Positions 1 to 50,564 of a stretch of DNA of 50,564 nt are shown one piece after another. The notes under the pieces were generated by a model. That model worked only from the letters and a program-made list of their open reading frames with translations, was not told the DNA's origin and ran no database searches. Location: contig CAMVFE010000015.1 in NCBI GenBank assembly GCA_947166705.1, positions 1-50,564 of the forward strand, written 5' to 3'. How positions within the stretch are numbered: the first letter of the stretch is position 1; each line of letters starts with the position of its first letter. This stretch comes from an uncultured Clostridia bacterium (GTDB lineage: Bacteria > Bacillota > Clostridia > Christensenellales > Aristaeellaceae). The translations under genes and the position numbers were made by a program.

Positions 1-331
1 TCTCATCCTTGGGGGTCTTGCGCAGCTTCAGGCCGAAGGCCATGTTGTCATAAACCGTCATATGGGGATACAGGGCGTAGTTCTGGAACACCATGGCGAT
101 GTCGCGGTCCTTGGGAGCCACGTCGTTCACCAGCTTGTCGCCGATGTACAGCTCGCCGTCGGAGATCTCTTCCAGGCCGGCGACCATGCGCAGGGTGGTG
201 GACTTTCCGCAGCCGGAAGGACCAACCAGAACGATGAATTCCTTGTCTTCGATATCCAGCGTGAAGTCGCTGACAGCGGTCACGTTGCCGGAGTAGATCT
301 TGTAAATGTGCTGCAGGGATACGCTTGCCAT
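1..331 (-). CDS. Sugar ABC transporter ATP-binding protein, MsmX/UgpC type (partial)
   Basis: N-terminal 110 codons of an ABC ATPase; the 3' part runs off the left edge. The Walker A motif GPSGCGKST is at residues 37-45, followed by the Q-loop stretch [13 protein letters not shown] near residue 82. The sequence matches the MsmX/UgpC/MalK class, which powers several carbohydrate importers from the cytoplasmic face of the membrane. The start ATG is chosen because GAAGGAGG sits 8-9 bases upstream. No permease or binding protein is next to it on the visible side, so it may be a stand-alone shared ATPase as MsmX is in Bacillus; this is inference. The substrate cannot be told from this fragment. 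Confidence 0.93.
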
Positions 332-378
332 GCTGAAATCCTCCTTCAATAATCGGGCGCTGCCCTTTGATGGTTCGT

Positions 379-387
379 ATGATAGCA
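379..387 (-). promoter_or_regulatory. Extended -10 promoter of the sugar ATPase gene
   Basis: On the minus strand TGCTATCAT is an extended -10 element (TGn plus TATCAT) about 50 bases before the start codon. The matching -35 position (TTCCTA) is poor, as is usual for extended -10 promoters. Upstream lie two inverted repeats listed separately. Confidence 0.5.
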
Positions 388-430
388 GATTTTTCCCGAA
401 ATAGGAAGAGGGATTTTTGACAAATCTGCT
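384..430. repeat. 9-bp inverted repeat flanking the -35 region
   Basis: AGCAGATTT at 384-392 is the exact reverse complement of AAATCTGCT at 422-430, with 29 bases between. The proximal arm overlaps the extended -10 element, so the pair could be an operator bound by a dimer or a looped tetramer. No regulator is encoded next to it. Confidence 0.4.
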
Positions 431-439
431 TACTCTTTA

Positions 440-456
440 TTGTGCATATTGCACAA
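440..456. promoter_or_regulatory. Perfect 17-bp palindrome upstream of the sugar ATPase gene
   Basis: TTGTGCA-TAT-TGCACAA, two perfect 7-bp arms around 3 bases, lies about 70 bases upstream of the expected transcription start of the ATPase gene. The size and symmetry fit a binding site for a dimeric regulator. The identity of the regulator is unknown. Confidence 0.5.
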
Positions 457-553
457 AAGATTTGCGGCTCCCGGCCTGTTCCGCCGGCGCGCGGGGAGCC
501 CCGCTTTTCCCCTTCCGCGCTTTTCCCCGCTCGGTCCGGCCGGGCCTTCCGGG

Positions 554-582
554 AAAAACACAGGCCGCCCCGAAGGGCGGCC
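554..582 (-). terminator. Terminator downstream of the L,D-transpeptidase gene
   Basis: On the minus strand an 8-bp stem GGCCGCCC/GGGCGGCC with a TTCG loop is followed by a T run at 558-554. It lies 170 bases after the transpeptidase stop. The rest of the 332-751 gap holds only this element, the promoter elements of the ATPase gene and a small inverted repeat at 608-628. Confidence 0.7.
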
Positions 583-607
583 CGCATAATATGGAGGATA
601 GGGAGGT

Positions 608-628
608 CTGACACGTCGATCGTGTCAG
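608..628. repeat. 8-bp inverted repeat with 5-base centre
   Basis: CTGACACG and CGTGTCAG are perfect complements around TCGAT. There is no T run on either side, so it is not an intrinsic terminator. It lies in the 3' untranslated region of the transpeptidase transcript and may be an RNA-stabilising hairpin. Confidence 0.35.
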
Positions 629-751
629 GGAAAAGGGTGTTTCAGAGAGGCGGATGGTGGATGCGCCTCCCCTTGACAGGTTTGATTTTACCCCGCTTCT
701 GTGTTCGTTCTGTGACGATCCGCTGAAGAAAGAGGAAAAATCGCGCACTTT

Positions 752-2671
752 TCAGGATTCCGCCGCTGCCGCCGGAGAAGGCGTCCCTTCCGGCGCCGGC
801 GTCATCTCCGGGGCAATCGTCGTCTCCGGGGCAATCGTCCGCTCCGGGGCCTGCGCCGTCTCCGGCGCCGGTTCCGCCTTCATCAGCTCGAGGGTTTTAT
901 CGTCCACCTCTCCGGAGGCATAGATCCCGTTGGCCTTCTGGAAGGCCTTCACGGCCCGCACGGTGCCGTCCAGCATTCTGCCTCCCGCGTATCCGGTATA
1001 GTAGCCGAGCTCCGTCAGCCGCTTCTGGACCCAGTAAACCTCCGGGCCCTCGCTGCGCTTTTTCAGGCGCTTTCCGCCGAGGTCCGGCAGCTGCTCCGCG
1101 CGATACTCGGGTTCGGGCGTCGGTTCCGGTGTCTCCACCGGTATGGACGTGCCCTTTTTCAGGGGCGGAAGCTTCACCGCGTCCCGGAGCTCCGGATCGC
1201 TCGGCAGGTCCTCCCGGATGGACACGACCGTGCCCGCGCCGATGTTTTCATAGACCCATTTCGCGTCCTCCACCGTCAGCCGGACGCAGCCGTGGCTGGC
1301 CCGGTTTCCCAGCATCTTGTAGCTGGAGGTTTTCATGGCGTCCAGGTCCACAGCCGTATAGATGACGGAGTGGAACGCGATGGAGGCGTTGATGCGCGTC
1401 CAGTACCGGGCGTAACTGTTGCCCCAGGTCGGGAACACGCACCACTTCGCGTGCCGCCCGTTCAGGACCCAGTCCCCCACGTCGCTGGGGTTCGCCTTTG
1501 TGCCCGTGGAACAGATCATCCTCCGGACGGGCACCGTATACTCTCCCTTTTCATCGAGCGCGTAGACCGAGGTCACCTGGTTGTTGACGTCCACGGTCAT
1601 GGCGTAGGGCACCGGCGTCGGCTCCGGCGTCGGCTTCGGCGTCGCGCCGGGCAGGACGATCCCGCCGTCATTGAAAATCACGTTCCAGGTTTCCTCGTTC
1701 ACCCGTCCCGTCGCCTTCAGGCCGTTCTGCGTCTGAATCTTCTTCACGGCCCGGAGCGTCTGGCGGGCAAAGTTGCCGCTCACCGGACCCTCGTAGTAGC
1801 CCAGCTCCGTCATCCTGGCCTGCAGCTGCTTCACCTCATCCCCGCGGGAACCGCTCTTCAGCTCCTTCACGAAGGCGGTCGGGCTCCCCGTCCCGCCGGC
1901 ATGATCGGCGTCGTTCACCAGAAATCCCGCCGCGTCCTGCGCCGAGGGTTCCGCCGCGTCGCCCTTTCCCCGGGCGTCCGGGGCGTACAGCGCCTCCAGC
2001 GTCAGCGGATCCGCGGCCCCCGTCACCGGCAGGCCGCTTGCCTCCTGAAACTCCCGGACGCTCTTCTGCGTGCCGCCCAGATAGTTTCCGCTGACCTTTC
2101 CCTTATAGTATCCCAGAACCACCAGCCTGGACTGAAGCTTTTTCACTTCCTCGCCTTCGGCGCCGTAGCGCAGCGCCCTGTAGCGGGCGGAGAAGATCCG
2201 CGCCTGGGTGTCCGGGTCGGCAATCCCCGTCTTTTCCAGTCCGTAATCCCCCTGGAAGGCTTTGACCGCCTCCCGGGTTCCCTCCCGGTACCGGCCCGAC
2301 AGGCTGCCCGTGTAATACTTCAGCTCCTGCAGCCTCGTCTGCAGCTCCAGCACATCGCTGCCCTCGTCGCCGTACTGCAGCGTGCGGCCGTCGACGACCT
2401 CTTCCTGCAGCTCCTCCTCATCCGGAAGCTCCTCCGGGTCCGCGGGCTCATTCTCCTCATCGGGCATGGGCACGGTTTCCCCTTTCTCCTCCGGATCCGC
2501 GGCGGAGGAAGAAGCTTCCGCCCCCGCTTCCGCCGCGTCCTCCGCCGGAACGGCCTCTTCCGGGACGGGAAGGTTCTCCGCCTCCTCCGCCGGAAGGGGT
2601 TCCGCGCCCTCCGCAAAAACCGCTCCCGCCAGCAGGCCAAAGGCCAGAATCAACATCAAAAACCGTTTCAT
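752..2671 (-). CDS. Secreted L,D-transpeptidase with four peptidoglycan-binding domains
   Basis: A 639-residue exported enzyme expected to form or anchor cross-links in peptidoglycan. After a signal peptide ending near AVFAEG comes an acidic Glu/Pro/Ala-rich linker, three PG_binding_1 repeats (about residues 95-160, 165-230 and 270-335, each with an LGYY or LKYY motif), a YkuD catalytic domain (about 355-490) and a fourth PG-binding repeat (about 530-595). The tail is rich in APE repeats. The catalytic motif SHGCVRL places the nucleophile at Cys462, with an upstream His in AFHS. I chose the ATG at 2671 over an in-frame GTG at 2680 because GAGGTG sits 6 bases before the ATG and overlaps the GTG. 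It has its own promoter and terminator. Confidence 0.93.
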   Translation of the reverse strand: MKRFLMLILAFGLLAGAVFAEGAEPLPAEEAENLPVPEEAVPAEDAAEAGAEASSSAADPEEKGETVPMPDEENEPADPEELPDEEELQEEVVDGRTLQYGDEGSDVLELQTRLQELKYYTGSLSGRYREGTREAVKAFQGDYGLEKTGIADPDTQARIFSARYRALRYGAEGEEVKKLQSRLVVLGYYKGKVSGNYLGGTQKSVREFQEASGLPVTGAADPLTLEALYAPDARGKGDAAEPSAQDAAGFLVNDADHAGGTGSPTAFVKELKSGSRGDEVKQLQARMTELGYYEGPVSGNFARQTLRAVKKIQTQNGLKATGRVNEETWNVIFNDGGIVLPGATPKPTPEPTPVPYAMTVDVNNQVTSVYALDEKGEYTVPVRRMICSTGTKANPSDVGDWVLNGRHAKWCVFPTWGNSYARYWTRINASIAFHSVIYTAVDLDAMKTSSYKMLGNRASHGCVRLTVEDAKWVYENIGAGTVVSIREDLPSDPELRDAVKLPPLKKGTSIPVETPEPTPEPEYRAEQLPDLGGKRLKKRSEGPEVYWVQKRLTELGYYTGYAGGRMLDGTVRAVKAFQKANGIYASGEVDDKTLELMKAEPAPETAQAPERTIAPETTIAPEMTPAPEGTPSPAAAAES

Positions 2672-2700
2672 CGGCTTCACCTCGATCTTGTTATGGCCTT

Positions 2701-2729
2701 AGTTTAACATTTTTGTAATTATTTTGCAA
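2701..2729 (-). promoter_or_regulatory. Promoter of the L,D-transpeptidase gene
   Basis: TTGCAA (2729-2724), a 17-base AT-rich spacer and TAAACT (2706-2701) on the minus strand. The predicted start lies about 25 bases before the start codon. Confidence 0.55.
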
Positions 2730-2760
2730 GTTTTTCGCCTGTTTTGTGACAATTATTCGT

Positions 2761-2791
2761 AAAGAAAACCGGCCGGGGGGTTCCCGGCCGG
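2761..2791 (-). terminator. Terminator of the SdrD-B-like gene
   Basis: A perfect 9-bp stem, CCGGCCGGG/CCCGGCCGG (2791-2783 with 2777-2769), with a 5-base loop. On the minus strand TTTTCTTT follows. A smaller hairpin, CTTCCC/GGGAAG, lies just before it at 2799-2816. Confidence 0.85.
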
Positions 2792-2839
2792 CAATATCTT
2801 CCCTTCTTTGGGAAGGGCCCGTTTTTCGCTTCGGGCGCC

Positions 2840-5800
2840 TTATTTCAGGACCACGTTTTCATAGGCCCTGGACCAGTCCATGGTTTCCTGCTCGCCGTAT
2901 CCCTCCGGGTATTCGCCCGGCCTTCTCAGCGCGTATCCGAGGTCGATGTTGAAATCGGTGCTGTCGCTGGCCACGGCAAACTCGTCGGTATAGGCGGTTT
3001 CCTCCTCCGTCTCGTTCAGCGAGGAGACGATCAGGGGAATATCCGTGCGCTTTCCGGTGGGCTTCACCTCGGACGGTGCGGTGGCCTTCAGGGTGTAGAC
3101 CGCGGGATAGACCTCCCGGAAGAAGTACAGGCCGTACTGATCCGTTTCCGTCTCCGCCACGGTCTCCCCGTTCCGGACCAGCTCCACCTTCACATGGGGA
3201 ATTCCGAGCTCGCCGCCGTCCTGCCATCCGTTTCCGTTGACATCCAGCCAGCAGTAGTCGCCGATCGTGCCGGGGAGCACCGCGCCCACGTTCAGGCTCA
3301 GCTGATCCGCGCCCATCTTCAGTTCAATATCTTCCGACGCGCCGGTGCGCCCGTCCGTCTCCTTCAGCACGGAGACGAGTCCTGTCTCCAGCCGTTCGTC
3401 CTCCGGCTCCACGGCGACCGTGCCCTCCGGCATTTCCGCCTGAATCCGGTAGGTCCCGGGCATCAGCCCGCTGAAGCGCCACATGCCCGTTTCCGCGGTT
3501 GTCTGCGTCTGCAGGACGTTTCCGTCCGCGTCCAGCAGGCGGACGACGGCTTCGGCCAGGGGCGCGGCGCCCTGTCCGCGGTCGACCCAGGCCTCGCCGC
3601 CCAGCGAGGTATACTTCACGAAGCCCAGCACCGGATCCTCCCGGCTTTCACCCTCCGCGAGGGCGATACCGTCCATCACCAGCCGGTTCCCCTCCCGCCG
3701 GAAGGTACCGTCCCCCTCCTTCGGCAGGTCCGTATCCGGATCCGTCTCAAAGCTCAGGGAGTAGCTCCCCGGCACCATGCCGGCAAATTCAAACACGCCC
3801 CGCTCGTCGGTGCGCAGCGTCCGGAAGGCCTCCCCGGTCTCCTCGTCCGTCACCAGTACCGCCAGGCCCGACGGCGTCTTTTCATTCTCCTCCATCAGGC
3901 CGTTATTGTTCTCATCCATCCAGGCCCTGCCCCGCAGCGAGGCCGGAGCCACGGCGCCGATCGCCTGATCGGCCCGGATCTCGCCCATGGCCACATCCAG
4001 CGGGACCTCCTGTTCCCGCAGCCCTGCCTCAAGCGGCAGCGCGAGCCCGCCCGTCCGGGCGGTCACCGTGCCTTCCGGCAGGACGACCTTCAGCGTGTAG
4101 CTGTCCGGATGCAGGCCCGTCAGCGCGAATGCGCCCGTCCCGTCTGAAACCGCCTCCGCTTCCTCCAGGTCCTCCCGGCCGGGAATCAGCAGGATCCGCG
4201 CGCCGGCCAGCGGAGCGTCCCCGTCTTCCCGCGTGCCGGACCCGTCGTGATCCCGGAACACGGTTCCTGTGACGCTGCCCAGCGTCAGCGCGCCGCAGAG
4301 CGGCGCTTCCTTCAGGTCCGCCGTTTTGAAATCAAACCATTCCCCGCGTCCGGTTCCTTCCTCCCCGGAGACGGCGCTGTCCCCGCCGGCTTTCGCGAAG
4401 ATGGCGCCTTCGGGCAGCTGATACTCAAGGAAGTACCTGCCCGGCATCACCGCGTCGAAAAGGAATTCGCCGCTGTCCCCAAGCTCCGCGGAGAATGCCT
4501 CCCCCTCTTCGCTCATCAGCCGGACCACGGTGCCGGCCAGGCCGTCCTCACCGCTGTCCCGGCGGCCGTTGTCATTCCGGTCCGCGAATACCGCGCCCTT
4601 CACCGTGCCGGGCATGATCATGCCGGCGTCCCGTCCCCCGATGCTCTCGCCCAGCGGGACCTCAAAGGGTTCGGAATAGCCTTCCCCGCCGTTCAGGTTC
4701 AGCATGATGCTGCCCTCTCCGATCCGGGTGAAGGCATATCCCTTCTTCGCGGTCATGCGCAGGCTGTATTTTCCGGGGGTCAGCTCCGTGAAGGAATAGG
4801 TTCCCTTCGCGGTGGTCTGCTTCCGGTCCACCTCTTCCCCGTTCTCATTCAGCAGCACGACGCTGATTCCCTGCGCGGCCTTTTCGCCGCCGTTCCGGGT
4901 CGCGGAAAAATCGTCGTCCATGTACACGGTGCCGCTGACGGAGCCGTAGTAGAGCGCGCCGACGTTCACCGTGCGGCTTTCCCCGTCCTTCAGCTCAAAG
5001 TCCTTCCAGAAATTCTCCCTCCGGTTCGGCCTGGCCTCGAAATGGTTTCCCTCCGGATCGCTGACCACCCGCGTGAAGTCGCTTCCGTCCTCCGGCAGCA
5101 CCGCGCGGATCCTGTAGGTGTTTCCGCGCAGCCCGCTGAGGGCGTAGCGGCCGTCCTCCCCGGAATAGGCCACCGCGATTTCCTCGTCCTTCAGCTGCTT
5201 GATCGCCGTGACCTTCACGCCCGCGAGCGGCTTCTCGCCCGCGTCGTAAAGCCCGTTGTAATTCGCGTCCAGGAAGGCGGTGCCGGAGACGGTTCCCTCC
5301 CGGATAAAACCGATGTTCTGGTCCGGCGTGTCCTGTCCGTCGTTCAGGTCCAGCGTGCGCGTGGACTTCGTTCTCCCCTCCGCCGTGAAGACGGAGCGGT
5401 TCTTTCCGCCGGTCTTCGTATAGCGGGTAAACGCCAGGCCCTCCGGGGCGTAGCCGGTAAAGTCGTAGAAGCCGGCCCTCACCCGGAAGATGCGCCAGTA
5501 TCCGTTCTCGTCCGAGTACGCTTCAAAGCTCAGCCCGTTCTTCTGGCCGGTCAGGGTGACCCGGACCCCGGGCATCCGGGGCTCGCTGTCGTTCATGATG
5601 CCGTCCGAGTTCTCATCCATCCAGCACACGCCGTCGACCACGACGCCCCGGAGCAGGCCGACGCCGCGCTCCACGGTTTCCCCGGCGGAGACGCGGATCG
5701 GTTCGGAATCCTGGATACCCTCCGCGGAGAAGGTCATGATGGAGCAGTCCAGCCCCGTATTCTTCGACCTGCGGTTGAAGCCCCATTTTTCCTCCAGCGA

Positions 5801-6652
5801 GACCCGCACCCTGTAGGATCCGGGCTGCAGGCCGGGCAGGGCAATCAGGCCTTCGCCGTCCGTCTTCCCGCCGGTGACGATCTCCCCGGCTTCCGTGACG
5901 ATATAGACCTGGACGCCCGCCACGCCCTTCTCGTAGACGCTGCAGCCGCCGTTATTGTTGCTGTCATAGAACACCTTGATGCGGAAGGTTCCCGTATCCG
6001 CGCTGCCGCTCAGCATGCCCACCTCGGGCTCGGGCGTCGGCGCCTCCGTCGGCACCGGCGTGGCACGCCACTCCGTCGTCGGCTCGGAAGCCTCCGTTTC
6101 GGTCTGGCTCAGCAGCCAGTCTTCCTCCTCGGGGTTCTCCGTTTCCTTCGGCTCACCCGCTTCCGCCGGCTCTTCCGGTTCAGTCGTTTCCGCCGGCTCT
6201 CCGGCCGTCTCCGCCGTTTCCCCGGCATCCCCGGCCGGCTCCGCGTCCGCGGCTCCCGGTTCCGGGCCTTCCGCGGCGGGTTTCCCCGCCAGCCTCTTCA
6301 CGAGGATCGGAACCGTCACGTTCCCGCCCTGGGCCATGTCCACGGTTGTCCGGGCCTGGGACAGATCCCAGCCGGCTTCAATGGTCTCCGGCAGGGGACT
6401 GAGCACCGCCGGCTCGGACCCCGTGAGCGTCACGGTCGTCTCTCCGGCCCGGATCGTGCCCCGGTCCATTCCCCCCTGCGTGACCCGGAAAGAACCGGCG
6501 AGGGGAATCTGGACGGCGGTTCCGTCCTCCCGCTCTGCCACGCCCCGGAAATAAACGCCCAGCGTCATAACCTCTGCGCCGGCCGGCGCTGCGAGGCTGA
6601 AAACCAGCCCAAGCGCCAGCGCCAGCGCCAGGATACGGGTTCTTTCCTTCAT
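2840..6652 (-). CDS. Giant secreted protein with about nine SdrD-B/Cna-B-like repeats
   Basis: A 1270-residue exported protein of unknown function. A signal peptide ends near AAPAGAE. Then come a beta-rich N-terminal region, a Glu/Pro/Thr-rich linker (about 130-215) and roughly nine domains of about 110 residues. Each begins with a variant of GxVxGxVxxDxNxNGxxDxGE, the calcium-site motif of SdrD B-like domains; clear copies start near residues 220, 337, 455, 575, 685, 795, 905, 1015 and 1140. Such domains form rigid rods in Gram-positive adhesins and cell-surface proteins. No LPXTG motif, transmembrane anchor or lipobox is visible, and the chain ends in ENVVLK, so attachment to the cell is unexplained. 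The start is supported by AAAGGAG 8 bases upstream. It is the last gene of a run that begins with rplI. Confidence 0.9.
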   Translation of the reverse strand: MKERTRILALALALGLVFSLAAPAGAEVMTLGVYFRGVAEREDGTAVQIPLAGSFRVTQGGMDRGTIRAGETTVTLTGSEPAVLSPLPETIEAGWDLSQARTTVDMAQGGNVTVPILVKRLAGKPAAEGPEPGAADAEPAGDAGETAETAGEPAETTEPEEPAEAGEPKETENPEEEDWLLSQTETEASEPTTEWRATPVPTEAPTPEPEVGMLSGSADTGTFRIKVFYDSNNNGGCSVYEKGVAGVQVYIVTEAGEIVTGGKTDGEGLIALPGLQPGSYRVRVSLEEKWGFNRRSKNTGLDCSIMTFSAEGIQDSEPIRVSAGETVERGVGLLRGVVVDGVCWMDENSDGIMNDSEPRMPGVRVTLTGQKNGLSFEAYSDENGYWRIFRVRAGFYDFTGYAPEGLAFTRYTKTGGKNRSVFTAEGRTKSTRTLDLNDGQDTPDQNIGFIREGTVSGTAFLDANYNGLYDAGEKPLAGVKVTAIKQLKDEEIAVAYSGEDGRYALSGLRGNTYRIRAVLPEDGSDFTRVVSDPEGNHFEARPNRRENFWKDFELKDGESRTVNVGALYYGSVSGTVYMDDDFSATRNGGEKAAQGISVVLLNENGEEVDRKQTTAKGTYSFTELTPGKYSLRMTAKKGYAFTRIGEGSIMLNLNGGEGYSEPFEVPLGESIGGRDAGMIMPGTVKGAVFADRNDNGRRDSGEDGLAGTVVRLMSEEGEAFSAELGDSGEFLFDAVMPGRYFLEYQLPEGAIFAKAGGDSAVSGEEGTGRGEWFDFKTADLKEAPLCGALTLGSVTGTVFRDHDGSGTREDGDAPLAGARILLIPGREDLEEAEAVSDGTGAFALTGLHPDSYTLKVVLPEGTVTARTGGLALPLEAGLREQEVPLDVAMGEIRADQAIGAVAPASLRGRAWMDENNNGLMEENEKTPSGLAVLVTDEETGEAFRTLRTDERGVFEFAGMVPGSYSLSFETDPDTDLPKEGDGTFRREGNRLVMDGIALAEGESREDPVLGFVKYTSLGGEAWVDRGQGAAPLAEAVVRLLDADGNVLQTQTTAETGMWRFSGLMPGTYRIQAEMPEGTVAVEPEDERLETGLVSVLKETDGRTGASEDIELKMGADQLSLNVGAVLPGTIGDYCWLDVNGNGWQDGGELGIPHVKVELVRNGETVAETETDQYGLYFFREVYPAVYTLKATAPSEVKPTGKRTDIPLIVSSLNETEEETAYTDEFAVASDSTDFNIDLGYALRRPGEYPEGYGEQETMDWSRAYENVVLK

Positions 6653-6702
6653 CCTTCAAACTCCTTTGCATCCGCCTTCCGTCCGCGTTCCGCGGAGCGG
6701 GC

Positions 6703-7521
6703 TCAGTTCAGCTTCACGGAATGGCGGAACTTGTCATACACGTTGGTCACGTAGAAGTCCCGATAGCCCCGGGGATATGAAACGTGCAGGGTATAGAGCG
6801 TCCGGTTCACGCACGCCACGATCAGCCTGCCCGCGATCTCCGCGCCGGTTTCCTTCTCCACGGCGGTGTAGTTCGCGTAGACTCCCGTCGTTCCCAGGAA
6901 CGTCCGCTCCGCGGTGTTCGAGGGGGAGAACCCGCTCAGCTCCCCGCTGCCGGAAAGGGTGTCCAGCATGCCCTTGACCTCTTTGGTCAGCTCGCTCTTC
7001 GTATACGCCTTGTTGACCGGCACCGTCCGCACCGTCAGGTATGCCGCGTAATCCATGGAAGGATCCGGGTTGGTCAGCGTATAGGTATCCGAAACCGTGT
7101 CGTCCACGGTCCATCCGCTGGGGCCTTCGAAGGTCATGTGCAGCGAGGGCGCCTCATAGGTCATGAAGCTGAAGGACAGCGTGGGCAGCGGCGTGGGGGT
7201 GGGCTTGTCGATGGGATCGATGACGACCGGCGTCGCTCCGGCGTAGTCGCTCTGAATCAGCGGCGCCACGGTCTCCTCTTCCTCGTAGGGCGCGATATCC
7301 TCCCAGTCTCCTCCCTCCTCCGAGGCCGGATCATAGGAGCCGTCGTCGTAATCCGTTCCGCCCACGACCGCGGAGCCGAACAGATCCTGCACGGCTTCGG
7401 CCGGCGCTTCCGTTGCCCGGCTCTCCGGCGGCAGGGTATCAAAGACCTCCTTCTGCTGACAGGCGGTCAGCACAAGGGCGCACAGGGCCAGCACCAGGCA
7501 CAGCAGTTTCTTCTTGTTCAT
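6703..7521 (-). CDS. Lipoprotein of unknown function
   Basis: A 272-residue lipoprotein: a lysine-rich start, a hydrophobic stretch and a lipobox LTAC give a lipidated Cys at residue 21. An acidic, low-complexity region (about 30-90) with a Pro/Thr stretch follows. The C-terminal 170 residues form a folded domain with FxGPSGW and HVSYPRGYRDFY segments and no motif I can assign to a named family. The ATG at 7521 is chosen because GGGGAGG lies upstream and the signal peptide starts there; upstream in-frame sequence is not protein-like. It sits 50 bases before the giant SdrD-B gene and may be co-exported with it, which is inference. Confidence 0.82.
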   Translation of the reverse strand: MNKKKLLCLVLALCALVLTACQQKEVFDTLPPESRATEAPAEAVQDLFGSAVVGGTDYDDGSYDPASEEGGDWEDIAPYEEEETVAPLIQSDYAGATPVVIDPIDKPTPTPLPTLSFSFMTYEAPSLHMTFEGPSGWTVDDTVSDTYTLTNPDPSMDYAAYLTVRTVPVNKAYTKSELTKEVKGMLDTLSGSGELSGFSPSNTAERTFLGTTGVYANYTAVEKETGAEIAGRLIVACVNRTLYTLHVSYPRGYRDFYVTNVYDKFRHSVKLN

Positions 7522-7592
7522 GATCCAAACCTCCCCTTGATTCTGGATTAACACTCTGTATATCGGACGGAACAATCCGGAAAAAGTTCCCT

Positions 7593-8552
7593 TTACTCCG
7601 CATCCTCCGTGTACCTCGGGTGATAGACCCGCCGGTCCAGGCTGAAAATCCGCTCGCTGAAGGCGCCCTCCGGCGTCTTCTCCCAGGCGCCCTTCATGGT
7701 GTTCATCCGCGCGTCCATCATGTCGATCCAGTGGAGCGCCTCCGCCTCGGGAAACATGGGGGGCCGCGGGCTTCCGAACTCCGGCTCCCCGTGGTGGCTC
7801 AGCAGCATATGCTCCAGCAGGACCACGCACTCTCCGGATACCCCCGTCTTCTCCGCTGCCCGGTCAAGCAGCGTGATGCCCCGGACCAGATGGCCCAGCA
7901 GCTGCCCGTCCCGGGTGTAGTCGGTCACGTTGCCGCTCTCGTCGCTCTTGAGCTCCTCCAGCTTTCCCAGATCATGCAGGATGACGCCGGCGAACAGCAG
8001 GTCCCTGTTCAGCCAGGGATAGGTCTCCGCCGCCGCCCGGGCCAGCCGCAGCATGTCCGTCGTGTGGTGCAGAAGCCCGCTGCGCTCCGCGTGGTGCATC
8101 CGCTGTGCCGCCGGAAACCATTCCAGCCGGCGGCCTGCCATGCTCAGCATCTCCTCCGTCAGCCTCTTCAGCGCCGCGTTCTCAAAGCCGTCCACCGTTT
8201 CGCGGATCTCCCGCATCATATCCCCCGGCTCCCGGGGCGCCGCCGGCACCAGGTCGCCCATGCTGATCCGGTCCTCCGGGCCCGCCGGACGCCAGCTTTC
8301 AACGCGCAGCTGCAGCCTGCCGTTGTATTCCTGAACCAGGCCGCGTACCCAGATGGGCCTGCCGCTTTCCGGAACCTCCGTCCGGGGATCCCAGTTCCAG
8401 ATCTTGGCGTTCATTTCGCCGCTCCGGTCGCCCAGATTCAGGTCCACATAGCCCCGGTCGTTCCTGTCGGTCTTCTTTTCCGCGCTGCGCACCATGAGCC
8501 AGCCCTCGAAGCGCGAATCCCGGATCAGCTGCGCCACCCTGTATGTTTCCAT
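7593..8552 (-). CDS. yhaM: 3'-5' exoribonuclease YhaM family protein
   Basis: A 319-residue cytoplasmic nuclease with an N-terminal OB-fold nucleic-acid-binding domain (about 1-90) and an HD-type phosphohydrolase domain. Metal-binding residues are visible as HH at 162-163, H193-D194 in ILHDLGK, and SHHGEPEFGSP near 250. Length and order match Bacillus YhaM (about 314 residues), a 3'-5' exonuclease acting on RNA and single-stranded DNA. It follows dnaB by 54 bases, so co-transcription with rplI-dnaB is likely. The ribosome binding site is weak (AAAGGGC about 16 bases upstream). Confidence 0.93.
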   Translation of the reverse strand: METYRVAQLIRDSRFEGWLMVRSAEKKTDRNDRGYVDLNLGDRSGEMNAKIWNWDPRTEVPESGRPIWVRGLVQEYNGRLQLRVESWRPAGPEDRISMGDLVPAAPREPGDMMREIRETVDGFENAALKRLTEEMLSMAGRRLEWFPAAQRMHHAERSGLLHHTTDMLRLARAAAETYPWLNRDLLFAGVILHDLGKLEELKSDESGNVTDYTRDGQLLGHLVRGITLLDRAAEKTGVSGECVVLLEHMLLSHHGEPEFGSPRPPMFPEAEALHWIDMMDARMNTMKGAWEKTPEGAFSERIFSLDRRVYHPRYTEDAE

Positions 8553-8606
8553 GCTCAGTTCATTGCCCTTTCATTCTCTTCTTCCGGCGCGCCCATCCCG
8601 GTTTTC

Positions 8607-9983
8607 TCAGAAGGGCGCCTCGCCGCCTCCGCCGTCCTCCTCGCGGGCCAGGTTGGCGAAGGTGGTAATCTCGCTGAGCCAAGCCAGCTTCACGGTCTTC
8701 AGCGGGCCGCTGCGCTGCTTGGCCACGTTGACCTCAGCGATATTCTTGTCCTCCGTTTCGGGGTTGTAGTATTCCTCGCGGTGCAGGAACATGACCACGT
8801 CCGCGTCCTGCTCGATGGATCCCGAATCCCGCAGGTCATACAGCATGGGCCGCTTATCGGTCCGCTCCCGGTTGGCGCGGCTCAGCTGGGCGCACGCGAT
8901 GATCGGCACCTTCAGCTCCAGCGCGATCGCCTTGAGCTGCCGGCTGATATCCGCCACCTCCAGCTGCCGGTTCTCCGACCGGCCGTCGGACCGCATCAGG
9001 CCCAGATAGTCCACCAGCACGAGATCCAGCCCGTGGTCCATCATCAGCCGCCTGCATCTGCTCCGCAGCTGGCTGGGGGTCAGTGCCGCCGTGTCGTCCA
9101 GGTAAAGCGGCGCGCTGGAGATCGGGCCCAGGGCCCGGGCCAGCGCGTTCCATTCCGCGTCCTCCAGCGTCCCCTTCCGGACCTTCTGCATGTTGACCCG
9201 CGCCTCGCTGCACAGCACGCGCATGACGATCTGCTCCCGCGGCATCTCCAGGCTGAAGACCGCGACGGTCTTTCCCTTCCGGATGCTGGCGTACGCGGCG
9301 ATATTCATGGCGAAGGAGGTTTTTCCCATGGCCGGGCGCGCGCCGATGATGATCAGCTCGCCCGGATGGAGCCCCGTCAGGGTGCTGTCCAGGTCCGCGA
9401 AGCCCGTCGGCACGCCGGAAATCTCCCCGTGCAGCTTCGCGAGATCCTCGATCTCCTGAAAGGTGTTCACCAGCACGTCCCGAACGGGCTTCAGCGCGCC
9501 GCCGTCCGTGCGCTTCATCACCAGGTCGAAGACGGCCTTCTCCGCCGAGGACAGGATCTCCGGCAGCGGATTCTGCTGGGCGTATGCCTCCCGTGAAATC
9601 GCCTGGCTCGCGGAGATCAGACGCCGGAGGGTGCTCTTCTCGAGCACCAGGTCGATATAGGCGCCGGCGTTGGCGGTCGTGGGCACGGAGCTGATCAGGC
9701 GCATGAGATACGGCATGCCGCCCACGCCCTCCAGGGTGCCCCGCCGGGACATTTCCGTCACGAGAACCGTCAGGTCAATCGGCTTTCTGTCCCGGGCAAG
9801 GTCCTGCATCGCCCGGAAGATTTCCTGATGCTCCGGCGGATAGAAATCCTCCGGCTGCAGGCTCTCCATCGCCCGGAGCACGACGGCGGAGTCCTGCAGC
9901 ATCGCGCCCAGGACACTGATCTCCGCCTCCGGGCTGTTGGGCGGCACAAGCCCCCGCAGCCCCTGATCCGTCTGCTCCGGCAT
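8607..9983 (-). CDS. dnaB: Replicative DNA helicase DnaB
   Basis: A 458-residue hexameric 5'-3' helicase that unwinds DNA at the replication fork (called DnaC in Bacillus). The N-terminal helical domain (about 10-115) begins with the typical PPNSPEAEISVLGAML segment. The RecA-like domain has Walker A GARPAMGKT at 214-222, Walker B LVLVDYLGLM near 312-321, and the conserved DLRDSGSIEQDAD segment. No intein is present; the length is normal. The start is supported by AGGAGA. It lies 92 bases after rplI, the usual Firmicute order. Confidence 0.98.
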   Translation of the reverse strand: MPEQTDQGLRGLVPPNSPEAEISVLGAMLQDSAVVLRAMESLQPEDFYPPEHQEIFRAMQDLARDRKPIDLTVLVTEMSRRGTLEGVGGMPYLMRLISSVPTTANAGAYIDLVLEKSTLRRLISASQAISREAYAQQNPLPEILSSAEKAVFDLVMKRTDGGALKPVRDVLVNTFQEIEDLAKLHGEISGVPTGFADLDSTLTGLHPGELIIIGARPAMGKTSFAMNIAAYASIRKGKTVAVFSLEMPREQIVMRVLCSEARVNMQKVRKGTLEDAEWNALARALGPISSAPLYLDDTAALTPSQLRSRCRRLMMDHGLDLVLVDYLGLMRSDGRSENRQLEVADISRQLKAIALELKVPIIACAQLSRANRERTDKRPMLYDLRDSGSIEQDADVVMFLHREEYYNPETEDKNIAEVNVAKQRSGPLKTVKLAWLSEITTFANLAREEDGGGGEAPF

Positions 9984-10075
9984 TTCGCTGTTCTCCTTCT
10001 TCCCGCGTCCCGCGCGGGCCGCGGCCCCGCGGACCGTTCCTCCGCTCCGGGCCCGTCCCGCCGGGATTCATTTCC

Positions 10076-10528
10076 TTATTTGGCCAGCGGGCTGACCCGC
10101 AGGATCATGGTCGTGCTGACGCCGGGATGCAGCCTGAGGCTGATTTCCCGGTCGCCCACTTCCCGGATCGGTTCGCCCAGGTCGATCTTCCGCTTGTCCG
10201 CGGCGTACCCGTGCTGCTTCTCCAGCGCTTCCGCCACCTCCGCGGCGGTGACGCTGCCGTACAGCCGGCCCTGGGAGCCGCATTTGATCTTCAGCTCGAT
10301 GACCTTTCCCTTCAGCGCCGCGGCCTTTTCCCTGGCTTCCGCGAGCGCCTCCGCCTCCCGGGCGTCCTGGGCGGCCCGCTTCTTCTCAATCTCCTTCAGC
10401 GTGCCGGGTTTCGCTTCCACGGCCAGCTTCTGGGGAAAAAGGAAGTTCCGGGCGTATCCGTCGCTGACGTTCAGGATCTCATCCCGCTTCCCGATATTTT
10501 TAACATCCCTGAGCAAAACAACCTTCAT
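10076..10528 (-). CDS. rplI: 50S ribosomal protein L9
   Basis: A 150-residue ribosomal protein with the invariant N-terminal signature [19 protein letters not shown] and the [10 protein letters not shown] motif. A long central helix connects to the C-terminal rRNA-binding domain. It binds 23S rRNA near the L1 stalk. The start is backed by AGGAGA upstream. It heads the rplI-dnaB-yhaM run and has its own promoter and a hairpin leader. It is not next to a gdpP-like gene here, unlike Bacillus. Confidence 0.98.
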
Positions 10529-10550
10529 GAAACTTCGTCTCCTTCCGCCC

Positions 10551-10579
10551 TGCGAAGGTACAGCAAACAGCCCTTCGCA
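10551..10579 (-). promoter_or_regulatory. Hairpin in the rplI 5' leader
   Basis: A perfect 8-bp stem, TGCGAAGG with CCTTCGCA, closes a 13-base loop in the short rplI leader, about 10 bases before the ribosome binding site. Ribosomal protein leaders often carry autoregulatory hairpins; whether L9 binds this one is unknown. Confidence 0.5.
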
Positions 10580-10593
10580 CAGGAAATCAATCT

Positions 10594-10622
10594 ATTCTAT
10601 CCCATCATCCAGCAAAATGCAA
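10594..10622 (-). promoter_or_regulatory. Promoter of rplI-dnaB-yhaM
   Basis: TTGCAT (10622-10617), a 17-base spacer and TAGAAT (10599-10594) on the minus strand, immediately upstream of the leader hairpin. Confidence 0.65.
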
Positions 10623-10650
10623 GCATCTGTGCGCGCCCGTGTTTTCCCTG

Positions 10651-10689
10651 AAAAAAAGGGGACAGCGGGCGTCCTCCGCCCGGTGTCCC
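10651..10689 (-). terminator. Terminator of the GH130/diguanylate cyclase operon
   Basis: Stem GGGACA + CGGGCG paired with CGCCCG + TGTCCC (one internal mismatch, 5-base loop), followed on the minus strand by seven T at 10657-10651. It lies 17 bases after the stop of the GGDEF gene and separates that operon from rplI. Confidence 0.85.
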
Positions 10690-10705
10690 GCCGAAGGGAA
10701 GGTCC

Positions 10706-12631
10706 TCACGGAGTCCTTCCCGCCTCCCTTTCGCGCTTTCTTTTCTTCTTGACCTCGTACATCCGCAGGTCCGCCTCGCGCAGGCATTCGTCCAGGGTCA
10801 TGCTGCTCCCCGGCCGGCGGATGAACTGCCCCACGGAAATCTCCACGCGGAAGGGCAGCTTCCGTTCCCGGCACAGGCTTTCCATCTCGCGCCGCATCCG
10901 TTCCCCGCGGTCCTCCTCGCTGTACCTTCCGATGGTGATGAACTCATCCCCTCCGTAGCGCATCAGGTAGCTGTCGCCGGAGCTGACCCGCCGGAGCGCC
11001 TCCGCGGCGGCTTCCAGCGCTTCATCCCCCGCGTCGTGCCCGTATCGGTCGTTGATGCCCTTCATGTCGTCCACGTCCAGGAAGAAGAATTCCACCGGCT
11101 GCCCCGCCTCCAGCAGGCTGTCGAACAGGGGCTGTCCGTAGCGGGCCACGCCGAAGCGGTTGTTCAGCCCCGTCAGCTGGTCGGTCACGTACAGGTCGTT
11201 CAGCTGCGCGTTCAGGCGGTTCAGGTCCTGATGCTGCCGGACCATCTCCAGCCCCAGCATCAGCTCGTTGACGATGCTCTCATGCAGGTTCATTTCCGCC
11301 GCGGTGCAAAGCCCGCGCAGCATCAGCACCCCGGCCATGGTCCGGCCGAAGCGCAGGGGATAGTACTGGATCAGCCTCTCCCACGCCGGCAGGCCTTCCT
11401 TCGCCTTCCGCTGGGACCAGCCGTTTCCGACCTCCTCGTATTTCTCCCGGCGGGCCACCCGCTCGCGGCTGTCCGCGGCCAGCAGGAACCGTCCCGTGTA
11501 ATGCCCGTCCGCCATCGCGGCCTCCTCCTCCGGGGTTGTGCCGCCCGTCAGGCTGCGGTGGTATCTTTCATCCAGATAGATGCGCAGATCCCTTCCGCCG
11601 AAGACATCGGCGTGGACCTCCACCGCTTCCATCACGTCCTGCAGCGTCTCCGAGGAAAAGATGGCGTTGGCGATCTTGTCCTGGGTCAGGTAGAAATGGC
11701 GGATGAACTGGCTCTGGCGGTAGAAGCGGTTCTTGATGCGGATCATCTCCGCGCCCTCGTTCCCCGCGCATCCGCAGGTGCCCGTCAGCCTCGGCAGCAT
11801 GGGATTGAAAACGACCGGAGGAATCGTCTCCCCCTCCGCCATGCGCACCACCGCGTCCATCGCCGCGTACCCGGCCTCCTGAAAATTCCGGTCCACGGTC
11901 GCCAGCGGCGGATTGCACAGGGAAGCGCTGAAAATGCCGTCAAACCCGGTGACGATCAGCTCCTCCGGAACCTTCAGGCCGCCCTCGCGCAGCACGGCCA
12001 GCGCGCCGAGGGCCATGTCGTCGTTCGCGCAGATCAGGGCGTCCGGCTTTTCCGCCGCCTCCAGGATCAGCCGTCCCGCCTCCCGTCCGGACTCCGTCTT
12101 CCAGTTTCCCTCCAGGATCCGGATGTCCTTCTCCGGCACGCCCATCTCCCCGCAGACGTCCTGAAAGCCCGTGCGGCGCTGCCTGGCTTCGCTCTGCGCG
12201 TCCCCGTCGAAGGCCTCCAGCCCTTTCAGGAACCAGATTTTTTTCGCGCCGTGCGCCTGGATGACGTGCCCGGTGATCCGGCGGAAGGCCTCATAGTCGT
12301 CGGTCTTGATCAGGGGCATGCTCCCCAGGGGCGTCCCGACGGTGACCGCGGGAATCCCCTTTTTCGCCAGGATGCGCTCCAGCCGGTCCGCCACCTCGCG
12401 GAATACGATCTGGTGGGTCTGAACGACCGCGCCGTCGTAGCGGTCCAGGTCCGCCAGGCGGTAGATTTCGTAGATGTCGAAATCCTCCAGGTTTTCCTCG
12501 TCGATACTGAAGCAGTCGAAAACCCGGACATCCACATCCGGATGATCCTCCAGGTACCTGGATACGCCGTGCAACGTCTCCCCGACCAGTTCATAATTCC
12601 AGTCGGTTGTAAAAAAAGCTATCTGCCGCAT
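10706..12631 (-). CDS. Diguanylate cyclase with LacI-type sugar-binding sensor
   Basis: A 641-residue protein expected to make cyclic di-GMP in response to a small ligand. Residues 1-275 are a periplasmic-binding-protein fold of the LacI type (ICANDDMALGALAVL, VTGFDG and the following P-LATV segment). The LacI DNA-binding helix-turn-helix is absent, and so are a signal peptide and membrane segments, so the sensor should be cytoplasmic. A middle region (about 290-455) looks GAF-like. The GGDEF domain has an intact GGDEF motif at 560-564 in RYGGDEFI. The usual RxxD inhibitory site five residues before the motif is not in register, so product feedback may be missing. The start lies 7 bases after the NUDIX stop, showing translational coupling. 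It is last in an operon with a GH130 phosphorylase, so the ligand may be a sugar from that pathway (inference). Confidence 0.9.
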   Translation of the reverse strand: MRQIAFFTTDWNYELVGETLHGVSRYLEDHPDVDVRVFDCFSIDEENLEDFDIYEIYRLADLDRYDGAVVQTHQIVFREVADRLERILAKKGIPAVTVGTPLGSMPLIKTDDYEAFRRITGHVIQAHGAKKIWFLKGLEAFDGDAQSEARQRRTGFQDVCGEMGVPEKDIRILEGNWKTESGREAGRLILEAAEKPDALICANDDMALGALAVLREGGLKVPEELIVTGFDGIFSASLCNPPLATVDRNFQEAGYAAMDAVVRMAEGETIPPVVFNPMLPRLTGTCGCAGNEGAEMIRIKNRFYRQSQFIRHFYLTQDKIANAIFSSETLQDVMEAVEVHADVFGGRDLRIYLDERYHRSLTGGTTPEEEAAMADGHYTGRFLLAADSRERVARREKYEEVGNGWSQRKAKEGLPAWERLIQYYPLRFGRTMAGVLMLRGLCTAAEMNLHESIVNELMLGLEMVRQHQDLNRLNAQLNDLYVTDQLTGLNNRFGVARYGQPLFDSLLEAGQPVEFFFLDVDDMKGINDRYGHDAGDEALEAAAEALRRVSSGDSYLMRYGGDEFITIGRYSEEDRGERMRREMESLCRERKLPFRVEISVGQFIRRPGSSMTLDECLREADLRMYEVKKKRKREREAGRTP

Positions 12632-12638
12632 GCGCCAC

Positions 12639-13256
12639 TCACTTTCTCAGGAATTCCGCCAGCCCGATCCAGGTATATACGGATACGGCCTCCCGGCCCA
12701 TCATCTCCGCCGCCTCCGCGGCGCCCGCCAGCAGAAAGCCCCCGAACTTTTCCCCGTCCGCGGCGTTTCCCTGCGTCAGTTCGCTCTCCGCGTGGCCGAA
12801 CAGGTCGATCCGCGCCACCGCGTTGGACTCGTCGGTCATTCCGGGAGAGGAAAACAGGCAGGGATTCACGATCCGGAACCGGTCCCCCTCCCGGAAGGTA
12901 ATCCCCGTCTCCTCAAAGAGCTCCCGCACCGCCGCGGAGCGGATGGCGTCCTCCCGGTCCCGGCCGCGGTCCTCCGGGTCGATCAGCCCGGCCGGCACGC
13001 TGACCACATAGCGTCCCAGCGGATAGCGGTATTCCCGGTTCAGCAGGATCCGGTCCTTTCGGCCCTCCGCGTGCCAGACCACGCAGAGGGAAACCGCGTC
13101 CGGCACCATCGTCCGGAAGGCTTCCTCCGGCATGTCCGCCACCAGCTCCCCGAGGGTTCTCCGCGTGGCGCTGTAATAGTGCCTCCCCGGTGCGTACTGC
13201 AGGTCGTAAACCCTGATAAAGCGCGTGTCCAGCAGGGTTTCCACAGGATAGTCCAT
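12639..13256 (-). CDS. NUDIX hydrolase, ADP-ribose pyrophosphatase-like
   Basis: A 205-residue NUDIX-fold protein. The core AAVRELFEETGI carries the catalytic RE..EE residues that bind metal and hydrolyse a nucleoside diphosphate linked to another group. The upstream part of the Nudix box is imperfect: Asp replaces the first Glu and the Gly spacing is off by one. SVPAGLIDPED matches the segment before the box in ADP-ribose and sugar-nucleotide pyrophosphatases. I chose the ATG at 13256 because GGAGGAGG lies 6 bases upstream; earlier in-frame sequence is arginine-rich and not protein-like. It lies between the esterase (37-base gap) and the GGDEF gene (7-base gap). The substrate is unknown. Confidence 0.88.
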   Translation of the reverse strand: MDYPVETLLDTRFIRVYDLQYAPGRHYYSATRRTLGELVADMPEEAFRTMVPDAVSLCVVWHAEGRKDRILLNREYRYPLGRYVVSVPAGLIDPEDRGRDREDAIRSAAVRELFEETGITFREGDRFRIVNPCLFSSPGMTDESNAVARIDLFGHAESELTQGNAADGEKFGGFLLAGAAEAAEMMGREAVSVYTWIGLAEFLRK

Positions 13257-13293
13257 CCGCGTCCTCCTCCATCGGCTCCGTTTCCGGATCCCT

Positions 13294-14796
13294 TCAGATC
13301 TCAAAGGGCTCCAGGGGCAGTCCGTTCCCGCCGAACAGGTTCACGGTGCCGTAATCCGTCCAGGCGTACCGCGCGTGCAGCGGGAATTCGATCCCCTCCG
13401 CCGTCAGGTGCAGCACCGGCCCCTCGATCATCGCCCGGGCGGAGACATAGTTCCCGTCCGCCCCGGCCAGCTCCAGCAGCGCCGGCTCGCCGCCGTCCCG
13501 GGTCATCAGCGGCTGGTCCGTCCGCAGGGTCATCATGCCCCGCTCCACGCTCCGGCCGGTGACCCGGGGCGAGGTTTCCGCCTTCTTCCCGTAGATCATG
13601 CCCAGCGCCAGCTCGCAGAGGCGCTCCCCCACCACCCGCTTGTTGGTGGGATGCAGGTTGTCATACTCGCCCTGGTCCAGCAGGCAGACCATGCCCGTGT
13701 TCCGCATCCGGTCCCGGACCTCGGCCTGGCGCAGCCGCAGGGCGGGCCAGGTTTTGCTGTCCTCCGCCCCCTTCTCGATCCACATGGGCAGCTGGACAAA
13801 GAGGAAGGGCAGCGTCCCGTCCCGGAAGGCCCCGCGCCACCGGTCGATCAGGGACATCATCAGCGTGTCGTACGCCCCGGTCAGGCCGGCGTCCGTCTCC
13901 CCCTGGTAAAACAGGAAGCCCGTCAGCGCCACCGGGGCCAGCGGCGCCACCATCGTCCCGTACAGTCCCGCGGGGCGGTAGGGGGAGGCGGGACCCGCCG
14001 GCGGATCCCAGGGACAGGGCCCCACCGCGGCGTCCAGCTCCTCCCGGGAGGCCTCCGGGCGCTCCGCCCGGAAGGCCGCCACCCGGGCGTTCCACGCGTC
14101 CAGGTTATGCCGGAAGATCCGGTCCTTCTCCCGGAAGTCGTCCAGCGTGATTCCCCGGGACCGGTCCGCGTATTCCGCGAGATACCGCGCGCCCTCCGCG
14201 GTCCGGCCGAGCCAGGCCTCATCCATCCAGCAGGCAACGGAGGTTCCGCCCAGGTAGCAGTCGATGATCCCCACCGCCACCCCCAGCTCCCGCTGGAGCT
14301 TCATGGCGAAGAAATAGGCCGCCGCGCTCATGTCCTTTCCCCGGCCCGGCCCGATGGCCTGCCAGCGCAGGTTCTTCCACGCGTTCTCCCATTCCCCGTC
14401 CTTCCGGCCGGATTTGGGCACATTCAGGTAGCGGACCAGCGGATTGACATGGGTTTCGGTGAGGGCTGGGCCTTCGTCCGCGTTCTGCAGCTCCCACTCC
14501 ATGTTGCTCTGCCCGCCGGCCAGGAAGACCTCGCCGACGCAGACATCCAGCGCGCAGAAGGTTTCCTCCCCGCTGCGGATAACCAGCCTGCACCCCGTCC
14601 GGGCCTCCTGGGGAGGCAGCAGGACCAGGAACCTTCCCTGGAAGGCGGTTCCCTCGCCCCGGGCCAGCAGGTTGTCCCGCCCGTCCCGCAGCTCGCAGCA
14701 CACCCGCGCGCCCTCGTCCGCCTCGCCGAAAACGCGCAGCTCCTTCCCGCGGCAAAGCACCGCGCCGTCCGAAAACAGGGGAGAAATCCTCAGCAT
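13294..14796 (-). CDS. SGNH-type sialate/carbohydrate O-acetylesterase
   Basis: A 500-residue esterase of the sialate 9-O-acetylesterase family, which removes acetyl groups from sugars. The nucleophile lies in GGQSNMEW (Ser97). The acid/base pair is D379 and H382 in DNLHP, and the FYQGETDA block is also typical. No signal peptide is visible, so it should act in the cytoplasm on imported acetylated oligosaccharides. Its place directly after a GH130 phosphorylase suggests deacetylation of manno-oligosaccharides, because plant mannans are acetylated; that is inference. GGAGG lies just before the ATG. The gap to the GH130 gene is 46 bases. Confidence 0.9.
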   Translation of the reverse strand: MLRISPLFSDGAVLCRGKELRVFGEADEGARVCCELRDGRDNLLARGEGTAFQGRFLVLLPPQEARTGCRLVIRSGEETFCALDVCVGEVFLAGGQSNMEWELQNADEGPALTETHVNPLVRYLNVPKSGRKDGEWENAWKNLRWQAIGPGRGKDMSAAAYFFAMKLQRELGVAVGIIDCYLGGTSVACWMDEAWLGRTAEGARYLAEYADRSRGITLDDFREKDRIFRHNLDAWNARVAAFRAERPEASREELDAAVGPCPWDPPAGPASPYRPAGLYGTMVAPLAPVALTGFLFYQGETDAGLTGAYDTLMMSLIDRWRGAFRDGTLPFLFVQLPMWIEKGAEDSKTWPALRLRQAEVRDRMRNTGMVCLLDQGEYDNLHPTNKRVVGERLCELALGMIYGKKAETSPRVTGRSVERGMMTLRTDQPLMTRDGGEPALLELAGADGNYVSARAMIEGPVLHLTAEGIEFPLHARYAWTDYGTVNLFGGNGLPLEPFEI

Positions 14797-14842
14797 TTTC
14801 TTTTCCTCCGGTTTCTGGTGGTTCGGGGCGTCGTCCCCCGGC

Positions 14843-16021
14843 TCAGGCTTTCCCGCCCAGGAAGGCCAGGTTCCGGTCGATCAGCTCCAGCCGCTGCTTC
14901 ACGCAGTCCACGGACCGCAGGGCGTCCTCCGGCGTATGGAACACATAGTCGCACAGCCGGTCCACGTCCGTCTCCGCCACGTGCATCCGGGTGTCGGAGG
15001 AGGCGTAGTAGAGGTAGACCTTCCCGTCCGCGTCCGCGATGGCGCCGTTGGTGAACACCACGTTGCTCACGTCCCCGATCCGCTCCCGGCCCAGCGGGCC
15101 CAGCAGCATGCCGCCGGGCTCGGCGATGACCCTGGAGGGATCCTGCAGATCCGTGGCGAAGGCGTAGAGCACATACCGGAGCCCCGCCGCCGTGTTCCGC
15201 ACGCCGTGGGCCAGGTGGATCCAGCCCTTTTCCGTCCGGATCGGCACGGCGCCGGCGCCGTTCTTGCTCTCGGTGATCGTATGGTACCGCCTGCGGCTGA
15301 TGATCTTCTCCTCGTCAATCACGGGATGCAGGATATCGCCGCACAGCCCGAAGCCGATCCCGCCGCCGCTCCCGGTCTCGATAAAGTCGTCCATCGGCCG
15401 GGTATAGAAGGCATATTTCCCGTCCACAAACTCCGGATGCAGCACCACGTTCCGCTGCTGGGGAGAGCGGAGCGTCTTCAGATTCGGCAGCCGCTCCCAT
15501 GTTTCCAGATCCTTCGTCCGGACGATCCCCGCCGCGGCGACCGCCGCCGAAAGGTCCGGATTCTCCGGATCCTTGCTCTCCGAGCAGAACACGCCGTAGA
15601 TCCAGCCGTCCTCATGGGCGGTCAGCCGCATGTCGTAAACATTGGTTTCGGCCTTCTCCGTATCCGGCAGCAGGATGGGCCGGTCCCGGAACCGGAATCC
15701 CTCCGTGGGGCTTTTGCTCTCCGCGACGGCGAAGAAGCTCTTCCGATCCATGCCCTCCACCCGGACCACCAGGCAGTATCTGTCCCCCACTTTCAGGGCG
15801 CCGCTGTTCAGGGTGGCGTTCACGCCCAGCCGCTGCATCATGAAGGGATTGGCCTTCGGATCGGCGTCGTACATCCAGAAGGGCGGGATATGCTCCCGGG
15901 TCAGCACGGGATTGCGGTACCGGCAGAAAAGGCCGTTGTAGAAATGTTCGTCCACCGGATTGGGTCTGGCCAGAAGCCGCTCGTAGGATTCCATCAGGGA
16001 TTCGAAGCTGCGTGAGCGCAT
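14843..16021 (-). CDS. GH130 phosphorylase, mannosylglucose phosphorylase-like
   Basis: A 392-residue cytoplasmic enzyme of glycoside hydrolase family 130. Length and sequence blocks ([56 protein letters not shown]) match the subfamily of 4-O-beta-mannosylglucose phosphorylases, which split mannosyl-glucose with phosphate to mannose-1-phosphate and glucose. The proton donor is predicted at Asp130, equivalent to the catalytic Asp of characterised members. Absence of a signal peptide fits an intracellular phosphorylase. It is the first gene of the operon; GGAGGAGG precedes the ATG. Mannobiose phosphorylase activity is the main alternative. Confidence 0.92.
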
Positions 16022-16106
16022 AGCCCTTTTCCTCCTCCTGCTTTTCGCGCCGCGGCTTTCCCCCGCGCGGGAAAAAGCCGCGAATTATTTTTCTGTGTTC
16101 GGCGCC

Positions 16107-16135
16107 ATTTTATCATAATTCCGGGAATTATCCAA
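16107..16135 (-). promoter_or_regulatory. Promoter of the GH130 operon with palindromic operator in the spacer
   Basis: TTGGAT (16135-16130), 17 bases and TAAAAT (16112-16107) on the minus strand. The stretch from 16115 to 16131 is a perfect palindrome, ATAATTCC-G-GGAATTAT, that fills the spacer between -35 and -10. A dimeric repressor bound there would block RNA polymerase. No such regulator is encoded in the operon. Confidence 0.7.
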
Positions 16136-16238
16136 CAGAATCTGGCGGATTTTCGGCGGCGGAATGATGGAAATTTCCGTCTCCGCGGCCGCGGGGCTTC
16201 CGCCGCCCGCGCGGGGGAATCCGCATGCCGTTTTCCTG

Positions 16239-16267
16239 TTGCCATTCCGGTCCGGGGCCGATATAAT
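16239..16267 (+). promoter_or_regulatory. Promoter of the GH18 gene
   Basis: TTGCCA (16239-16244), a 17-base spacer and a consensus TATAAT (16262-16267). The 16022-16324 gap holds this promoter, the divergent GH130 promoter and the GH18 ribosome binding site. Confidence 0.75.
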
Positions 16268-16324
16268 CAGAATCAGGTTCAGCCTTCGCCCCGCAGGGCG
16301 GGGGGAGGAAGGAGGCATCCCGTC

Positions 16325-17347
16325 ATGGGCGGATATCTGCTCGGCTATGTTTCTGAAAAAGCGACGGTGACCCGGGAGGACGCCCGGAAGCTCACTCATA
16401 TCTGCGCCGCCTTCGGCCGGCTTCGGGGGGACGGCACCGTGCTGCGGGACCATCCCCTTACGGACCGCCTGGCGGAAATCCGGAGCTGGAATCCGGAAAT
16501 CCGCGTCCTCCTGTCCCTGGTGAACAACCCCGGGGAGGAGGACGCCTTCACCTCCGTCTGCGCTGATCCCCGGCTCCGGCAGGTCTTCGCGGAAAGCTGC
16601 GCGGAGCTGGCGGAAAAGCACGGCTTTGACGGGGTGGACCTGGACTGGGAATATCCCTACGTGCCCAGCAATTTCCAGGGTGCTTCCCCCGACGACCGGG
16701 AAAACTTCACCGAGACCCTCCGCGGCATCCGGAAGGCCTTCGATTCCCTGCCCGGGAAGCGGCCGCTCCTTTCCGTCGCCGCCGGCGCGGATCTCTATTA
16801 CACCGCCTCCGTGGACCTTCCGGCCGTTTCGGAGGTCCTGGATTTCATCAACCTGATGACCTATGACCTGAAATGCGGCTTCCACGCGCTTTCCGGCCAT
16901 CACACCCCGCTGTACAGCTCCGCCGGCGACTACTTCCGGAACAGCTGCGACCAGGCCCTCCGCCTGTTCACGGCCTGCGGCGTCCCGAAGGAAAAGCTGC
17001 TCCTGGGCTGCGCGTTCTACTCCCGGAAATGGGAGGACGTCCCGGACCGGAACCGGGGCTTCCTCCAGCTCACGAAGCGCGGCGGCAGCTACGGGCCTTC
17101 CTGGGCGGAGCTGGAGCGGGATTACCTGGACCGGAACGGCTTCACCCGATACTGGGACGATGAGGCGAAGGCGCCCTTCCTCTTCGACGGGAGCACCTTC
17201 ATCTCCTACGACGATCCCCGCAGCCTCCGGGAGAAATGCGCCTACGTCCGCCGGGAGGGATATGCCGGCATCTTCTACTGGGAGCACGGCTGCGATCCCT
17301 CCGGAAAGCTCCTCGACACGCTGTACCGGGGAATGAACGGGGACTGA
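16325..17347 (+). CDS. GH18 family glycoside hydrolase (chitinase-like), cytoplasmic
   Basis: A 340-residue single-domain GH18 enzyme. The catalytic motif DGVDLDWEYP has the full DxxDxDxE pattern with the acid at Glu109. Other barrel motifs are the SLVNN strand, MTYDL near 179 and the closing YAGIFYWEHGCD. GH18 enzymes cleave beta-1,4-GlcNAc links in chitin, N-glycans or peptidoglycan fragments by substrate-assisted catalysis. No signal peptide or carbohydrate-binding module is present, so the substrate is probably an imported chito-oligosaccharide or glycan (inference). AGGAGG lies upstream of the ATG. The gene is alone on its strand between a divergent operon and a convergent terminator. 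Confidence 0.9.
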   Translation: MGGYLLGYVSEKATVTREDARKLTHICAAFGRLRGDGTVLRDHPLTDRLAEIRSWNPEIRVLLSLVNNPGEEDAFTSVCADPRLRQVFAESCAELAEKHGFDGVDLDWEYPYVPSNFQGASPDDRENFTETLRGIRKAFDSLPGKRPLLSVAAGADLYYTASVDLPAVSEVLDFINLMTYDLKCGFHALSGHHTPLYSSAGDYFRNSCDQALRLFTACGVPKEKLLLGCAFYSRKWEDVPDRNRGFLQLTKRGGSYGPSWAELERDYLDRNGFTRYWDDEAKAPFLFDGSTFISYDDPRSLREKCAYVRREGYAGIFYWEHGCDPSGKLLDTLYRGMNGD

Positions 17348-17375
17348 TCAGCCCGGCTCCGGAGGGACAGGAAAA

Positions 17376-17394
17376 GGCGCCGCGACGCGGCGCC
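17376..17394 (-). terminator. GC-rich hairpin, second terminator after the transporter gene
   Basis: GGCGCCGC/GCGGCGCC with a GAC loop; on the minus strand TTTTCC follows. It lies beyond the bidirectional terminator at 17441-17478 and may act as a back-up stop. Confidence 0.5.
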
Positions 17395-17440
17395 GGAGGA
17401 ATGGAAAAACGACTCCCCGCCTTCCGTTTCCGGGCGGGCG

Positions 17441-17478
17441 AAAAAAACCAGCGCCGCGTCTGCGGCGCCAGTTTTTTT
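17441..17478. terminator. Bidirectional terminator between convergent genes
   Basis: Stem GCGCCGC (17451-17457)/GCGGCGC (17462-17468) with a 4-base loop is flanked by seven A on the left and seven T on the right, so it can stop transcription from both the GH18 gene and the binding-protein gene. Confidence 0.88.
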
Positions 17479-17530
17479 GTTCCCGCGGCGGGGCTGTGTT
17501 TCTCCCGCCCCGGGGTTCCGGAAGCGCGGG

Positions 17531-18355
17531 TCAGATCACGCCGCCTTCCACCACCAGGGAATCCGCGTCCGCGTTCTCCCCATAGGTTTCCCGCAGCGTG
17601 GCCTCGTAGTCGGCGTGGAAGAAGTTCTCCTCACCCAGTTTGACGATTTCCTCGTTGATCCAGGCCAGCAGCGTCTCGTTCCCCTTGGACACGGCGGGGT
17701 TGATGGTGTCCAGGCTGCCCAGGGACTCGATGCCTACGGCGAATCCGGGATTCTCGATCGCCCAGGCCAGCACCTCCGTGTTATCCGTGGACAGACCGTC
17801 GCCGCGCCCGTCCAGCAGACCCAGATAGGCGTCCGTGTAGGAATCATACCGGACCAGCTCCACCTCGGGATAGTTCTGCTCAAAGAAGGTTTCCGCCGTG
17901 GTGCCCTTGGAGACGATCAGCTTCTTTCCCTTCAGCTGCTCCACGTCCGTGATCAGCGCGCTCTCCGGGCTGACCACGCCGAGGGCCACCTTCATGTACG
18001 GCAGCGCGAAATCCACCTGCTCCGCGCGCTCCGCGGTATAGGTAAAGTTGGCCAGGATCACGTCCACCTTGAAGCTCTGCAGGAACTCGATGCGGTTCGG
18101 CGCGTCCACGGCGACGATCTCCAGTTCGACGCCCAGATCCTCCGCGAGCCGCCGGGCCAGGTACACGTCATAGCCCTGGAATTCGCCGTTTTCGTCCACA
18201 TAGCCGAAGGGTTTCTTGTCATGGAACAGCCCGATCACGATCTTTCCGCTTTCCTTAATCTCCTCCAGGGTGCGGAATCCCTCCGCGGACGCCGCGGCCG
18301 CCAGAACCAGGACCAGGGCCAGGGCCAGTGCAACTGCCTTCACAAAACGTTTCAT
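17531..18355 (-). CDS. Amino-acid ABC transporter substrate-binding protein, cysteine-binding (CjaA) type
   Basis: A 274-residue SBP_bac_3 family protein with a cleavable signal peptide ending at AAASAEG; it has no lipobox. Segments VDVILANFTYTAERAEQVDF, PYMKVALGV, SKGTTAETFF and the C-terminal VVEGGVI closely follow, as I recall them, the Campylobacter CjaA-type cysteine-binding proteins, so cysteine or cystine is the best guess for the ligand. This assignment needs an alignment. It is transcribed from its own promoter through a Cys-rich leader ORF and a terminator, separately from the permease and ATPase genes upstream. The start has AAGGAAGG before it. Confidence 0.88.
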   Translation of the reverse strand: MKRFVKAVALALALVLVLAAAASAEGFRTLEEIKESGKIVIGLFHDKKPFGYVDENGEFQGYDVYLARRLAEDLGVELEIVAVDAPNRIEFLQSFKVDVILANFTYTAERAEQVDFALPYMKVALGVVSPESALITDVEQLKGKKLIVSKGTTAETFFEQNYPEVELVRYDSYTDAYLGLLDGRGDGLSTDNTEVLAWAIENPGFAVGIESLGSLDTINPAVSKGNETLLAWINEEIVKLGEENFFHADYEATLRETYGENADADSLVVEGGVI

Positions 18356-18411
18356 TTTTTTCCTTCCTTTCCTCCGGTCTTGCCGGAACTCTTATTTTTG
18401 GGGGGATCTTC

Positions 18412-18459
18412 CGAAAAAATATATAAAAAGGAGCCTGAACCATGTCCTGATCCGGCTCC
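18412..18459 (-). terminator. Leader terminator (putative attenuator) before the binding-protein gene
   Basis: GGAGCC/GGCTCC (18459-18454 with 18435-18430), extended by two more pairs after a mismatch, is followed on the minus strand by TTTTTATATATTTTTT. It lies between the Cys-rich leader ORF and the transporter gene, only about 57 bases before the start codon, so it must be bypassed for expression. Confidence 0.8.
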
Positions 18460-18483
18460 CTGGATTGTACCGCCTGCTGTGCG

Positions 18484-18561
18484 TCAACACAAACAAGCCT
18501 CCGACGGAGACGGACGCTTCTTGCAACACATACACAGGGCCATCATCTGCGCAGCGTACAT
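18484..18561 (-). CDS. Cys/Met-rich leader peptide (25 aa), putative attenuation peptide
   Basis: A 25-codon ORF between a consensus promoter and a terminator. AGGAG lies 8 bases before the ATG, a better ribosome binding site than many genes here have. The peptide has five Cys (residues 10, 12, 13, 23, 25) and four Met (1, 6, 7, 11); the run at 9-13 is LCMCC and the end is ACLC. Four of five Cys codons are TGT although the genome favours G/C at third positions. In classical attenuation a ribosome stalls at such codons when the charged tRNA is scarce and prevents the downstream terminator from forming. GGCTT at codons 21-23 could pair with GAGCC of the terminator's 5' arm. The downstream gene encodes a probable cysteine-binding protein, which fits. 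Confidence 0.72.
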   Translation of the reverse strand: MYAAQMMALCMCCKKRPSPSEACLC

Positions 18562-18581
18562 GGTTCCGTCTCCTCTCTTTC

Positions 18582-18598
18582 CCTACCTTTCCGGTAGG
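18582..18598 (-). promoter_or_regulatory. 5'-terminal hairpin of the leader transcript
   Basis: CCTACC/GGTAGG with a 5-base loop starts a few bases after the predicted transcription start. It probably protects the RNA 5' end or insulates the ribosome binding site of the leader ORF. Confidence 0.5.
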
Positions 18599-18606
18599 TT
18601 GGTTGG

Positions 18607-18635
18607 ATTATATTCCTTCCTCACGGGTCTGTCAA
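18607..18635 (-). promoter_or_regulatory. Consensus promoter of the Cys leader and binding-protein gene
   Basis: TTGACA (18635-18630), exactly 17 bases, and TATAAT (18612-18607): a perfect SigA-type promoter. A promoter this strong placed before a terminator fits control by attenuation rather than by initiation. Confidence 0.92.
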
Positions 18636-18666
18636 TCCCCGGGATTGTATTTGGATTGTTTTTTGG

Positions 18667-18692
18667 CGCGGCCCCGGATGTCCGGGGCCGCG
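18667..18692 (-). repeat. 12-bp GC hairpin at the end of the transporter ATPase transcript
   Basis: CGCGGCCCCGGA/TCCGGGGCCGCG with a 2-base loop lies 12 bases after the ATPase stop. On the minus strand an A run, not a T run, follows. It may be a 3' stabilising or Rho-type element rather than an intrinsic terminator. Confidence 0.5.
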
Positions 18693-18703
18693 GGTTCCGG
18701 ACC

Positions 18704-19489
18704 TCAGGCGTCTTCGGGCATTCCCGCTGGGTCCCTGGGGCGCTTCCGGGCGGAGGCATAGGTGAAGCTCTGCAGGAAGCGGCGGGCGCGCTCGGTCCGG
18801 GGCTCCCGGAAGAACTCCTCCGGAACGCCCTCCTCGGCGATCACGCCCTGCTCCATGAACAGGACCCGGTCCGCCACCGCCTCGGCGAAGCGCATCTCGT
18901 GGGTCACGATCGCCATGGTCATCCCCTGCTCCGCCAGGTCGATCACCACGTTCAGCACCTCGGACACCATTTCCGGGTCCAGCGCGGCGGTGATCTCGTC
19001 CAGCAGCAAAAGCTCCGGGTGCATCAGCATCGCCCGCACCAGCGCCACGCGCTGCTTCTGCCCGCCGGACAGCGTGCGGGGCAGCGCCTGGGCTTTGTCC
19101 GCCAGGCCGACGCGCCTGAGCATCTCCACGGCCTCCGCCTCGACCTCCTCCCGGGGCTTTTTCAGCGCCTTGACAGGGCCCAGCAGCAGGTTGTCCATCA
19201 CCTTCATATGCGGGAACAGGTCGTAGCTCTGGAACACCATGCCGATCCGCTGGCGCACCCGGTACATGTCCTTTCCCAGGTCGGAGATCCGCTGATCCCG
19301 CAGCCAGATTTCGCCCCGGTCAATCTTCTCCAGCCCGTTGATGCAGCGCAGCAGCGTGCTTTTCCCGCACCCGCTGGGGCCGATGATCACAACGACCTCG
19401 CCTTCCCGGATGTCCAGGCTGACGCCCTGAAGCACCCCGTTGCCGTCGAAGCCCTTGTAAATCTCCTTCACCCGCAGAATCGGCTCCAT
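18704..19489 (-). CDS. Polar amino-acid ABC transporter ATP-binding protein
   Basis: A 261-residue ATPase of the GlnQ/HisP class. Walker [11 protein letters not shown]-loop [13 protein letters not shown], signature [15 protein letters not shown] and Walker [14 protein letters not shown] are all intact. It energises the two permeases encoded just upstream. I chose the ATG at 19489 because GAGGAG lies 6 bases before it. An earlier ATG at 19522 overlaps the permease stop as ATGA and would add 11 charged residues, so it remains possible. Confidence 0.93.
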
Positions 19490-19514
19490 CGCGATCTCCT
19501 CTTTCTCCGTCCTC

Positions 19515-20189
19515 TTACTCATGATAGCGCCGCTCCAGGCTTCCCGCCAGCAGGGAAATGGGCCAGCAGATCAGGAAATAGAGCAGGAACACCGCCGCGT
19601 AGACCCAGAAGGCCGCGGAAGGCTCCCGGTAAAACTGCCCGATAATCTGCTGCCCGACCTTCAGCACCTCCGTCACGTTGATCATCTTGACCAGCGCCGT
19701 GGTCTTGATGATCCGGGTGGACAGGTTAATCACCTGCGGCAGCAGGCGGCGCACCGTCTGGGGCAGCAGGATGTAACGGTTGATCTGCGCCCGGGTCAGC
19801 CCCAGCGCCGCCGCGCTCTCCCGCTGATGCCGCGGGATGGAGGTCAGCGCGCCCCGGAAAAGGTCGCCCATCTCCGCCGTGCCCCAGAAGGAGAACACCA
19901 GCACCGCGCTCGCTTCCCCGTCCAGATTCCAGCCGAAGAGCCGGGCGAATCCGAAATACACCAGGTAGAGCAGCACCAGCTGCGGCATGAACCGGACGAT
20001 CTCCAGCCAGACACGGCAGACGCTCCGGGCCGCCCTGCTGCGGCTCATCATCACAATGCCGAAGAGCAGCCCCAGCACGATGGAGATGCCGATCGTGATC
20101 AGCGCGATGCGGAGCGTCACCCAGAGGCCCAGCAGCAGCCGCTGAAAATTGACGCCCCTAAACAGAACGCTGATTCCCAAATCCTGCAT
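19515..20189 (-). CDS. Polar amino-acid ABC transporter permease (second subunit)
   Basis: A 224-residue inner-membrane permease of the HisM/GlnP family with about five transmembrane segments. The EAA-type cytoplasmic loop, near [20 protein letters not shown], contacts the ATPase. The ATG at 20189 has AAAGGAGG 7 bases upstream and overlaps the 3' end of the first permease by 32 bases. With its neighbour it would form a heterodimeric pore. The substrate is probably the same as that of the CjaA-like binding protein 160 bases beyond the ATPase gene. Confidence 0.92.
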
Positions 20190-20829
20190 ACCGCAGCCTC
20201 CTTTCCGCCAGATTTGCCAGCAGGGAGACCGGCAGCAGCAGCGCCAGATAGGCCGCCGCCAGCATGAACAGCACCTCGACGGTGCGGCCGCCGCTGGTGC
20301 GCAGCGTATCGGCGACATTCATCAGATCCATCATGGCCAGCACGGAAAACATGCTGGTTTCCTTGATCAGAAAAATCACATTGGCGAAAAGCGCGGGCAC
20401 GGCCGTCGCCAGCGCCTGGGGCAGCAGAATATAGCGGATATTCTGCCACCGGGTCAGGCCCAGGCATTCCCCGGCCTCCCGCTGGCTTTTCTCCACGGAT
20501 TCCAGGCCGCTTCGGAACGCCTCGGCCATATAGGCCCCTCCCAGGAAGGTCAGCCCGATCACCGCGCAGGCCTCCGCGCTGAGGCGGATCCCGACCCTGG
20601 GAAGGCCGGCATAAAGAAAGAAAAGCTGCACGAGCAGCGGCGTATTCCGTGCCAGTTCAATATATCCGCGGGCGGCGCCCTTCAGCACCGGAACCCGGAA
20701 ATAGCGCAGCAGGCAGCAGATCAGCCCCAGCGCCATGGCGCATCCCACGCCGCAGAGGCCGAAGCGCAGCGTAACCCAGGCTCCGGCAGCGTAGTCCGGA
20801 ATATGGCTGCCGATAAATTCCCAGTCCAC
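20158..20829 (-). CDS. Polar amino-acid ABC transporter permease (first subunit)
   Basis: A 223-residue permease of the same family, with an ARNTPLLVQLFFLYAGLP block and the EAA loop AGECLGLTRWQNIRYILLPQ. I chose the GTG at 20829 because AGGAGGTG lies 8 bases upstream; earlier in-frame sequence is not membrane-like. It is the first gene of the permease-permease-ATPase operon. A promoter lies about 50 bases upstream, without a leader ORF, so this operon and the binding-protein gene appear to be controlled separately. Confidence 0.92.
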   Translation of the reverse strand: MDWEFIGSHIPDYAAGAWVTLRFGLCGVGCAMALGLICCLLRYFRVPVLKGAARGYIELARNTPLLVQLFFLYAGLPRVGIRLSAEACAVIGLTFLGGAYMAEAFRSGLESVEKSQREAGECLGLTRWQNIRYILLPQALATAVPALFANVIFLIKETSMFSVLAMMDLMNVADTLRTSGGRTVEVLFMLAAAYLALLLPVSLLANLAERRLRYAGFGNQRSV

Positions 20830-20877
20830 CGCGCTCCCACCTCCTGAATTACCCTTCGTTTCAATAGGTTGAAGACG

Positions 20878-20906
20878 ATGATACTCCCCTCGCACCCAAA
20901 AGTAAA
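20878..20906 (-). promoter_or_regulatory. Promoter of the amino-acid permease operon
   Basis: TTTACT (20906-20901), 17 bases and TATCAT (20883-20878) on the minus strand. Confidence 0.6.
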
Positions 20907-21015
20907 GGGAAAAACTGTATGAATTCTGTCCCGCTCCGCCCGGATGAACCGGCGCGGCCCGCCCGACAGCTTCCCGGAGGCCCCGCGGCCCGGCGCCTCC
21001 GCGGCGCGGCCGGGC

Positions 21016-21741
21016 TCAGATTTCTTCGATATGGGAGACGTACTCCAGCGTGGAAAGCGCCTCGATGATCTCCCGGTGGGTTTTGAATTTTTTCAGCTCC
21101 TGCCGGGTGATGGAGATGGCGATGGAATAGACGCTCAGCCCCGAATTGATATAGGCGGGATTGGTTTCGATATCGTCGATTTTCAGCCCAAGCTCCCGCC
21201 CCGTGGCCACGAATTCCCGCAGATGGTGGCTGCTGGTCAGCTCCAGGTGGATTTCAAAATGGTTGGAGCGGTCCTTCAGCGTGCCCTCGAGTGCCGGCAG
21301 CATGCTCAGGCAGAAGAGCATGGCCGCGGTCGCCGCGAGCGTCAGGGTATAGTAGCCCGCCCCGAGCGTCACGCCCAGCATGCAGCTGACCATCAGCCCG
21401 GCGGAGGTGGTAATTCCCTTGATCTGGTTCCGGGAGGAGATGAACAGGGAATTGGTGGCGATGAGCGTGGCACAGACGAGGGTCGCCGCGCTCAGTAGGA
21501 AAATCCCCGCGCCCGTCTGTTTCTGCAGCCAGAGGTCCGCCATCATGGCCAGCGCGCCCGCCAGGGAGACCAGCATGAAGGTGCGCAGGCCGGCGGTATG
21601 CCGCTTGCTGGCCCGCTCCGTCCCGATCACGGCGGAAAGCAGCGCGCAGCAGAGGATTCGGAGCAGGACGGACCAGCCGTTCAGCTCAGCCGCCCAGGGG
21701 CCCAGCGCCCGGGCAATCGGATCGGTGATGGCATTCATCAT
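21016..21741 (-). CDS. MgtC/SapB family membrane protein
   Basis: A 241-residue protein: an N-terminal MgtC domain with about four to five transmembrane segments (IGTERASKRHTAGLRTFMLVS is the family signature) and a C-terminal cytoplasmic ACT-like domain (about 160-241). MgtC proteins affect magnesium stress survival and can inhibit F-type ATP synthase; the exact role differs between species. Its ATG overlaps the stop of the antiporter gene (ATGA), so the two are translationally coupled. Pairing with a cation/proton antiporter suggests a joint role in ion or membrane-potential control (inference). Confidence 0.92.
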   Translation of the reverse strand: MMNAITDPIARALGPWAAELNGWSVLLRILCCALLSAVIGTERASKRHTAGLRTFMLVSLAGALAMMADLWLQKQTGAGIFLLSAATLVCATLIATNSLFISSRNQIKGITTSAGLMVSCMLGVTLGAGYYTLTLAATAAMLFCLSMLPALEGTLKDRSNHFEIHLELTSSHHLREFVATGRELGLKIDDIETNPAYINSGLSVYSIAISITRQELKKFKTHREIIEALSTLEYVSHIEEI

Positions 21742-23207
21742 CTGAAATAGCGCCCTCCTTTATATCTCCTGTTCCGCCGGGTATCCAGCGGATTGTTCCA
21801 CATCCGGTCGAAATGCTCGATCGCTTCCTCCGTGAAGACTTTCTCCTCCTCGCTGGCCCCCTGCCGGGCCGCCAGCTCCTTCTGGATGGCGTTCACGCGT
21901 TCGATCAGCTTTTCCGCCTCCGTCTTCGGCCTTCCGGATTCATCCGTCTCCCCGACGGGCACGATCTCCTCCAGCCTGCTGCTGTAGGAGCCGGAAAGGT
22001 AGAGGCTCAGCTTCGCAAGCCCCGGGCCCGCCAGCTCGTAGAGGATGCTCGAGGCCAGGATGATCGTCTCCAGCGCCTTTCCTGCCGCCCCGCCCAGCGT
22101 CCGGGCGCCCAGCGCCGCCAGTCCGATCGCGACGCCAGCCTGCGGCACCAGCGCGAGTCCCAGGTAATTCCGCGTCCGTTTCTCCTTGCCCGCCGCGGCG
22201 CAGCCGGCAAAGGCTCCAGCGTATTTTCCCAGGATGCGGACGACAAAGTACACGATCCCCACCAGCAGAAGCGGCGTCGTGCCGAGGCTCGCCTCGCTGC
22301 CGACCACGGCGCCCAGGTCGAAGCTCATGCCCGACCGGACGAAGAAGAGCAGCAGGATCGGCGGGGAAAAGTATCCCAGCTGGCGGAACAGCCTTTCATC
22401 CTCCGTCAGGTTGATGTACACCGTGCTCATGCCCATGCAGCCCAGAAGCGGCGAGATGCCCATCACGGCGCAGATGCCGCAGTAGGTGAACATCAGCGCG
22501 ATCGCGATGATCAGCCGGTTGTCCGAGGAGGAGCGGTTCTGAAGGCTCCATTTCAGCAGCAGCCCGAACAGCGCCCCCAGCGCCAGCGCCCCGAGGTTCG
22601 AAAGAATGGGCGCCAGCAGCATCCGGAAGGAAAATCCCGCGCCGGAATAGCTGGACACCGCCACCGCGACGGCCGCGGAAAACGCGACCAGCCCGACGAT
22701 ATCGTCAAAGGCCACCACCTGCAGCAGCGTGTCCACAAAATCCCCCCGCGCCCCGGTCTGGCGGATGGTCATCATGGTGGAAGCCGGTGCGGTCGCGGCG
22801 GCCAGCGACGCGAGCACGACGGAAAAGGCCAGGTCCATGCCCAGCAGCAGCCAGGAGGCCGCGAAAACCAGTGCGGAGGCCGTCAGCGCCTCGAACAGGG
22901 TGATCACGATCACCTTTCCGCCGTTCTTCCGGAGCTTGGAAAACCGGAAGAACTCGCCGGTGCTGAAGGCGATGAAGGACAACGCCGTATCCGGCAGGAA
23001 CGCCGTGTCCCGGATAAAGGATCCCGGAATCATGTTCAGGCAGAAGGGCCCGATCAGGATCCCGGCAAGGATGTAGCCCGTCACGTGGGGCAGCCGCAGC
23101 CGCTTCGTCACCCGGGTCATCAGGAACCCCGCCAGCAGCATCACGGCCATGGAAACGATCACGGAGGACGGACTCGGTCCCGTGTCATGGGTCACCCAGG
23201 CGAACAT
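21738..23207 (-). CDS. Cation/proton antiporter, CPA2 (KefB/NapA) family
   Basis: A 489-residue membrane protein with about 12 transmembrane helices. The conserved FDDIVGLVAF segment and the TAPASTMM helix break are typical of Na+/H+ or K+/H+ exchangers. The cytoplasmic tail (about 405-489) is charged and helical and ends in an arginine-rich stretch; no TrkA-N (NAD-binding) domain is present, so it is shorter than KefB. The ATG at 23207 is preceded by GGGAGG; upstream in-frame residues are charged and not conserved in character. The MgtC-like gene follows with a 4-base overlap. Confidence 0.92.
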   Translation of the reverse strand: MFAWVTHDTGPSPSSVIVSMAVMLLAGFLMTRVTKRLRLPHVTGYILAGILIGPFCLNMIPGSFIRDTAFLPDTALSFIAFSTGEFFRFSKLRKNGGKVIVITLFEALTASALVFAASWLLLGMDLAFSVVLASLAAATAPASTMMTIRQTGARGDFVDTLLQVVAFDDIVGLVAFSAAVAVAVSSYSGAGFSFRMLLAPILSNLGALALGALFGLLLKWSLQNRSSSDNRLIIAIALMFTYCGICAVMGISPLLGCMGMSTVYINLTEDERLFRQLGYFSPPILLLFFVRSGMSFDLGAVVGSEASLGTTPLLLVGIVYFVVRILGKYAGAFAGCAAAGKEKRTRNYLGLALVPQAGVAIGLAALGARTLGGAAGKALETIILASSILYELAGPGLAKLSLYLSGSYSSRLEEIVPVGETDESGRPKTEAEKLIERVNAIQKELAARQGASEEEKVFTEEAIEHFDRMWNNPLDTRRNRRYKGGRYFR

Positions 23208-23246
23208 GCTCCCGCCTCCCTTCTTTTTTTCCGGGCTTTCCTTCCC

Positions 23247-23290
23247 CCTGAAGCGTGGACGCCCCGGCAGCGCTTCAGGCCGGGGCGTCC
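23247..23290 (-). repeat. Two interleaved inverted repeats between ABC permease and antiporter genes
   Basis: GGACGCCCCGG (23257-23267) pairs with CCGGGGCGTCC (23280-23290), and CCTGAAGCG (23247-23255) pairs with CGCTTCAGG (23271-23279). The arms alternate, so the 11-bp and the 9-bp hairpins exclude each other; connecting loops of 0-3 bases are too short for a full pseudoknot. No T run follows on either strand. Confidence 0.6.
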
Positions 23291-23297
23291 ATCTCAA

Positions 23298-25211
23298 TCA
23301 GGCGGTCTCCGTTTTCTCTGAGTTCCTGCCCGCCTTTCCGGTGATGCGGGCCCAGAGCTTTTTCCGCTTTTCCTTCCGGGCCAGGCGCTCCCCGAGGTCC
23401 CGGGCGCCCACGCCGTAAACCAGGTACAGGATCAGCCCGGAGACCAGCATGATGAACACCGTGGACGCGCACCGGCGGCCGGAGGCGTTCATGTTCATGC
23501 CGTCCCGCCCTTCCTCGTTGCACATGCTCTGGATGACCATGGCGTAGGAGGTTCCGTAGCTGGAATGGAAGGTCGCGCTCATGTCATACTCCGTGAACAG
23601 CGCGTTGAAGTTCAGCGCGAAAACCGCCAGCACGCTGGGCAGCACAATCGGCAGCTTGACCCGCAGGAAGGTGACGACGGGGCTGGCCCCCAGGTTCCGG
23701 GCCGCGTCCTCCAGCTCGTCGTCGATCGCGTAAAAGGCGGCCTTGACCATTCGCAGGGCGAAGGGCAGCTTGACCACCGTATAGGCCATGATGATCAGGA
23801 ACTGCACATTCTCCCGGTAATACAGGTTGTTCCCGAATACGTACCAGATATTCTGGTTGAAGAAGACGCGGTAGCTGTAGCAGATCAGGATCGTCGGCAG
23901 CAGCCAGGGGAACAGCAGGCAGCCTTCCACCAGCGCCGCGCGCTTTTTGTTGCGGTGCTTGAAGATATAGTTCACCGCGACCACGACGATCACGCAGGCC
24001 AGCGCCGCCGCCAGGGCGGAGAGGATAAAGCTCAGGCGGATGCCCCCCAGGGTCTTCTCATTGGCGAACACGCCGGAGATCGCGTCCGGCCGGAGCTTGG
24101 TTTTCCCCCGGGAGGTGGTGTAGGAGTAATCCTGGGCTCCGAAATAGTTGATCAGCGTCCAGCCGGAGAAATCCATCGCCTTGCCCTTGATCGCCTGCCA
24201 GTTCTGGAAGGAGAAGATCACGATCATGGCGACCGGCGTCATGTAGATGATGAACAGGACGTAGGCATAGATATGCGCCAGCACGTTGGCGGCGGGGTTC
24301 TGGATCTTCTGTTTGACCAGCCTGGCCTTGGTCTTGCTGACGGAAAGGTAGTGTCCCTTCCGCTCGTAGTGGTTCAGGGTGGTCAGCAGGATCATCGTGA
24401 ACAGCGCCAGGATGATGGACAAAAGCGCCGCCCGCGCCTGGGGGAAGGACTCGTCCGCCGTGGTGGAGCCCGCCAGGCGCACGATCTCGGGATTGATGGA
24501 ATTGTACCCGAGCAGCGTCGGGGCGGACATGGCGCACAGTCCCGTGATGAAGGTCATGACCGTCAGGGAGAACAGCGTGGGAAGCAGGGTGGGCATCACC
24601 ACGCGGAACAGCACCTTGAAGGGCTTCGCGCCCATGTTCCTCGCGGCTTCCACCGTGTTGTAGTCAATGCCGCGGATCGCGTTGCGCAGGAACAGCGCGT
24701 GGTTGGAGGTGCAGGCGAAGGTCATCGTAAAGACCACCGCGCTGTACCCGGAGAACCACTGCCTGTCCATGTTCGGAAAGAGCTGCAGCAGCCACGTGGT
24801 CAGCATGCCGTCCTTGTCGTAGAGGAACTGGTATCCCGTGACCAGCGCGACGCCGGAATAGATCAGCGTCGTCATGTACCCGAGCCGCAGGATCTTCGCG
24901 CCCCTGATATCAAAGTACTCCGTCAACAGCACGATGCTGATGCCGACCACGTTGACCGTGATCACCAGGACGACCGCCAGCCGGAGGGAGTTCAGGACAA
25001 AGCTGGGCATGTTCCCCGCAAAGAAGAAGCGGATCACAGCCAGCGGATCCATTCTCCCCGCCGCGTCCTTCGTAGTGAAGATGGAGGTCAGCGTGTTCAG
25101 GCAGGGCACCACCATAAATCCCAGGAACAGGTAAAGAAACAGCACGCCGCCGAAGATCTTGTACAGCAGGGAGGCGTTGACCTTCCCGCCGCGCTTCATG
25201 GTCGCCTGCAT
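23298..25211 (-). CDS. ABC transporter permease, fused two-domain (FbpB/AfuB-like)
   Basis: A 637-residue permease with about 12 transmembrane helices, formed by two homologous halves. Each half has a cytoplasmic EAA loop: AARNMGAKPFKVLFRVVMP in the first and AARNLGASPVVTFLRVKLP in the second. Fused permeases of this length are typical of iron(III), thiamine and related oxyanion-type importers. The start ATG at 25211 has GAGGTG 6 bases before it; a GTG at 25220 and an ATG at 25199 are alternatives. It follows the ATPase gene by 10 bases. Confidence 0.92.
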   Translation of the reverse strand: MQATMKRGGKVNASLLYKIFGGVLFLYLFLGFMVVPCLNTLTSIFTTKDAAGRMDPLAVIRFFFAGNMPSFVLNSLRLAVVLVITVNVVGISIVLLTEYFDIRGAKILRLGYMTTLIYSGVALVTGYQFLYDKDGMLTTWLLQLFPNMDRQWFSGYSAVVFTMTFACTSNHALFLRNAIRGIDYNTVEAARNMGAKPFKVLFRVVMPTLLPTLFSLTVMTFITGLCAMSAPTLLGYNSINPEIVRLAGSTTADESFPQARAALLSIILALFTMILLTTLNHYERKGHYLSVSKTKARLVKQKIQNPAANVLAHIYAYVLFIIYMTPVAMIVIFSFQNWQAIKGKAMDFSGWTLINYFGAQDYSYTTSRGKTKLRPDAISGVFANEKTLGGIRLSFILSALAAALACVIVVVAVNYIFKHRNKKRAALVEGCLLFPWLLPTILICYSYRVFFNQNIWYVFGNNLYYRENVQFLIIMAYTVVKLPFALRMVKAAFYAIDDELEDAARNLGASPVVTFLRVKLPIVLPSVLAVFALNFNALFTEYDMSATFHSSYGTSYAMVIQSMCNEEGRDGMNMNASGRRCASTVFIMLVSGLILYLVYGVGARDLGERLARKEKRKKLWARITGKAGRNSEKTETA

Positions 25212-25221
25212 GCGCCTCACC

Positions 25222-26226
<1,005 letters not shown>

Positions 26227-26294
26227 GAGGGTTCCCTCCTTTTTCAGGCTTTTCTTTCCGCGCAGACGTTCCTCCTCCCGCGGGGGTCCGTCTG

Positions 26295-26326
26295 AAAAAA
26301 GGGCGAGCCCCGCGCGGGGGCCCGCC
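26295..26326 (-). terminator. Terminator between binding-protein and ATPase genes
   Basis: A 10-bp stem GGCGGGCCCC/GGGGCTCGCC with one G-T pair and a 5-base loop, followed by six T on the minus strand. Partial termination here would give excess binding protein over membrane parts, a common arrangement. Confidence 0.85.
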
Positions 26327-26340
26327 ACAGAAATCCGGGA

Positions 26341-27546
26341 TTATTCCTTCGCCTGGGTCAGGGTCGCCCAGTCCAGATTGTCCCAGTCCGGTTCCGCCGG
26401 CGCGGCCGCGTTGTCCGCCCAGTAGAAGCCCAGGTTGGTCATGATGTTGGTCCATTCCTTGTTGTGGGCGGAGGTGTATTCCGCGTAGGTCAGATCCGTT
26501 CCCTCGACCTTGCTCAGCGCAAAGTTCGGCAGGGTGTAGATCGCGGGCGTCTCATCGTACACGGCCGCCGCGGCGTCCGCGTTGCAGGGATAGCTGTCGA
26601 ATTCCTCCGACCAGGCCGCCTGCGTCTCGGCGGAGCCGAACCACTCCGCGAAGGCTTCAACCGCCTTGGTCTGATCCTCGGTCCGGCCTTCCCGGTCCAG
26701 GATGCCCAGGTATTCTGCGATGTAGTAGGTTCCGTCGTCGATCTCGACCAGCGCCCAGTTCTCGGGGGTCAGGGTGCCGTGCAGCGCGGTCTCGATGCCG
26801 GCTTCCTCAGCCGCCTCGATATTGCCGTACAGGGAGGAGGAGTAGAAGGTGGATACCTGCACGTCGCCGCGGATCAGGGGCTCCAGCCCGTAGCTGTCGC
26901 CGGTGAAGTTGCCGTTGGCGCAGTAGTTCCACAGGGTCTTCCAGCCTTCAACGCTGATGCCGCCCGCGGGGGAAGCCGGATCCACGAAGGGATACAGCAT
27001 GGCGTTGTTGATGTTGGTGTTGGTCGTGCCGCCGACCTTGCCCTGGCGGTACCACTTGTATCCGGAGTTCACGATGTCCGCCCAGTGGGCAAAATGCAGG
27101 GCTTCGCCCTTGGTGCCCAGGTCGTCGTTCCGGTAGAGCATCAGGACGTTCTGAACCACGATGCCGTAGGCTTTGCCGTCAAACTTGAAATCGCCGACCT
27201 TGTCCGCCCAGGTGGGGGTCCAGTCCGCAATCTTCAGGTTGGCGTACTCGCCCTTGATCAGCTGGCTCCAGCGGGTCTCGTTCAGGCCGAAGATCAGGTC
27301 TCCGTCCTTGTTCTCGTCCGCGGCCTGCACGGCGGCGGTGTCGCCGGAGATGACGGTGTTGTCATCGATGGAGATGCTGAAGCCGGCCTTCTTCGCCTCG
27401 TCGATCAGCCAGGTGGTCCGCTCCGGGGAATTGGAGTTGGAATAGATCCGGATCGTGTAGCCGGAATAGTCCTCAGCGGAGGCGCCGAACGCGCACAGGC
27501 TGAGCACCATCGCCAGGGCCAGCGCAAGGGAAATCAATTTTTTCAT
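26341..27546 (-). CDS. ABC transporter substrate-binding protein (iron/thiamine-type family)
   Basis: A 401-residue exported binding protein with a signal peptide cleaved after AFGASA. The N-terminal lobe (YTIRIYSNSNSPERTTWL) and the GKAYGIVVQNVLMLYRNDDL segment fit the family of bacterial extracellular solute-binding proteins that work with fused permeases (iron(III), thiamine, putrescine, phosphonate). The ligand cannot be read from sequence. It lacks a lipobox Cys, so retention at the surface is not explained unless the signal peptide is uncleaved. It is first in the importer operon with its own promoter. AAGGAG precedes the ATG. Confidence 0.88.
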   Translation of the reverse strand: MKKLISLALALAMVLSLCAFGASAEDYSGYTIRIYSNSNSPERTTWLIDEAKKAGFSISIDDNTVISGDTAAVQAADENKDGDLIFGLNETRWSQLIKGEYANLKIADWTPTWADKVGDFKFDGKAYGIVVQNVLMLYRNDDLGTKGEALHFAHWADIVNSGYKWYRQGKVGGTTNTNINNAMLYPFVDPASPAGGISVEGWKTLWNYCANGNFTGDSYGLEPLIRGDVQVSTFYSSSLYGNIEAAEEAGIETALHGTLTPENWALVEIDDGTYYIAEYLGILDREGRTEDQTKAVEAFAEWFGSAETQAAWSEEFDSYPCNADAAAAVYDETPAIYTLPNFALSKVEGTDLTYAEYTSAHNKEWTNIMTNLGFYWADNAAAPAEPDWDNLDWATLTQAKE

Positions 27547-27596
27547 GCCTAAGACTCCTTTTTTGTTTTTTTCGGCTTTCGCCGTTGCTGCGTAAT

Positions 27597-27624
27597 ATTA
27601 TAGCCGTTTTTCGGAGAAATGCAA
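27597..27624 (-). promoter_or_regulatory. Promoter of the ABC importer operon
   Basis: TTGCAT (27624-27619), 16 bases and consensus TATAAT (27602-27597) on the minus strand. A small hairpin, CGGC-GAAA-GCCG, lies close to the RNA 5' end. Confidence 0.7.
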
Positions 27625-27657
27625 CCATTTATTACAAATTAGGGGCCTGCAAAGCGG

Positions 27658-27706
27658 AAAAAAACGCGGCGTGATGCCGGAAAAGCATGCCCTCCCGCCG
27701 GCCGCG
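27658..27706 (-). terminator. Probable terminator of the deacetylase gene
   Basis: On the minus strand CGCGGC (27706-27701) pairs with GCCGCG (27670-27665) across a 30-base loop and is followed by seven T (27664-27658). The large loop lowers confidence. Confidence 0.55.
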
Positions 27707-27737
27707 AAACCCGCGGATAATCAGATGCGGCGGCGGT

Positions 27738-29093
27738 TTATGTATCCTCCCGCTTGCTCGTATCCCCGTCCACGCAGCGGTAATACACCGTGTCCGGCTG
27801 CAGCTTCACCCCGTCCTTGGCAAAGAGCTCGTCCACCGTCAGCAGCATGTAGCCCTGCTCCTCCAGGTAGCGCACCATCTGCCGGGCGCTCTCCGGCGTG
27901 TTTTCCTTGATATCGTGGCAGAGGATGATATCCCCGTCCTGAATCGCCCGGCGCACCTTGCTCATGACCTGCGCGGTGCTCCGGCCCCGCCAGTCGTAGG
28001 TGTCCAGGCTCCACTGGATATAGGACCAGCCGACCTTCGCCCGGATCATCTGGGGATACCGGCCGCCCGGCACCCGGTCGTACCGGACGGGAATGCCGAT
28101 GGCCTGGATCATCGCCTGGTTGACCTTTCCCGGCATGTCCCGCAGCGCCGCGCCGCTGGACTTGGCCACATTTCCGTGGTGCCAGTTGTGGGCCGCGACG
28201 GCATGGCCCTCGTCGTGCTCCCGCTGGACCTGGTACGCGAATTCCCCGATCCGGTTTCCGATGACGAAGAAGGTCGCCGTCGCCCCGGTTTCCATCAGGC
28301 TGTTGAGCACCTTCGTCGTGTTCGTGGAGACGGGGCCGTCGTCGAAGGTCAGCGCGCAGGTATGGTAGTAGCTCAGATTGTCCGTCTCCAGGTACGCGTG
28401 TTCCGTCATCAGGTCCCGGATCTCGGGATAAAAGAGCGTGACGGACATCAGCGTCTTCTTTCCTTCATAGAGGAGCTCCGCCGGATAATGCAGCACGAGG
28501 CTCATGCCGTGGAGCGTAAACTCCGCCTGCTCCAGCGCCTCCCGGGCGCACAGCGCCCCGAGCGCCTCCGGATCCGGCTCCGTGTCCGGCCAGTAAGCGC
28601 GCAGCCCCTCCCGGACCCGCTCCGCCAGAAAATCCCAGGTGGCGTCGTCGCTGTCGAAAATATCCGTCAGCAGAACCCTTTCCCCCGTGCTCATATCGTA
28701 GGTCCGGGTCGTGAACGCCTGGTCCGTCAGCTTCCGGTGGTACTGGGTCCTGGCCTGCACCAGAAAGCTGAGCCAGCTGTGCCCGGTGCGGCTGTAGCGG
28801 ATTTCCACGTCGAGCCGGCTGCTGCGGGACGTGGCGTTGCCGGCGGCGGGAAGGTCCTGCCCCAGCTCCTCCGCCCAGGCCCGCGCGATTCCGTTGATCT
28901 CCTCCGTCACCGGCTCCAGCGCCGTTTCCGCCTGCCAGAGGCGGACGACGGAACCGTTGGCGTTCTTCTGATCCGTATAGGTGTTCTGAACCTGATGCAG
29001 CGGGGAAATGGACTCCCCCAGGGCGCCGGACAGGCAGAAAAGAAGCCCGAGGAGCAAAGCCGCGCCCAGCCCTTTCCGGATTGCCTTCGTCAT
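27738..29093 (-). CDS. Polysaccharide/peptidoglycan deacetylase, PdaC-like
   Basis: A 451-residue exported CE4 esterase. After a signal peptide comes a DUF4163/DUF3298-like region (about 30-245), the architecture of Bacillus PdaC, which deacetylates peptidoglycan. The NodB domain (about 250-435) has its motifs: TFDDGP (catalytic Asp and metal Asp), HNWHHGN (metal His pair), RVPGGRYP, DTYDWRG and ILCHDI (catalytic His). Deacetylation raises lysozyme resistance. The ATG at 29093 is the start of the signal peptide. It diverges from the symporter gene, with both promoters in the 236-base gap. Confidence 0.92.
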   Translation of the reverse strand: MTKAIRKGLGAALLLGLLFCLSGALGESISPLHQVQNTYTDQKNANGSVVRLWQAETALEPVTEEINGIARAWAEELGQDLPAAGNATSRSSRLDVEIRYSRTGHSWLSFLVQARTQYHRKLTDQAFTTRTYDMSTGERVLLTDIFDSDDATWDFLAERVREGLRAYWPDTEPDPEALGALCAREALEQAEFTLHGMSLVLHYPAELLYEGKKTLMSVTLFYPEIRDLMTEHAYLETDNLSYYHTCALTFDDGPVSTNTTKVLNSLMETGATATFFVIGNRIGEFAYQVQREHDEGHAVAAHNWHHGNVAKSSGAALRDMPGKVNQAMIQAIGIPVRYDRVPGGRYPQMIRAKVGWSYIQWSLDTYDWRGRSTAQVMSKVRRAIQDGDIILCHDIKENTPESARQMVRYLEEQGYMLLTVDELFAKDGVKLQPDTVYYRCVDGDTSKREDT

Positions 29094-29213
29094 CCTGTTC
29101 CCCGCCTTTCCTTTCTGATAAGCCGCGTCCATCCTATCACAGGCCGCCCCGTTTCGCAACTTCTTCCGCGTCCCCGCCGCCGGATAAAAAACCGAAAGAG
29201 TACAATTTTCCCC

Positions 29214-29242
29214 TTGCCCCGCGGAAGGGAGAAGCGTAAAAT
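29214..29242 (+). promoter_or_regulatory. Promoter of the sodium:solute symporter gene
   Basis: TTGCCC (29214-29219), 17 bases and TAAAAT (29237-29242). The large inverted repeat begins about 7 bases after the predicted start of transcription. Confidence 0.65.
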
Positions 29243-29255
29243 ATCCCCCGAAGCC

Positions 29256-29297
29256 GCTTTCACGCTTTTAGGCATAAAAGCTTAAAAGCGTGAAAGC
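29256..29297 (+). promoter_or_regulatory. 15-bp perfect inverted repeat in the symporter leader
   Basis: GCTTTCACGCTTTTA (29256-29270) and its exact complement (29283-29297) enclose 12 bases. A second, shorter hairpin, GCTTTTA-GGCA-TAAAAGC (29264-29281), uses part of the left arm, so two folds compete. No T run follows, so it is not a plain terminator. It could be an operator at the start of transcription or an RNA switch before the ribosome binding site (AAGGGAG near 29313). Confidence 0.75.
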
Positions 29298-29329
29298 ATC
29301 CAATTTCATCGATAAGGGAGCGATAGGGT

Positions 29330-30898
29330 ATGCTGCTGAAAGTTTTGCTGCTGGTTGCCTTCTTCGGCGTCATGATCGCCATCGGGTTCCTGACCCGGAA
29401 AAACGCGACGGATGTGAACGGTTTCGTCCTGGGCGGACGCAGCGTCGGCCCCTGGCTGACGGCCTTCGCCTACGGCACCAGCTATTTTTCCGCGGTCATC
29501 TTCGTCGGCTACGCCGGCCAGTTCGGCTGGAAATTCGGCATCTCCTCCACCTGGGTGGGCATCGGGAACGCGTTTCTGGGCTCCCTGCTGGCCTGGGTGG
29601 TGCTGGGAAGGCGCACCCGCATCATGACCCAGCATCTGCACAGCGCCACGATGCCGGACTTCTTTGCCCGCCGCTTCGGGTCGGAATCCCTGAAGATCGT
29701 GGCCTCCGTCGTCATCTTCATCTTCCTGATCCCGTACACCGCCTCGCTGTACAACGGCCTGAGCCGGCTTTTTGAAATGGCCTTCGGTATCCCGTACTTC
29801 TGGTGCGTGCTGGTGATGTCCGTGCTCACCGCGGTCTACGTCATCGTCGGAGGCTACATGGCCACCGCGGTCAACGATTTCATCCAGGGCCTGATCATGC
29901 TGGTGGGCATCGTCGCGGTCATCGCCGCGGTGCTCGGCAAAAACGGCGGCTTTATCGGCTCGCTGAACGGGCTTGCTGCGGTGACGGACGGCCGGGTTTC
30001 CTCCGTCCCGGGCATCTTCGCTTCCTTCTTCGGTCCGGATCCGCTGAGCCTGCTGGGCGTCGTGATCCTGACCTCCCTGGGAACCTGGGGCCTGCCCCAG
30101 ATGGTCGGAAAGTTCTACGCCATCAAGAGCGAGGGCGATATCCATAAGGGCACGGTCATCTCCACCGCCTTCGCCGTCGTCGTCGCCGGCGGCTGCTACT
30201 TCCTCGGCGGTTTCGGCCGGCTGTTCTCCGATATTATCGGCGTCACGGAAACCGGCGCCCCCGTGGGCGGCTTCGACGCGGTCATTCCCGCCATGCTTTC
30301 GGGGCTTCCGGACCTTCTGATCGCCATCGTCATCATCCTCGTCCTCTCCGCGTCGATGAGCACCCTCAGCTCCCTGGTGCTGACCTCGTCCTCGACGGTC
30401 ACCCTGGATCTTCTGAAGGGGCACGTCATCCGGAAGATGGATGAAAAGAAGCAGCTGCTGATCATGCGGATTCTGATCGTGATCTTTATCGCCGTCTCCG
30501 CGCTGATCGCCATCGTGCAGGTCTCCTCCCCCGTCGCCTTTATCGCCCAGGCCATGGGCGTCAGCTGGGGCGCGATGGCGGGCGCCTTCCTTGCTCCCTT
30601 CCTCTGCGGGCTGTACTGGAAGGGCACGACCCGGGCCGCCTGCTGGATCAACATTCTCTTCTCCTGCGTCTTTATGACCGTCGACATGCTGAGCAACCTG
30701 GGGGTGCTGAAGGTCAGCCTGGGCCTGCTCCAGAGCCCGATCAACGCCGGCGCCTTCTGCATGCTGCTGGGGCTGGTGATGGTTCCCCTGATCTCCCTGG
30801 TCACGCCGAGGCCTGATCGGGAGATCGTGGACAACGCCTTCTCCTGCTATGAAAAGAAGGTGCTGGTCCGTCAGACCAGCGCCCTGGAGGACGAGTAA
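29330..30898 (+). CDS. Sodium:solute symporter (SSS family)
   Basis: A 522-residue membrane transporter with about 13 transmembrane helices that couples Na+ entry to uptake of a solute. Typical SSS features are GFLTRKNATDVNGFVLGGRS near the start, the TSYFSAVIFVGYAGQFGW helix and the SASMSTLSSLVLTSSS segment of the sodium site. The family includes proline, pantothenate, sialic acid and sugar carriers; the substrate here cannot be assigned. It is a single-gene unit with its own promoter, a structured leader and a terminator. Confidence 0.93.
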   Translation: MLLKVLLLVAFFGVMIAIGFLTRKNATDVNGFVLGGRSVGPWLTAFAYGTSYFSAVIFVGYAGQFGWKFGISSTWVGIGNAFLGSLLAWVVLGRRTRIMTQHLHSATMPDFFARRFGSESLKIVASVVIFIFLIPYTASLYNGLSRLFEMAFGIPYFWCVLVMSVLTAVYVIVGGYMATAVNDFIQGLIMLVGIVAVIAAVLGKNGGFIGSLNGLAAVTDGRVSSVPGIFASFFGPDPLSLLGVVILTSLGTWGLPQMVGKFYAIKSEGDIHKGTVISTAFAVVVAGGCYFLGGFGRLFSDIIGVTETGAPVGGFDAVIPAMLSGLPDLLIAIVIILVLSASMSTLSSLVLTSSSTVTLDLLKGHVIRKMDEKKQLLIMRILIVIFIAVSALIAIVQVSSPVAFIAQAMGVSWGAMAGAFLAPFLCGLYWKGTTRAACWINILFSCVFMTVDMLSNLGVLKVSLGLLQSPINAGAFCMLLGLVMVPLISLVTPRPDREIVDNAFSCYEKKVLVRQTSALEDE

Positions 30899-30931
30899 TC
30901 CGCGGGATTCGGATTTCCTGCCATCAGAAAA

Positions 30932-30958
30932 GGGAACGGTTCGCCGTTCCCTTTTTTT
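30932..30958 (+). terminator. Terminator of the symporter gene
   Basis: GGGAACGG-TTCG-CCGTTCCC followed by seven T. Four A on the other side let it also act on the convergent ABC exporter operon. Confidence 0.92.
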
Positions 30959-30992
30959 GCTGCGTTGAAAACGCCGGCGCCGGAGGCCCGGG

Positions 30993-32867
30993 TCAGGTCA
31001 GCTGGAGGTCATAGAGCTTGCGGTAGATGCCGCCAAGCCTCAGCAGCTCCTGATGGGTTCCGCTCTCCCGGATCCGGCCGTGATGCATGACCAGGATCCG
31101 GTCGCAGTGCTGGATGGTGGACAGCCGGTGGGCCACCATGATGCTGGTGCGTCCCTTCATCAGCCTGGCCACGGCCTCCTGAATCCACTGCTCCGTCTCC
31201 GTGTCGATGCTGGCGGTCGCCTCGTCCAGGATCAGGATCGCCGGGTCGTAGGCCAGCGTGCGGGCGAAGGACAAAAGCTGCCTCTCCCCCGCGGAGTAGG
31301 TCGCGCCGCGCTCGGTGACGCGTGAGGCGTATCCGTCCGGCAGCCGCTCGATGAACCGGGCAGCGTTCACCTCCCGCGCCGCCTCCCGCACGGCCTCGTC
31401 CGGGATGGAATCGTCCCGCAGGCGGATATTGGAGGCGATATCCCCGGTGAAGAGGAACACGTCCTGCTGCACCTGGCCCACCGCGCGCCGGATCTGCTCC
31501 CGGCTCAGGTGCCGGATATCCACCCCGTCCAGCAGGATGGCGCCCTTCTGGATGTCGTAATAGCGGCCGATCAGGTTCAGGATGGAGCTCTTTCCTGCGC
31601 CGGTCGCCCCGACGAAGGCCACGGACTGTCCCGGCTCGATGATGAAGCTGACGTCCTTCAGCACCCAGTCCTCCTCCCGGCCGGTATAGGAAAACCAGAC
31701 ATGGTCAAAGGTGATCCGCCCCCGCACCTCCGGGAGCCTCACCGGCTCCTCATCCTCCTGAATCAGGGGCTTTGTGTCCAGCAGGGTGAAGATCTTCTCG
31801 GCCGCGGAAAGGGCGCTCTGCAGCACGGTGAACTGCTCCGCGAGCTCCTGGATCGGCTCAAAGAAGGAATTGATGTACTGCAGGAAGATGTACAGCGTCC
31901 CCAGGGTGATGCTCCCCTTCAGCACCGAATCCCCGCCGGCCGCCATGATGATCATCAGCGCCGCGACGCTGAGCAGGTAGATCACCGGCCTGAAGACGGC
32001 GAAAACCAGGGTCTCCCGGAAGCCCGCGCGGTAAAGGCTCCGGTTCCGCTCCCCGAACTCCTCCCGCTTCCGCTCCTCCCGGCCGAAGAGCTGGATGATC
32101 TTCATGCCGGAAAGGTGCTCGCTCAGGAAGGTGTTCAGGGCGGTCAGGCGGGTGCGGGTCAGCCGGTAGGCCTTCCGGCTGATCATCCGGAACAGCAGCG
32201 TCAGCGCCGCGACCGCCGGCAGCAGCAGGAAGCTGTACAGCGCCATGCGGGCGTTCAGGTTCAGCATGATCGCTGCCAGGCCGATCATCCGGATCAGATT
32301 CCGGAACAGCTTCACCAGGATGTTGGTGAACACCTCGTTGATCGCTTCCACGTCGTTGGTCAGCCGGGTCACGATTTTCCCGACAGGCGTCGTATCGAAG
32401 AAGCGCATGGTCAGCGATTCCACATGCGTGAACAGCTCGTTGCGCAGGTCGTAGATGATATCCTGGCCCATCTGCTGCAGCATCAGCATCTGCCTGCGGT
32501 TGCAAAAAAAGATCAGAAGCAGCGCCGCCAGATACAGCCCGGCGGTCCGCAGCACGCCCTGAAAGCGCTCCTCCGCCCTTTCCCCGGCTTCCCAGTGCTC
32601 CCGGCCCTCCTCCTGAAGGATTTCGCTCTTTTCTCCCGTGATATAGCGGTCGATGGCGTTTCCGATCAGGATGGGGCGGATCAGCTCCAGCCCGGTCAGC
32701 GCCATCACCAGCGCCAGGCAGCAGGCGAAGGTTTTCCGGTGGGGCTTCATCCGGGACAGAAGCCGCAGCAGCGCGTTCCCCTCGTAGCGGATGTCCTCCC
32801 GTTCTTCCTCCTGGGGGCGGAAAAGGCCGCGGAGCTTCGTCCGCAGCGATTCGCGTCGTTCTTTCAT
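30993..32867 (-). CDS. Heterodimeric ABC exporter, TM288/BmrD-like subunit
   Basis: A 624-residue half-transporter: a charged N-terminal extension, six transmembrane helices (about 45-340) and a nucleotide-binding domain (about 375-620). Walker A is GATGAGKS and Walker B ILILDEATASID keeps the catalytic Glu. The signature is YSAGE instead of LSGGQ. This is the expected asymmetry of heterodimeric exporters, where one ATP site is degenerate. It overlaps its partner gene by 4 bases (ATGA). Such pairs export drugs, peptides or lipids. An insertion of about 25 acidic residues lies between helices 1 and 2 (about 80-105). Confidence 0.93.
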   Translation of the reverse strand: MKERRESLRTKLRGLFRPQEEEREDIRYEGNALLRLLSRMKPHRKTFACCLALVMALTGLELIRPILIGNAIDRYITGEKSEILQEEGREHWEAGERAEERFQGVLRTAGLYLAALLLIFFCNRRQMLMLQQMGQDIIYDLRNELFTHVESLTMRFFDTTPVGKIVTRLTNDVEAINEVFTNILVKLFRNLIRMIGLAAIMLNLNARMALYSFLLLPAVAALTLLFRMISRKAYRLTRTRLTALNTFLSEHLSGMKIIQLFGREERKREEFGERNRSLYRAGFRETLVFAVFRPVIYLLSVAALMIIMAAGGDSVLKGSITLGTLYIFLQYINSFFEPIQELAEQFTVLQSALSAAEKIFTLLDTKPLIQEDEEPVRLPEVRGRITFDHVWFSYTGREEDWVLKDVSFIIEPGQSVAFVGATGAGKSSILNLIGRYYDIQKGAILLDGVDIRHLSREQIRRAVGQVQQDVFLFTGDIASNIRLRDDSIPDEAVREAAREVNAARFIERLPDGYASRVTERGATYSAGERQLLSFARTLAYDPAILILDEATASIDTETEQWIQEAVARLMKGRTSIMVAHRLSTIQHCDRILVMHHGRIRESGTHQELLRLGGIYRKLYDLQLT

Positions 32868-34663
32868 GCCCGCGCGCCCCCTTCCTCCGCCGGCCGGCCT
32901 TCCTCGGGCGGATGTTCCTCCCGCAGCTGCTTCTCCAGCATCTGGCGGTTGTACAGGGACCGGTACAGCCCGCCGGCCGCCAGCAGCTCCGCATGGGTGC
33001 CGTATTCCGCCTGCCGTCCGTCGTCCAGCACCAGGATATGGTCCGCGTGCTGAATCGTGGAAATCCGGTGGGCCACGATGAGGGTGGTCTTTCCCCGGCG
33101 GATCTCCCTCAGCCGGGCCAGGATCCGCTCCTCCGTATCCGTATCCACCGCGGAGAGCGCGTCGTCCAGGATCAGGATCGGCGCGTCCTTCATCAGCGCC
33201 CGGGCGATGGCGATCCTCTGCTTCTGCCCGCCGGAGACCGTGACGCCCCGTTCTCCCAGCCGGGTCCCGTATCCGTCCCTGAATTCCAGGATATTGTCAT
33301 GCACATCCGCGCAGGCCGCGGCCTCCTCAATCTCCTGCGGGGAGGCGGCGTCAACGCCGAAGGCGATATTGCCGGCAACCGTATCGCTGAAGAGGAAGGA
33401 ATCCTGCGGCACGCAGGCCAGGTCCCTGTGCAGCACGTCCAGCGGAATCTCCCGCACCGGGCGCCCGTCCAGCCGGATCATCTCCGGCCGTTCCGTATCC
33501 CACAGCCGGGCGATCAGATTCATCAGCGTGGTCTTCCCGCTGCCCGTCCTGCCGATCACCGCCAGGGTTTCCCCGGCGTTCACGCCCACGGAAATATCCT
33601 CCAGCGCGTTCTCCGCCGCCCCGGGGTAGCGGAAGGAAAGGTGGTCGATCATGATCCGCCCCTCCAGGGCCCGGATCGCGGGATCCCCCTCCTCCCGGAT
33701 GTCCGGCTTCTCGTCCAGGATGTCCTGAATCCTGCGCAGGGAGGCCATCCCCTGGCTCATGCTGGAAACGCTCTCCCCCACGGCGATCATGGGCCAGACC
33801 AGCATGGTCACATAGCTGTTGAAGGCCACGAACTGGCCCAGGGTAATCTCCCCCCGGATAGCCATTCTTCCGCCGAAGAGCAGCGTCAGCAGCAGCGAGA
33901 ACCCGATGATCAGGTCCAGCGCCGGCAGCACCGCGGCGGTCAGCCTCGCGACATGCATGTTCTTTTCCCGGCTGTTCCCGTTCGCCCGGGCGAACGCCTG
34001 CAGCTCCTTCCGCTCCTGCACGAAGGCCTTGATGACGCGGATGCCGCTGACAGCCTCCTGGGCTTCGTCCGTCAGCCGGGAAAAGGCTTCCTGCCTGGCC
34101 AGGAAGCGCCTGTGCATCGTCTTCCCGAACCAGATATCCCCGAAGATAATGATGATCAGCGGGGCCACCGCGATCAGCGTCAGCCGGGGGCTGACGAACA
34201 GTATCATGTTCCGCAGCACCAGCACCAGCATCACGGTGGCGTCAAATGCGGTGATCACCGTTCCGCCCATCAGGCCCCGGACCGCAGTCAGGTCGTTGGT
34301 GAAATGGGACATGAGGTCCCCGGTTTTATGGTCGTTGTAGTAAGACATGGAAAGGGTTTCCAGATGCGCGAACAGGTCCGCGCGCAGGTTCTTCTCGATG
34401 TTCCGCGCGGCGCCGAAGAGCGTCACCCGCCAGAGGAAACGGCCGAAGGCGATGACCGCGCCCATCGCAAGCAGCCGCCAGACGATCCCCGCGATCCCGG
34501 CCCGGTCCAGCGCCGAAGCGGCCAACCCGTCGGTCAGCTCCGCCGTCAGCCGCGGAATCCGCGCGTTGATCTCATCCACCGCGAAGAGCGCGGCGATGCC
34601 CAGCGCGTAGCACCACCAGTATCCCGCCGCGTGTCCGAGGGCGAGCCGGATTGCTTTTCTCAT
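32864..34663 (-). CDS. Heterodimeric ABC exporter, TM287/BmrC-like subunit
   Basis: A 599-residue half-transporter with six transmembrane helices and a nucleotide-binding domain. Walker A is GRTGSGKT and the signature VSGGQKQR is canonical, but Walker B reads ILILDDALSAVD, with Asp in place of the catalytic Glu. Together with the partner's YSAGE signature this builds one degenerate and one active ATP site. The ATG at 34663 has GGAG 9 bases before it and starts just ahead of the first helix. It follows the sigma-like gene by 150 bases on the same strand, with no clear terminator between, so co-transcription is possible. Confidence 0.93.
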   Translation of the reverse strand: MRKAIRLALGHAAGYWWCYALGIAALFAVDEINARIPRLTAELTDGLAASALDRAGIAGIVWRLLAMGAVIAFGRFLWRVTLFGAARNIEKNLRADLFAHLETLSMSYYNDHKTGDLMSHFTNDLTAVRGLMGGTVITAFDATVMLVLVLRNMILFVSPRLTLIAVAPLIIIIFGDIWFGKTMHRRFLARQEAFSRLTDEAQEAVSGIRVIKAFVQERKELQAFARANGNSREKNMHVARLTAAVLPALDLIIGFSLLLTLLFGGRMAIRGEITLGQFVAFNSYVTMLVWPMIAVGESVSSMSQGMASLRRIQDILDEKPDIREEGDPAIRALEGRIMIDHLSFRYPGAAENALEDISVGVNAGETLAVIGRTGSGKTTLMNLIARLWDTERPEMIRLDGRPVREIPLDVLHRDLACVPQDSFLFSDTVAGNIAFGVDAASPQEIEEAAACADVHDNILEFRDGYGTRLGERGVTVSGGQKQRIAIARALMKDAPILILDDALSAVDTDTEERILARLREIRRGKTTLIVAHRISTIQHADHILVLDDGRQAEYGTHAELLAAGGLYRSLYNRQMLEKQLREEHPPEEGRPAEEGGARA

Positions 34664-34813
34664 GCTTCTGACTCCATGCCAGGCCCCGGACGGATCCCGC
34701 AAAAAAGCGCATCCCGGGCGTCTTTTCCCGCCGCAGGGCGGAGCCCGCCGGCGGATGTCGGTCATTATACCCGCTGCGGCACGGAAAAGCAATGCTTCCG
34801 GCGCGCAGCCGCG

Positions 34814-35359
34814 CTACCGGGAGGAAATCCCCGCGCTGCAGACCGGACCGACATAGCCCTGCATGGGGCACTCCTCCCGCAGGATGCGGTCCACCTCCTC
34901 CAGCCCTCTCCGGTCCAGCTCCCGGATCCGGTGCGGCGTGTAGCCCTCCCGGTCCGCCAGCTGCTTCACGGACAGGCCGTTGAGGTATCTCTCCGTCAGC
35001 ACCAGCTGGGCCATCGGGGGCCCGACCCGCTCCAGCACGCGCCAGATTTCGCCGCGGATATTGTAGAGATGGTCCACCTCCCGGTCGATCTCCGACTCCA
35101 GGTCAATCAGCCGAACCACCGCCCCGGAGCGGTCGTCCCGCGGGCCGGACCCGGGCGGCGAAAGCGGATCTCCCGTGGTCCTGAGCGCCAGGTCCTTCAG
35201 CCTTCGCTGAAACTGCAGCATCCGCTCGATCCGCTCATTCTGCCGGATATAACGCTCCAGATAAGCCCTGGCCCTCTCCCGGGCGGCCCTTTCCGCCCCG
35301 CACCGCTCCTCCTCGCTTTCCATCCTCGGAGGCTCCTCCCTCCTGACTGCCTCGCTCAT
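34814..35359 (-). CDS. Sigma-70 region 4-like/phage-type transcription regulator (DUF1492/ArpU-like)
   Basis: A 181-residue acidic and arginine-rich protein. The N-terminal half is a coiled coil (ERYIRQNERIERMLQFQRRL). The C-terminal half (about 105-170) ends in a helix-turn-helix resembling sigma region 4: QLVLTERYLNGLSVKQLADR followed by RIRELDRRGLEEVD. Proteins of this type are late-gene regulators of phages and integrative elements in Firmicutes. The ATG at 35359 has AAAGGAG 10 bases before it. A consensus promoter and an inverted repeat lie upstream, facing the XRE gene. It may control itself or the ABC exporter behind it. Confidence 0.75.
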   Translation of the reverse strand: MSEAVRREEPPRMESEEERCGAERAARERARAYLERYIRQNERIERMLQFQRRLKDLALRTTGDPLSPPGSGPRDDRSGAVVRLIDLESEIDREVDHLYNIRGEIWRVLERVGPPMAQLVLTERYLNGLSVKQLADREGYTPHRIRELDRRGLEEVDRILREECPMQGYVGPVCSAGISSR

Positions 35360-35385
35360 GAGCCGAATGCTCCTTTCAGATTCGC

Positions 35386-35404
35386 AGCACAATATTTTTG
35401 TGCT
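35386..35404. promoter_or_regulatory. Inverted repeat in the 5' region of the sigma-like gene
   Basis: AGCACAA-TATTT-TTGTGCT, perfect 7-bp arms, just downstream of the predicted transcription start. The same GCACAA half-site occurs at the -10 region of the divergent XRE gene (35524-35529), so one regulator may bind both. Confidence 0.6.
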
Positions 35405-35413
35405 TTCGTGGGC

Positions 35414-35443
35414 ATTATAGCGGTGCGGAGCCTCGCTTGTCAA
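35414..35443 (-). promoter_or_regulatory. Consensus promoter of the sigma-like gene
   Basis: TTGACA (35443-35438), 18 bases and TATAAT (35419-35414) on the minus strand. Such a strong promoter needs repression to be off, which fits a repressor gene facing it. Confidence 0.9.
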
Positions 35444-35492
35444 GATCATTTTTTAATTTTTTAAAGTTCTTTCAGCATAACATATCTTTTTC

Positions 35493-35528
35493 TTGTCATT
35501 TTTTCTTTTCTGTGCTATGATGTGCACA
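35493..35528 (+). promoter_or_regulatory. Promoter of the XRE-ImmA operon with palindrome
   Basis: TTGTCA (35493-35498), 17 bases and TATGAT (35516-35521). The palindrome TGTGCACA (35521-35528) covers the region of the transcription start and suggests autoregulation. Confidence 0.8.
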
Positions 35529-35564
35529 AGGATTTTGTCCCTCTTTCGGAAAGGAGGTTTCCGC

Positions 35565-35921
35565 ATGGAACAGGATTTTGGCGAACGGCTTCGCATGCTT
35601 CGCCGCCGCCGGGGAATGACGCAGGTCGATCTTGCCCGGGCTGTGGGGATCACCGTGCAGACGGTCGTCCGCTACGAAAGCCTTCATTCGCATGAGGAGC
35701 TTCGCCCCGCCCGGCTGAAGGCCCTCGCCGGGGCGCTGAATGTCGATACGGCCGAGCTCGCAGGCGAAGCCGCTCCCGAAGACGAGGAGATCGCTGTGCT
35801 GACCCGCGGGCTGCGGAGGATGGATCCCGCCCGGCGGGAAAACCTGATCGCTCTGATGATGCCCCTCATCGAACAGTATCGGCGGGAGGAGGATGAGGAT
35901 GGCGGGCCTTCCCTTTCCTGA
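35565..35921 (+). CDS. XRE-family HTH repressor (ImmR-like)
   Basis: A 118-residue DNA-binding protein. The helix-turn-helix (about residues 5-60) reads FGERLRMLRRRRGMTQVDLA followed by VGITVQTVVRYE. The C-terminal half is acidic and probably mediates dimer formation. Length and position match ImmR-type repressors of integrative elements, which are encoded just before an ImmA protease. The ATG has a perfect AAAGGAGG. Its 3' end overlaps the protease gene by 23 bases. It likely represses the divergent sigma-like gene and itself through the GCACAA repeats (inference). Confidence 0.88.
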   Translation: MEQDFGERLRMLRRRRGMTQVDLARAVGITVQTVVRYESLHSHEELRPARLKALAGALNVDTAELAGEAAPEDEEIAVLTRGLRRMDPARRENLIALMMPLIEQYRREEDEDGGPSLS

Positions 35922-36723
35922 CGCGCCCCGCCGCCGGGAGGCGGTTGTCCTCGCCTGCAGGGTTCTCCTGGCCAATCAGGTGCGCCTGCTCCCCCCTGAT
36001 CCGGAGGCGCTTGCCCGCGGCATGGGCTTTTCCCTGTGCCCCCTGTCCGCCCTCCCGGCTCCGGAGGAGGCCGGGGCGGTTTCATCGCCGCGCGGTCCGG
36101 AGGAGGCCTTCACGCTGTCCGGCCGCGGCCGCTTCTGGATCGTTTACCGGGACGGCATTCCTTCCGCGGAGCGGATCCGCTTTTCCGTCTTTCACGAATT
36201 CGGGCACATCCTGATGCGGCATTTTGATTTCGGCGCCCCCTCCGCCCTGACGGACCGGCAGCTCCGCCTGCTGGAGGCGGAAGCCGATATCTTCGCGCGC
36301 AATTTTATCTGCCCGCCGCCCGTGCTGGCCCTGATGCGCCCCGCAAAGGACGATGCCGCCCGGGGCGCCCTCTTCGGCCTGAGCCGGAGCGCCTGGCGGG
36401 TGCGCAGGCTGACCGCGGCCGGCGATCTTCGCCTGATCCCCGGCCCCCTGGCGGACGGCGTCCGCCTTCAGTTCCGGGACTATATGTTCGGCCGCCGCTG
36501 CCGGGAATGCGGCGCCGTCTTTACCGACGAGGCCGCCGCCGGGCGCTGTCCGCGGTGCGGCTGCCGCTTCCTGCTCTGGAATCCCGCGCTGGAAAGCCGG
36601 GAGGAAGCGGCGGGGCGCCGGCATACCGCCGGCGCCCGCCCCGAAGATCTCGCTCCCCCCGCCGCCGGATCCCGCTCCGTGGATCTGACCCGGTACTGGG
36701 AGCTTTTGAACAGCGGCCGCTGA
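35899..36723 (+). CDS. ImmA/IrrE family metallopeptidase with C-terminal zinc ribbon
   Basis: A 274-residue zinc protease. The HEFGH motif is at residues 99-103 in VFHEFGHILMRH, and a downstream EAEADIFARNF provides the third ligand. ImmA-type proteases cleave the partner repressor when a signal arrives. After a linker a four-Cys zinc ribbon appears (CRECG and CPRCGC, about residues 197-218), not typical of ImmA itself, then a disordered Pro/Ala-rich tail. The ATG at 35899 has AGGAGG 6 bases before it, better than the ATG at 35893. The stop is 2 bases from the convergent stop of the GerMN lipoprotein gene, so there is no room for a terminator. Confidence 0.88.
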   Translation: MAGLPFPDAPRRREAVVLACRVLLANQVRLLPPDPEALARGMGFSLCPLSALPAPEEAGAVSSPRGPEEAFTLSGRGRFWIVYRDGIPSAERIRFSVFHEFGHILMRHFDFGAPSALTDRQLRLLEAEADIFARNFICPPPVLALMRPAKDDAARGALFGLSRSAWRVRRLTAAGDLRLIPGPLADGVRLQFRDYMFGRRCRECGAVFTDEAAAGRCPRCGCRFLLWNPALESREEAAGRRHTAGARPEDLAPPAAGSRSVDLTRYWELLNSGR

Positions 36724-36725
36724 TT

Positions 36726-38279
36726 TTACCCGAAGCTCTCCTCGCAAAGGCCGGTGTTCATATCAAAGCTCCCGGCCCAGAAGATCACCCCGGCGATCGT
36801 TTCCACCTGTTCTCCCTCAAAAAAGAAGCAGACCTTCCTGGCGCCCGTGTTTTCGCAGAGGGTGTTGACCATGCTGTAGCACAGGAGCGTTTCCTTTTCG
36901 CTTCCCCAGCTCTGGATCTCCGCCCGGAAGCTTTCGCTCAGGTTCACCAGCACCCAGTCCCCCTCGAGCGCGATGCCCAGGATATCCTCTTCCTCCACCA
37001 GGTCCGGCAGGGTCGCCTCAAGGCCCTCCGCCCGGTCCCGGATGCCCGGGCCGGCGATCAGCGCGGCCAGCTGCGCCCGGGGGCTGTCCGCCGTCTCCCG
37101 GTCCACGCTTTCCTCCACGGGAACCAGCAGGCCGCCGCGGGCAAAGTACACCGTGGTCCTGCCCATCAGGAAGCGCTCAAAGAGCTCCCGCCGGAACAGG
37201 CCGCTCAGCACCGGGACCGTGCCGAACTTTTCGCTGTCCAGCGTCGTCAGCGGCCTGTCCCCGATCCGGATGGCCACGCCCGCAACCCCCGGGATAAAGG
37301 TCGTCAGGCTGTAGCAGATCGCGGCGGCCAGGCAGGCCTCGTCCACCCCGGAATCCGCCCAGACCTGCTCCGCGTCCTCCCGGAAGGTCAGCGTAATCAT
37401 CCTGCCCCCGTCCACCAGGTCGCTGCAGAGCGGCTCGTAGGCCAGCAGGCCCATCAGGTCCGGAATTTCCGAAACGCCCGTCAGGTACAGGGCGCCGTGG
37501 CTCAGATTCTCCAGAATGGTCGAGGTCATCTGCTGCGGCGTCTGCCCCGGGAAGGTCAGTGTCCGGTTCTCGCAGGTGATGCCCTGCCCGTTCTCGAGGG
37601 GATAGTACAGCGTCAGATAGGAGGTCAGCGGCGTCTCCGCCGCGTTCTGGCCGACCGGCGTGCGCTTGGCCTCCATCTGCTCCCACAGCACCGGCAGGTT
37701 CTCCCCCGGATGGGCGATCAGGCTCCCCATGGCCAGCGTGCCCGTCGTGTCCAGGCCCACGCTCTGCCCGGCGACAAGGACGTTCACGCACCGGACGGTA
37801 TCCATCTCGCACAGCGTGGCCGCCAGGGCCAGGCTCAGGGTGTAGAAGGATCTGTAGCTGAGGCCGAGCGCGGAGGAGCCCAGGTTGACCGTCGCGACGC
37901 CTCCGCTGAACTCCACCGGGTTTTCCCCGTACAGCGTCAGCTCCGTCTCTCCTCCCAGGGAATCCACCTGGTTGTTGCTTGGGTAGCTGAGCAGCTCGCG
38001 GACGACGGCTTCCATCATTTCCGCCTGCAGGATTCCGGGGACGGAAGGCACGTGCTGGGCGGCGAGGTTCAGGCCGTTCTTCCCGGGCAGGTAAAGGGTC
38101 CAGAGCCCTTCCTCCCGGACCATGCGGTCCCCGTCCGGCGCTTCCCAGCCCGGCGCTGCCGGCGGCAGCGTGGGCAGATCGCCGTCCGGCTGTTCCGCCG
38201 GCCGGCGCGCGCATCCCGCCAGGCAGAGCATGGCCGTCAGGAAGGCCGCGAGGCGCAGGATCATTTTTCTCCCGTTCAT
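36726..38279 (-). CDS. Lipoprotein with two GerMN domains
   Basis: A 517-residue lipoprotein: the lipobox LAGC gives a lipidated Cys near residue 23. Two GerMN domains follow (about 70-180 and about 365-500); the typical LSYP...VYF/L-strand pattern and NLSESF or NLGSSAL segments are visible. GerMN domains occur in the spore-germination and sporulation protein GerM and in the actinobacterial lipoprotein LpqB. The ATG overlaps the stop of the histidine kinase gene (ATGA). A second ATG five codons on has GGGAG before it and is an alternative start. Its place after the kinase suggests a surface partner of that sensor. Confidence 0.88.
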   Translation of the reverse strand: MNGRKMILRLAAFLTAMLCLAGCARRPAEQPDGDLPTLPPAAPGWEAPDGDRMVREEGLWTLYLPGKNGLNLAAQHVPSVPGILQAEMMEAVVRELLSYPSNNQVDSLGGETELTLYGENPVEFSGGVATVNLGSSALGLSYRSFYTLSLALAATLCEMDTVRCVNVLVAGQSVGLDTTGTLAMGSLIAHPGENLPVLWEQMEAKRTPVGQNAAETPLTSYLTLYYPLENGQGITCENRTLTFPGQTPQQMTSTILENLSHGALYLTGVSEIPDLMGLLAYEPLCSDLVDGGRMITLTFREDAEQVWADSGVDEACLAAAICYSLTTFIPGVAGVAIRIGDRPLTTLDSEKFGTVPVLSGLFRRELFERFLMGRTTVYFARGGLLVPVEESVDRETADSPRAQLAALIAGPGIRDRAEGLEATLPDLVEEEDILGIALEGDWVLVNLSESFRAEIQSWGSEKETLLCYSMVNTLCENTGARKVCFFFEGEQVETIAGVIFWAGSFDMNTGLCEESFG

Positions 38280-39766
38280 ACGGCGCCCGCCCCCTTTCCG
38301 TTCCGGGGCAGCTCCACCACAAAGCAGCTGCCCTTTCCGGGCTCGCTCTCCACGTAGACCTGTCCCTGATGCATCCCGACCAGCTGGCGAACGATGCTCA
38401 GCCCCAGGCCCGTGCCGCCGGTTTCCCGGCTCCGGGCCTTGTCCACGCGGTAGAAGCGGTCGAAGATATGCTCCTGGTCCTCCGGGGGAATGCCCACGCC
38501 GTTGTCCCGGACCCGCCAGATGGCCTGGTCGTTCTTCTCCTCGAGGGACACGTGGATTTCGCCCCCGTCCTGGGTGTATTTCATCGCGTTGTCAATCAGG
38601 TTGTACAGCACCTGGTTCAGCTTCGTCCGGTCCCCGCGGATCCGGAGATCCGGCGCCACGCTGCTCTCCAGCCGCTGCCCGCGCTTCCGGGCCGCGGGCG
38701 TCAGCAGCCGGACCGTTTCCTCCGTCAGGCCGCTCAGATCGATCTCCTCCATCTTCAGCGCGTCGCTCTTGTTGTCCATCCGGGTCAGGGTCAGCAGGTC
38801 CGTGATGATGCCCGTCAGCCGGTCAATCTCATGGTTCATGTCCGCCATGAACTCCTCCCGGACCTCCCCGGGCATGTCCGGCTGGTACATCATGGTCTCC
38901 AGCAGGATCTTCATCGTCGCCAGCGGCGTCTTCAGCTCATGGCTGGCGTTGGAGACGAACTGGTTTCTGGACCGGTCCAGGTTCTCCAGCTGGGCGGCCA
39001 TGGTATTGTAGTTCTCCGCCAGCTGGCGAAGCTCGCCGCTGCCCTTCTCCGGAACGCGCACGCTCAGATCGCCCTTCCCCATCTTCCGCATGGTTCGGCT
39101 GAGGTTCACGATGGGGGTGGTCAGCAGCCGGCTCAGGAAAAGGGCCAGGATCAGCGCCGCCACCGCGATGACGATAAAGACCGTGTTCAGCTGCGAGCTG
39201 ACCGCGTTCAGGGAGTCCACCATTCCCTGGATGCGGCTCACGTACAGCAGCACGCCGTTGCGCCCCCGGGGCCCGAGCAGCTCGTGGGCTCCGTAAGCCA
39301 CGTATTCCGCCCCGCTCTCGCCGCTCATCCTTTCCACGGTTTCCCCGCCCGGCTGATGCATCCCGTAGGCGCTGGTCTCGTCCAGCATCAGCACCCGCAG
39401 CACCTCCGGCAGCGGCAGCCGCTGCCCGCAGAGGGCGTTGAAGCTGTCGAACTGCACCTTTCCGTCCGTATCCAGCAGCAGCAGGCGTCCGTTCAGCCCC
39501 TCCGCCGACTCCCGGAGCCGGTTGTTCAGCGCGGCGCTGTCAGCCGTCTGCATCATCGGCCCGAAAACGCCCGCCAGGTTCTCCGCCGCCTGGGTATCCT
39601 CCCGGGTCCGCTGCTCCGTCAGATAGTTGCTGACCAAGCCCGTCAGGTTCGTTGCAGCCACCAGGAAGGAAACTCCCACCACGACAAAAAAGGCCAGCAG
39701 GATTTTGACCCTGATGCTGGCCCAGAAGGGAACTTTCTCAGTCCTGATCCGTGAAATAGTAACCAA
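38276..39766 (-). CDS. Sensor histidine kinase, two transmembrane segments with HAMP
   Basis: A 496-residue membrane kinase: helix 1 (about 17-42), an extracellular sensor region of about 150 residues, helix 2 (about 193-217), HAMP, HisKA with SHELKTPL (phosphorylated His276), and a HATPase domain with NLIDNAMKYT, DNGVGIP and GTGLGLSIV. It would phosphorylate the response regulator encoded just upstream. No ATG is available; the TTG at 39766 overlaps the regulator gene by 29 bases. A TTG at 39814, with GAGGGAG near it, would overlap by 77 bases. The start is therefore uncertain. Confidence 0.92.
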   Translation of the reverse strand: MVTISRIRTEKVPFWASIRVKILLAFFVVVGVSFLVAATNLTGLVSNYLTEQRTREDTQAAENLAGVFGPMMQTADSAALNNRLRESAEGLNGRLLLLDTDGKVQFDSFNALCGQRLPLPEVLRVLMLDETSAYGMHQPGGETVERMSGESGAEYVAYGAHELLGPRGRNGVLLYVSRIQGMVDSLNAVSSQLNTVFIVIAVAALILALFLSRLLTTPIVNLSRTMRKMGKGDLSVRVPEKGSGELRQLAENYNTMAAQLENLDRSRNQFVSNASHELKTPLATMKILLETMMYQPDMPGEVREEFMADMNHEIDRLTGIITDLLTLTRMDNKSDALKMEEIDLSGLTEETVRLLTPAARKRGQRLESSVAPDLRIRGDRTKLNQVLYNLIDNAMKYTQDGGEIHVSLEEKNDQAIWRVRDNGVGIPPEDQEHIFDRFYRVDKARSRETGGTGLGLSIVRQLVGMHQGQVYVESEPGKGSCFVVELPRNGKGAGAV

Positions 39767-40430
39767 CCCCCCACTTGGTGAAGATGAACTCCGGTTTGGT
39801 CGTATCCCGTTCAATCTTCTCCCTCAGGCGTCGGATATGGACGTCCACCGTCCTCGCGTCCCCGGCGTAATCGTATTTCCACACGGTTTCCAGCATCTGT
39901 TCCCGGCTGAAGACCGTGCCGCGGTTGGTCACGAACAGCTGCAGCAGGTCAAATTCCTTCGCCGTCAGCTTGATGTCCTTCCCGCCCAGCGTCACGCTTC
40001 TCTTGACCAGATTGACATCCATGTCGTGGACGCGGATGATCCGCTGCTCCTGCTGCTGCATGCCGGCGGACACGCGGCGGAAAATCGTCTTGATCCTGGC
40101 CTTGACCTCCAGGATGTTGAAGGGCTTGGTCATATAGTCGTCCGCGCCGTATTCCAGGCCCAGGATCTTGTCCATATCCTCGCCCTTGGCGGTCAGCATG
40201 ATGATCGGAACATCGCTGGTTTCGCGGATCCGCTGACAGACCTCGATCCCGTCCTTCTTCGGCAGCATGACGTCCAGCAGGATCAGGTCGTAGGCGCTCT
40301 CCTCGAACTTCTTCAGCGCCTCCTCGCCGTCCGTGGCGCTGTCCGTCTCGTATCCTTCCTGCTCCAGCGTATATTTCAGCCCCTTCAGGATCAGAGGCTC
40401 ATCATCCACCAGAAGAATGCGCTTCGCCAA
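39738..40430 (-). CDS. OmpR/PhoB-family response regulator
   Basis: A 230-residue regulator with a receiver domain (phosphorylation site Asp53 in LLDVMLP, acidic pair VDDE, Lys in MTKPFN) and a winged-helix DNA-binding domain (about 130-228; TAKEFDLLQLF, RTVDVHIRRLREKI, GVGYYF). I chose the TTG at 40430 because AAAGGG lies 8 bases before it and the product then begins MAKRILLVDDE, the standard form. It is the first gene of the regulator-kinase-lipoprotein operon, with a promoter and direct repeats upstream. Confidence 0.95.
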   Translation of the reverse strand: MAKRILLVDDEPLILKGLKYTLEQEGYETDSATDGEEALKKFEESAYDLILLDVMLPKKDGIEVCQRIRETSDVPIIMLTAKGEDMDKILGLEYGADDYMTKPFNILEVKARIKTIFRRVSAGMQQQEQRIIRVHDMDVNLVKRSVTLGGKDIKLTAKEFDLLQLFVTNRGTVFSREQMLETVWKYDYAGDARTVDVHIRRLREKIERDTTKPEFIFTKWGVGYYFTDQD

Positions 40431-40463
40431 TGCCAACACCCTTTCGTCACCAATTCTCCGTTG

Positions 40464-40505
40464 ATTTTATTACATTTTTTCTGAAATTGCAAGCTTTTTG
40501 TTACA
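40464..40505 (-). promoter_or_regulatory. Promoter of the two-component operon with direct repeats
   Basis: TTGCAA (40492-40487), 17 bases and TAAAAT (40469-40464) on the minus strand. TGTAAYAAAA occurs twice in the same direction (40505-40496 and 40474-40465), 31 bases apart, close to three helical turns. OmpR-type regulators bind direct repeats on one face of DNA, so autoregulation is plausible. Confidence 0.65.
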
Positions 40506-40727
40506 TTATTCAGTCGGAATCCGCTCAGAATATTTATTATAACGATACATTTCCGGCTTCACCCGCGGGCGCGGCGCCGCTTTCCGCCCGGTTTTCCCTT
40601 CCGTCCTTTTGCGGGCGCGGAGGGCGGTTATTTCCCGATATGAGCCGGCGCCGTCCTTCCCGTCCCCTTCCGGGCGCGGAGGGCCGGAATCATCCGTTCA
40701 TATCCTTCATATTCCGCGGATATCGTC

Positions 40728-40756
40728 TGTACAGGTCCCTCCCGCGGCGCTATACT
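40728..40756 (+). promoter_or_regulatory. Probable promoter upstream of the terminator leader
   Basis: TGTACA (40728-40733), 17 bases and TATACT (40751-40756). The gap 40431-40904 holds the two-component promoter, this promoter, the terminator at 40771-40825 and the ribosome binding site of the next gene; nothing else stands out. Confidence 0.5.
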
Positions 40757-40770
40757 GACAGGGTAAAAGC

Positions 40771-40825
40771 AGGATGAAGATCCCGCGGTTCGAAGCGGCG
40801 GACCGCGGTTTTCTTCATCCTTTTT
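40771..40825 (+). terminator. Strong terminator upstream of the phage-like small gene
   Basis: A 10-bp outer stem AGGATGAAGA/TCTTCATCCT and a 7-bp inner stem CCGCGGT/ACCGCGG are followed by TTTTT. It starts about 8 bases after the predicted transcription start, so nearly all transcripts from that promoter would be about 60 bases long. It is either a small stable RNA or an attenuator for the gene at 40905. Confidence 0.8.
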
Positions 40826-40904
40826 GATTCCCTTCCGCGCTTTCGTTCCGTATCCCGGATTCCCGGAGCGCGGCCCACCCCATGCCCGAAAGGAGAAATG
40901 CCTG

Positions 40905-41291
40905 ATGAAAAACCGTTCCGCCGCCCCCACCCTTTTTTCCCTGGATACCTCCGTCTCCCTGTCCCAGGAGCTGAATTTATCCTCCGCCCCCCTGCTGCGG
41001 AAGGCGGCGGCGGGAGGGCTCTCCTCCCCCGGCCGCGCCTTCGCGGGTCCTCCGGAGCCCGAGGAGCTGCTGGCCCTCGCCGTCGTCGGCCAGGCCGTGG
41101 AGGACTGGCGCCTCGCCCGGAGCATCCTGCGCCGCGTTCCGGATCATCCGCGCGCCGCCTGTCTGAAGCGCGATGCGGAGCGCTTCTTCCGTTCCCGCTG
41201 GTTCCGCGTCCTGGTGGATCTGGACGGCCGCGCCCTCCTCTCCCGGCTCCGCAGGGAGGCGGAGAGCCTTGCGGAATCCGGCCGTTCATGA
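40905..41291 (+). CDS. Small phage-associated hypothetical protein
   Basis: A 128-residue cytoplasmic protein. The N-terminal 50 residues are low in complexity. The C-terminal part (about 55-125) is helical, with an AERFFRSRWFRVLVDLDG segment, a pattern I recall in small proteins carried by clostridial phages next to DUF1492-type regulators; this is from memory. AAAGGAG lies 9 bases before the ATG. No function can be given. It sits behind a terminator, so it may be expressed only under special conditions. Confidence 0.6.
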   Translation: MKNRSAAPTLFSLDTSVSLSQELNLSSAPLLRKAAAGGLSSPGRAFAGPPEPEELLALAVVGQAVEDWRLARSILRRVPDHPRAACLKRDAERFFRSRWFRVLVDLDGRALLSRLRREAESLAESGRS

Positions 41292-41297
41292 TATGAT
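41269..41297 (+). promoter_or_regulatory. Promoter of the alpha/beta hydrolase gene
   Basis: TTGCGG (41269-41274), 17 bases and TATGAT (41292-41297); the -35 lies inside the end of the preceding gene. Confidence 0.5.
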
Positions 41298-41395
41298 CAG
41301 GCCATGTTAAGCGCCGCTCCCGGCGCGCCGGCGGGCGGTTTCCCCGTTCCCGGAGAGAATCTGAATACGCGTCCCATGTTGAGGAGGTTCTGAAG

Positions 41396-42382
41396 ATGCC
41401 GTCCCTTTTTCATGACACAGGCCTGGTTTACGCGGAGCATTACGCGGAGACGATGAATCGGGAGGTGCTCCCCTCTTTGCGGCGGCGCTGCCGTTTCCTG
41501 ACGGTCTCCGGCGCGGGGCGGAAGCCCCTGGCGGCCTTCCGGTACGACGCGGATCAGCCGCGGGGGACGGTCGTCGTGCTGCACGGCTTTACGGAATGCG
41601 CGGAAAAGTACAGCGAGCTGATCTTCAGCCTGCTCCGCGGCGGCTTCAGCGTCCTGGCCTACGACCAGCGGGGGCACGGCGCCTCCTGGCGGGATGAGCG
41701 GATCGCCGATATCTCCCTGACCCATGTCGGGCGTTTTCAGGAATATGTGGACGATCTGGACGCGGTCTGCGCCCAGGCGCTCTCCGGGATGCCGAAGCCC
41801 TGGCTGCTCTTCGGCCATTCCATGGGCGGAGCCGTCGCCTGCGCCTTTCTGGAGGACCGTCCGGGCCTGTTTGAAAAGGCCGCCCTCTGCGCGCCCATGA
41901 TCGCGCCGCAGCGCGGCGGAATGCCCCTGTGGGCCGGCAAGGCGATGTGCCTGGCGGCCGGGCTGCTCGGGCAGTCGCGGAAGCGGATCCCCATGAGCCG
42001 CCCCTGGTCCGGGCCGGAGGACTTCGCTTCCTCCTGCGCCACCGGGAAGGAGCGCTTCGACTGGTTCGACGCCCTGCGCGTCAGCACCGAAAGGTACCAT
42101 AACAACGGCCCGACCTTCTCCTGGACGCTGGAGGCCTTCCGGGTCACGGGCCGGCTGCTCGCCCCGGGAGCGCCGGAAAAGGTGCGCGTCCCGGTCCGCA
42201 TTTACACCGCGGAGGACGACAATCAGGTGCTCCCCGAATTTCAGGAGCAGCTGGCGGCCCGGCTTCCCGAAGGGCGGAGAGCCCTGGTTCCCGGCTCGAA
42301 GCATGAAATCTACCGCTCCCCGGACGCGGTGCTCTTCCCCTGGTGGCAGGAAATTCTCGGCTTTTACGCCGGGAAAGCCTGA
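41396..42382 (+). CDS. Alpha/beta hydrolase, lysophospholipase/monoacylglycerol lipase type
   Basis: A 328-residue cytoplasmic hydrolase of the Hydrolase_4 group. VVLHGFTE carries the oxyanion-hole HG motif. The nucleophile Ser is in GHSMGG (about residue 142), the acid Asp is probably in YTAEDDN near 268, and the His is in SKHEIY near 302. YDQRGHGAS is typical of lysophospholipase L2 and monoglyceride lipases, which cut one fatty-acid ester from a lipid. The start has GAGGAGG 8 bases before it. It is followed by a terminator that mainly serves the opposite strand. Confidence 0.9.
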   Translation: MPSLFHDTGLVYAEHYAETMNREVLPSLRRRCRFLTVSGAGRKPLAAFRYDADQPRGTVVVLHGFTECAEKYSELIFSLLRGGFSVLAYDQRGHGASWRDERIADISLTHVGRFQEYVDDLDAVCAQALSGMPKPWLLFGHSMGGAVACAFLEDRPGLFEKAALCAPMIAPQRGGMPLWAGKAMCLAAGLLGQSRKRIPMSRPWSGPEDFASSCATGKERFDWFDALRVSTERYHNNGPTFSWTLEAFRVTGRLLAPGAPEKVRVPVRIYTAEDDNQVLPEFQEQLAARLPEGRRALVPGSKHEIYRSPDAVLFPWWQEILGFYAGKA

Positions 42383-42400
42383 TCTCCTGAAAACCGCGTA

Positions 42401-42428
42401 AAAAAACCGGCCCTTCACAAGGCCGGTT
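42401..42428 (-). terminator. Terminator of the NAGPA-Lgt operon
   Basis: AACCGGCC/GGCCGGTT with an 8-base loop, followed on the minus strand by a run of T (42406-42401). It lies between convergent genes. Confidence 0.85.
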
Positions 42429-42447
42429 CAGACCGCTCAGCATGGCC

Positions 42448-43452
42448 TCAGCGCACTTCCGCCGGGGCCGTTTCATTTTGCCAGGCTTTTTTCCACAGGG
42501 AGGCGCTGAAAAGGATCAGCCCGAGGCTGCTCAGGGCCATGACGAAGTAGCACAGGTCCATCCGCATCCAGAGCAGGAAATGGATCTTGCCCTCCACTGC
42601 GAATTCCATGGCGAGGATGACGCCCATGCAGGCCAGCAGGCCGGCCCAGCGCAGGGCGGCTGCCTTCCCCGCCCCCGGCTCCCCGCGTTTCAGGAGCCGC
42701 GCGGTGGAGAGCGCCATCGCGGTCACCAGCGCCGCGCCGCTGAGGATCTGGTTCACCCGCACAAAGCCCCACCGGGGCAGGCTGTCATCCCGCAGGCTTT
42801 CCAGGGTCGTCTGCGCCCCGGCGTAGAGGATCAGCGCCAGCAGGAAGAGCCCGCCCGGCGCCGCCGCTTTTTTGCGGCACAGGATCACCAGGAACACGGC
42901 CGCGGCGAGCCCCTCCAGCAGGAAGACGCTGAACCTGTACACCCCGTAGTAGTCCGGAATTCCGAAGGGAAAGCGCATCAGCGGCTCCGGATCCTCCATC
43001 GGGAAAAACACATACTCATTCCAGGGGTCAAACCAGTCTGCCATGTCCCGGCCGTATCCGACGCCGATCAGCCCCTCCGCGAAGCGGCAGACCGAAATCA
43101 GCAGCATCCCGGGCACGGCGAGCGCGTCCAGCAGGCGCCCCGTGTCCTGGCGTGTCAGCCGGGCCGTGATCCACGCGGCCAGCACGGCGCCGGCCATCGC
43201 GCCGTAGAGCATATACCCGCCCCGGCGGAAGTTGAAGAAAAAATCCTGGCGGAAAAGGTACCAGCCCTGGGATACCGCGCACTGCGCCAGCCGGGAAAGC
43301 AGGAAGGCGAGGGGCGGGGCGGTCAGGGACAGCCAGAGGGCGGTATTCTTTTTCAGATCCCTGCAGCGCGCCGCCAGCCAGGGCAGCGCCGCCAGAAGCC
43401 CGGCCGAAAGGCACAGGCCGTAGGTCCGGACGGTCGGCATCATCAGCTCCAT
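42448..43452 (-). CDS. Divergent Lgt-like membrane protein
   Basis: A 334-residue membrane protein with about seven to nine helices that resembles prolipoprotein diacylglyceryl transferase. The order of segments fits Lgt: YGLCLSAG near the start, RRGGYMLYGAMAGA, CRFAEGLIG and ESLRDDSLP...RVNQILS. Key motifs are altered: the HGG of active Lgt is YGA here, and GRxGNFxNxE is replaced by CRFAEGLIGVG. It may be a paralogue with another activity rather than the housekeeping enzyme. The ATG at 43452 has AGGAG 7 bases before it. It follows the NAGPA-domain gene by 47 bases. Confidence 0.8.
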   Translation of the reverse strand: MELMMPTVRTYGLCLSAGLLAALPWLAARCRDLKKNTALWLSLTAPPLAFLLSRLAQCAVSQGWYLFRQDFFFNFRRGGYMLYGAMAGAVLAAWITARLTRQDTGRLLDALAVPGMLLISVCRFAEGLIGVGYGRDMADWFDPWNEYVFFPMEDPEPLMRFPFGIPDYYGVYRFSVFLLEGLAAAVFLVILCRKKAAAPGGLFLLALILYAGAQTTLESLRDDSLPRWGFVRVNQILSGAALVTAMALSTARLLKRGEPGAGKAAALRWAGLLACMGVILAMEFAVEGKIHFLLWMRMDLCYFVMALSSLGLILFSASLWKKAWQNETAPAEVR

Positions 43453-43499
43453 CCCCATGCTCCTCTCTCCCCTTCAGAAAGGCTGAGGGGGATCCTTTT

Positions 43500-44432
43500 T
43501 TACTCCTCCGGCGCCTGGGCGGAGGCGAAATAGATGATATCGCTGACCGCGCGGCTGCTGACCGTTTCGTGGACCTGCTTGCCGTTCACGACCAGGTGGG
43601 TCGATCCGCCGCCGTCCAGGTTGTAGGCCATCCTGCAATCCGGATAGATCTCCAGGATGAAGCGGCTCAGCTCATCGAGATTCATGCCGGTGCCGCTGCC
43701 GGTGTCGGAATCGATCTCCACCACCGCGTATTCCAGATGGCCCAGCTGCAGCAGCGCGATCCGCTGCGTGGAAAGGGTGGAATAGTGCATCTCGCTGCCG
43801 TAATCCCCCGTGGGCCGGACGATCTCCCCGTCCTTCACCAGCACGGGCCCGAATGTCAGCACGTTCACGGCGCTCCGGCCCTGCGCCTCCAGGTCCGCGA
43901 TCGCGGCGGCCATGCTCTCGCTGGTCGCCTCCATCACGTCGTGGAAATCCCCCTGGTCGTCGATGATCAGCGAATCCCAGGTCCCGTCCAGCGCGTCCCG
44001 GTACAGCACGCCCTGTCGCAGCACATAGCCCTTGTCATAGTTGTACTTGAAAAAATCCCCGTTCAGCGCCACGACGGCGTTCACGTACCTGGCCATGATG
44101 TTGGCGTTCACCGAGGCGGGATCGTCGTAGCTGTCCTTGCTGATGGCCGTCCGCAGCTGGGAGGCGTCGGCGATATCGATATGGATCCAGCGGCAGACGG
44201 TGCTGTCCCGGCTGGATTTGGGCTTCCGGTTCTTCTGGTGCGAGACGATATGGATCGACTCGTCCTGATACTCGCCCCGGGAAAGCCATCCTTCCTTCCG
44301 GGTGGGATACCCGTGGGTCATGATATCCAGATCCAGCGGTTTCACCTCTGCCAGGGCGGAGGCGGCCTCCCCCAGCGTCGTCAGGATCAGGAGCAAGGCT
44401 GCCAGCAGTCTGGCGGCGGATTTGGCTCTCAT
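43500..44432 (-). CDS. Secreted phosphodiester glycosidase (NAGPA) domain protein
   Basis: A 310-residue exported protein. After a signal peptide ending near ASALAE comes a NAGPA-type domain (about 90-305) with NGDFF, GPVLVKDGE and the hallmark NLDGGGSTHLV followed by NxxSxxxxRxVSDIIYF-like residues. The family is named after the enzyme that uncovers mannose-6-phosphate by removing GlcNAc; bacterial members act on cell-surface or exopolysaccharide phosphodiesters. The ATG at 44432 has AAGGAG 9 bases before it. A promoter lies about 105 bases upstream, and the Lgt-like gene follows. Confidence 0.9.
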   Translation of the reverse strand: MRAKSAARLLAALLLILTTLGEAASALAEVKPLDLDIMTHGYPTRKEGWLSRGEYQDESIHIVSHQKNRKPKSSRDSTVCRWIHIDIADASQLRTAISKDSYDDPASVNANIMARYVNAVVALNGDFFKYNYDKGYVLRQGVLYRDALDGTWDSLIIDDQGDFHDVMEATSESMAAAIADLEAQGRSAVNVLTFGPVLVKDGEIVRPTGDYGSEMHYSTLSTQRIALLQLGHLEYAVVEIDSDTGSGTGMNLDELSRFILEIYPDCRMAYNLDGGGSTHLVVNGKQVHETVSSRAVSDIIYFASAQAPEE

Positions 44433-44536
44433 GCGAAGAAATCTCCTTGTCGTCAAGCTCTCCGGTCCGGGACCGCGGCTCAGCGCACGGCTCGCGTTTC
44501 CGCGCCGGCGCGGGCTCCGGTCAGGAACCGCAGGCT

Positions 44537-44565
44537 ATTGTATCAGATTCGGCGGGCCTTTTCAA
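44537..44565 (-). promoter_or_regulatory. Promoter of the NAGPA-Lgt operon
   Basis: TTGAAA (44565-44560), 17 bases and TACAAT (44542-44537) on the minus strand. Confidence 0.75.
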
Positions 44566-44573
44566 GCAACCTG

Positions 44574-44605
44574 AAAGGGCCCCCTTCCTTCCGGAAAGGG
44601 GCCCT
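44574..44605 (-). terminator. Terminator of the DUF3048 gene
   Basis: AGGGCCCCTT pairs with AAGGGGGCCCT with one bulge, around a 9-base loop. The T run on the minus strand is short (TTT), so termination may be partial. Confidence 0.6.
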
Positions 44606-44621
44606 GATGAAGCGGTTCCGA

Positions 44622-45806
44622 TTATTCGTAGCTGACCGCGCGGTTGGCGGTTTCGTAGTCCATGACGATGATCAGCGTGCGGCCGACCTGGAGCTTGATC
44701 TCCTCGCCCTCGCTGTCGTAGAAGACCGTGCGCTCCTCCATGGAATCACGGTTCCAGACGCCGGCGATATGCTTGCCGCCCATGAAGTAATCCGCATTGC
44801 CGGTGCCCAGCACGGTCGGCATGGGAGCGTCCGTCCGCGGCCACTCCATCTTGGTGAACTGCACGATGATGTTGTTGAAGGTCACCGGCTCCGCCGTGAT
44901 GTCGCCGGCCGCCAGGTTGGTGTAGAGATGCTCGCCGCCGTTCCGGTCCAGCATGTAGCGGTAGTAGCACTCATCGCCGTCGTCCCATTCCAGGATGCTG
45001 TTGTACATGGACAGATCCTTCACGCCCCAGTTGACGTAGATGTCTTCGGCGTCATCCCCGTCCTCCGGCAGCGCCGTGGTGAACTGCCAGGTATGGTTCG
45101 CGGCCTGGAAGTCGGCGGGGATCAGGGAAACCATGGCGGAGATATTGCCGGAAATATGGTGGGGCGGCGCGAGCGTCTTCTTGGTGTAGGCGTCGTAGTA
45201 CTGCTTCCACTGCTTCGTGCTGCCGACGGTGCCGCTGAAGAGCAGCAGGCCGTCCGCCTTCTTGTCCGCGCCGTATTTCTTGAACTCGGCGGGAACGTTC
45301 GTCGCGGTGTATTCCTGCTGGCCGTAGAAGGCAAAGCCGCAGTCCCACTCTTCCCGCAGCCAGGCGTGGAACAGACGCGCGGAACGCACGGGGCCGACCT
45401 CGTCGGGAATAACGTCGGAGAAGAGGAAGGTCAGGCGGGTATTGCCGTCCTTGTACAGGGGCGTTTCATAAATCACGTCGCTGTACTGCACGCCCCAGGG
45501 CGCACGGTTGCCGGTCGCTTCGCCGGGGCTCTCGTAGCCGATTCCGCCGTCGGAATTGTCGATCTGCACCAGCACGGGCATGTAGCGGCCGATCAGGGCC
45601 AGCCCGCTGAATCCCAGCGCGGGAACCTCCGCCCTCACCTCGTCGAGGTAGCGGCCCGTCGTCGGGGAAACGCCCTCCATGGGCTCATTCGGCTCCGCCT
45701 TGTCGAACGAGATGTTGCGGACCTCCGCGCCGTTCAGATAGGTCTCAGCCATCGCCGCGGAGCACAGCAGCGAAAGGCACAGCAGAATGCCGAGAATCTT
45801 CTTCAT
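44622..45806 (-). CDS. DUF3048 (YerB-like) secreted protein
   Basis: A 394-residue exported protein with both DUF3048 domains. The first (about 70-250) has PVLVQIDNS, DVIYE and VGPVRSARLFHAWLREEWDC; the C-terminal one (about 270-390) has FTKMEW and RTVFYDSEGEEIKLQVGRTL. YerB of Bacillus is a lipoprotein near a helicase gene; its function is unclear. Here the signal peptide ends AAMAE and has no lipobox, so it is released or held otherwise. The ATG at 45806 has GGAGGAG before it. It has a strong promoter of its own. Confidence 0.93.
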   Translation of the reverse strand: MKKILGILLCLSLLCSAAMAETYLNGAEVRNISFDKAEPNEPMEGVSPTTGRYLDEVRAEVPALGFSGLALIGRYMPVLVQIDNSDGGIGYESPGEATGNRAPWGVQYSDVIYETPLYKDGNTRLTFLFSDVIPDEVGPVRSARLFHAWLREEWDCGFAFYGQQEYTATNVPAEFKKYGADKKADGLLLFSGTVGSTKQWKQYYDAYTKKTLAPPHHISGNISAMVSLIPADFQAANHTWQFTTALPEDGDDAEDIYVNWGVKDLSMYNSILEWDDGDECYYRYMLDRNGGEHLYTNLAAGDITAEPVTFNNIIVQFTKMEWPRTDAPMPTVLGTGNADYFMGGKHIAGVWNRDSMEERTVFYDSEGEEIKLQVGRTLIIVMDYETANRAVSYE

Positions 45807-45859
45807 TCGTTTCTCCTCCGTGAAATCAAAATCTGATTCTGCGCAAAAAACCAAATCAC

Positions 45860-45888
45860 ATTTTACAATTCTTTTACGTTTATGTCAA
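45860..45888 (-). promoter_or_regulatory. Promoter of the DUF3048 gene
   Basis: TTGACA (45888-45883), 17 AT-rich bases and TAAAAT (45865-45860) on the minus strand. Confidence 0.88.
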
Positions 45889-45919
45889 CCGATTGTCCGA
45901 AAAAAGATGAAAACGCCCG

Positions 45920-45950
45920 AAAAAACACGCGCCGGCCCTTTCGGGCCGGC
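45920..45950 (-). terminator. Terminator of serC-serA
   Basis: GCCGGCCC-GAAA-GGGCCGGC followed after five bases by six T on the minus strand, 18 bases beyond the serA stop. Confidence 0.85.
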
Positions 45951-45967
45951 GGTGAAAAGGCGGGAAG

Positions 45968-47134
45968 TCAGCCGAAGGTGCGGACCCGGAACACGCCGGG
46001 GATTTCCGCGATGGAATCCAGCGCCGCCCGGGAGGGAAGCCGGGGCACGTCCATGACCGTCACGGCCATTTCCTTCCGGCTCTTGTTGATCAGGTTGTCG
46101 ATGTTGATGCCTTCTTTGGCCACCGCCGCCGAAATGGGGCTGATGGTGTTCGGGATATTCTCGTGCAGCACCAGGATCCGGGCCGCTTCCGGCCGGCCCA
46201 GCTGAACCTCGGGGAAGTTGACGCTGTTGTGGATGCTGCCGTTCTCCAGATAATCCCTGATCTCCGCCGCCGCCATGCGCGCGCAGTTCTCCTCGCTCTC
46301 CGGCGTGCTGGCGCCCAGGTGCGGAATGCAGATCACCTTATCCAGCCCCAGGATGTCGTCGCTGGGGAAGTCGGTGACATAGCGGCTCAGCTTGCCGCTC
46401 TCCAGCGCCGCGGTCACGGCGGCGGTGTCGGCCAGCTCGCCCCGGCTGAAGTTCAGGATGACCGCTCCGTCCTTCATCTTCGCGATCATCTCGGCGTTGA
46501 CGGTTCCCCGGGTCTTGTCGTTCAGAGGAATATGGAAGGTCACGTAGTCCGCCTGCTCCAGCACCTCGTCGGCGGAGGCCGCGTGGCGGATGGAGGTGCT
46601 CAGGCTCCAGGCGTTCTCCACGGAGATGAAGGGATCGTACCCCAGCACCTTCATGCCCAGGCCGCGGCTGGCCGCGTTGGCCACCAGTGCGCCGATGGCG
46701 CCCAGGCCGATCACGCCCAGCGTCTTGCCGCGCATTTCCGGTCCGACGAACTGGCTCTTGCCCTTCTCCACCAGCTTGCCGACCTCAGCGCCCTGGCCCT
46801 TCAGGCCCAGGGCCCAGGCGATTCCGCCGGAGATGTTCCGCCCGCTCATCAGCAGGCCCGCGATCACGAGCTCCGCCACGGCGTTGGCGTTAGCGCCGGG
46901 GGTGTTGAAGACCACGATGCCCTGCTTCGAGCACCGGTCAATCGGAATATTGTTCACGCCGGCGCCGGCGCGGCCGATGGCCTTCAGCTCCGGGCCGAAT
47001 TCCATCTCATGCATCGCGGCGGAGCGGACCAGAATTGCGTCCGGAGCGGTTTCCTCCTTGCTGACGGCGTACTGGTCGTTCAGCTGTGTATGAATGATAT
47101 CCGAAATCGCGTTCAGCGTCTGAATTCTGTACAT
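45968..47134 (-). CDS. serA: D-3-phosphoglycerate dehydrogenase
   Basis: A 388-residue NAD-dependent enzyme for the first step of serine synthesis from 3-phosphoglycerate. The Rossmann motif is GVIGLGAIG, the substrate Arg is in FSRGELAD, and the catalytic His is in IPHLGAST. A C-terminal ACT domain (about 318-388, ILVLHENIPNTISPI) could bind serine for feedback control. This is the short form without the intervening domain. The ATG at 47134 has AAGGAG upstream. It follows serC by 16 bases. Confidence 0.96.
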   Translation of the reverse strand: MYRIQTLNAISDIIHTQLNDQYAVSKEETAPDAILVRSAAMHEMEFGPELKAIGRAGAGVNNIPIDRCSKQGIVVFNTPGANANAVAELVIAGLLMSGRNISGGIAWALGLKGQGAEVGKLVEKGKSQFVGPEMRGKTLGVIGLGAIGALVANAASRGLGMKVLGYDPFISVENAWSLSTSIRHAASADEVLEQADYVTFHIPLNDKTRGTVNAEMIAKMKDGAVILNFSRGELADTAAVTAALESGKLSRYVTDFPSDDILGLDKVICIPHLGASTPESEENCARMAAAEIRDYLENGSIHNSVNFPEVQLGRPEAARILVLHENIPNTISPISAAVAKEGINIDNLINKSRKEMAVTVMDVPRLPSRAALDSIAEIPGVFRVRTFG

Positions 47135-47150
47135 CTGACCCTTCTCCTTC

Positions 47151-48227
47151 TTATGCGTTGTGCGCCTCAAAGTCCTTCATGAAGGCGACCAGCTTCTTCA
47201 CGCCTTCGACGGGCATGGCGTTGTAGATGCTCGCCCGCATGCCGCCCACGGTCCGGTGCCCCTTCAGGTTCACCAGCCCGGCGCCCGCGGCGGCCTTGAC
47301 GAAGGCGGCGTCCTTGTCCGCGTCGCCGGTGACGAAGGTCACGTTCATCCGGGAGCGGTATTCCTTCTGCGCGGTCGGGCGGAACAGCCGGCTGTTGTCC
47401 AGGAAGTCGTACAGCATGGCGGCCTTCTCGATGTTGATCTTTTCCATGGCCTCCACGCCGCCCTGCTCCTTCAGCCACTGGAAGGTCAGCCCGGCCACGT
47501 AGATGCCCCAGGTGTTCGGTGTGTTGTACATGCTGCCCTTTTCCACCTGCACCTGCCAGTTCAGCAGCTTCGGGCAGATCTTCATCGCCTTCCCGAGCAG
47601 GTCCTTCCGGACGATCAGCACGCAAAGGCCGCTGGGGCCGATGTTCTTCTGGGCGCCGGCGTAGATCGCGCCGTACTTCGAAACGTCCATCACCTCGGAG
47701 AGGATCATGGAGCTGGCGTCGCAGACCAGCGGGGCCGCGCTCTGCGGAAGCTCCGTAAACCGGGTGCCGTAGATGGTGTTGTTCTGGGTGATATGCAGGT
47801 AATCCGCGTCCGGGGAGAATTTGATCTTCTTCACGTCCGGCACGTAGGTATAGTTATCCTCCCGGCTGGAGGCGACAACCGTCACCTCGCCGTAGCGTTT
47901 TCCTTCCTCAGCCGCCAGATGGGCGAAATTGCCGGAATCGATATAGTCGGCCTTCTGATTCACCATCAGGTTCAGCGGAACCGCGGAAAACTGCTGCGTG
48001 GCGCCGCCCTGCAGGAAGACCGCCTCATAGTCCTCCGGGATCGCCATCAGATCCTTCAGGTCGGCCACGGTCCGGTCATAGATATCGGTATACATTTTGC
48101 TGCGATGGCTCATCTCCATCACGGACATGCCCGTATCCCCGTAGACGAGCAGATCCTTCTGCGCCTTTTCCAGCACAGGCAAAGCCAACTGAGACGGTCC
48201 GGGAGAAAAATTGTATACGCGATCCAT
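47151..48227 (-). CDS. serC: Phosphoserine aminotransferase
   Basis: A 358-residue PLP enzyme that converts 3-phosphohydroxypyruvate and glutamate to phosphoserine. The N-terminus MDRVYNFSPGPSQL is the family signature. LQGGATQQF and the PLP Lys194 in GAQKNIGPSG are present, as are NTPNTWGIY and the C-terminal GGMRASIYNA. The ATG at 48227 has GGAGG just upstream; the in-frame sequence before it is leader RNA. It is the first gene of the serC-serA operon. A serB-like phosphatase is not in view. Confidence 0.97.
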   Translation of the reverse strand: MDRVYNFSPGPSQLALPVLEKAQKDLLVYGDTGMSVMEMSHRSKMYTDIYDRTVADLKDLMAIPEDYEAVFLQGGATQQFSAVPLNLMVNQKADYIDSGNFAHLAAEEGKRYGEVTVVASSREDNYTYVPDVKKIKFSPDADYLHITQNNTIYGTRFTELPQSAAPLVCDASSMILSEVMDVSKYGAIYAGAQKNIGPSGLCVLIVRKDLLGKAMKICPKLLNWQVQVEKGSMYNTPNTWGIYVAGLTFQWLKEQGGVEAMEKINIEKAAMLYDFLDNSRLFRPTAQKEYRSRMNVTFVTGDADKDAAFVKAAAGAGLVNLKGHRTVGGMRASIYNAMPVEGVKKLVAFMKDFEAHNA

Positions 48228-48251
48228 GTTCCTGTCCTCCTTTAACTGCTG

Positions 48252-48317
48252 TCCGGGGCTGACGCACTCCGGAATGTGCCCTTTTCCTTTTCCCGGGGTA
48301 CAGCCCCCGGAAGGCAC
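48252..48317 (-). promoter_or_regulatory. Structured 5' leader of serC-serA
   Basis: A hairpin CCGGGG/CCCCGG (48310-48305 with 48298-48293) sits inside a GTGCC/GGCAC closing stem (48317-48313 with 48280-48276). The same 5' strand can instead pair, with one bulge, with CAGCCCCGGA (48261-48252), about 10 bases before the ribosome binding site. The two folds exclude each other, which could couple leader folding to translation. No known riboswitch or T-box signature is seen. Confidence 0.5.
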
Positions 48318-48323
48318 CTGTAT

Positions 48324-48352
48324 AGTATCCCCGCTTTTCGCCCTTTTTGCAA
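48324..48352 (-). promoter_or_regulatory. Promoter of serC-serA
   Basis: TTGCAA (48352-48347), 17 bases and GATACT (48329-48324) on the minus strand; a TACTAT with a 19-base spacer is the alternative. Confidence 0.55.
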
Positions 48353-48378
48353 GCGGAAATACACTTAAAAAACAGCTC

Positions 48379-49071
48379 TCACCCGCGCCCGGCTGCCGGC
48401 TCCCGGATCTCCAGCACCCGCAGCTCACCGTCCCTCACGGAGAAGCGCACAGTCTGCCCGGCGAACTCAAAGGCGTAGACCCGGTCCGGATCCTCCTGGT
48501 ACGCCGGCCGGGGATCCTCCTCGAGCACCCGCCTGAGCGCCCGCAGGTTTTCCGCGGGCATTTTCGCCGCCTCCCCGTCCGGGATCCGGACCCGGACCCG
48601 CCGCTTCTCATGCGCGTCCGTGAATCCGCCCGACGCCTCCGGGTGGCAGTCCGCCGAAGGCAGGTACGGCTTGATGTCATAGATCGGCGTTCCGTTCATG
48701 AGATCCGCGCCGGCCACCAGCAGCGTCCATCCTTTTTCCCCCGCCTTCTCGATGCCGCACAGCCTCACGCTGCTCAGCCCGAGCCCGTTGGGGCGGTAGG
48801 GAGAGCGGGTGGCGAACACGCCGATCCGGACGTTCCCGCCCAGCCTGGGCGGCCGCACCGTGGGGCTCCAGCCTTCCCGCCGCGCCTCATGGAAGCCCCA
48901 GATCAGCCACAGGTGGGTGAAGTCCTCCAGCCCGCGCAGCGCCTCCGCCGCCCGGTAGGCGGGCTCGAAGACGATCCGCGAAACGACCTCCTCCACCAGC
49001 CCGCTCTGGCGCGGCACGCCGAATTTGGACGTGTAGGCGTTCTCAATCCGGGCGATGGCCTCCAGCTCCAT
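48379..49071 (-). CDS. trmO: tRNA (N6-threonylcarbamoyladenosine-37) methyltransferase TrmO
   Basis: A 230-residue protein of the TrmO/TsaA (UPF0066) family, which methylates t6A at position 37 of threonine tRNAs using S-adenosylmethionine. The N-terminal part (about 1-150) is the SAM-binding beta-barrel with the signature FATRSPYRPNGLGLSSVRL and DLMNGTPIYDIKPYLPSAD. The C-terminal domain is shorter and contains the DPRPAYQEDPDRVYAFEF motif. The ATG has GGGGGA upstream. It lies ahead of the serC promoter with no clear terminator. Confidence 0.95.
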   Translation of the reverse strand: MELEAIARIENAYTSKFGVPRQSGLVEEVVSRIVFEPAYRAAEALRGLEDFTHLWLIWGFHEARREGWSPTVRPPRLGGNVRIGVFATRSPYRPNGLGLSSVRLCGIEKAGEKGWTLLVAGADLMNGTPIYDIKPYLPSADCHPEASGGFTDAHEKRRVRVRIPDGEAAKMPAENLRALRRVLEEDPRPAYQEDPDRVYAFEFAGQTVRFSVRDGELRVLEIREPAAGRG

Positions 49072-49120
49072 CCCGCTTCCCCCTTTCGCTTTCCGCTCCG
49101 CGCGCGCTCCCGGCGCGCGG

Positions 49121-49148
49121 AAAAGGCCGCGGCCCGCCGGCCGCGGCC
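49121..49148 (-). terminator. Terminator of the GH94 gene
   Basis: A 10-bp stem GGCCGCGGCC/GGCCGCGGCC with a 4-base loop, followed on the minus strand by TTTT. It lies 16 bases after the stop. Confidence 0.75.
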
Positions 49149-49164
49149 TCCCGGAATCCTTTTT

Positions 49165-50564
49165 TTACATGATGACCGTCAGTTCGTTGACCGCCTGCAG
49201 CTCCGCCTCCGGAATGACCCCAACGGGGCGCTCCCGGCCGTTCAGCACATACTTCGAGGGCCGGCCCTGCCGGTGCGCGGCATTGTCGACGGTGATGTTC
49301 AGCTTCCTTCCCCGGAAGTTCTTCTCCATGGTGAAGCCGTCCCATTCCGCGGGAATCGCCGGGCTGACCAGCAGCCCTTCCGGCGTGGGCCGGAGGCCCA
49401 GGATGCCTTCCACGCAGCCCACCATGACCGTGCTCGCCGTGCCCGTCAGCCAGTGCACATGGCTGCGCCCCGCGAAGGGGCTGTCATGTCCCTCGATGAA
49501 CTGGCCGTGCACGTAGGGCTCGATCATCCTGCGGTCAGCGTCCTCGTTGAAGGAGGCCGGGCTGCTCTCCGCAAAGTATTCAAAGGCGCGGTTGCCGTGT
49601 CCCAGCAGCGCCTCCGCCAGGATCGCCCATCCCTGGATCTGGCAGAAAATCCCGCCGTTCTCCTTGGTGCCGGGGTTGAACAGGATCATGTTGGCTCCAT
49701 CGAAGGCGTCGAAGCGGTACGCCGGCGCCATCAGCTCCAGGCCGTAGGGGGTGTTCAGCTTCTCGTGGGCGGTTTCCATGATGATCTCCGCCTGTTCCGG
49801 CGTCGCGCCGCCGGAGATGACGGCCCAGCTCTGGGGATTCAGCCACATGGACGCCTCCCGGTCCTTCCGGCTGCCGATGATCTGACCCGCCTCCGTGTAG
49901 CCGCGGATGAAGCGGTCGCCTTCGAAACAGGTCGCGTTGATGATCCCGAGCAGCTTTTCCGCCTCAGCCTTCAGCCACGCGGTGTAGTCCGGCTCCTCCC
50001 GGCAGAAATCCTGCATGATCCGCAGCGCGTAGTACAGCTGGAAGGCCACGAAGGTGCTCTCGCCCGTGGCGCCCAGGCGCAGGCAGTCGTTCCAGTCCGC
50101 GTGCAGCCCCGCGGGCATGCCGTGGGTGCCCAGGTGGTGCATGCTGAAATCGATCGCCCGCTTCAGATGCTCGCGCACCGTGCCCGTATCATGGTCCGCG
50201 AAGGGAATCTCCTCGTCAAGGTAGGCCGTGTTTCCGGTTTCGGCGATATACTTGTACAACGTCGGGAACAGCCAGAGCGCGTCGTCCGCGCGGTAATGGG
50301 GGTGTCCCGTCTCCCGGACGTAGCTGTCCTGCTCCGGCGTATCCTCGTGCCCGGGATTATGGGTGTACTTGACCAGCGGAAGCCCGGCCCCGTGATGCAC
50401 CTGGGCGCTGAGCATGAAGGTCAGCTGCTTCCGGGCGAGCTCGGGATCCAGGTGGATGATGCCCTGGATATCCTGCACCGTATCCCGGTAGCCGTATCCG
50501 TTCCGCTCGCCGCAGTAGATCAGGCTGGCCGCCCGGCTCCAGACGAAGGTGATGAAGCACTGGA
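49165..50564 (-). CDS. GH94 phosphorylase, cellobiose phosphorylase-like (partial)
   Basis: The C-terminal 465 codons of a glycoside phosphorylase; the N-terminal part lies beyond the right edge. The reading frame stays open to the edge, where FVWSRAASLIYCGERNGYGYRD continues the family pattern. The catalytic Asp is in HADWNDCLRLG. Further GH94 landmarks are HPHYRADDALWL, the MWLNPQSWAV segment and the GTASTVMVGCVEGILGLRP block. Such enzymes use phosphate to split cellobiose, cellodextrin or chitobiose to a sugar-1-phosphate in the cytoplasm. The exact substrate is not certain from this part. Together with the GH130 enzyme it points to energy-saving phosphorolysis of plant beta-glycans. Confidence 0.93.
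   Translation of the reverse strand, partial: QCFITFVWSRAASLIYCGERNGYGYRDTVQDIQGIIHLDPELARKQLTFMLSAQVHHGAGLPLVKYTHNPGHEDTPEQDSYVRETGHPHYRADDALWLFPTLYKYIAETGNTAYLDEEIPFADHDTGTVREHLKRAIDFSMHHLGTHGMPAGLHADWNDCLRLGATGESTFVAFQLYYALRIMQDFCREEPDYTAWLKAEAEKLLGIINATCFEGDRFIRGYTEAGQIIGSRKDREASMWLNPQSWAVISGGATPEQAEIIMETAHEKLNTPYGLELMAPAYRFDAFDGANMILFNPGTKENGGIFCQIQGWAILAEALLGHGNRAFEYFAESSPASFNEDADRRMIEPYVHGQFIEGHDSPFAGRSHVHWLTGTASTVMVGCVEGILGLRPTPEGLLVSPAIPAEWDGFTMEKNFRGRKLNITVDNAAHRQGRPSKYVLNGRERPVGVIPEAELQAVNELTVIM

Follow-up and report, generated by a model that had tools for sequence, protein, structure and literature searches.

T-boxes (RF00230) are a common device for the control of amino acid operons in Bacillota. 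Cys-rich ORFs of mycobacteria are reportedly leaderless, going by the title of Canestrari 2020. Excerpts of published work place Cys-rich uORFs in mycobacteria (PMC4633059), describe their action as translation attenuation (PMC13236596), and report Cys-codon leaders in Actinobacteria without conserved terminator hairpins (PMC1262725). In Rhodobacterales, the uORFC-8-2 motif upstream of cysS is described, in an excerpt, as having tandem Cys codons and a U run such as an intrinsic terminator would show, and attenuation by Cys-tRNA is predicted there (PMC8632094). Within Firmicutes/Bacillota, His leader peptides with attenuation of the trp/his type occur according to passages from two papers (PMC9413887, PMC2965389). 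As far as those passages go, the leaders analysed here, before a substrate-binding protein (SBP) gene and before metY, share with trp/his-type attenuators an ORF carrying regulatory codons, a terminator, a competing antiterminator and genes related to the same amino acid. We found that the SBP leader is very probably a ribosome-mediated (trp/his-type) transcription attenuator measuring charged tRNA-Cys, and possibly also tRNA-Met. A Cys-codon leader-peptide attenuator had been proposed in the initial annotation of this DNA, and the proposal is supported by the leader ORFs and terminators of relatives, ribosome-dependent folds, the homology of the gene, sulfur-related neighbours and the metY leaders.

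Layout of the leader and its gene

All elements of the putative attenuator lie on the minus strand, within the coordinates of the initial annotation, and the gene behind it has the same orientation. The window (the whole stretch of 50,564 nucleotides analysed) has a GC content of 64%; the source assembly is 71% complete and comprises 2.18 Mb in 73 contigs. The features are as follows.

20158-20895, minus strand: second ABC permease gene (224-aa part at 20832-20161 examined)
19515-20318, minus strand: ABC permease gene, ORF as listed (246-aa part from 20255 on examined)
18704-19522, minus strand: ABC ATPase gene, probably of the same transporter, upstream of the leader and ending before the leader promoter
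18630-18635, minus strand: -35 box TTGACA, part of a promoter matching the consensus at 12/12 positions, with a 17-nt spacer
18607-18612, minus strand: -10 box TATAAT, 12/12 consensus together with the -35 box
18582-18598, minus strand: palindrome CCTACCGGAAAGGTAGG, directly 3' of the -10 box, a candidate repressor operator with variants in relatives
18566-18573, minus strand: segment 1, GGAGACGG, the complement of segment 2, in the Shine-Dalgarno region of the leader
18484-18561, minus strand: leader ORF MYAAQMMALCMCCKKRPSPSEACLC, 25 codons and TGA, with homologs in relatives
18523-18534, minus strand: putative sensor codons TGT (10), ATG (11), TGT (12) and TGC (13), from the alignment and a stall scan
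18506-18515, minus strand: segment 2, GTCCGTCTCC, codons 16-19, predicted antiterminator arm, from the alignment and folds
18450-18459, minus strand: segment 3, GGAGCCGGAT, terminator 5' arm, from folds
18422-18461, minus strand: intrinsic terminator hairpin and U run, from folding (-19.2 kcal/mol)
17531-18355, minus strand: predicted cysteine-type ABC substrate-binding protein (SBP) gene, 274 aa, from homology; the putative regulated gene

The promoter TTGACA-17-TATAAT, already reported in the initial annotation, is the sole promoter-like site found within 17300-19700 (mean in shuffles, 0.2). The Cys/Met-rich leader ORF described with it was likewise recovered, with an AGGAG Shine-Dalgarno sequence 8 nt 5' of its ATG, five Cys codons (four TGT and one TGC) and four Met codons counting the start. 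The terminator claimed after the ORF is also present, as a hairpin followed by TTTTT that was detected by folding and is absent from the list of the pattern scanner.

The gene behind the leader had been taken for a cysteine-type ABC binding protein, and sequence homology, which covers most of the mature protein, agrees with this assignment. Its closest matches are 1xt8 (E 3.7e-83), which we take to be the cysteine binder CjaA of Campylobacter, and 2yjp (E 1.4e-74), presumably the cysteine binder NGO0372 of Neisseria; NCBIfam returned amino-acid binding proteins, all under cut-off, with a cystine family second. The ATPase and the two permease genes precede the SBP gene on the same strand. In relatives, going by our reading of translations, a metY-like gene lies between the ATPase and SBP genes (G026), and cystathionine-type PLP enzymes flank the cluster on both sides in G061, the downstream one being seen in G062 as well. 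In another relative (L078 of G018), the SBP gene is preceded by promoter-like sequence of its own.

Leader ORFs and codon use among relatives

The SBP matched in 31 of the 45 genomes of the genus, one of them a partial match (G024) outside the fetched set, and the 30 fetched loci fall into two sets of 15, one with 82-100% identity and the other with 59-63%. A Cys/Met leader with a terminator precedes 10 of the 15 close orthologs and is missing in the other five (L049, L050, L051, L053 and L057). No leader stands directly before SBP in the 15 loci at 59-63% identity, six of which list Cys-containing ORFs judged not leader-like; at least two genomes of this set (G033 and G066) carry metY with its own leader about 2.2 kb upstream of SBP on the same strand. 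The Cys-containing ORFs rejected at L051, L057, L064, L065, L067, L070, L072 and L076, from a listing made with no Shine-Dalgarno filter, have TTG or GTG starts or lie inside neighbouring genes.

The initial annotation had suggested a search for the ORF upstream of CjaA-like genes in relatives, and comparable ORFs do recur there: among the best 80 of at least 509 relatives in public genomes, some sharing one genome, 37 SBP homologs have upstream a Shine-Dalgarno-led ORF of 18-30 aa with at least three Cys, compared with a mean of 2.45/80 in dinucleotide shuffles and 1/80 on the reverse strand. Together with the window, G027 and G064, these gave 40 distinct leaders, and an intrinsic terminator between leader ORF and gene was called in 39 of them, in line with the expected retention of the terminator. 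Two main shapes of leader peptide were seen, that of the window (…PS…CLR) and …CCMCRxRRPMPCR…, with outliers including L157, L158 and L175. The sequence GTCCGTCT is invariant within the ORFs of ten genus leaders and has variants in the wider set. A search with a 'type-B' leader pattern in 395 genomes from the order yielded four matches, namely two SBP leaders and two sequences that are not leader-like. An Rfam scan of 36 of the 43 leaderless homolog loci (all except L150, L151, L169 and L224-L227) found just two tRNA genes at the gathering threshold.

Each of the 40 leaders has 3-6 Cys and 1-5 non-start Met codons. The preference for TGT in a GC-rich genome, which had been remarked upon for the window leader, extends to the whole set, where TGT makes up 127 of 179 Cys codons; in 15 long genes of the window, picked by hand from the ORF list, the figure is 3 of 81. 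A further expectation, that Cys codons would be conserved while other codons drift, failed column by column: in the 25 anchored leaders, Cys-containing columns were no better conserved than the others (identical pairs, 420/1099 vs 618/1453). The cluster as such is kept, however, since 2-5 Cys fall within the 11 codons before segment 2 in 25 of 25 anchored leaders while single columns drift. The +1 frame of the leaders also contains Cys (134/899), a count that makes frame-by-frame comparison uninformative because ATGTG contains TGT.

Another short ORF, encoding the motif DRC ((S/T)A(R/K/T)DRC and similar; DNA GAYCGATGY), was observed between the terminator, where present, and SBP at L048, L049, L050, L052, L054, L055, L056, L058, L059, L061 and L139; it is absent from the window. 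At L049 (G062) and L050 (G061), promoter and palindrome are retained and the DRC ORF still stands before SBP, with the Cys leader and terminator absent. GAY and TGY vary synonymously in this ORF and CGA is constant, although fixed by the search pattern. Among the matches to the DRC pattern listed in the genus, 11 of 26 lie before the SBP gene and 15 in unrelated contexts.

Ribosome position and competing folds

The following course of events is inferred, from the start of transcription and the translation of the leader through ribosome stalling and kinetic read-through to a response to cysteine. RNA polymerase would start from the promoter, and a ribosome would translate the leader ORF. When Cys-tRNA is low, the ribosome would stall on codons 10-13 (TGT, TGT, TGC) and leave GTCCGTCTCC free to pair with the emerging 5' arm of the terminator, which would then form too late, and the SBP gene would be transcribed. 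When Cys-tRNA is ample, the ribosome would cover GTCCGTCTCC and the 5' arm would stay free, so that the terminator would form and transcription end.

The competing pairings of this scheme are found in silico in the window leader, where GTCCGTCTCC is complementary to GGAGACGG at the leader Shine-Dalgarno sequence and, with one mismatch, to GGAGCCGGAT. In a truncated transcript, which ends before the 3' arm of the terminator, the ORF segment GTCCGTCTCC pairs with the Shine-Dalgarno region when no ribosome is placed; with a ribosome on codon 10 or 12 it pairs (18515-18506) with GGAGCCGGAT (18459-18450); and with a ribosome at the stop, just a weak fold (-3.9 kcal/mol) competes for the terminator arm. 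The full-length leader folded into the terminator in all three states considered (no ribosome, codon 10 and stop). The ribosome-dependent refolding anticipated by the initial annotation was thus seen as an antiterminator at codons 10 and 12 in the truncated transcript, but not at full length with the ribosome on codon 10. The partner proposed there did not hold up either: GGCTT (codons 21-23), supposed to pair with GAGCC of the terminator, forms an inner stem, and it is GTCCGTCTCC that holds the terminator arm.

We further folded the 39 SBP leaders with a called terminator (L179, with none called, was left out). At full length, equilibrium folds gave the terminator in nearly all ribosome states; with the ribosome on one or another Cys codon of the cluster, its value dropped below 0.8 in just five leaders (L148, L158, L161, L180 and L055), and without a ribosome it was below 0.5 in L158, L167 and L055. 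Truncated transcripts were used because of this low state dependence. Since full-length folds favour the terminator, the switch would need to work kinetically. In the truncated leaders, the probability of sequestration of the terminator 5' arm averaged 0.76 with the ribosome on the Cys cluster and 0.42 with the ribosome 2-6 codons later, compared with 0.65 and 0.61 in shuffled-ORF controls (p 7e-12 for the native contrast against that of the shuffles, a value that is too small, like all folding and pairing p values given here, because the leaders are related). The arm was sequestered more with the ribosome on a cluster Cys than 2-6 codons on in 39 of 39 leaders, and this difference exceeded the 90th percentile of the leader's own shuffles in 33; the in-cluster level by itself did so in just 11. 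With the ribosome at the stop, mean sequestration was 0.35. The onset of the steepest fall ranged from 5 codons upstream of the last Cys in the cluster to 9 codons past it, with a median of 1 codon upstream. These results, within the folding model, support a contrast between a stalled and a moving ribosome.

Pairing of the Shine-Dalgarno region with the ORF was locus-specific in the SBP leaders (p 1.2e-5 vs cross-locus pairs, in related sequences), and pairing of the ORF with the terminator arm exceeded that of shuffled sequences (p 5e-7) but did not exceed that of cross-locus pairs (p 0.25). The idea that the Shine-Dalgarno pairing would lead to termination of an untranslated leader was not supported by the truncated folds: without a ribosome, the arm still showed a mean sequestration of 0.66, with values over 0.5 for 31 of the 39 leaders and 0.38 for the window leader.

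Other sulfur genes, rival readings and known systems

Pattern matches led to a leader before metY in G012 and to another before a LysR gene in G011. The metY ortholog of G012 scored 623.8 bits against TIGR01326 (cut-off, 495.1), and metY matches were present in 39 of the 45 genus genomes, in a close set of 20 (87-100% identity) and a more distant set of 19 (71-73%). A leader whose peptide has CRM or CGRM, then xxSR(A/T), was found before 20 of the 20 close orthologs (L246-L265) by a motif-guided finder, designed after a blind finder that recovers it in 14 of 20; it was absent in all ten paralogs fetched from the 19 at 71-73%. A terminator is present in 20 of 20 metY leaders, which carry 1-5 Cys each (in total 50 TGT and 13 TGC). 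The anchor has CGA at Arg in 19 of 20, ATG next in 20 of 20 and TCC CGG in 19 of 20, the exception being L254, which is shifted by an earlier CRM.

The antiterminator of the metY leaders pairs 9/9 with the terminator arm in all 20. The in-ORF sequence CTCCCGGGC pairs in this way with terminator GCCCGGGAG in 17 leaders; in L262 and L263 both sides have changed (CTCCCGGAC with GTCCGGGAG, G-C to A-U) and the match is still 9/9, a compensatory change that may be one event in the two; and in L247 one side has changed, giving G-U. Sequestration in the metY leaders gave a weaker contrast than in the SBP leaders, on average 0.74 vs 0.58 (p 8e-5 vs shuffles), and 5 of the 20 exceeded the 90th percentile of their shuffles; the average is modest because sequestration often recovers further along. 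In many of these leaders it falls 2-3 codons past the last Cys before the anchor (from 0.7 to 0.2 in L248), and L251 and L253 have no clear fall.

At the third locus (G011; L232/L245/L276), a leader MIRRQVEKTMRKEQRCTMCMWRSFHIPSCCAS, a terminator-like hairpin and the palindrome precede a LysR-type gene, with a sulfonate-type ABC cluster and another PLP enzyme behind it (names from translations). Among LysR homologs, the leader finder matched in 3 of 30 loci, with palindrome and terminator in L276 only.

The leaders might instead form a general sensor of sulfur amino acids, in which Met codons stall the ribosome alongside or instead of Cys; we regard this as possible but rather unlikely. Met alternates with Cys and makes up 117 of the 939 non-start leader residues, and in the metY leaders ATG occupies position -3 relative to the anchor in 17 cases out of 20 and position +1 in every case. 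Cys is commoner, however (179/939), is coded by TGT, which is rare in window genes, and in all 20 metY leaders falls among the four codons ahead of the anchor.

At SBP the palindrome CCTAY-N7-RTAGG lies 3' of the -10 box, and at metY it overlaps the -35 box; these positions suit an operator on the DNA better than an element of the RNA, and make it a candidate operator of an Rrf2/CymR-like repressor. Such a repressor might be the regulator, with the terminator merely fixing a level of read-through, and the presence in one relative (G018; L078, ~5181-5600) of an Rrf2-type regulator gene, so named from its translation, between the ABC ATPase and SBP genes agrees with that. We nevertheless consider this improbable, since a repressor alone would account neither for the Cys codons and their bias towards TGT nor for the dependence of pairing on ribosome position and the compensatory change at metY; a repressor layer and an attenuator layer can coexist. 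The operator pattern itself matched twice in the 45 genomes and is too strict for outlining a regulon.

Cys and Met also serve as metal ligands and the ATPase gene stands upstream of the hairpin, so the ORF could be imagined to encode a functional small protein (metal or redox binding), with the hairpin marking the end of the upstream ABC operon. This is very doubtful, given that peptide sequence and Cys spacing differ among relatives, that four leaders searched had no NCBIfam match, that the ORF carries the antiterminator segment and that a promoter lies between the ATPase gene and the hairpin. Hardly any credence is due to a known riboswitch or T-box overlooked by the initial annotation, which had seen no T-box: T-boxes are used in the genus (matches in 45 of 45 genomes, 34 over cut-off), but Rfam scans of the window and of the SBP and metY leader loci speak against this, with no match at the gathering threshold in the window or in the 20 metY leader loci, tRNA as the one match (in 16 of 37) in the SBP leader loci, and five weak matches, all below the gathering score, in a low-threshold scan of the window leader. 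With T-box matches in all 45 genomes, both devices, T-boxes and attenuation by leader peptides, seem to be in use in the genus.

Attenuation by a Cys-codon leader is the reading we favour. Comparison among genomes lends good support to a putative cysteine-responsive, trp-type attenuation regulon in Clostridia, and in related bacteria of the gut comparable switches appear to stand before further sulfur-related genes. On a fuller proposal our judgement is evenly divided: a sulfur regulon of gut Clostridia (SBP, metY and, at least once, a LysR/sulfonate cluster) may combine the CCTAY-N7-RTAGG operator with separately built, TGT-sensing Cys/Met attenuators, in bacteria that use T-boxes elsewhere, with the DRC ORF as a further layer in many species. 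With two conserved, differently built leader families in one genus, the spread of a sensing logic across operons becomes directly comparable. The leaders are also candidates for studying how codon choice sets the sensitivity of an attenuator, and suggest roles in cysteine or sulfur metabolism for genes of little-studied gut bacteria.

The logic of attenuation is known; for this sensor amino acid, gene set and lineage no report was found, the literature search, which had most subscription journals outside its scope, having shown no Cys leader for Clostridia, before a transporter gene or before metY among the titles and abstract openings listed. As far as the excerpted sources describe them, mycobacterial and actinobacterial uORFs share with the present leaders runs of Cys codons before cysteine-related operons and a proposed or reported cysteine-responsive attenuation. 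Unlike the mycobacterial type in those excerpts, the window leader has a Shine-Dalgarno sequence 8 nt before its ATG and an intrinsic terminator, with a putative transcription start placed by the promoter alone. The uORFC-8-2 motif, in its excerpted account, belongs to Alphaproteobacteria, concerns cysteinyl-tRNA synthetase and is dominated by UGC, whereas the leaders here occur in Clostridia, precede a transporter gene and metY and are dominated by UGU. In contrast to the trp/his systems, again as excerpted, the codons are those of Cys (with Met) and the genes those of cysteine uptake and sulfhydrylation. The T-box model (RF00230) has no match in the SBP and metY leaders, where sensing would need a translated ORF. 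Cysteine control in Bacillota is usually described in terms of CymR, T-boxes and S-boxes, and leader-peptide attenuation appears to take the place of these devices here.
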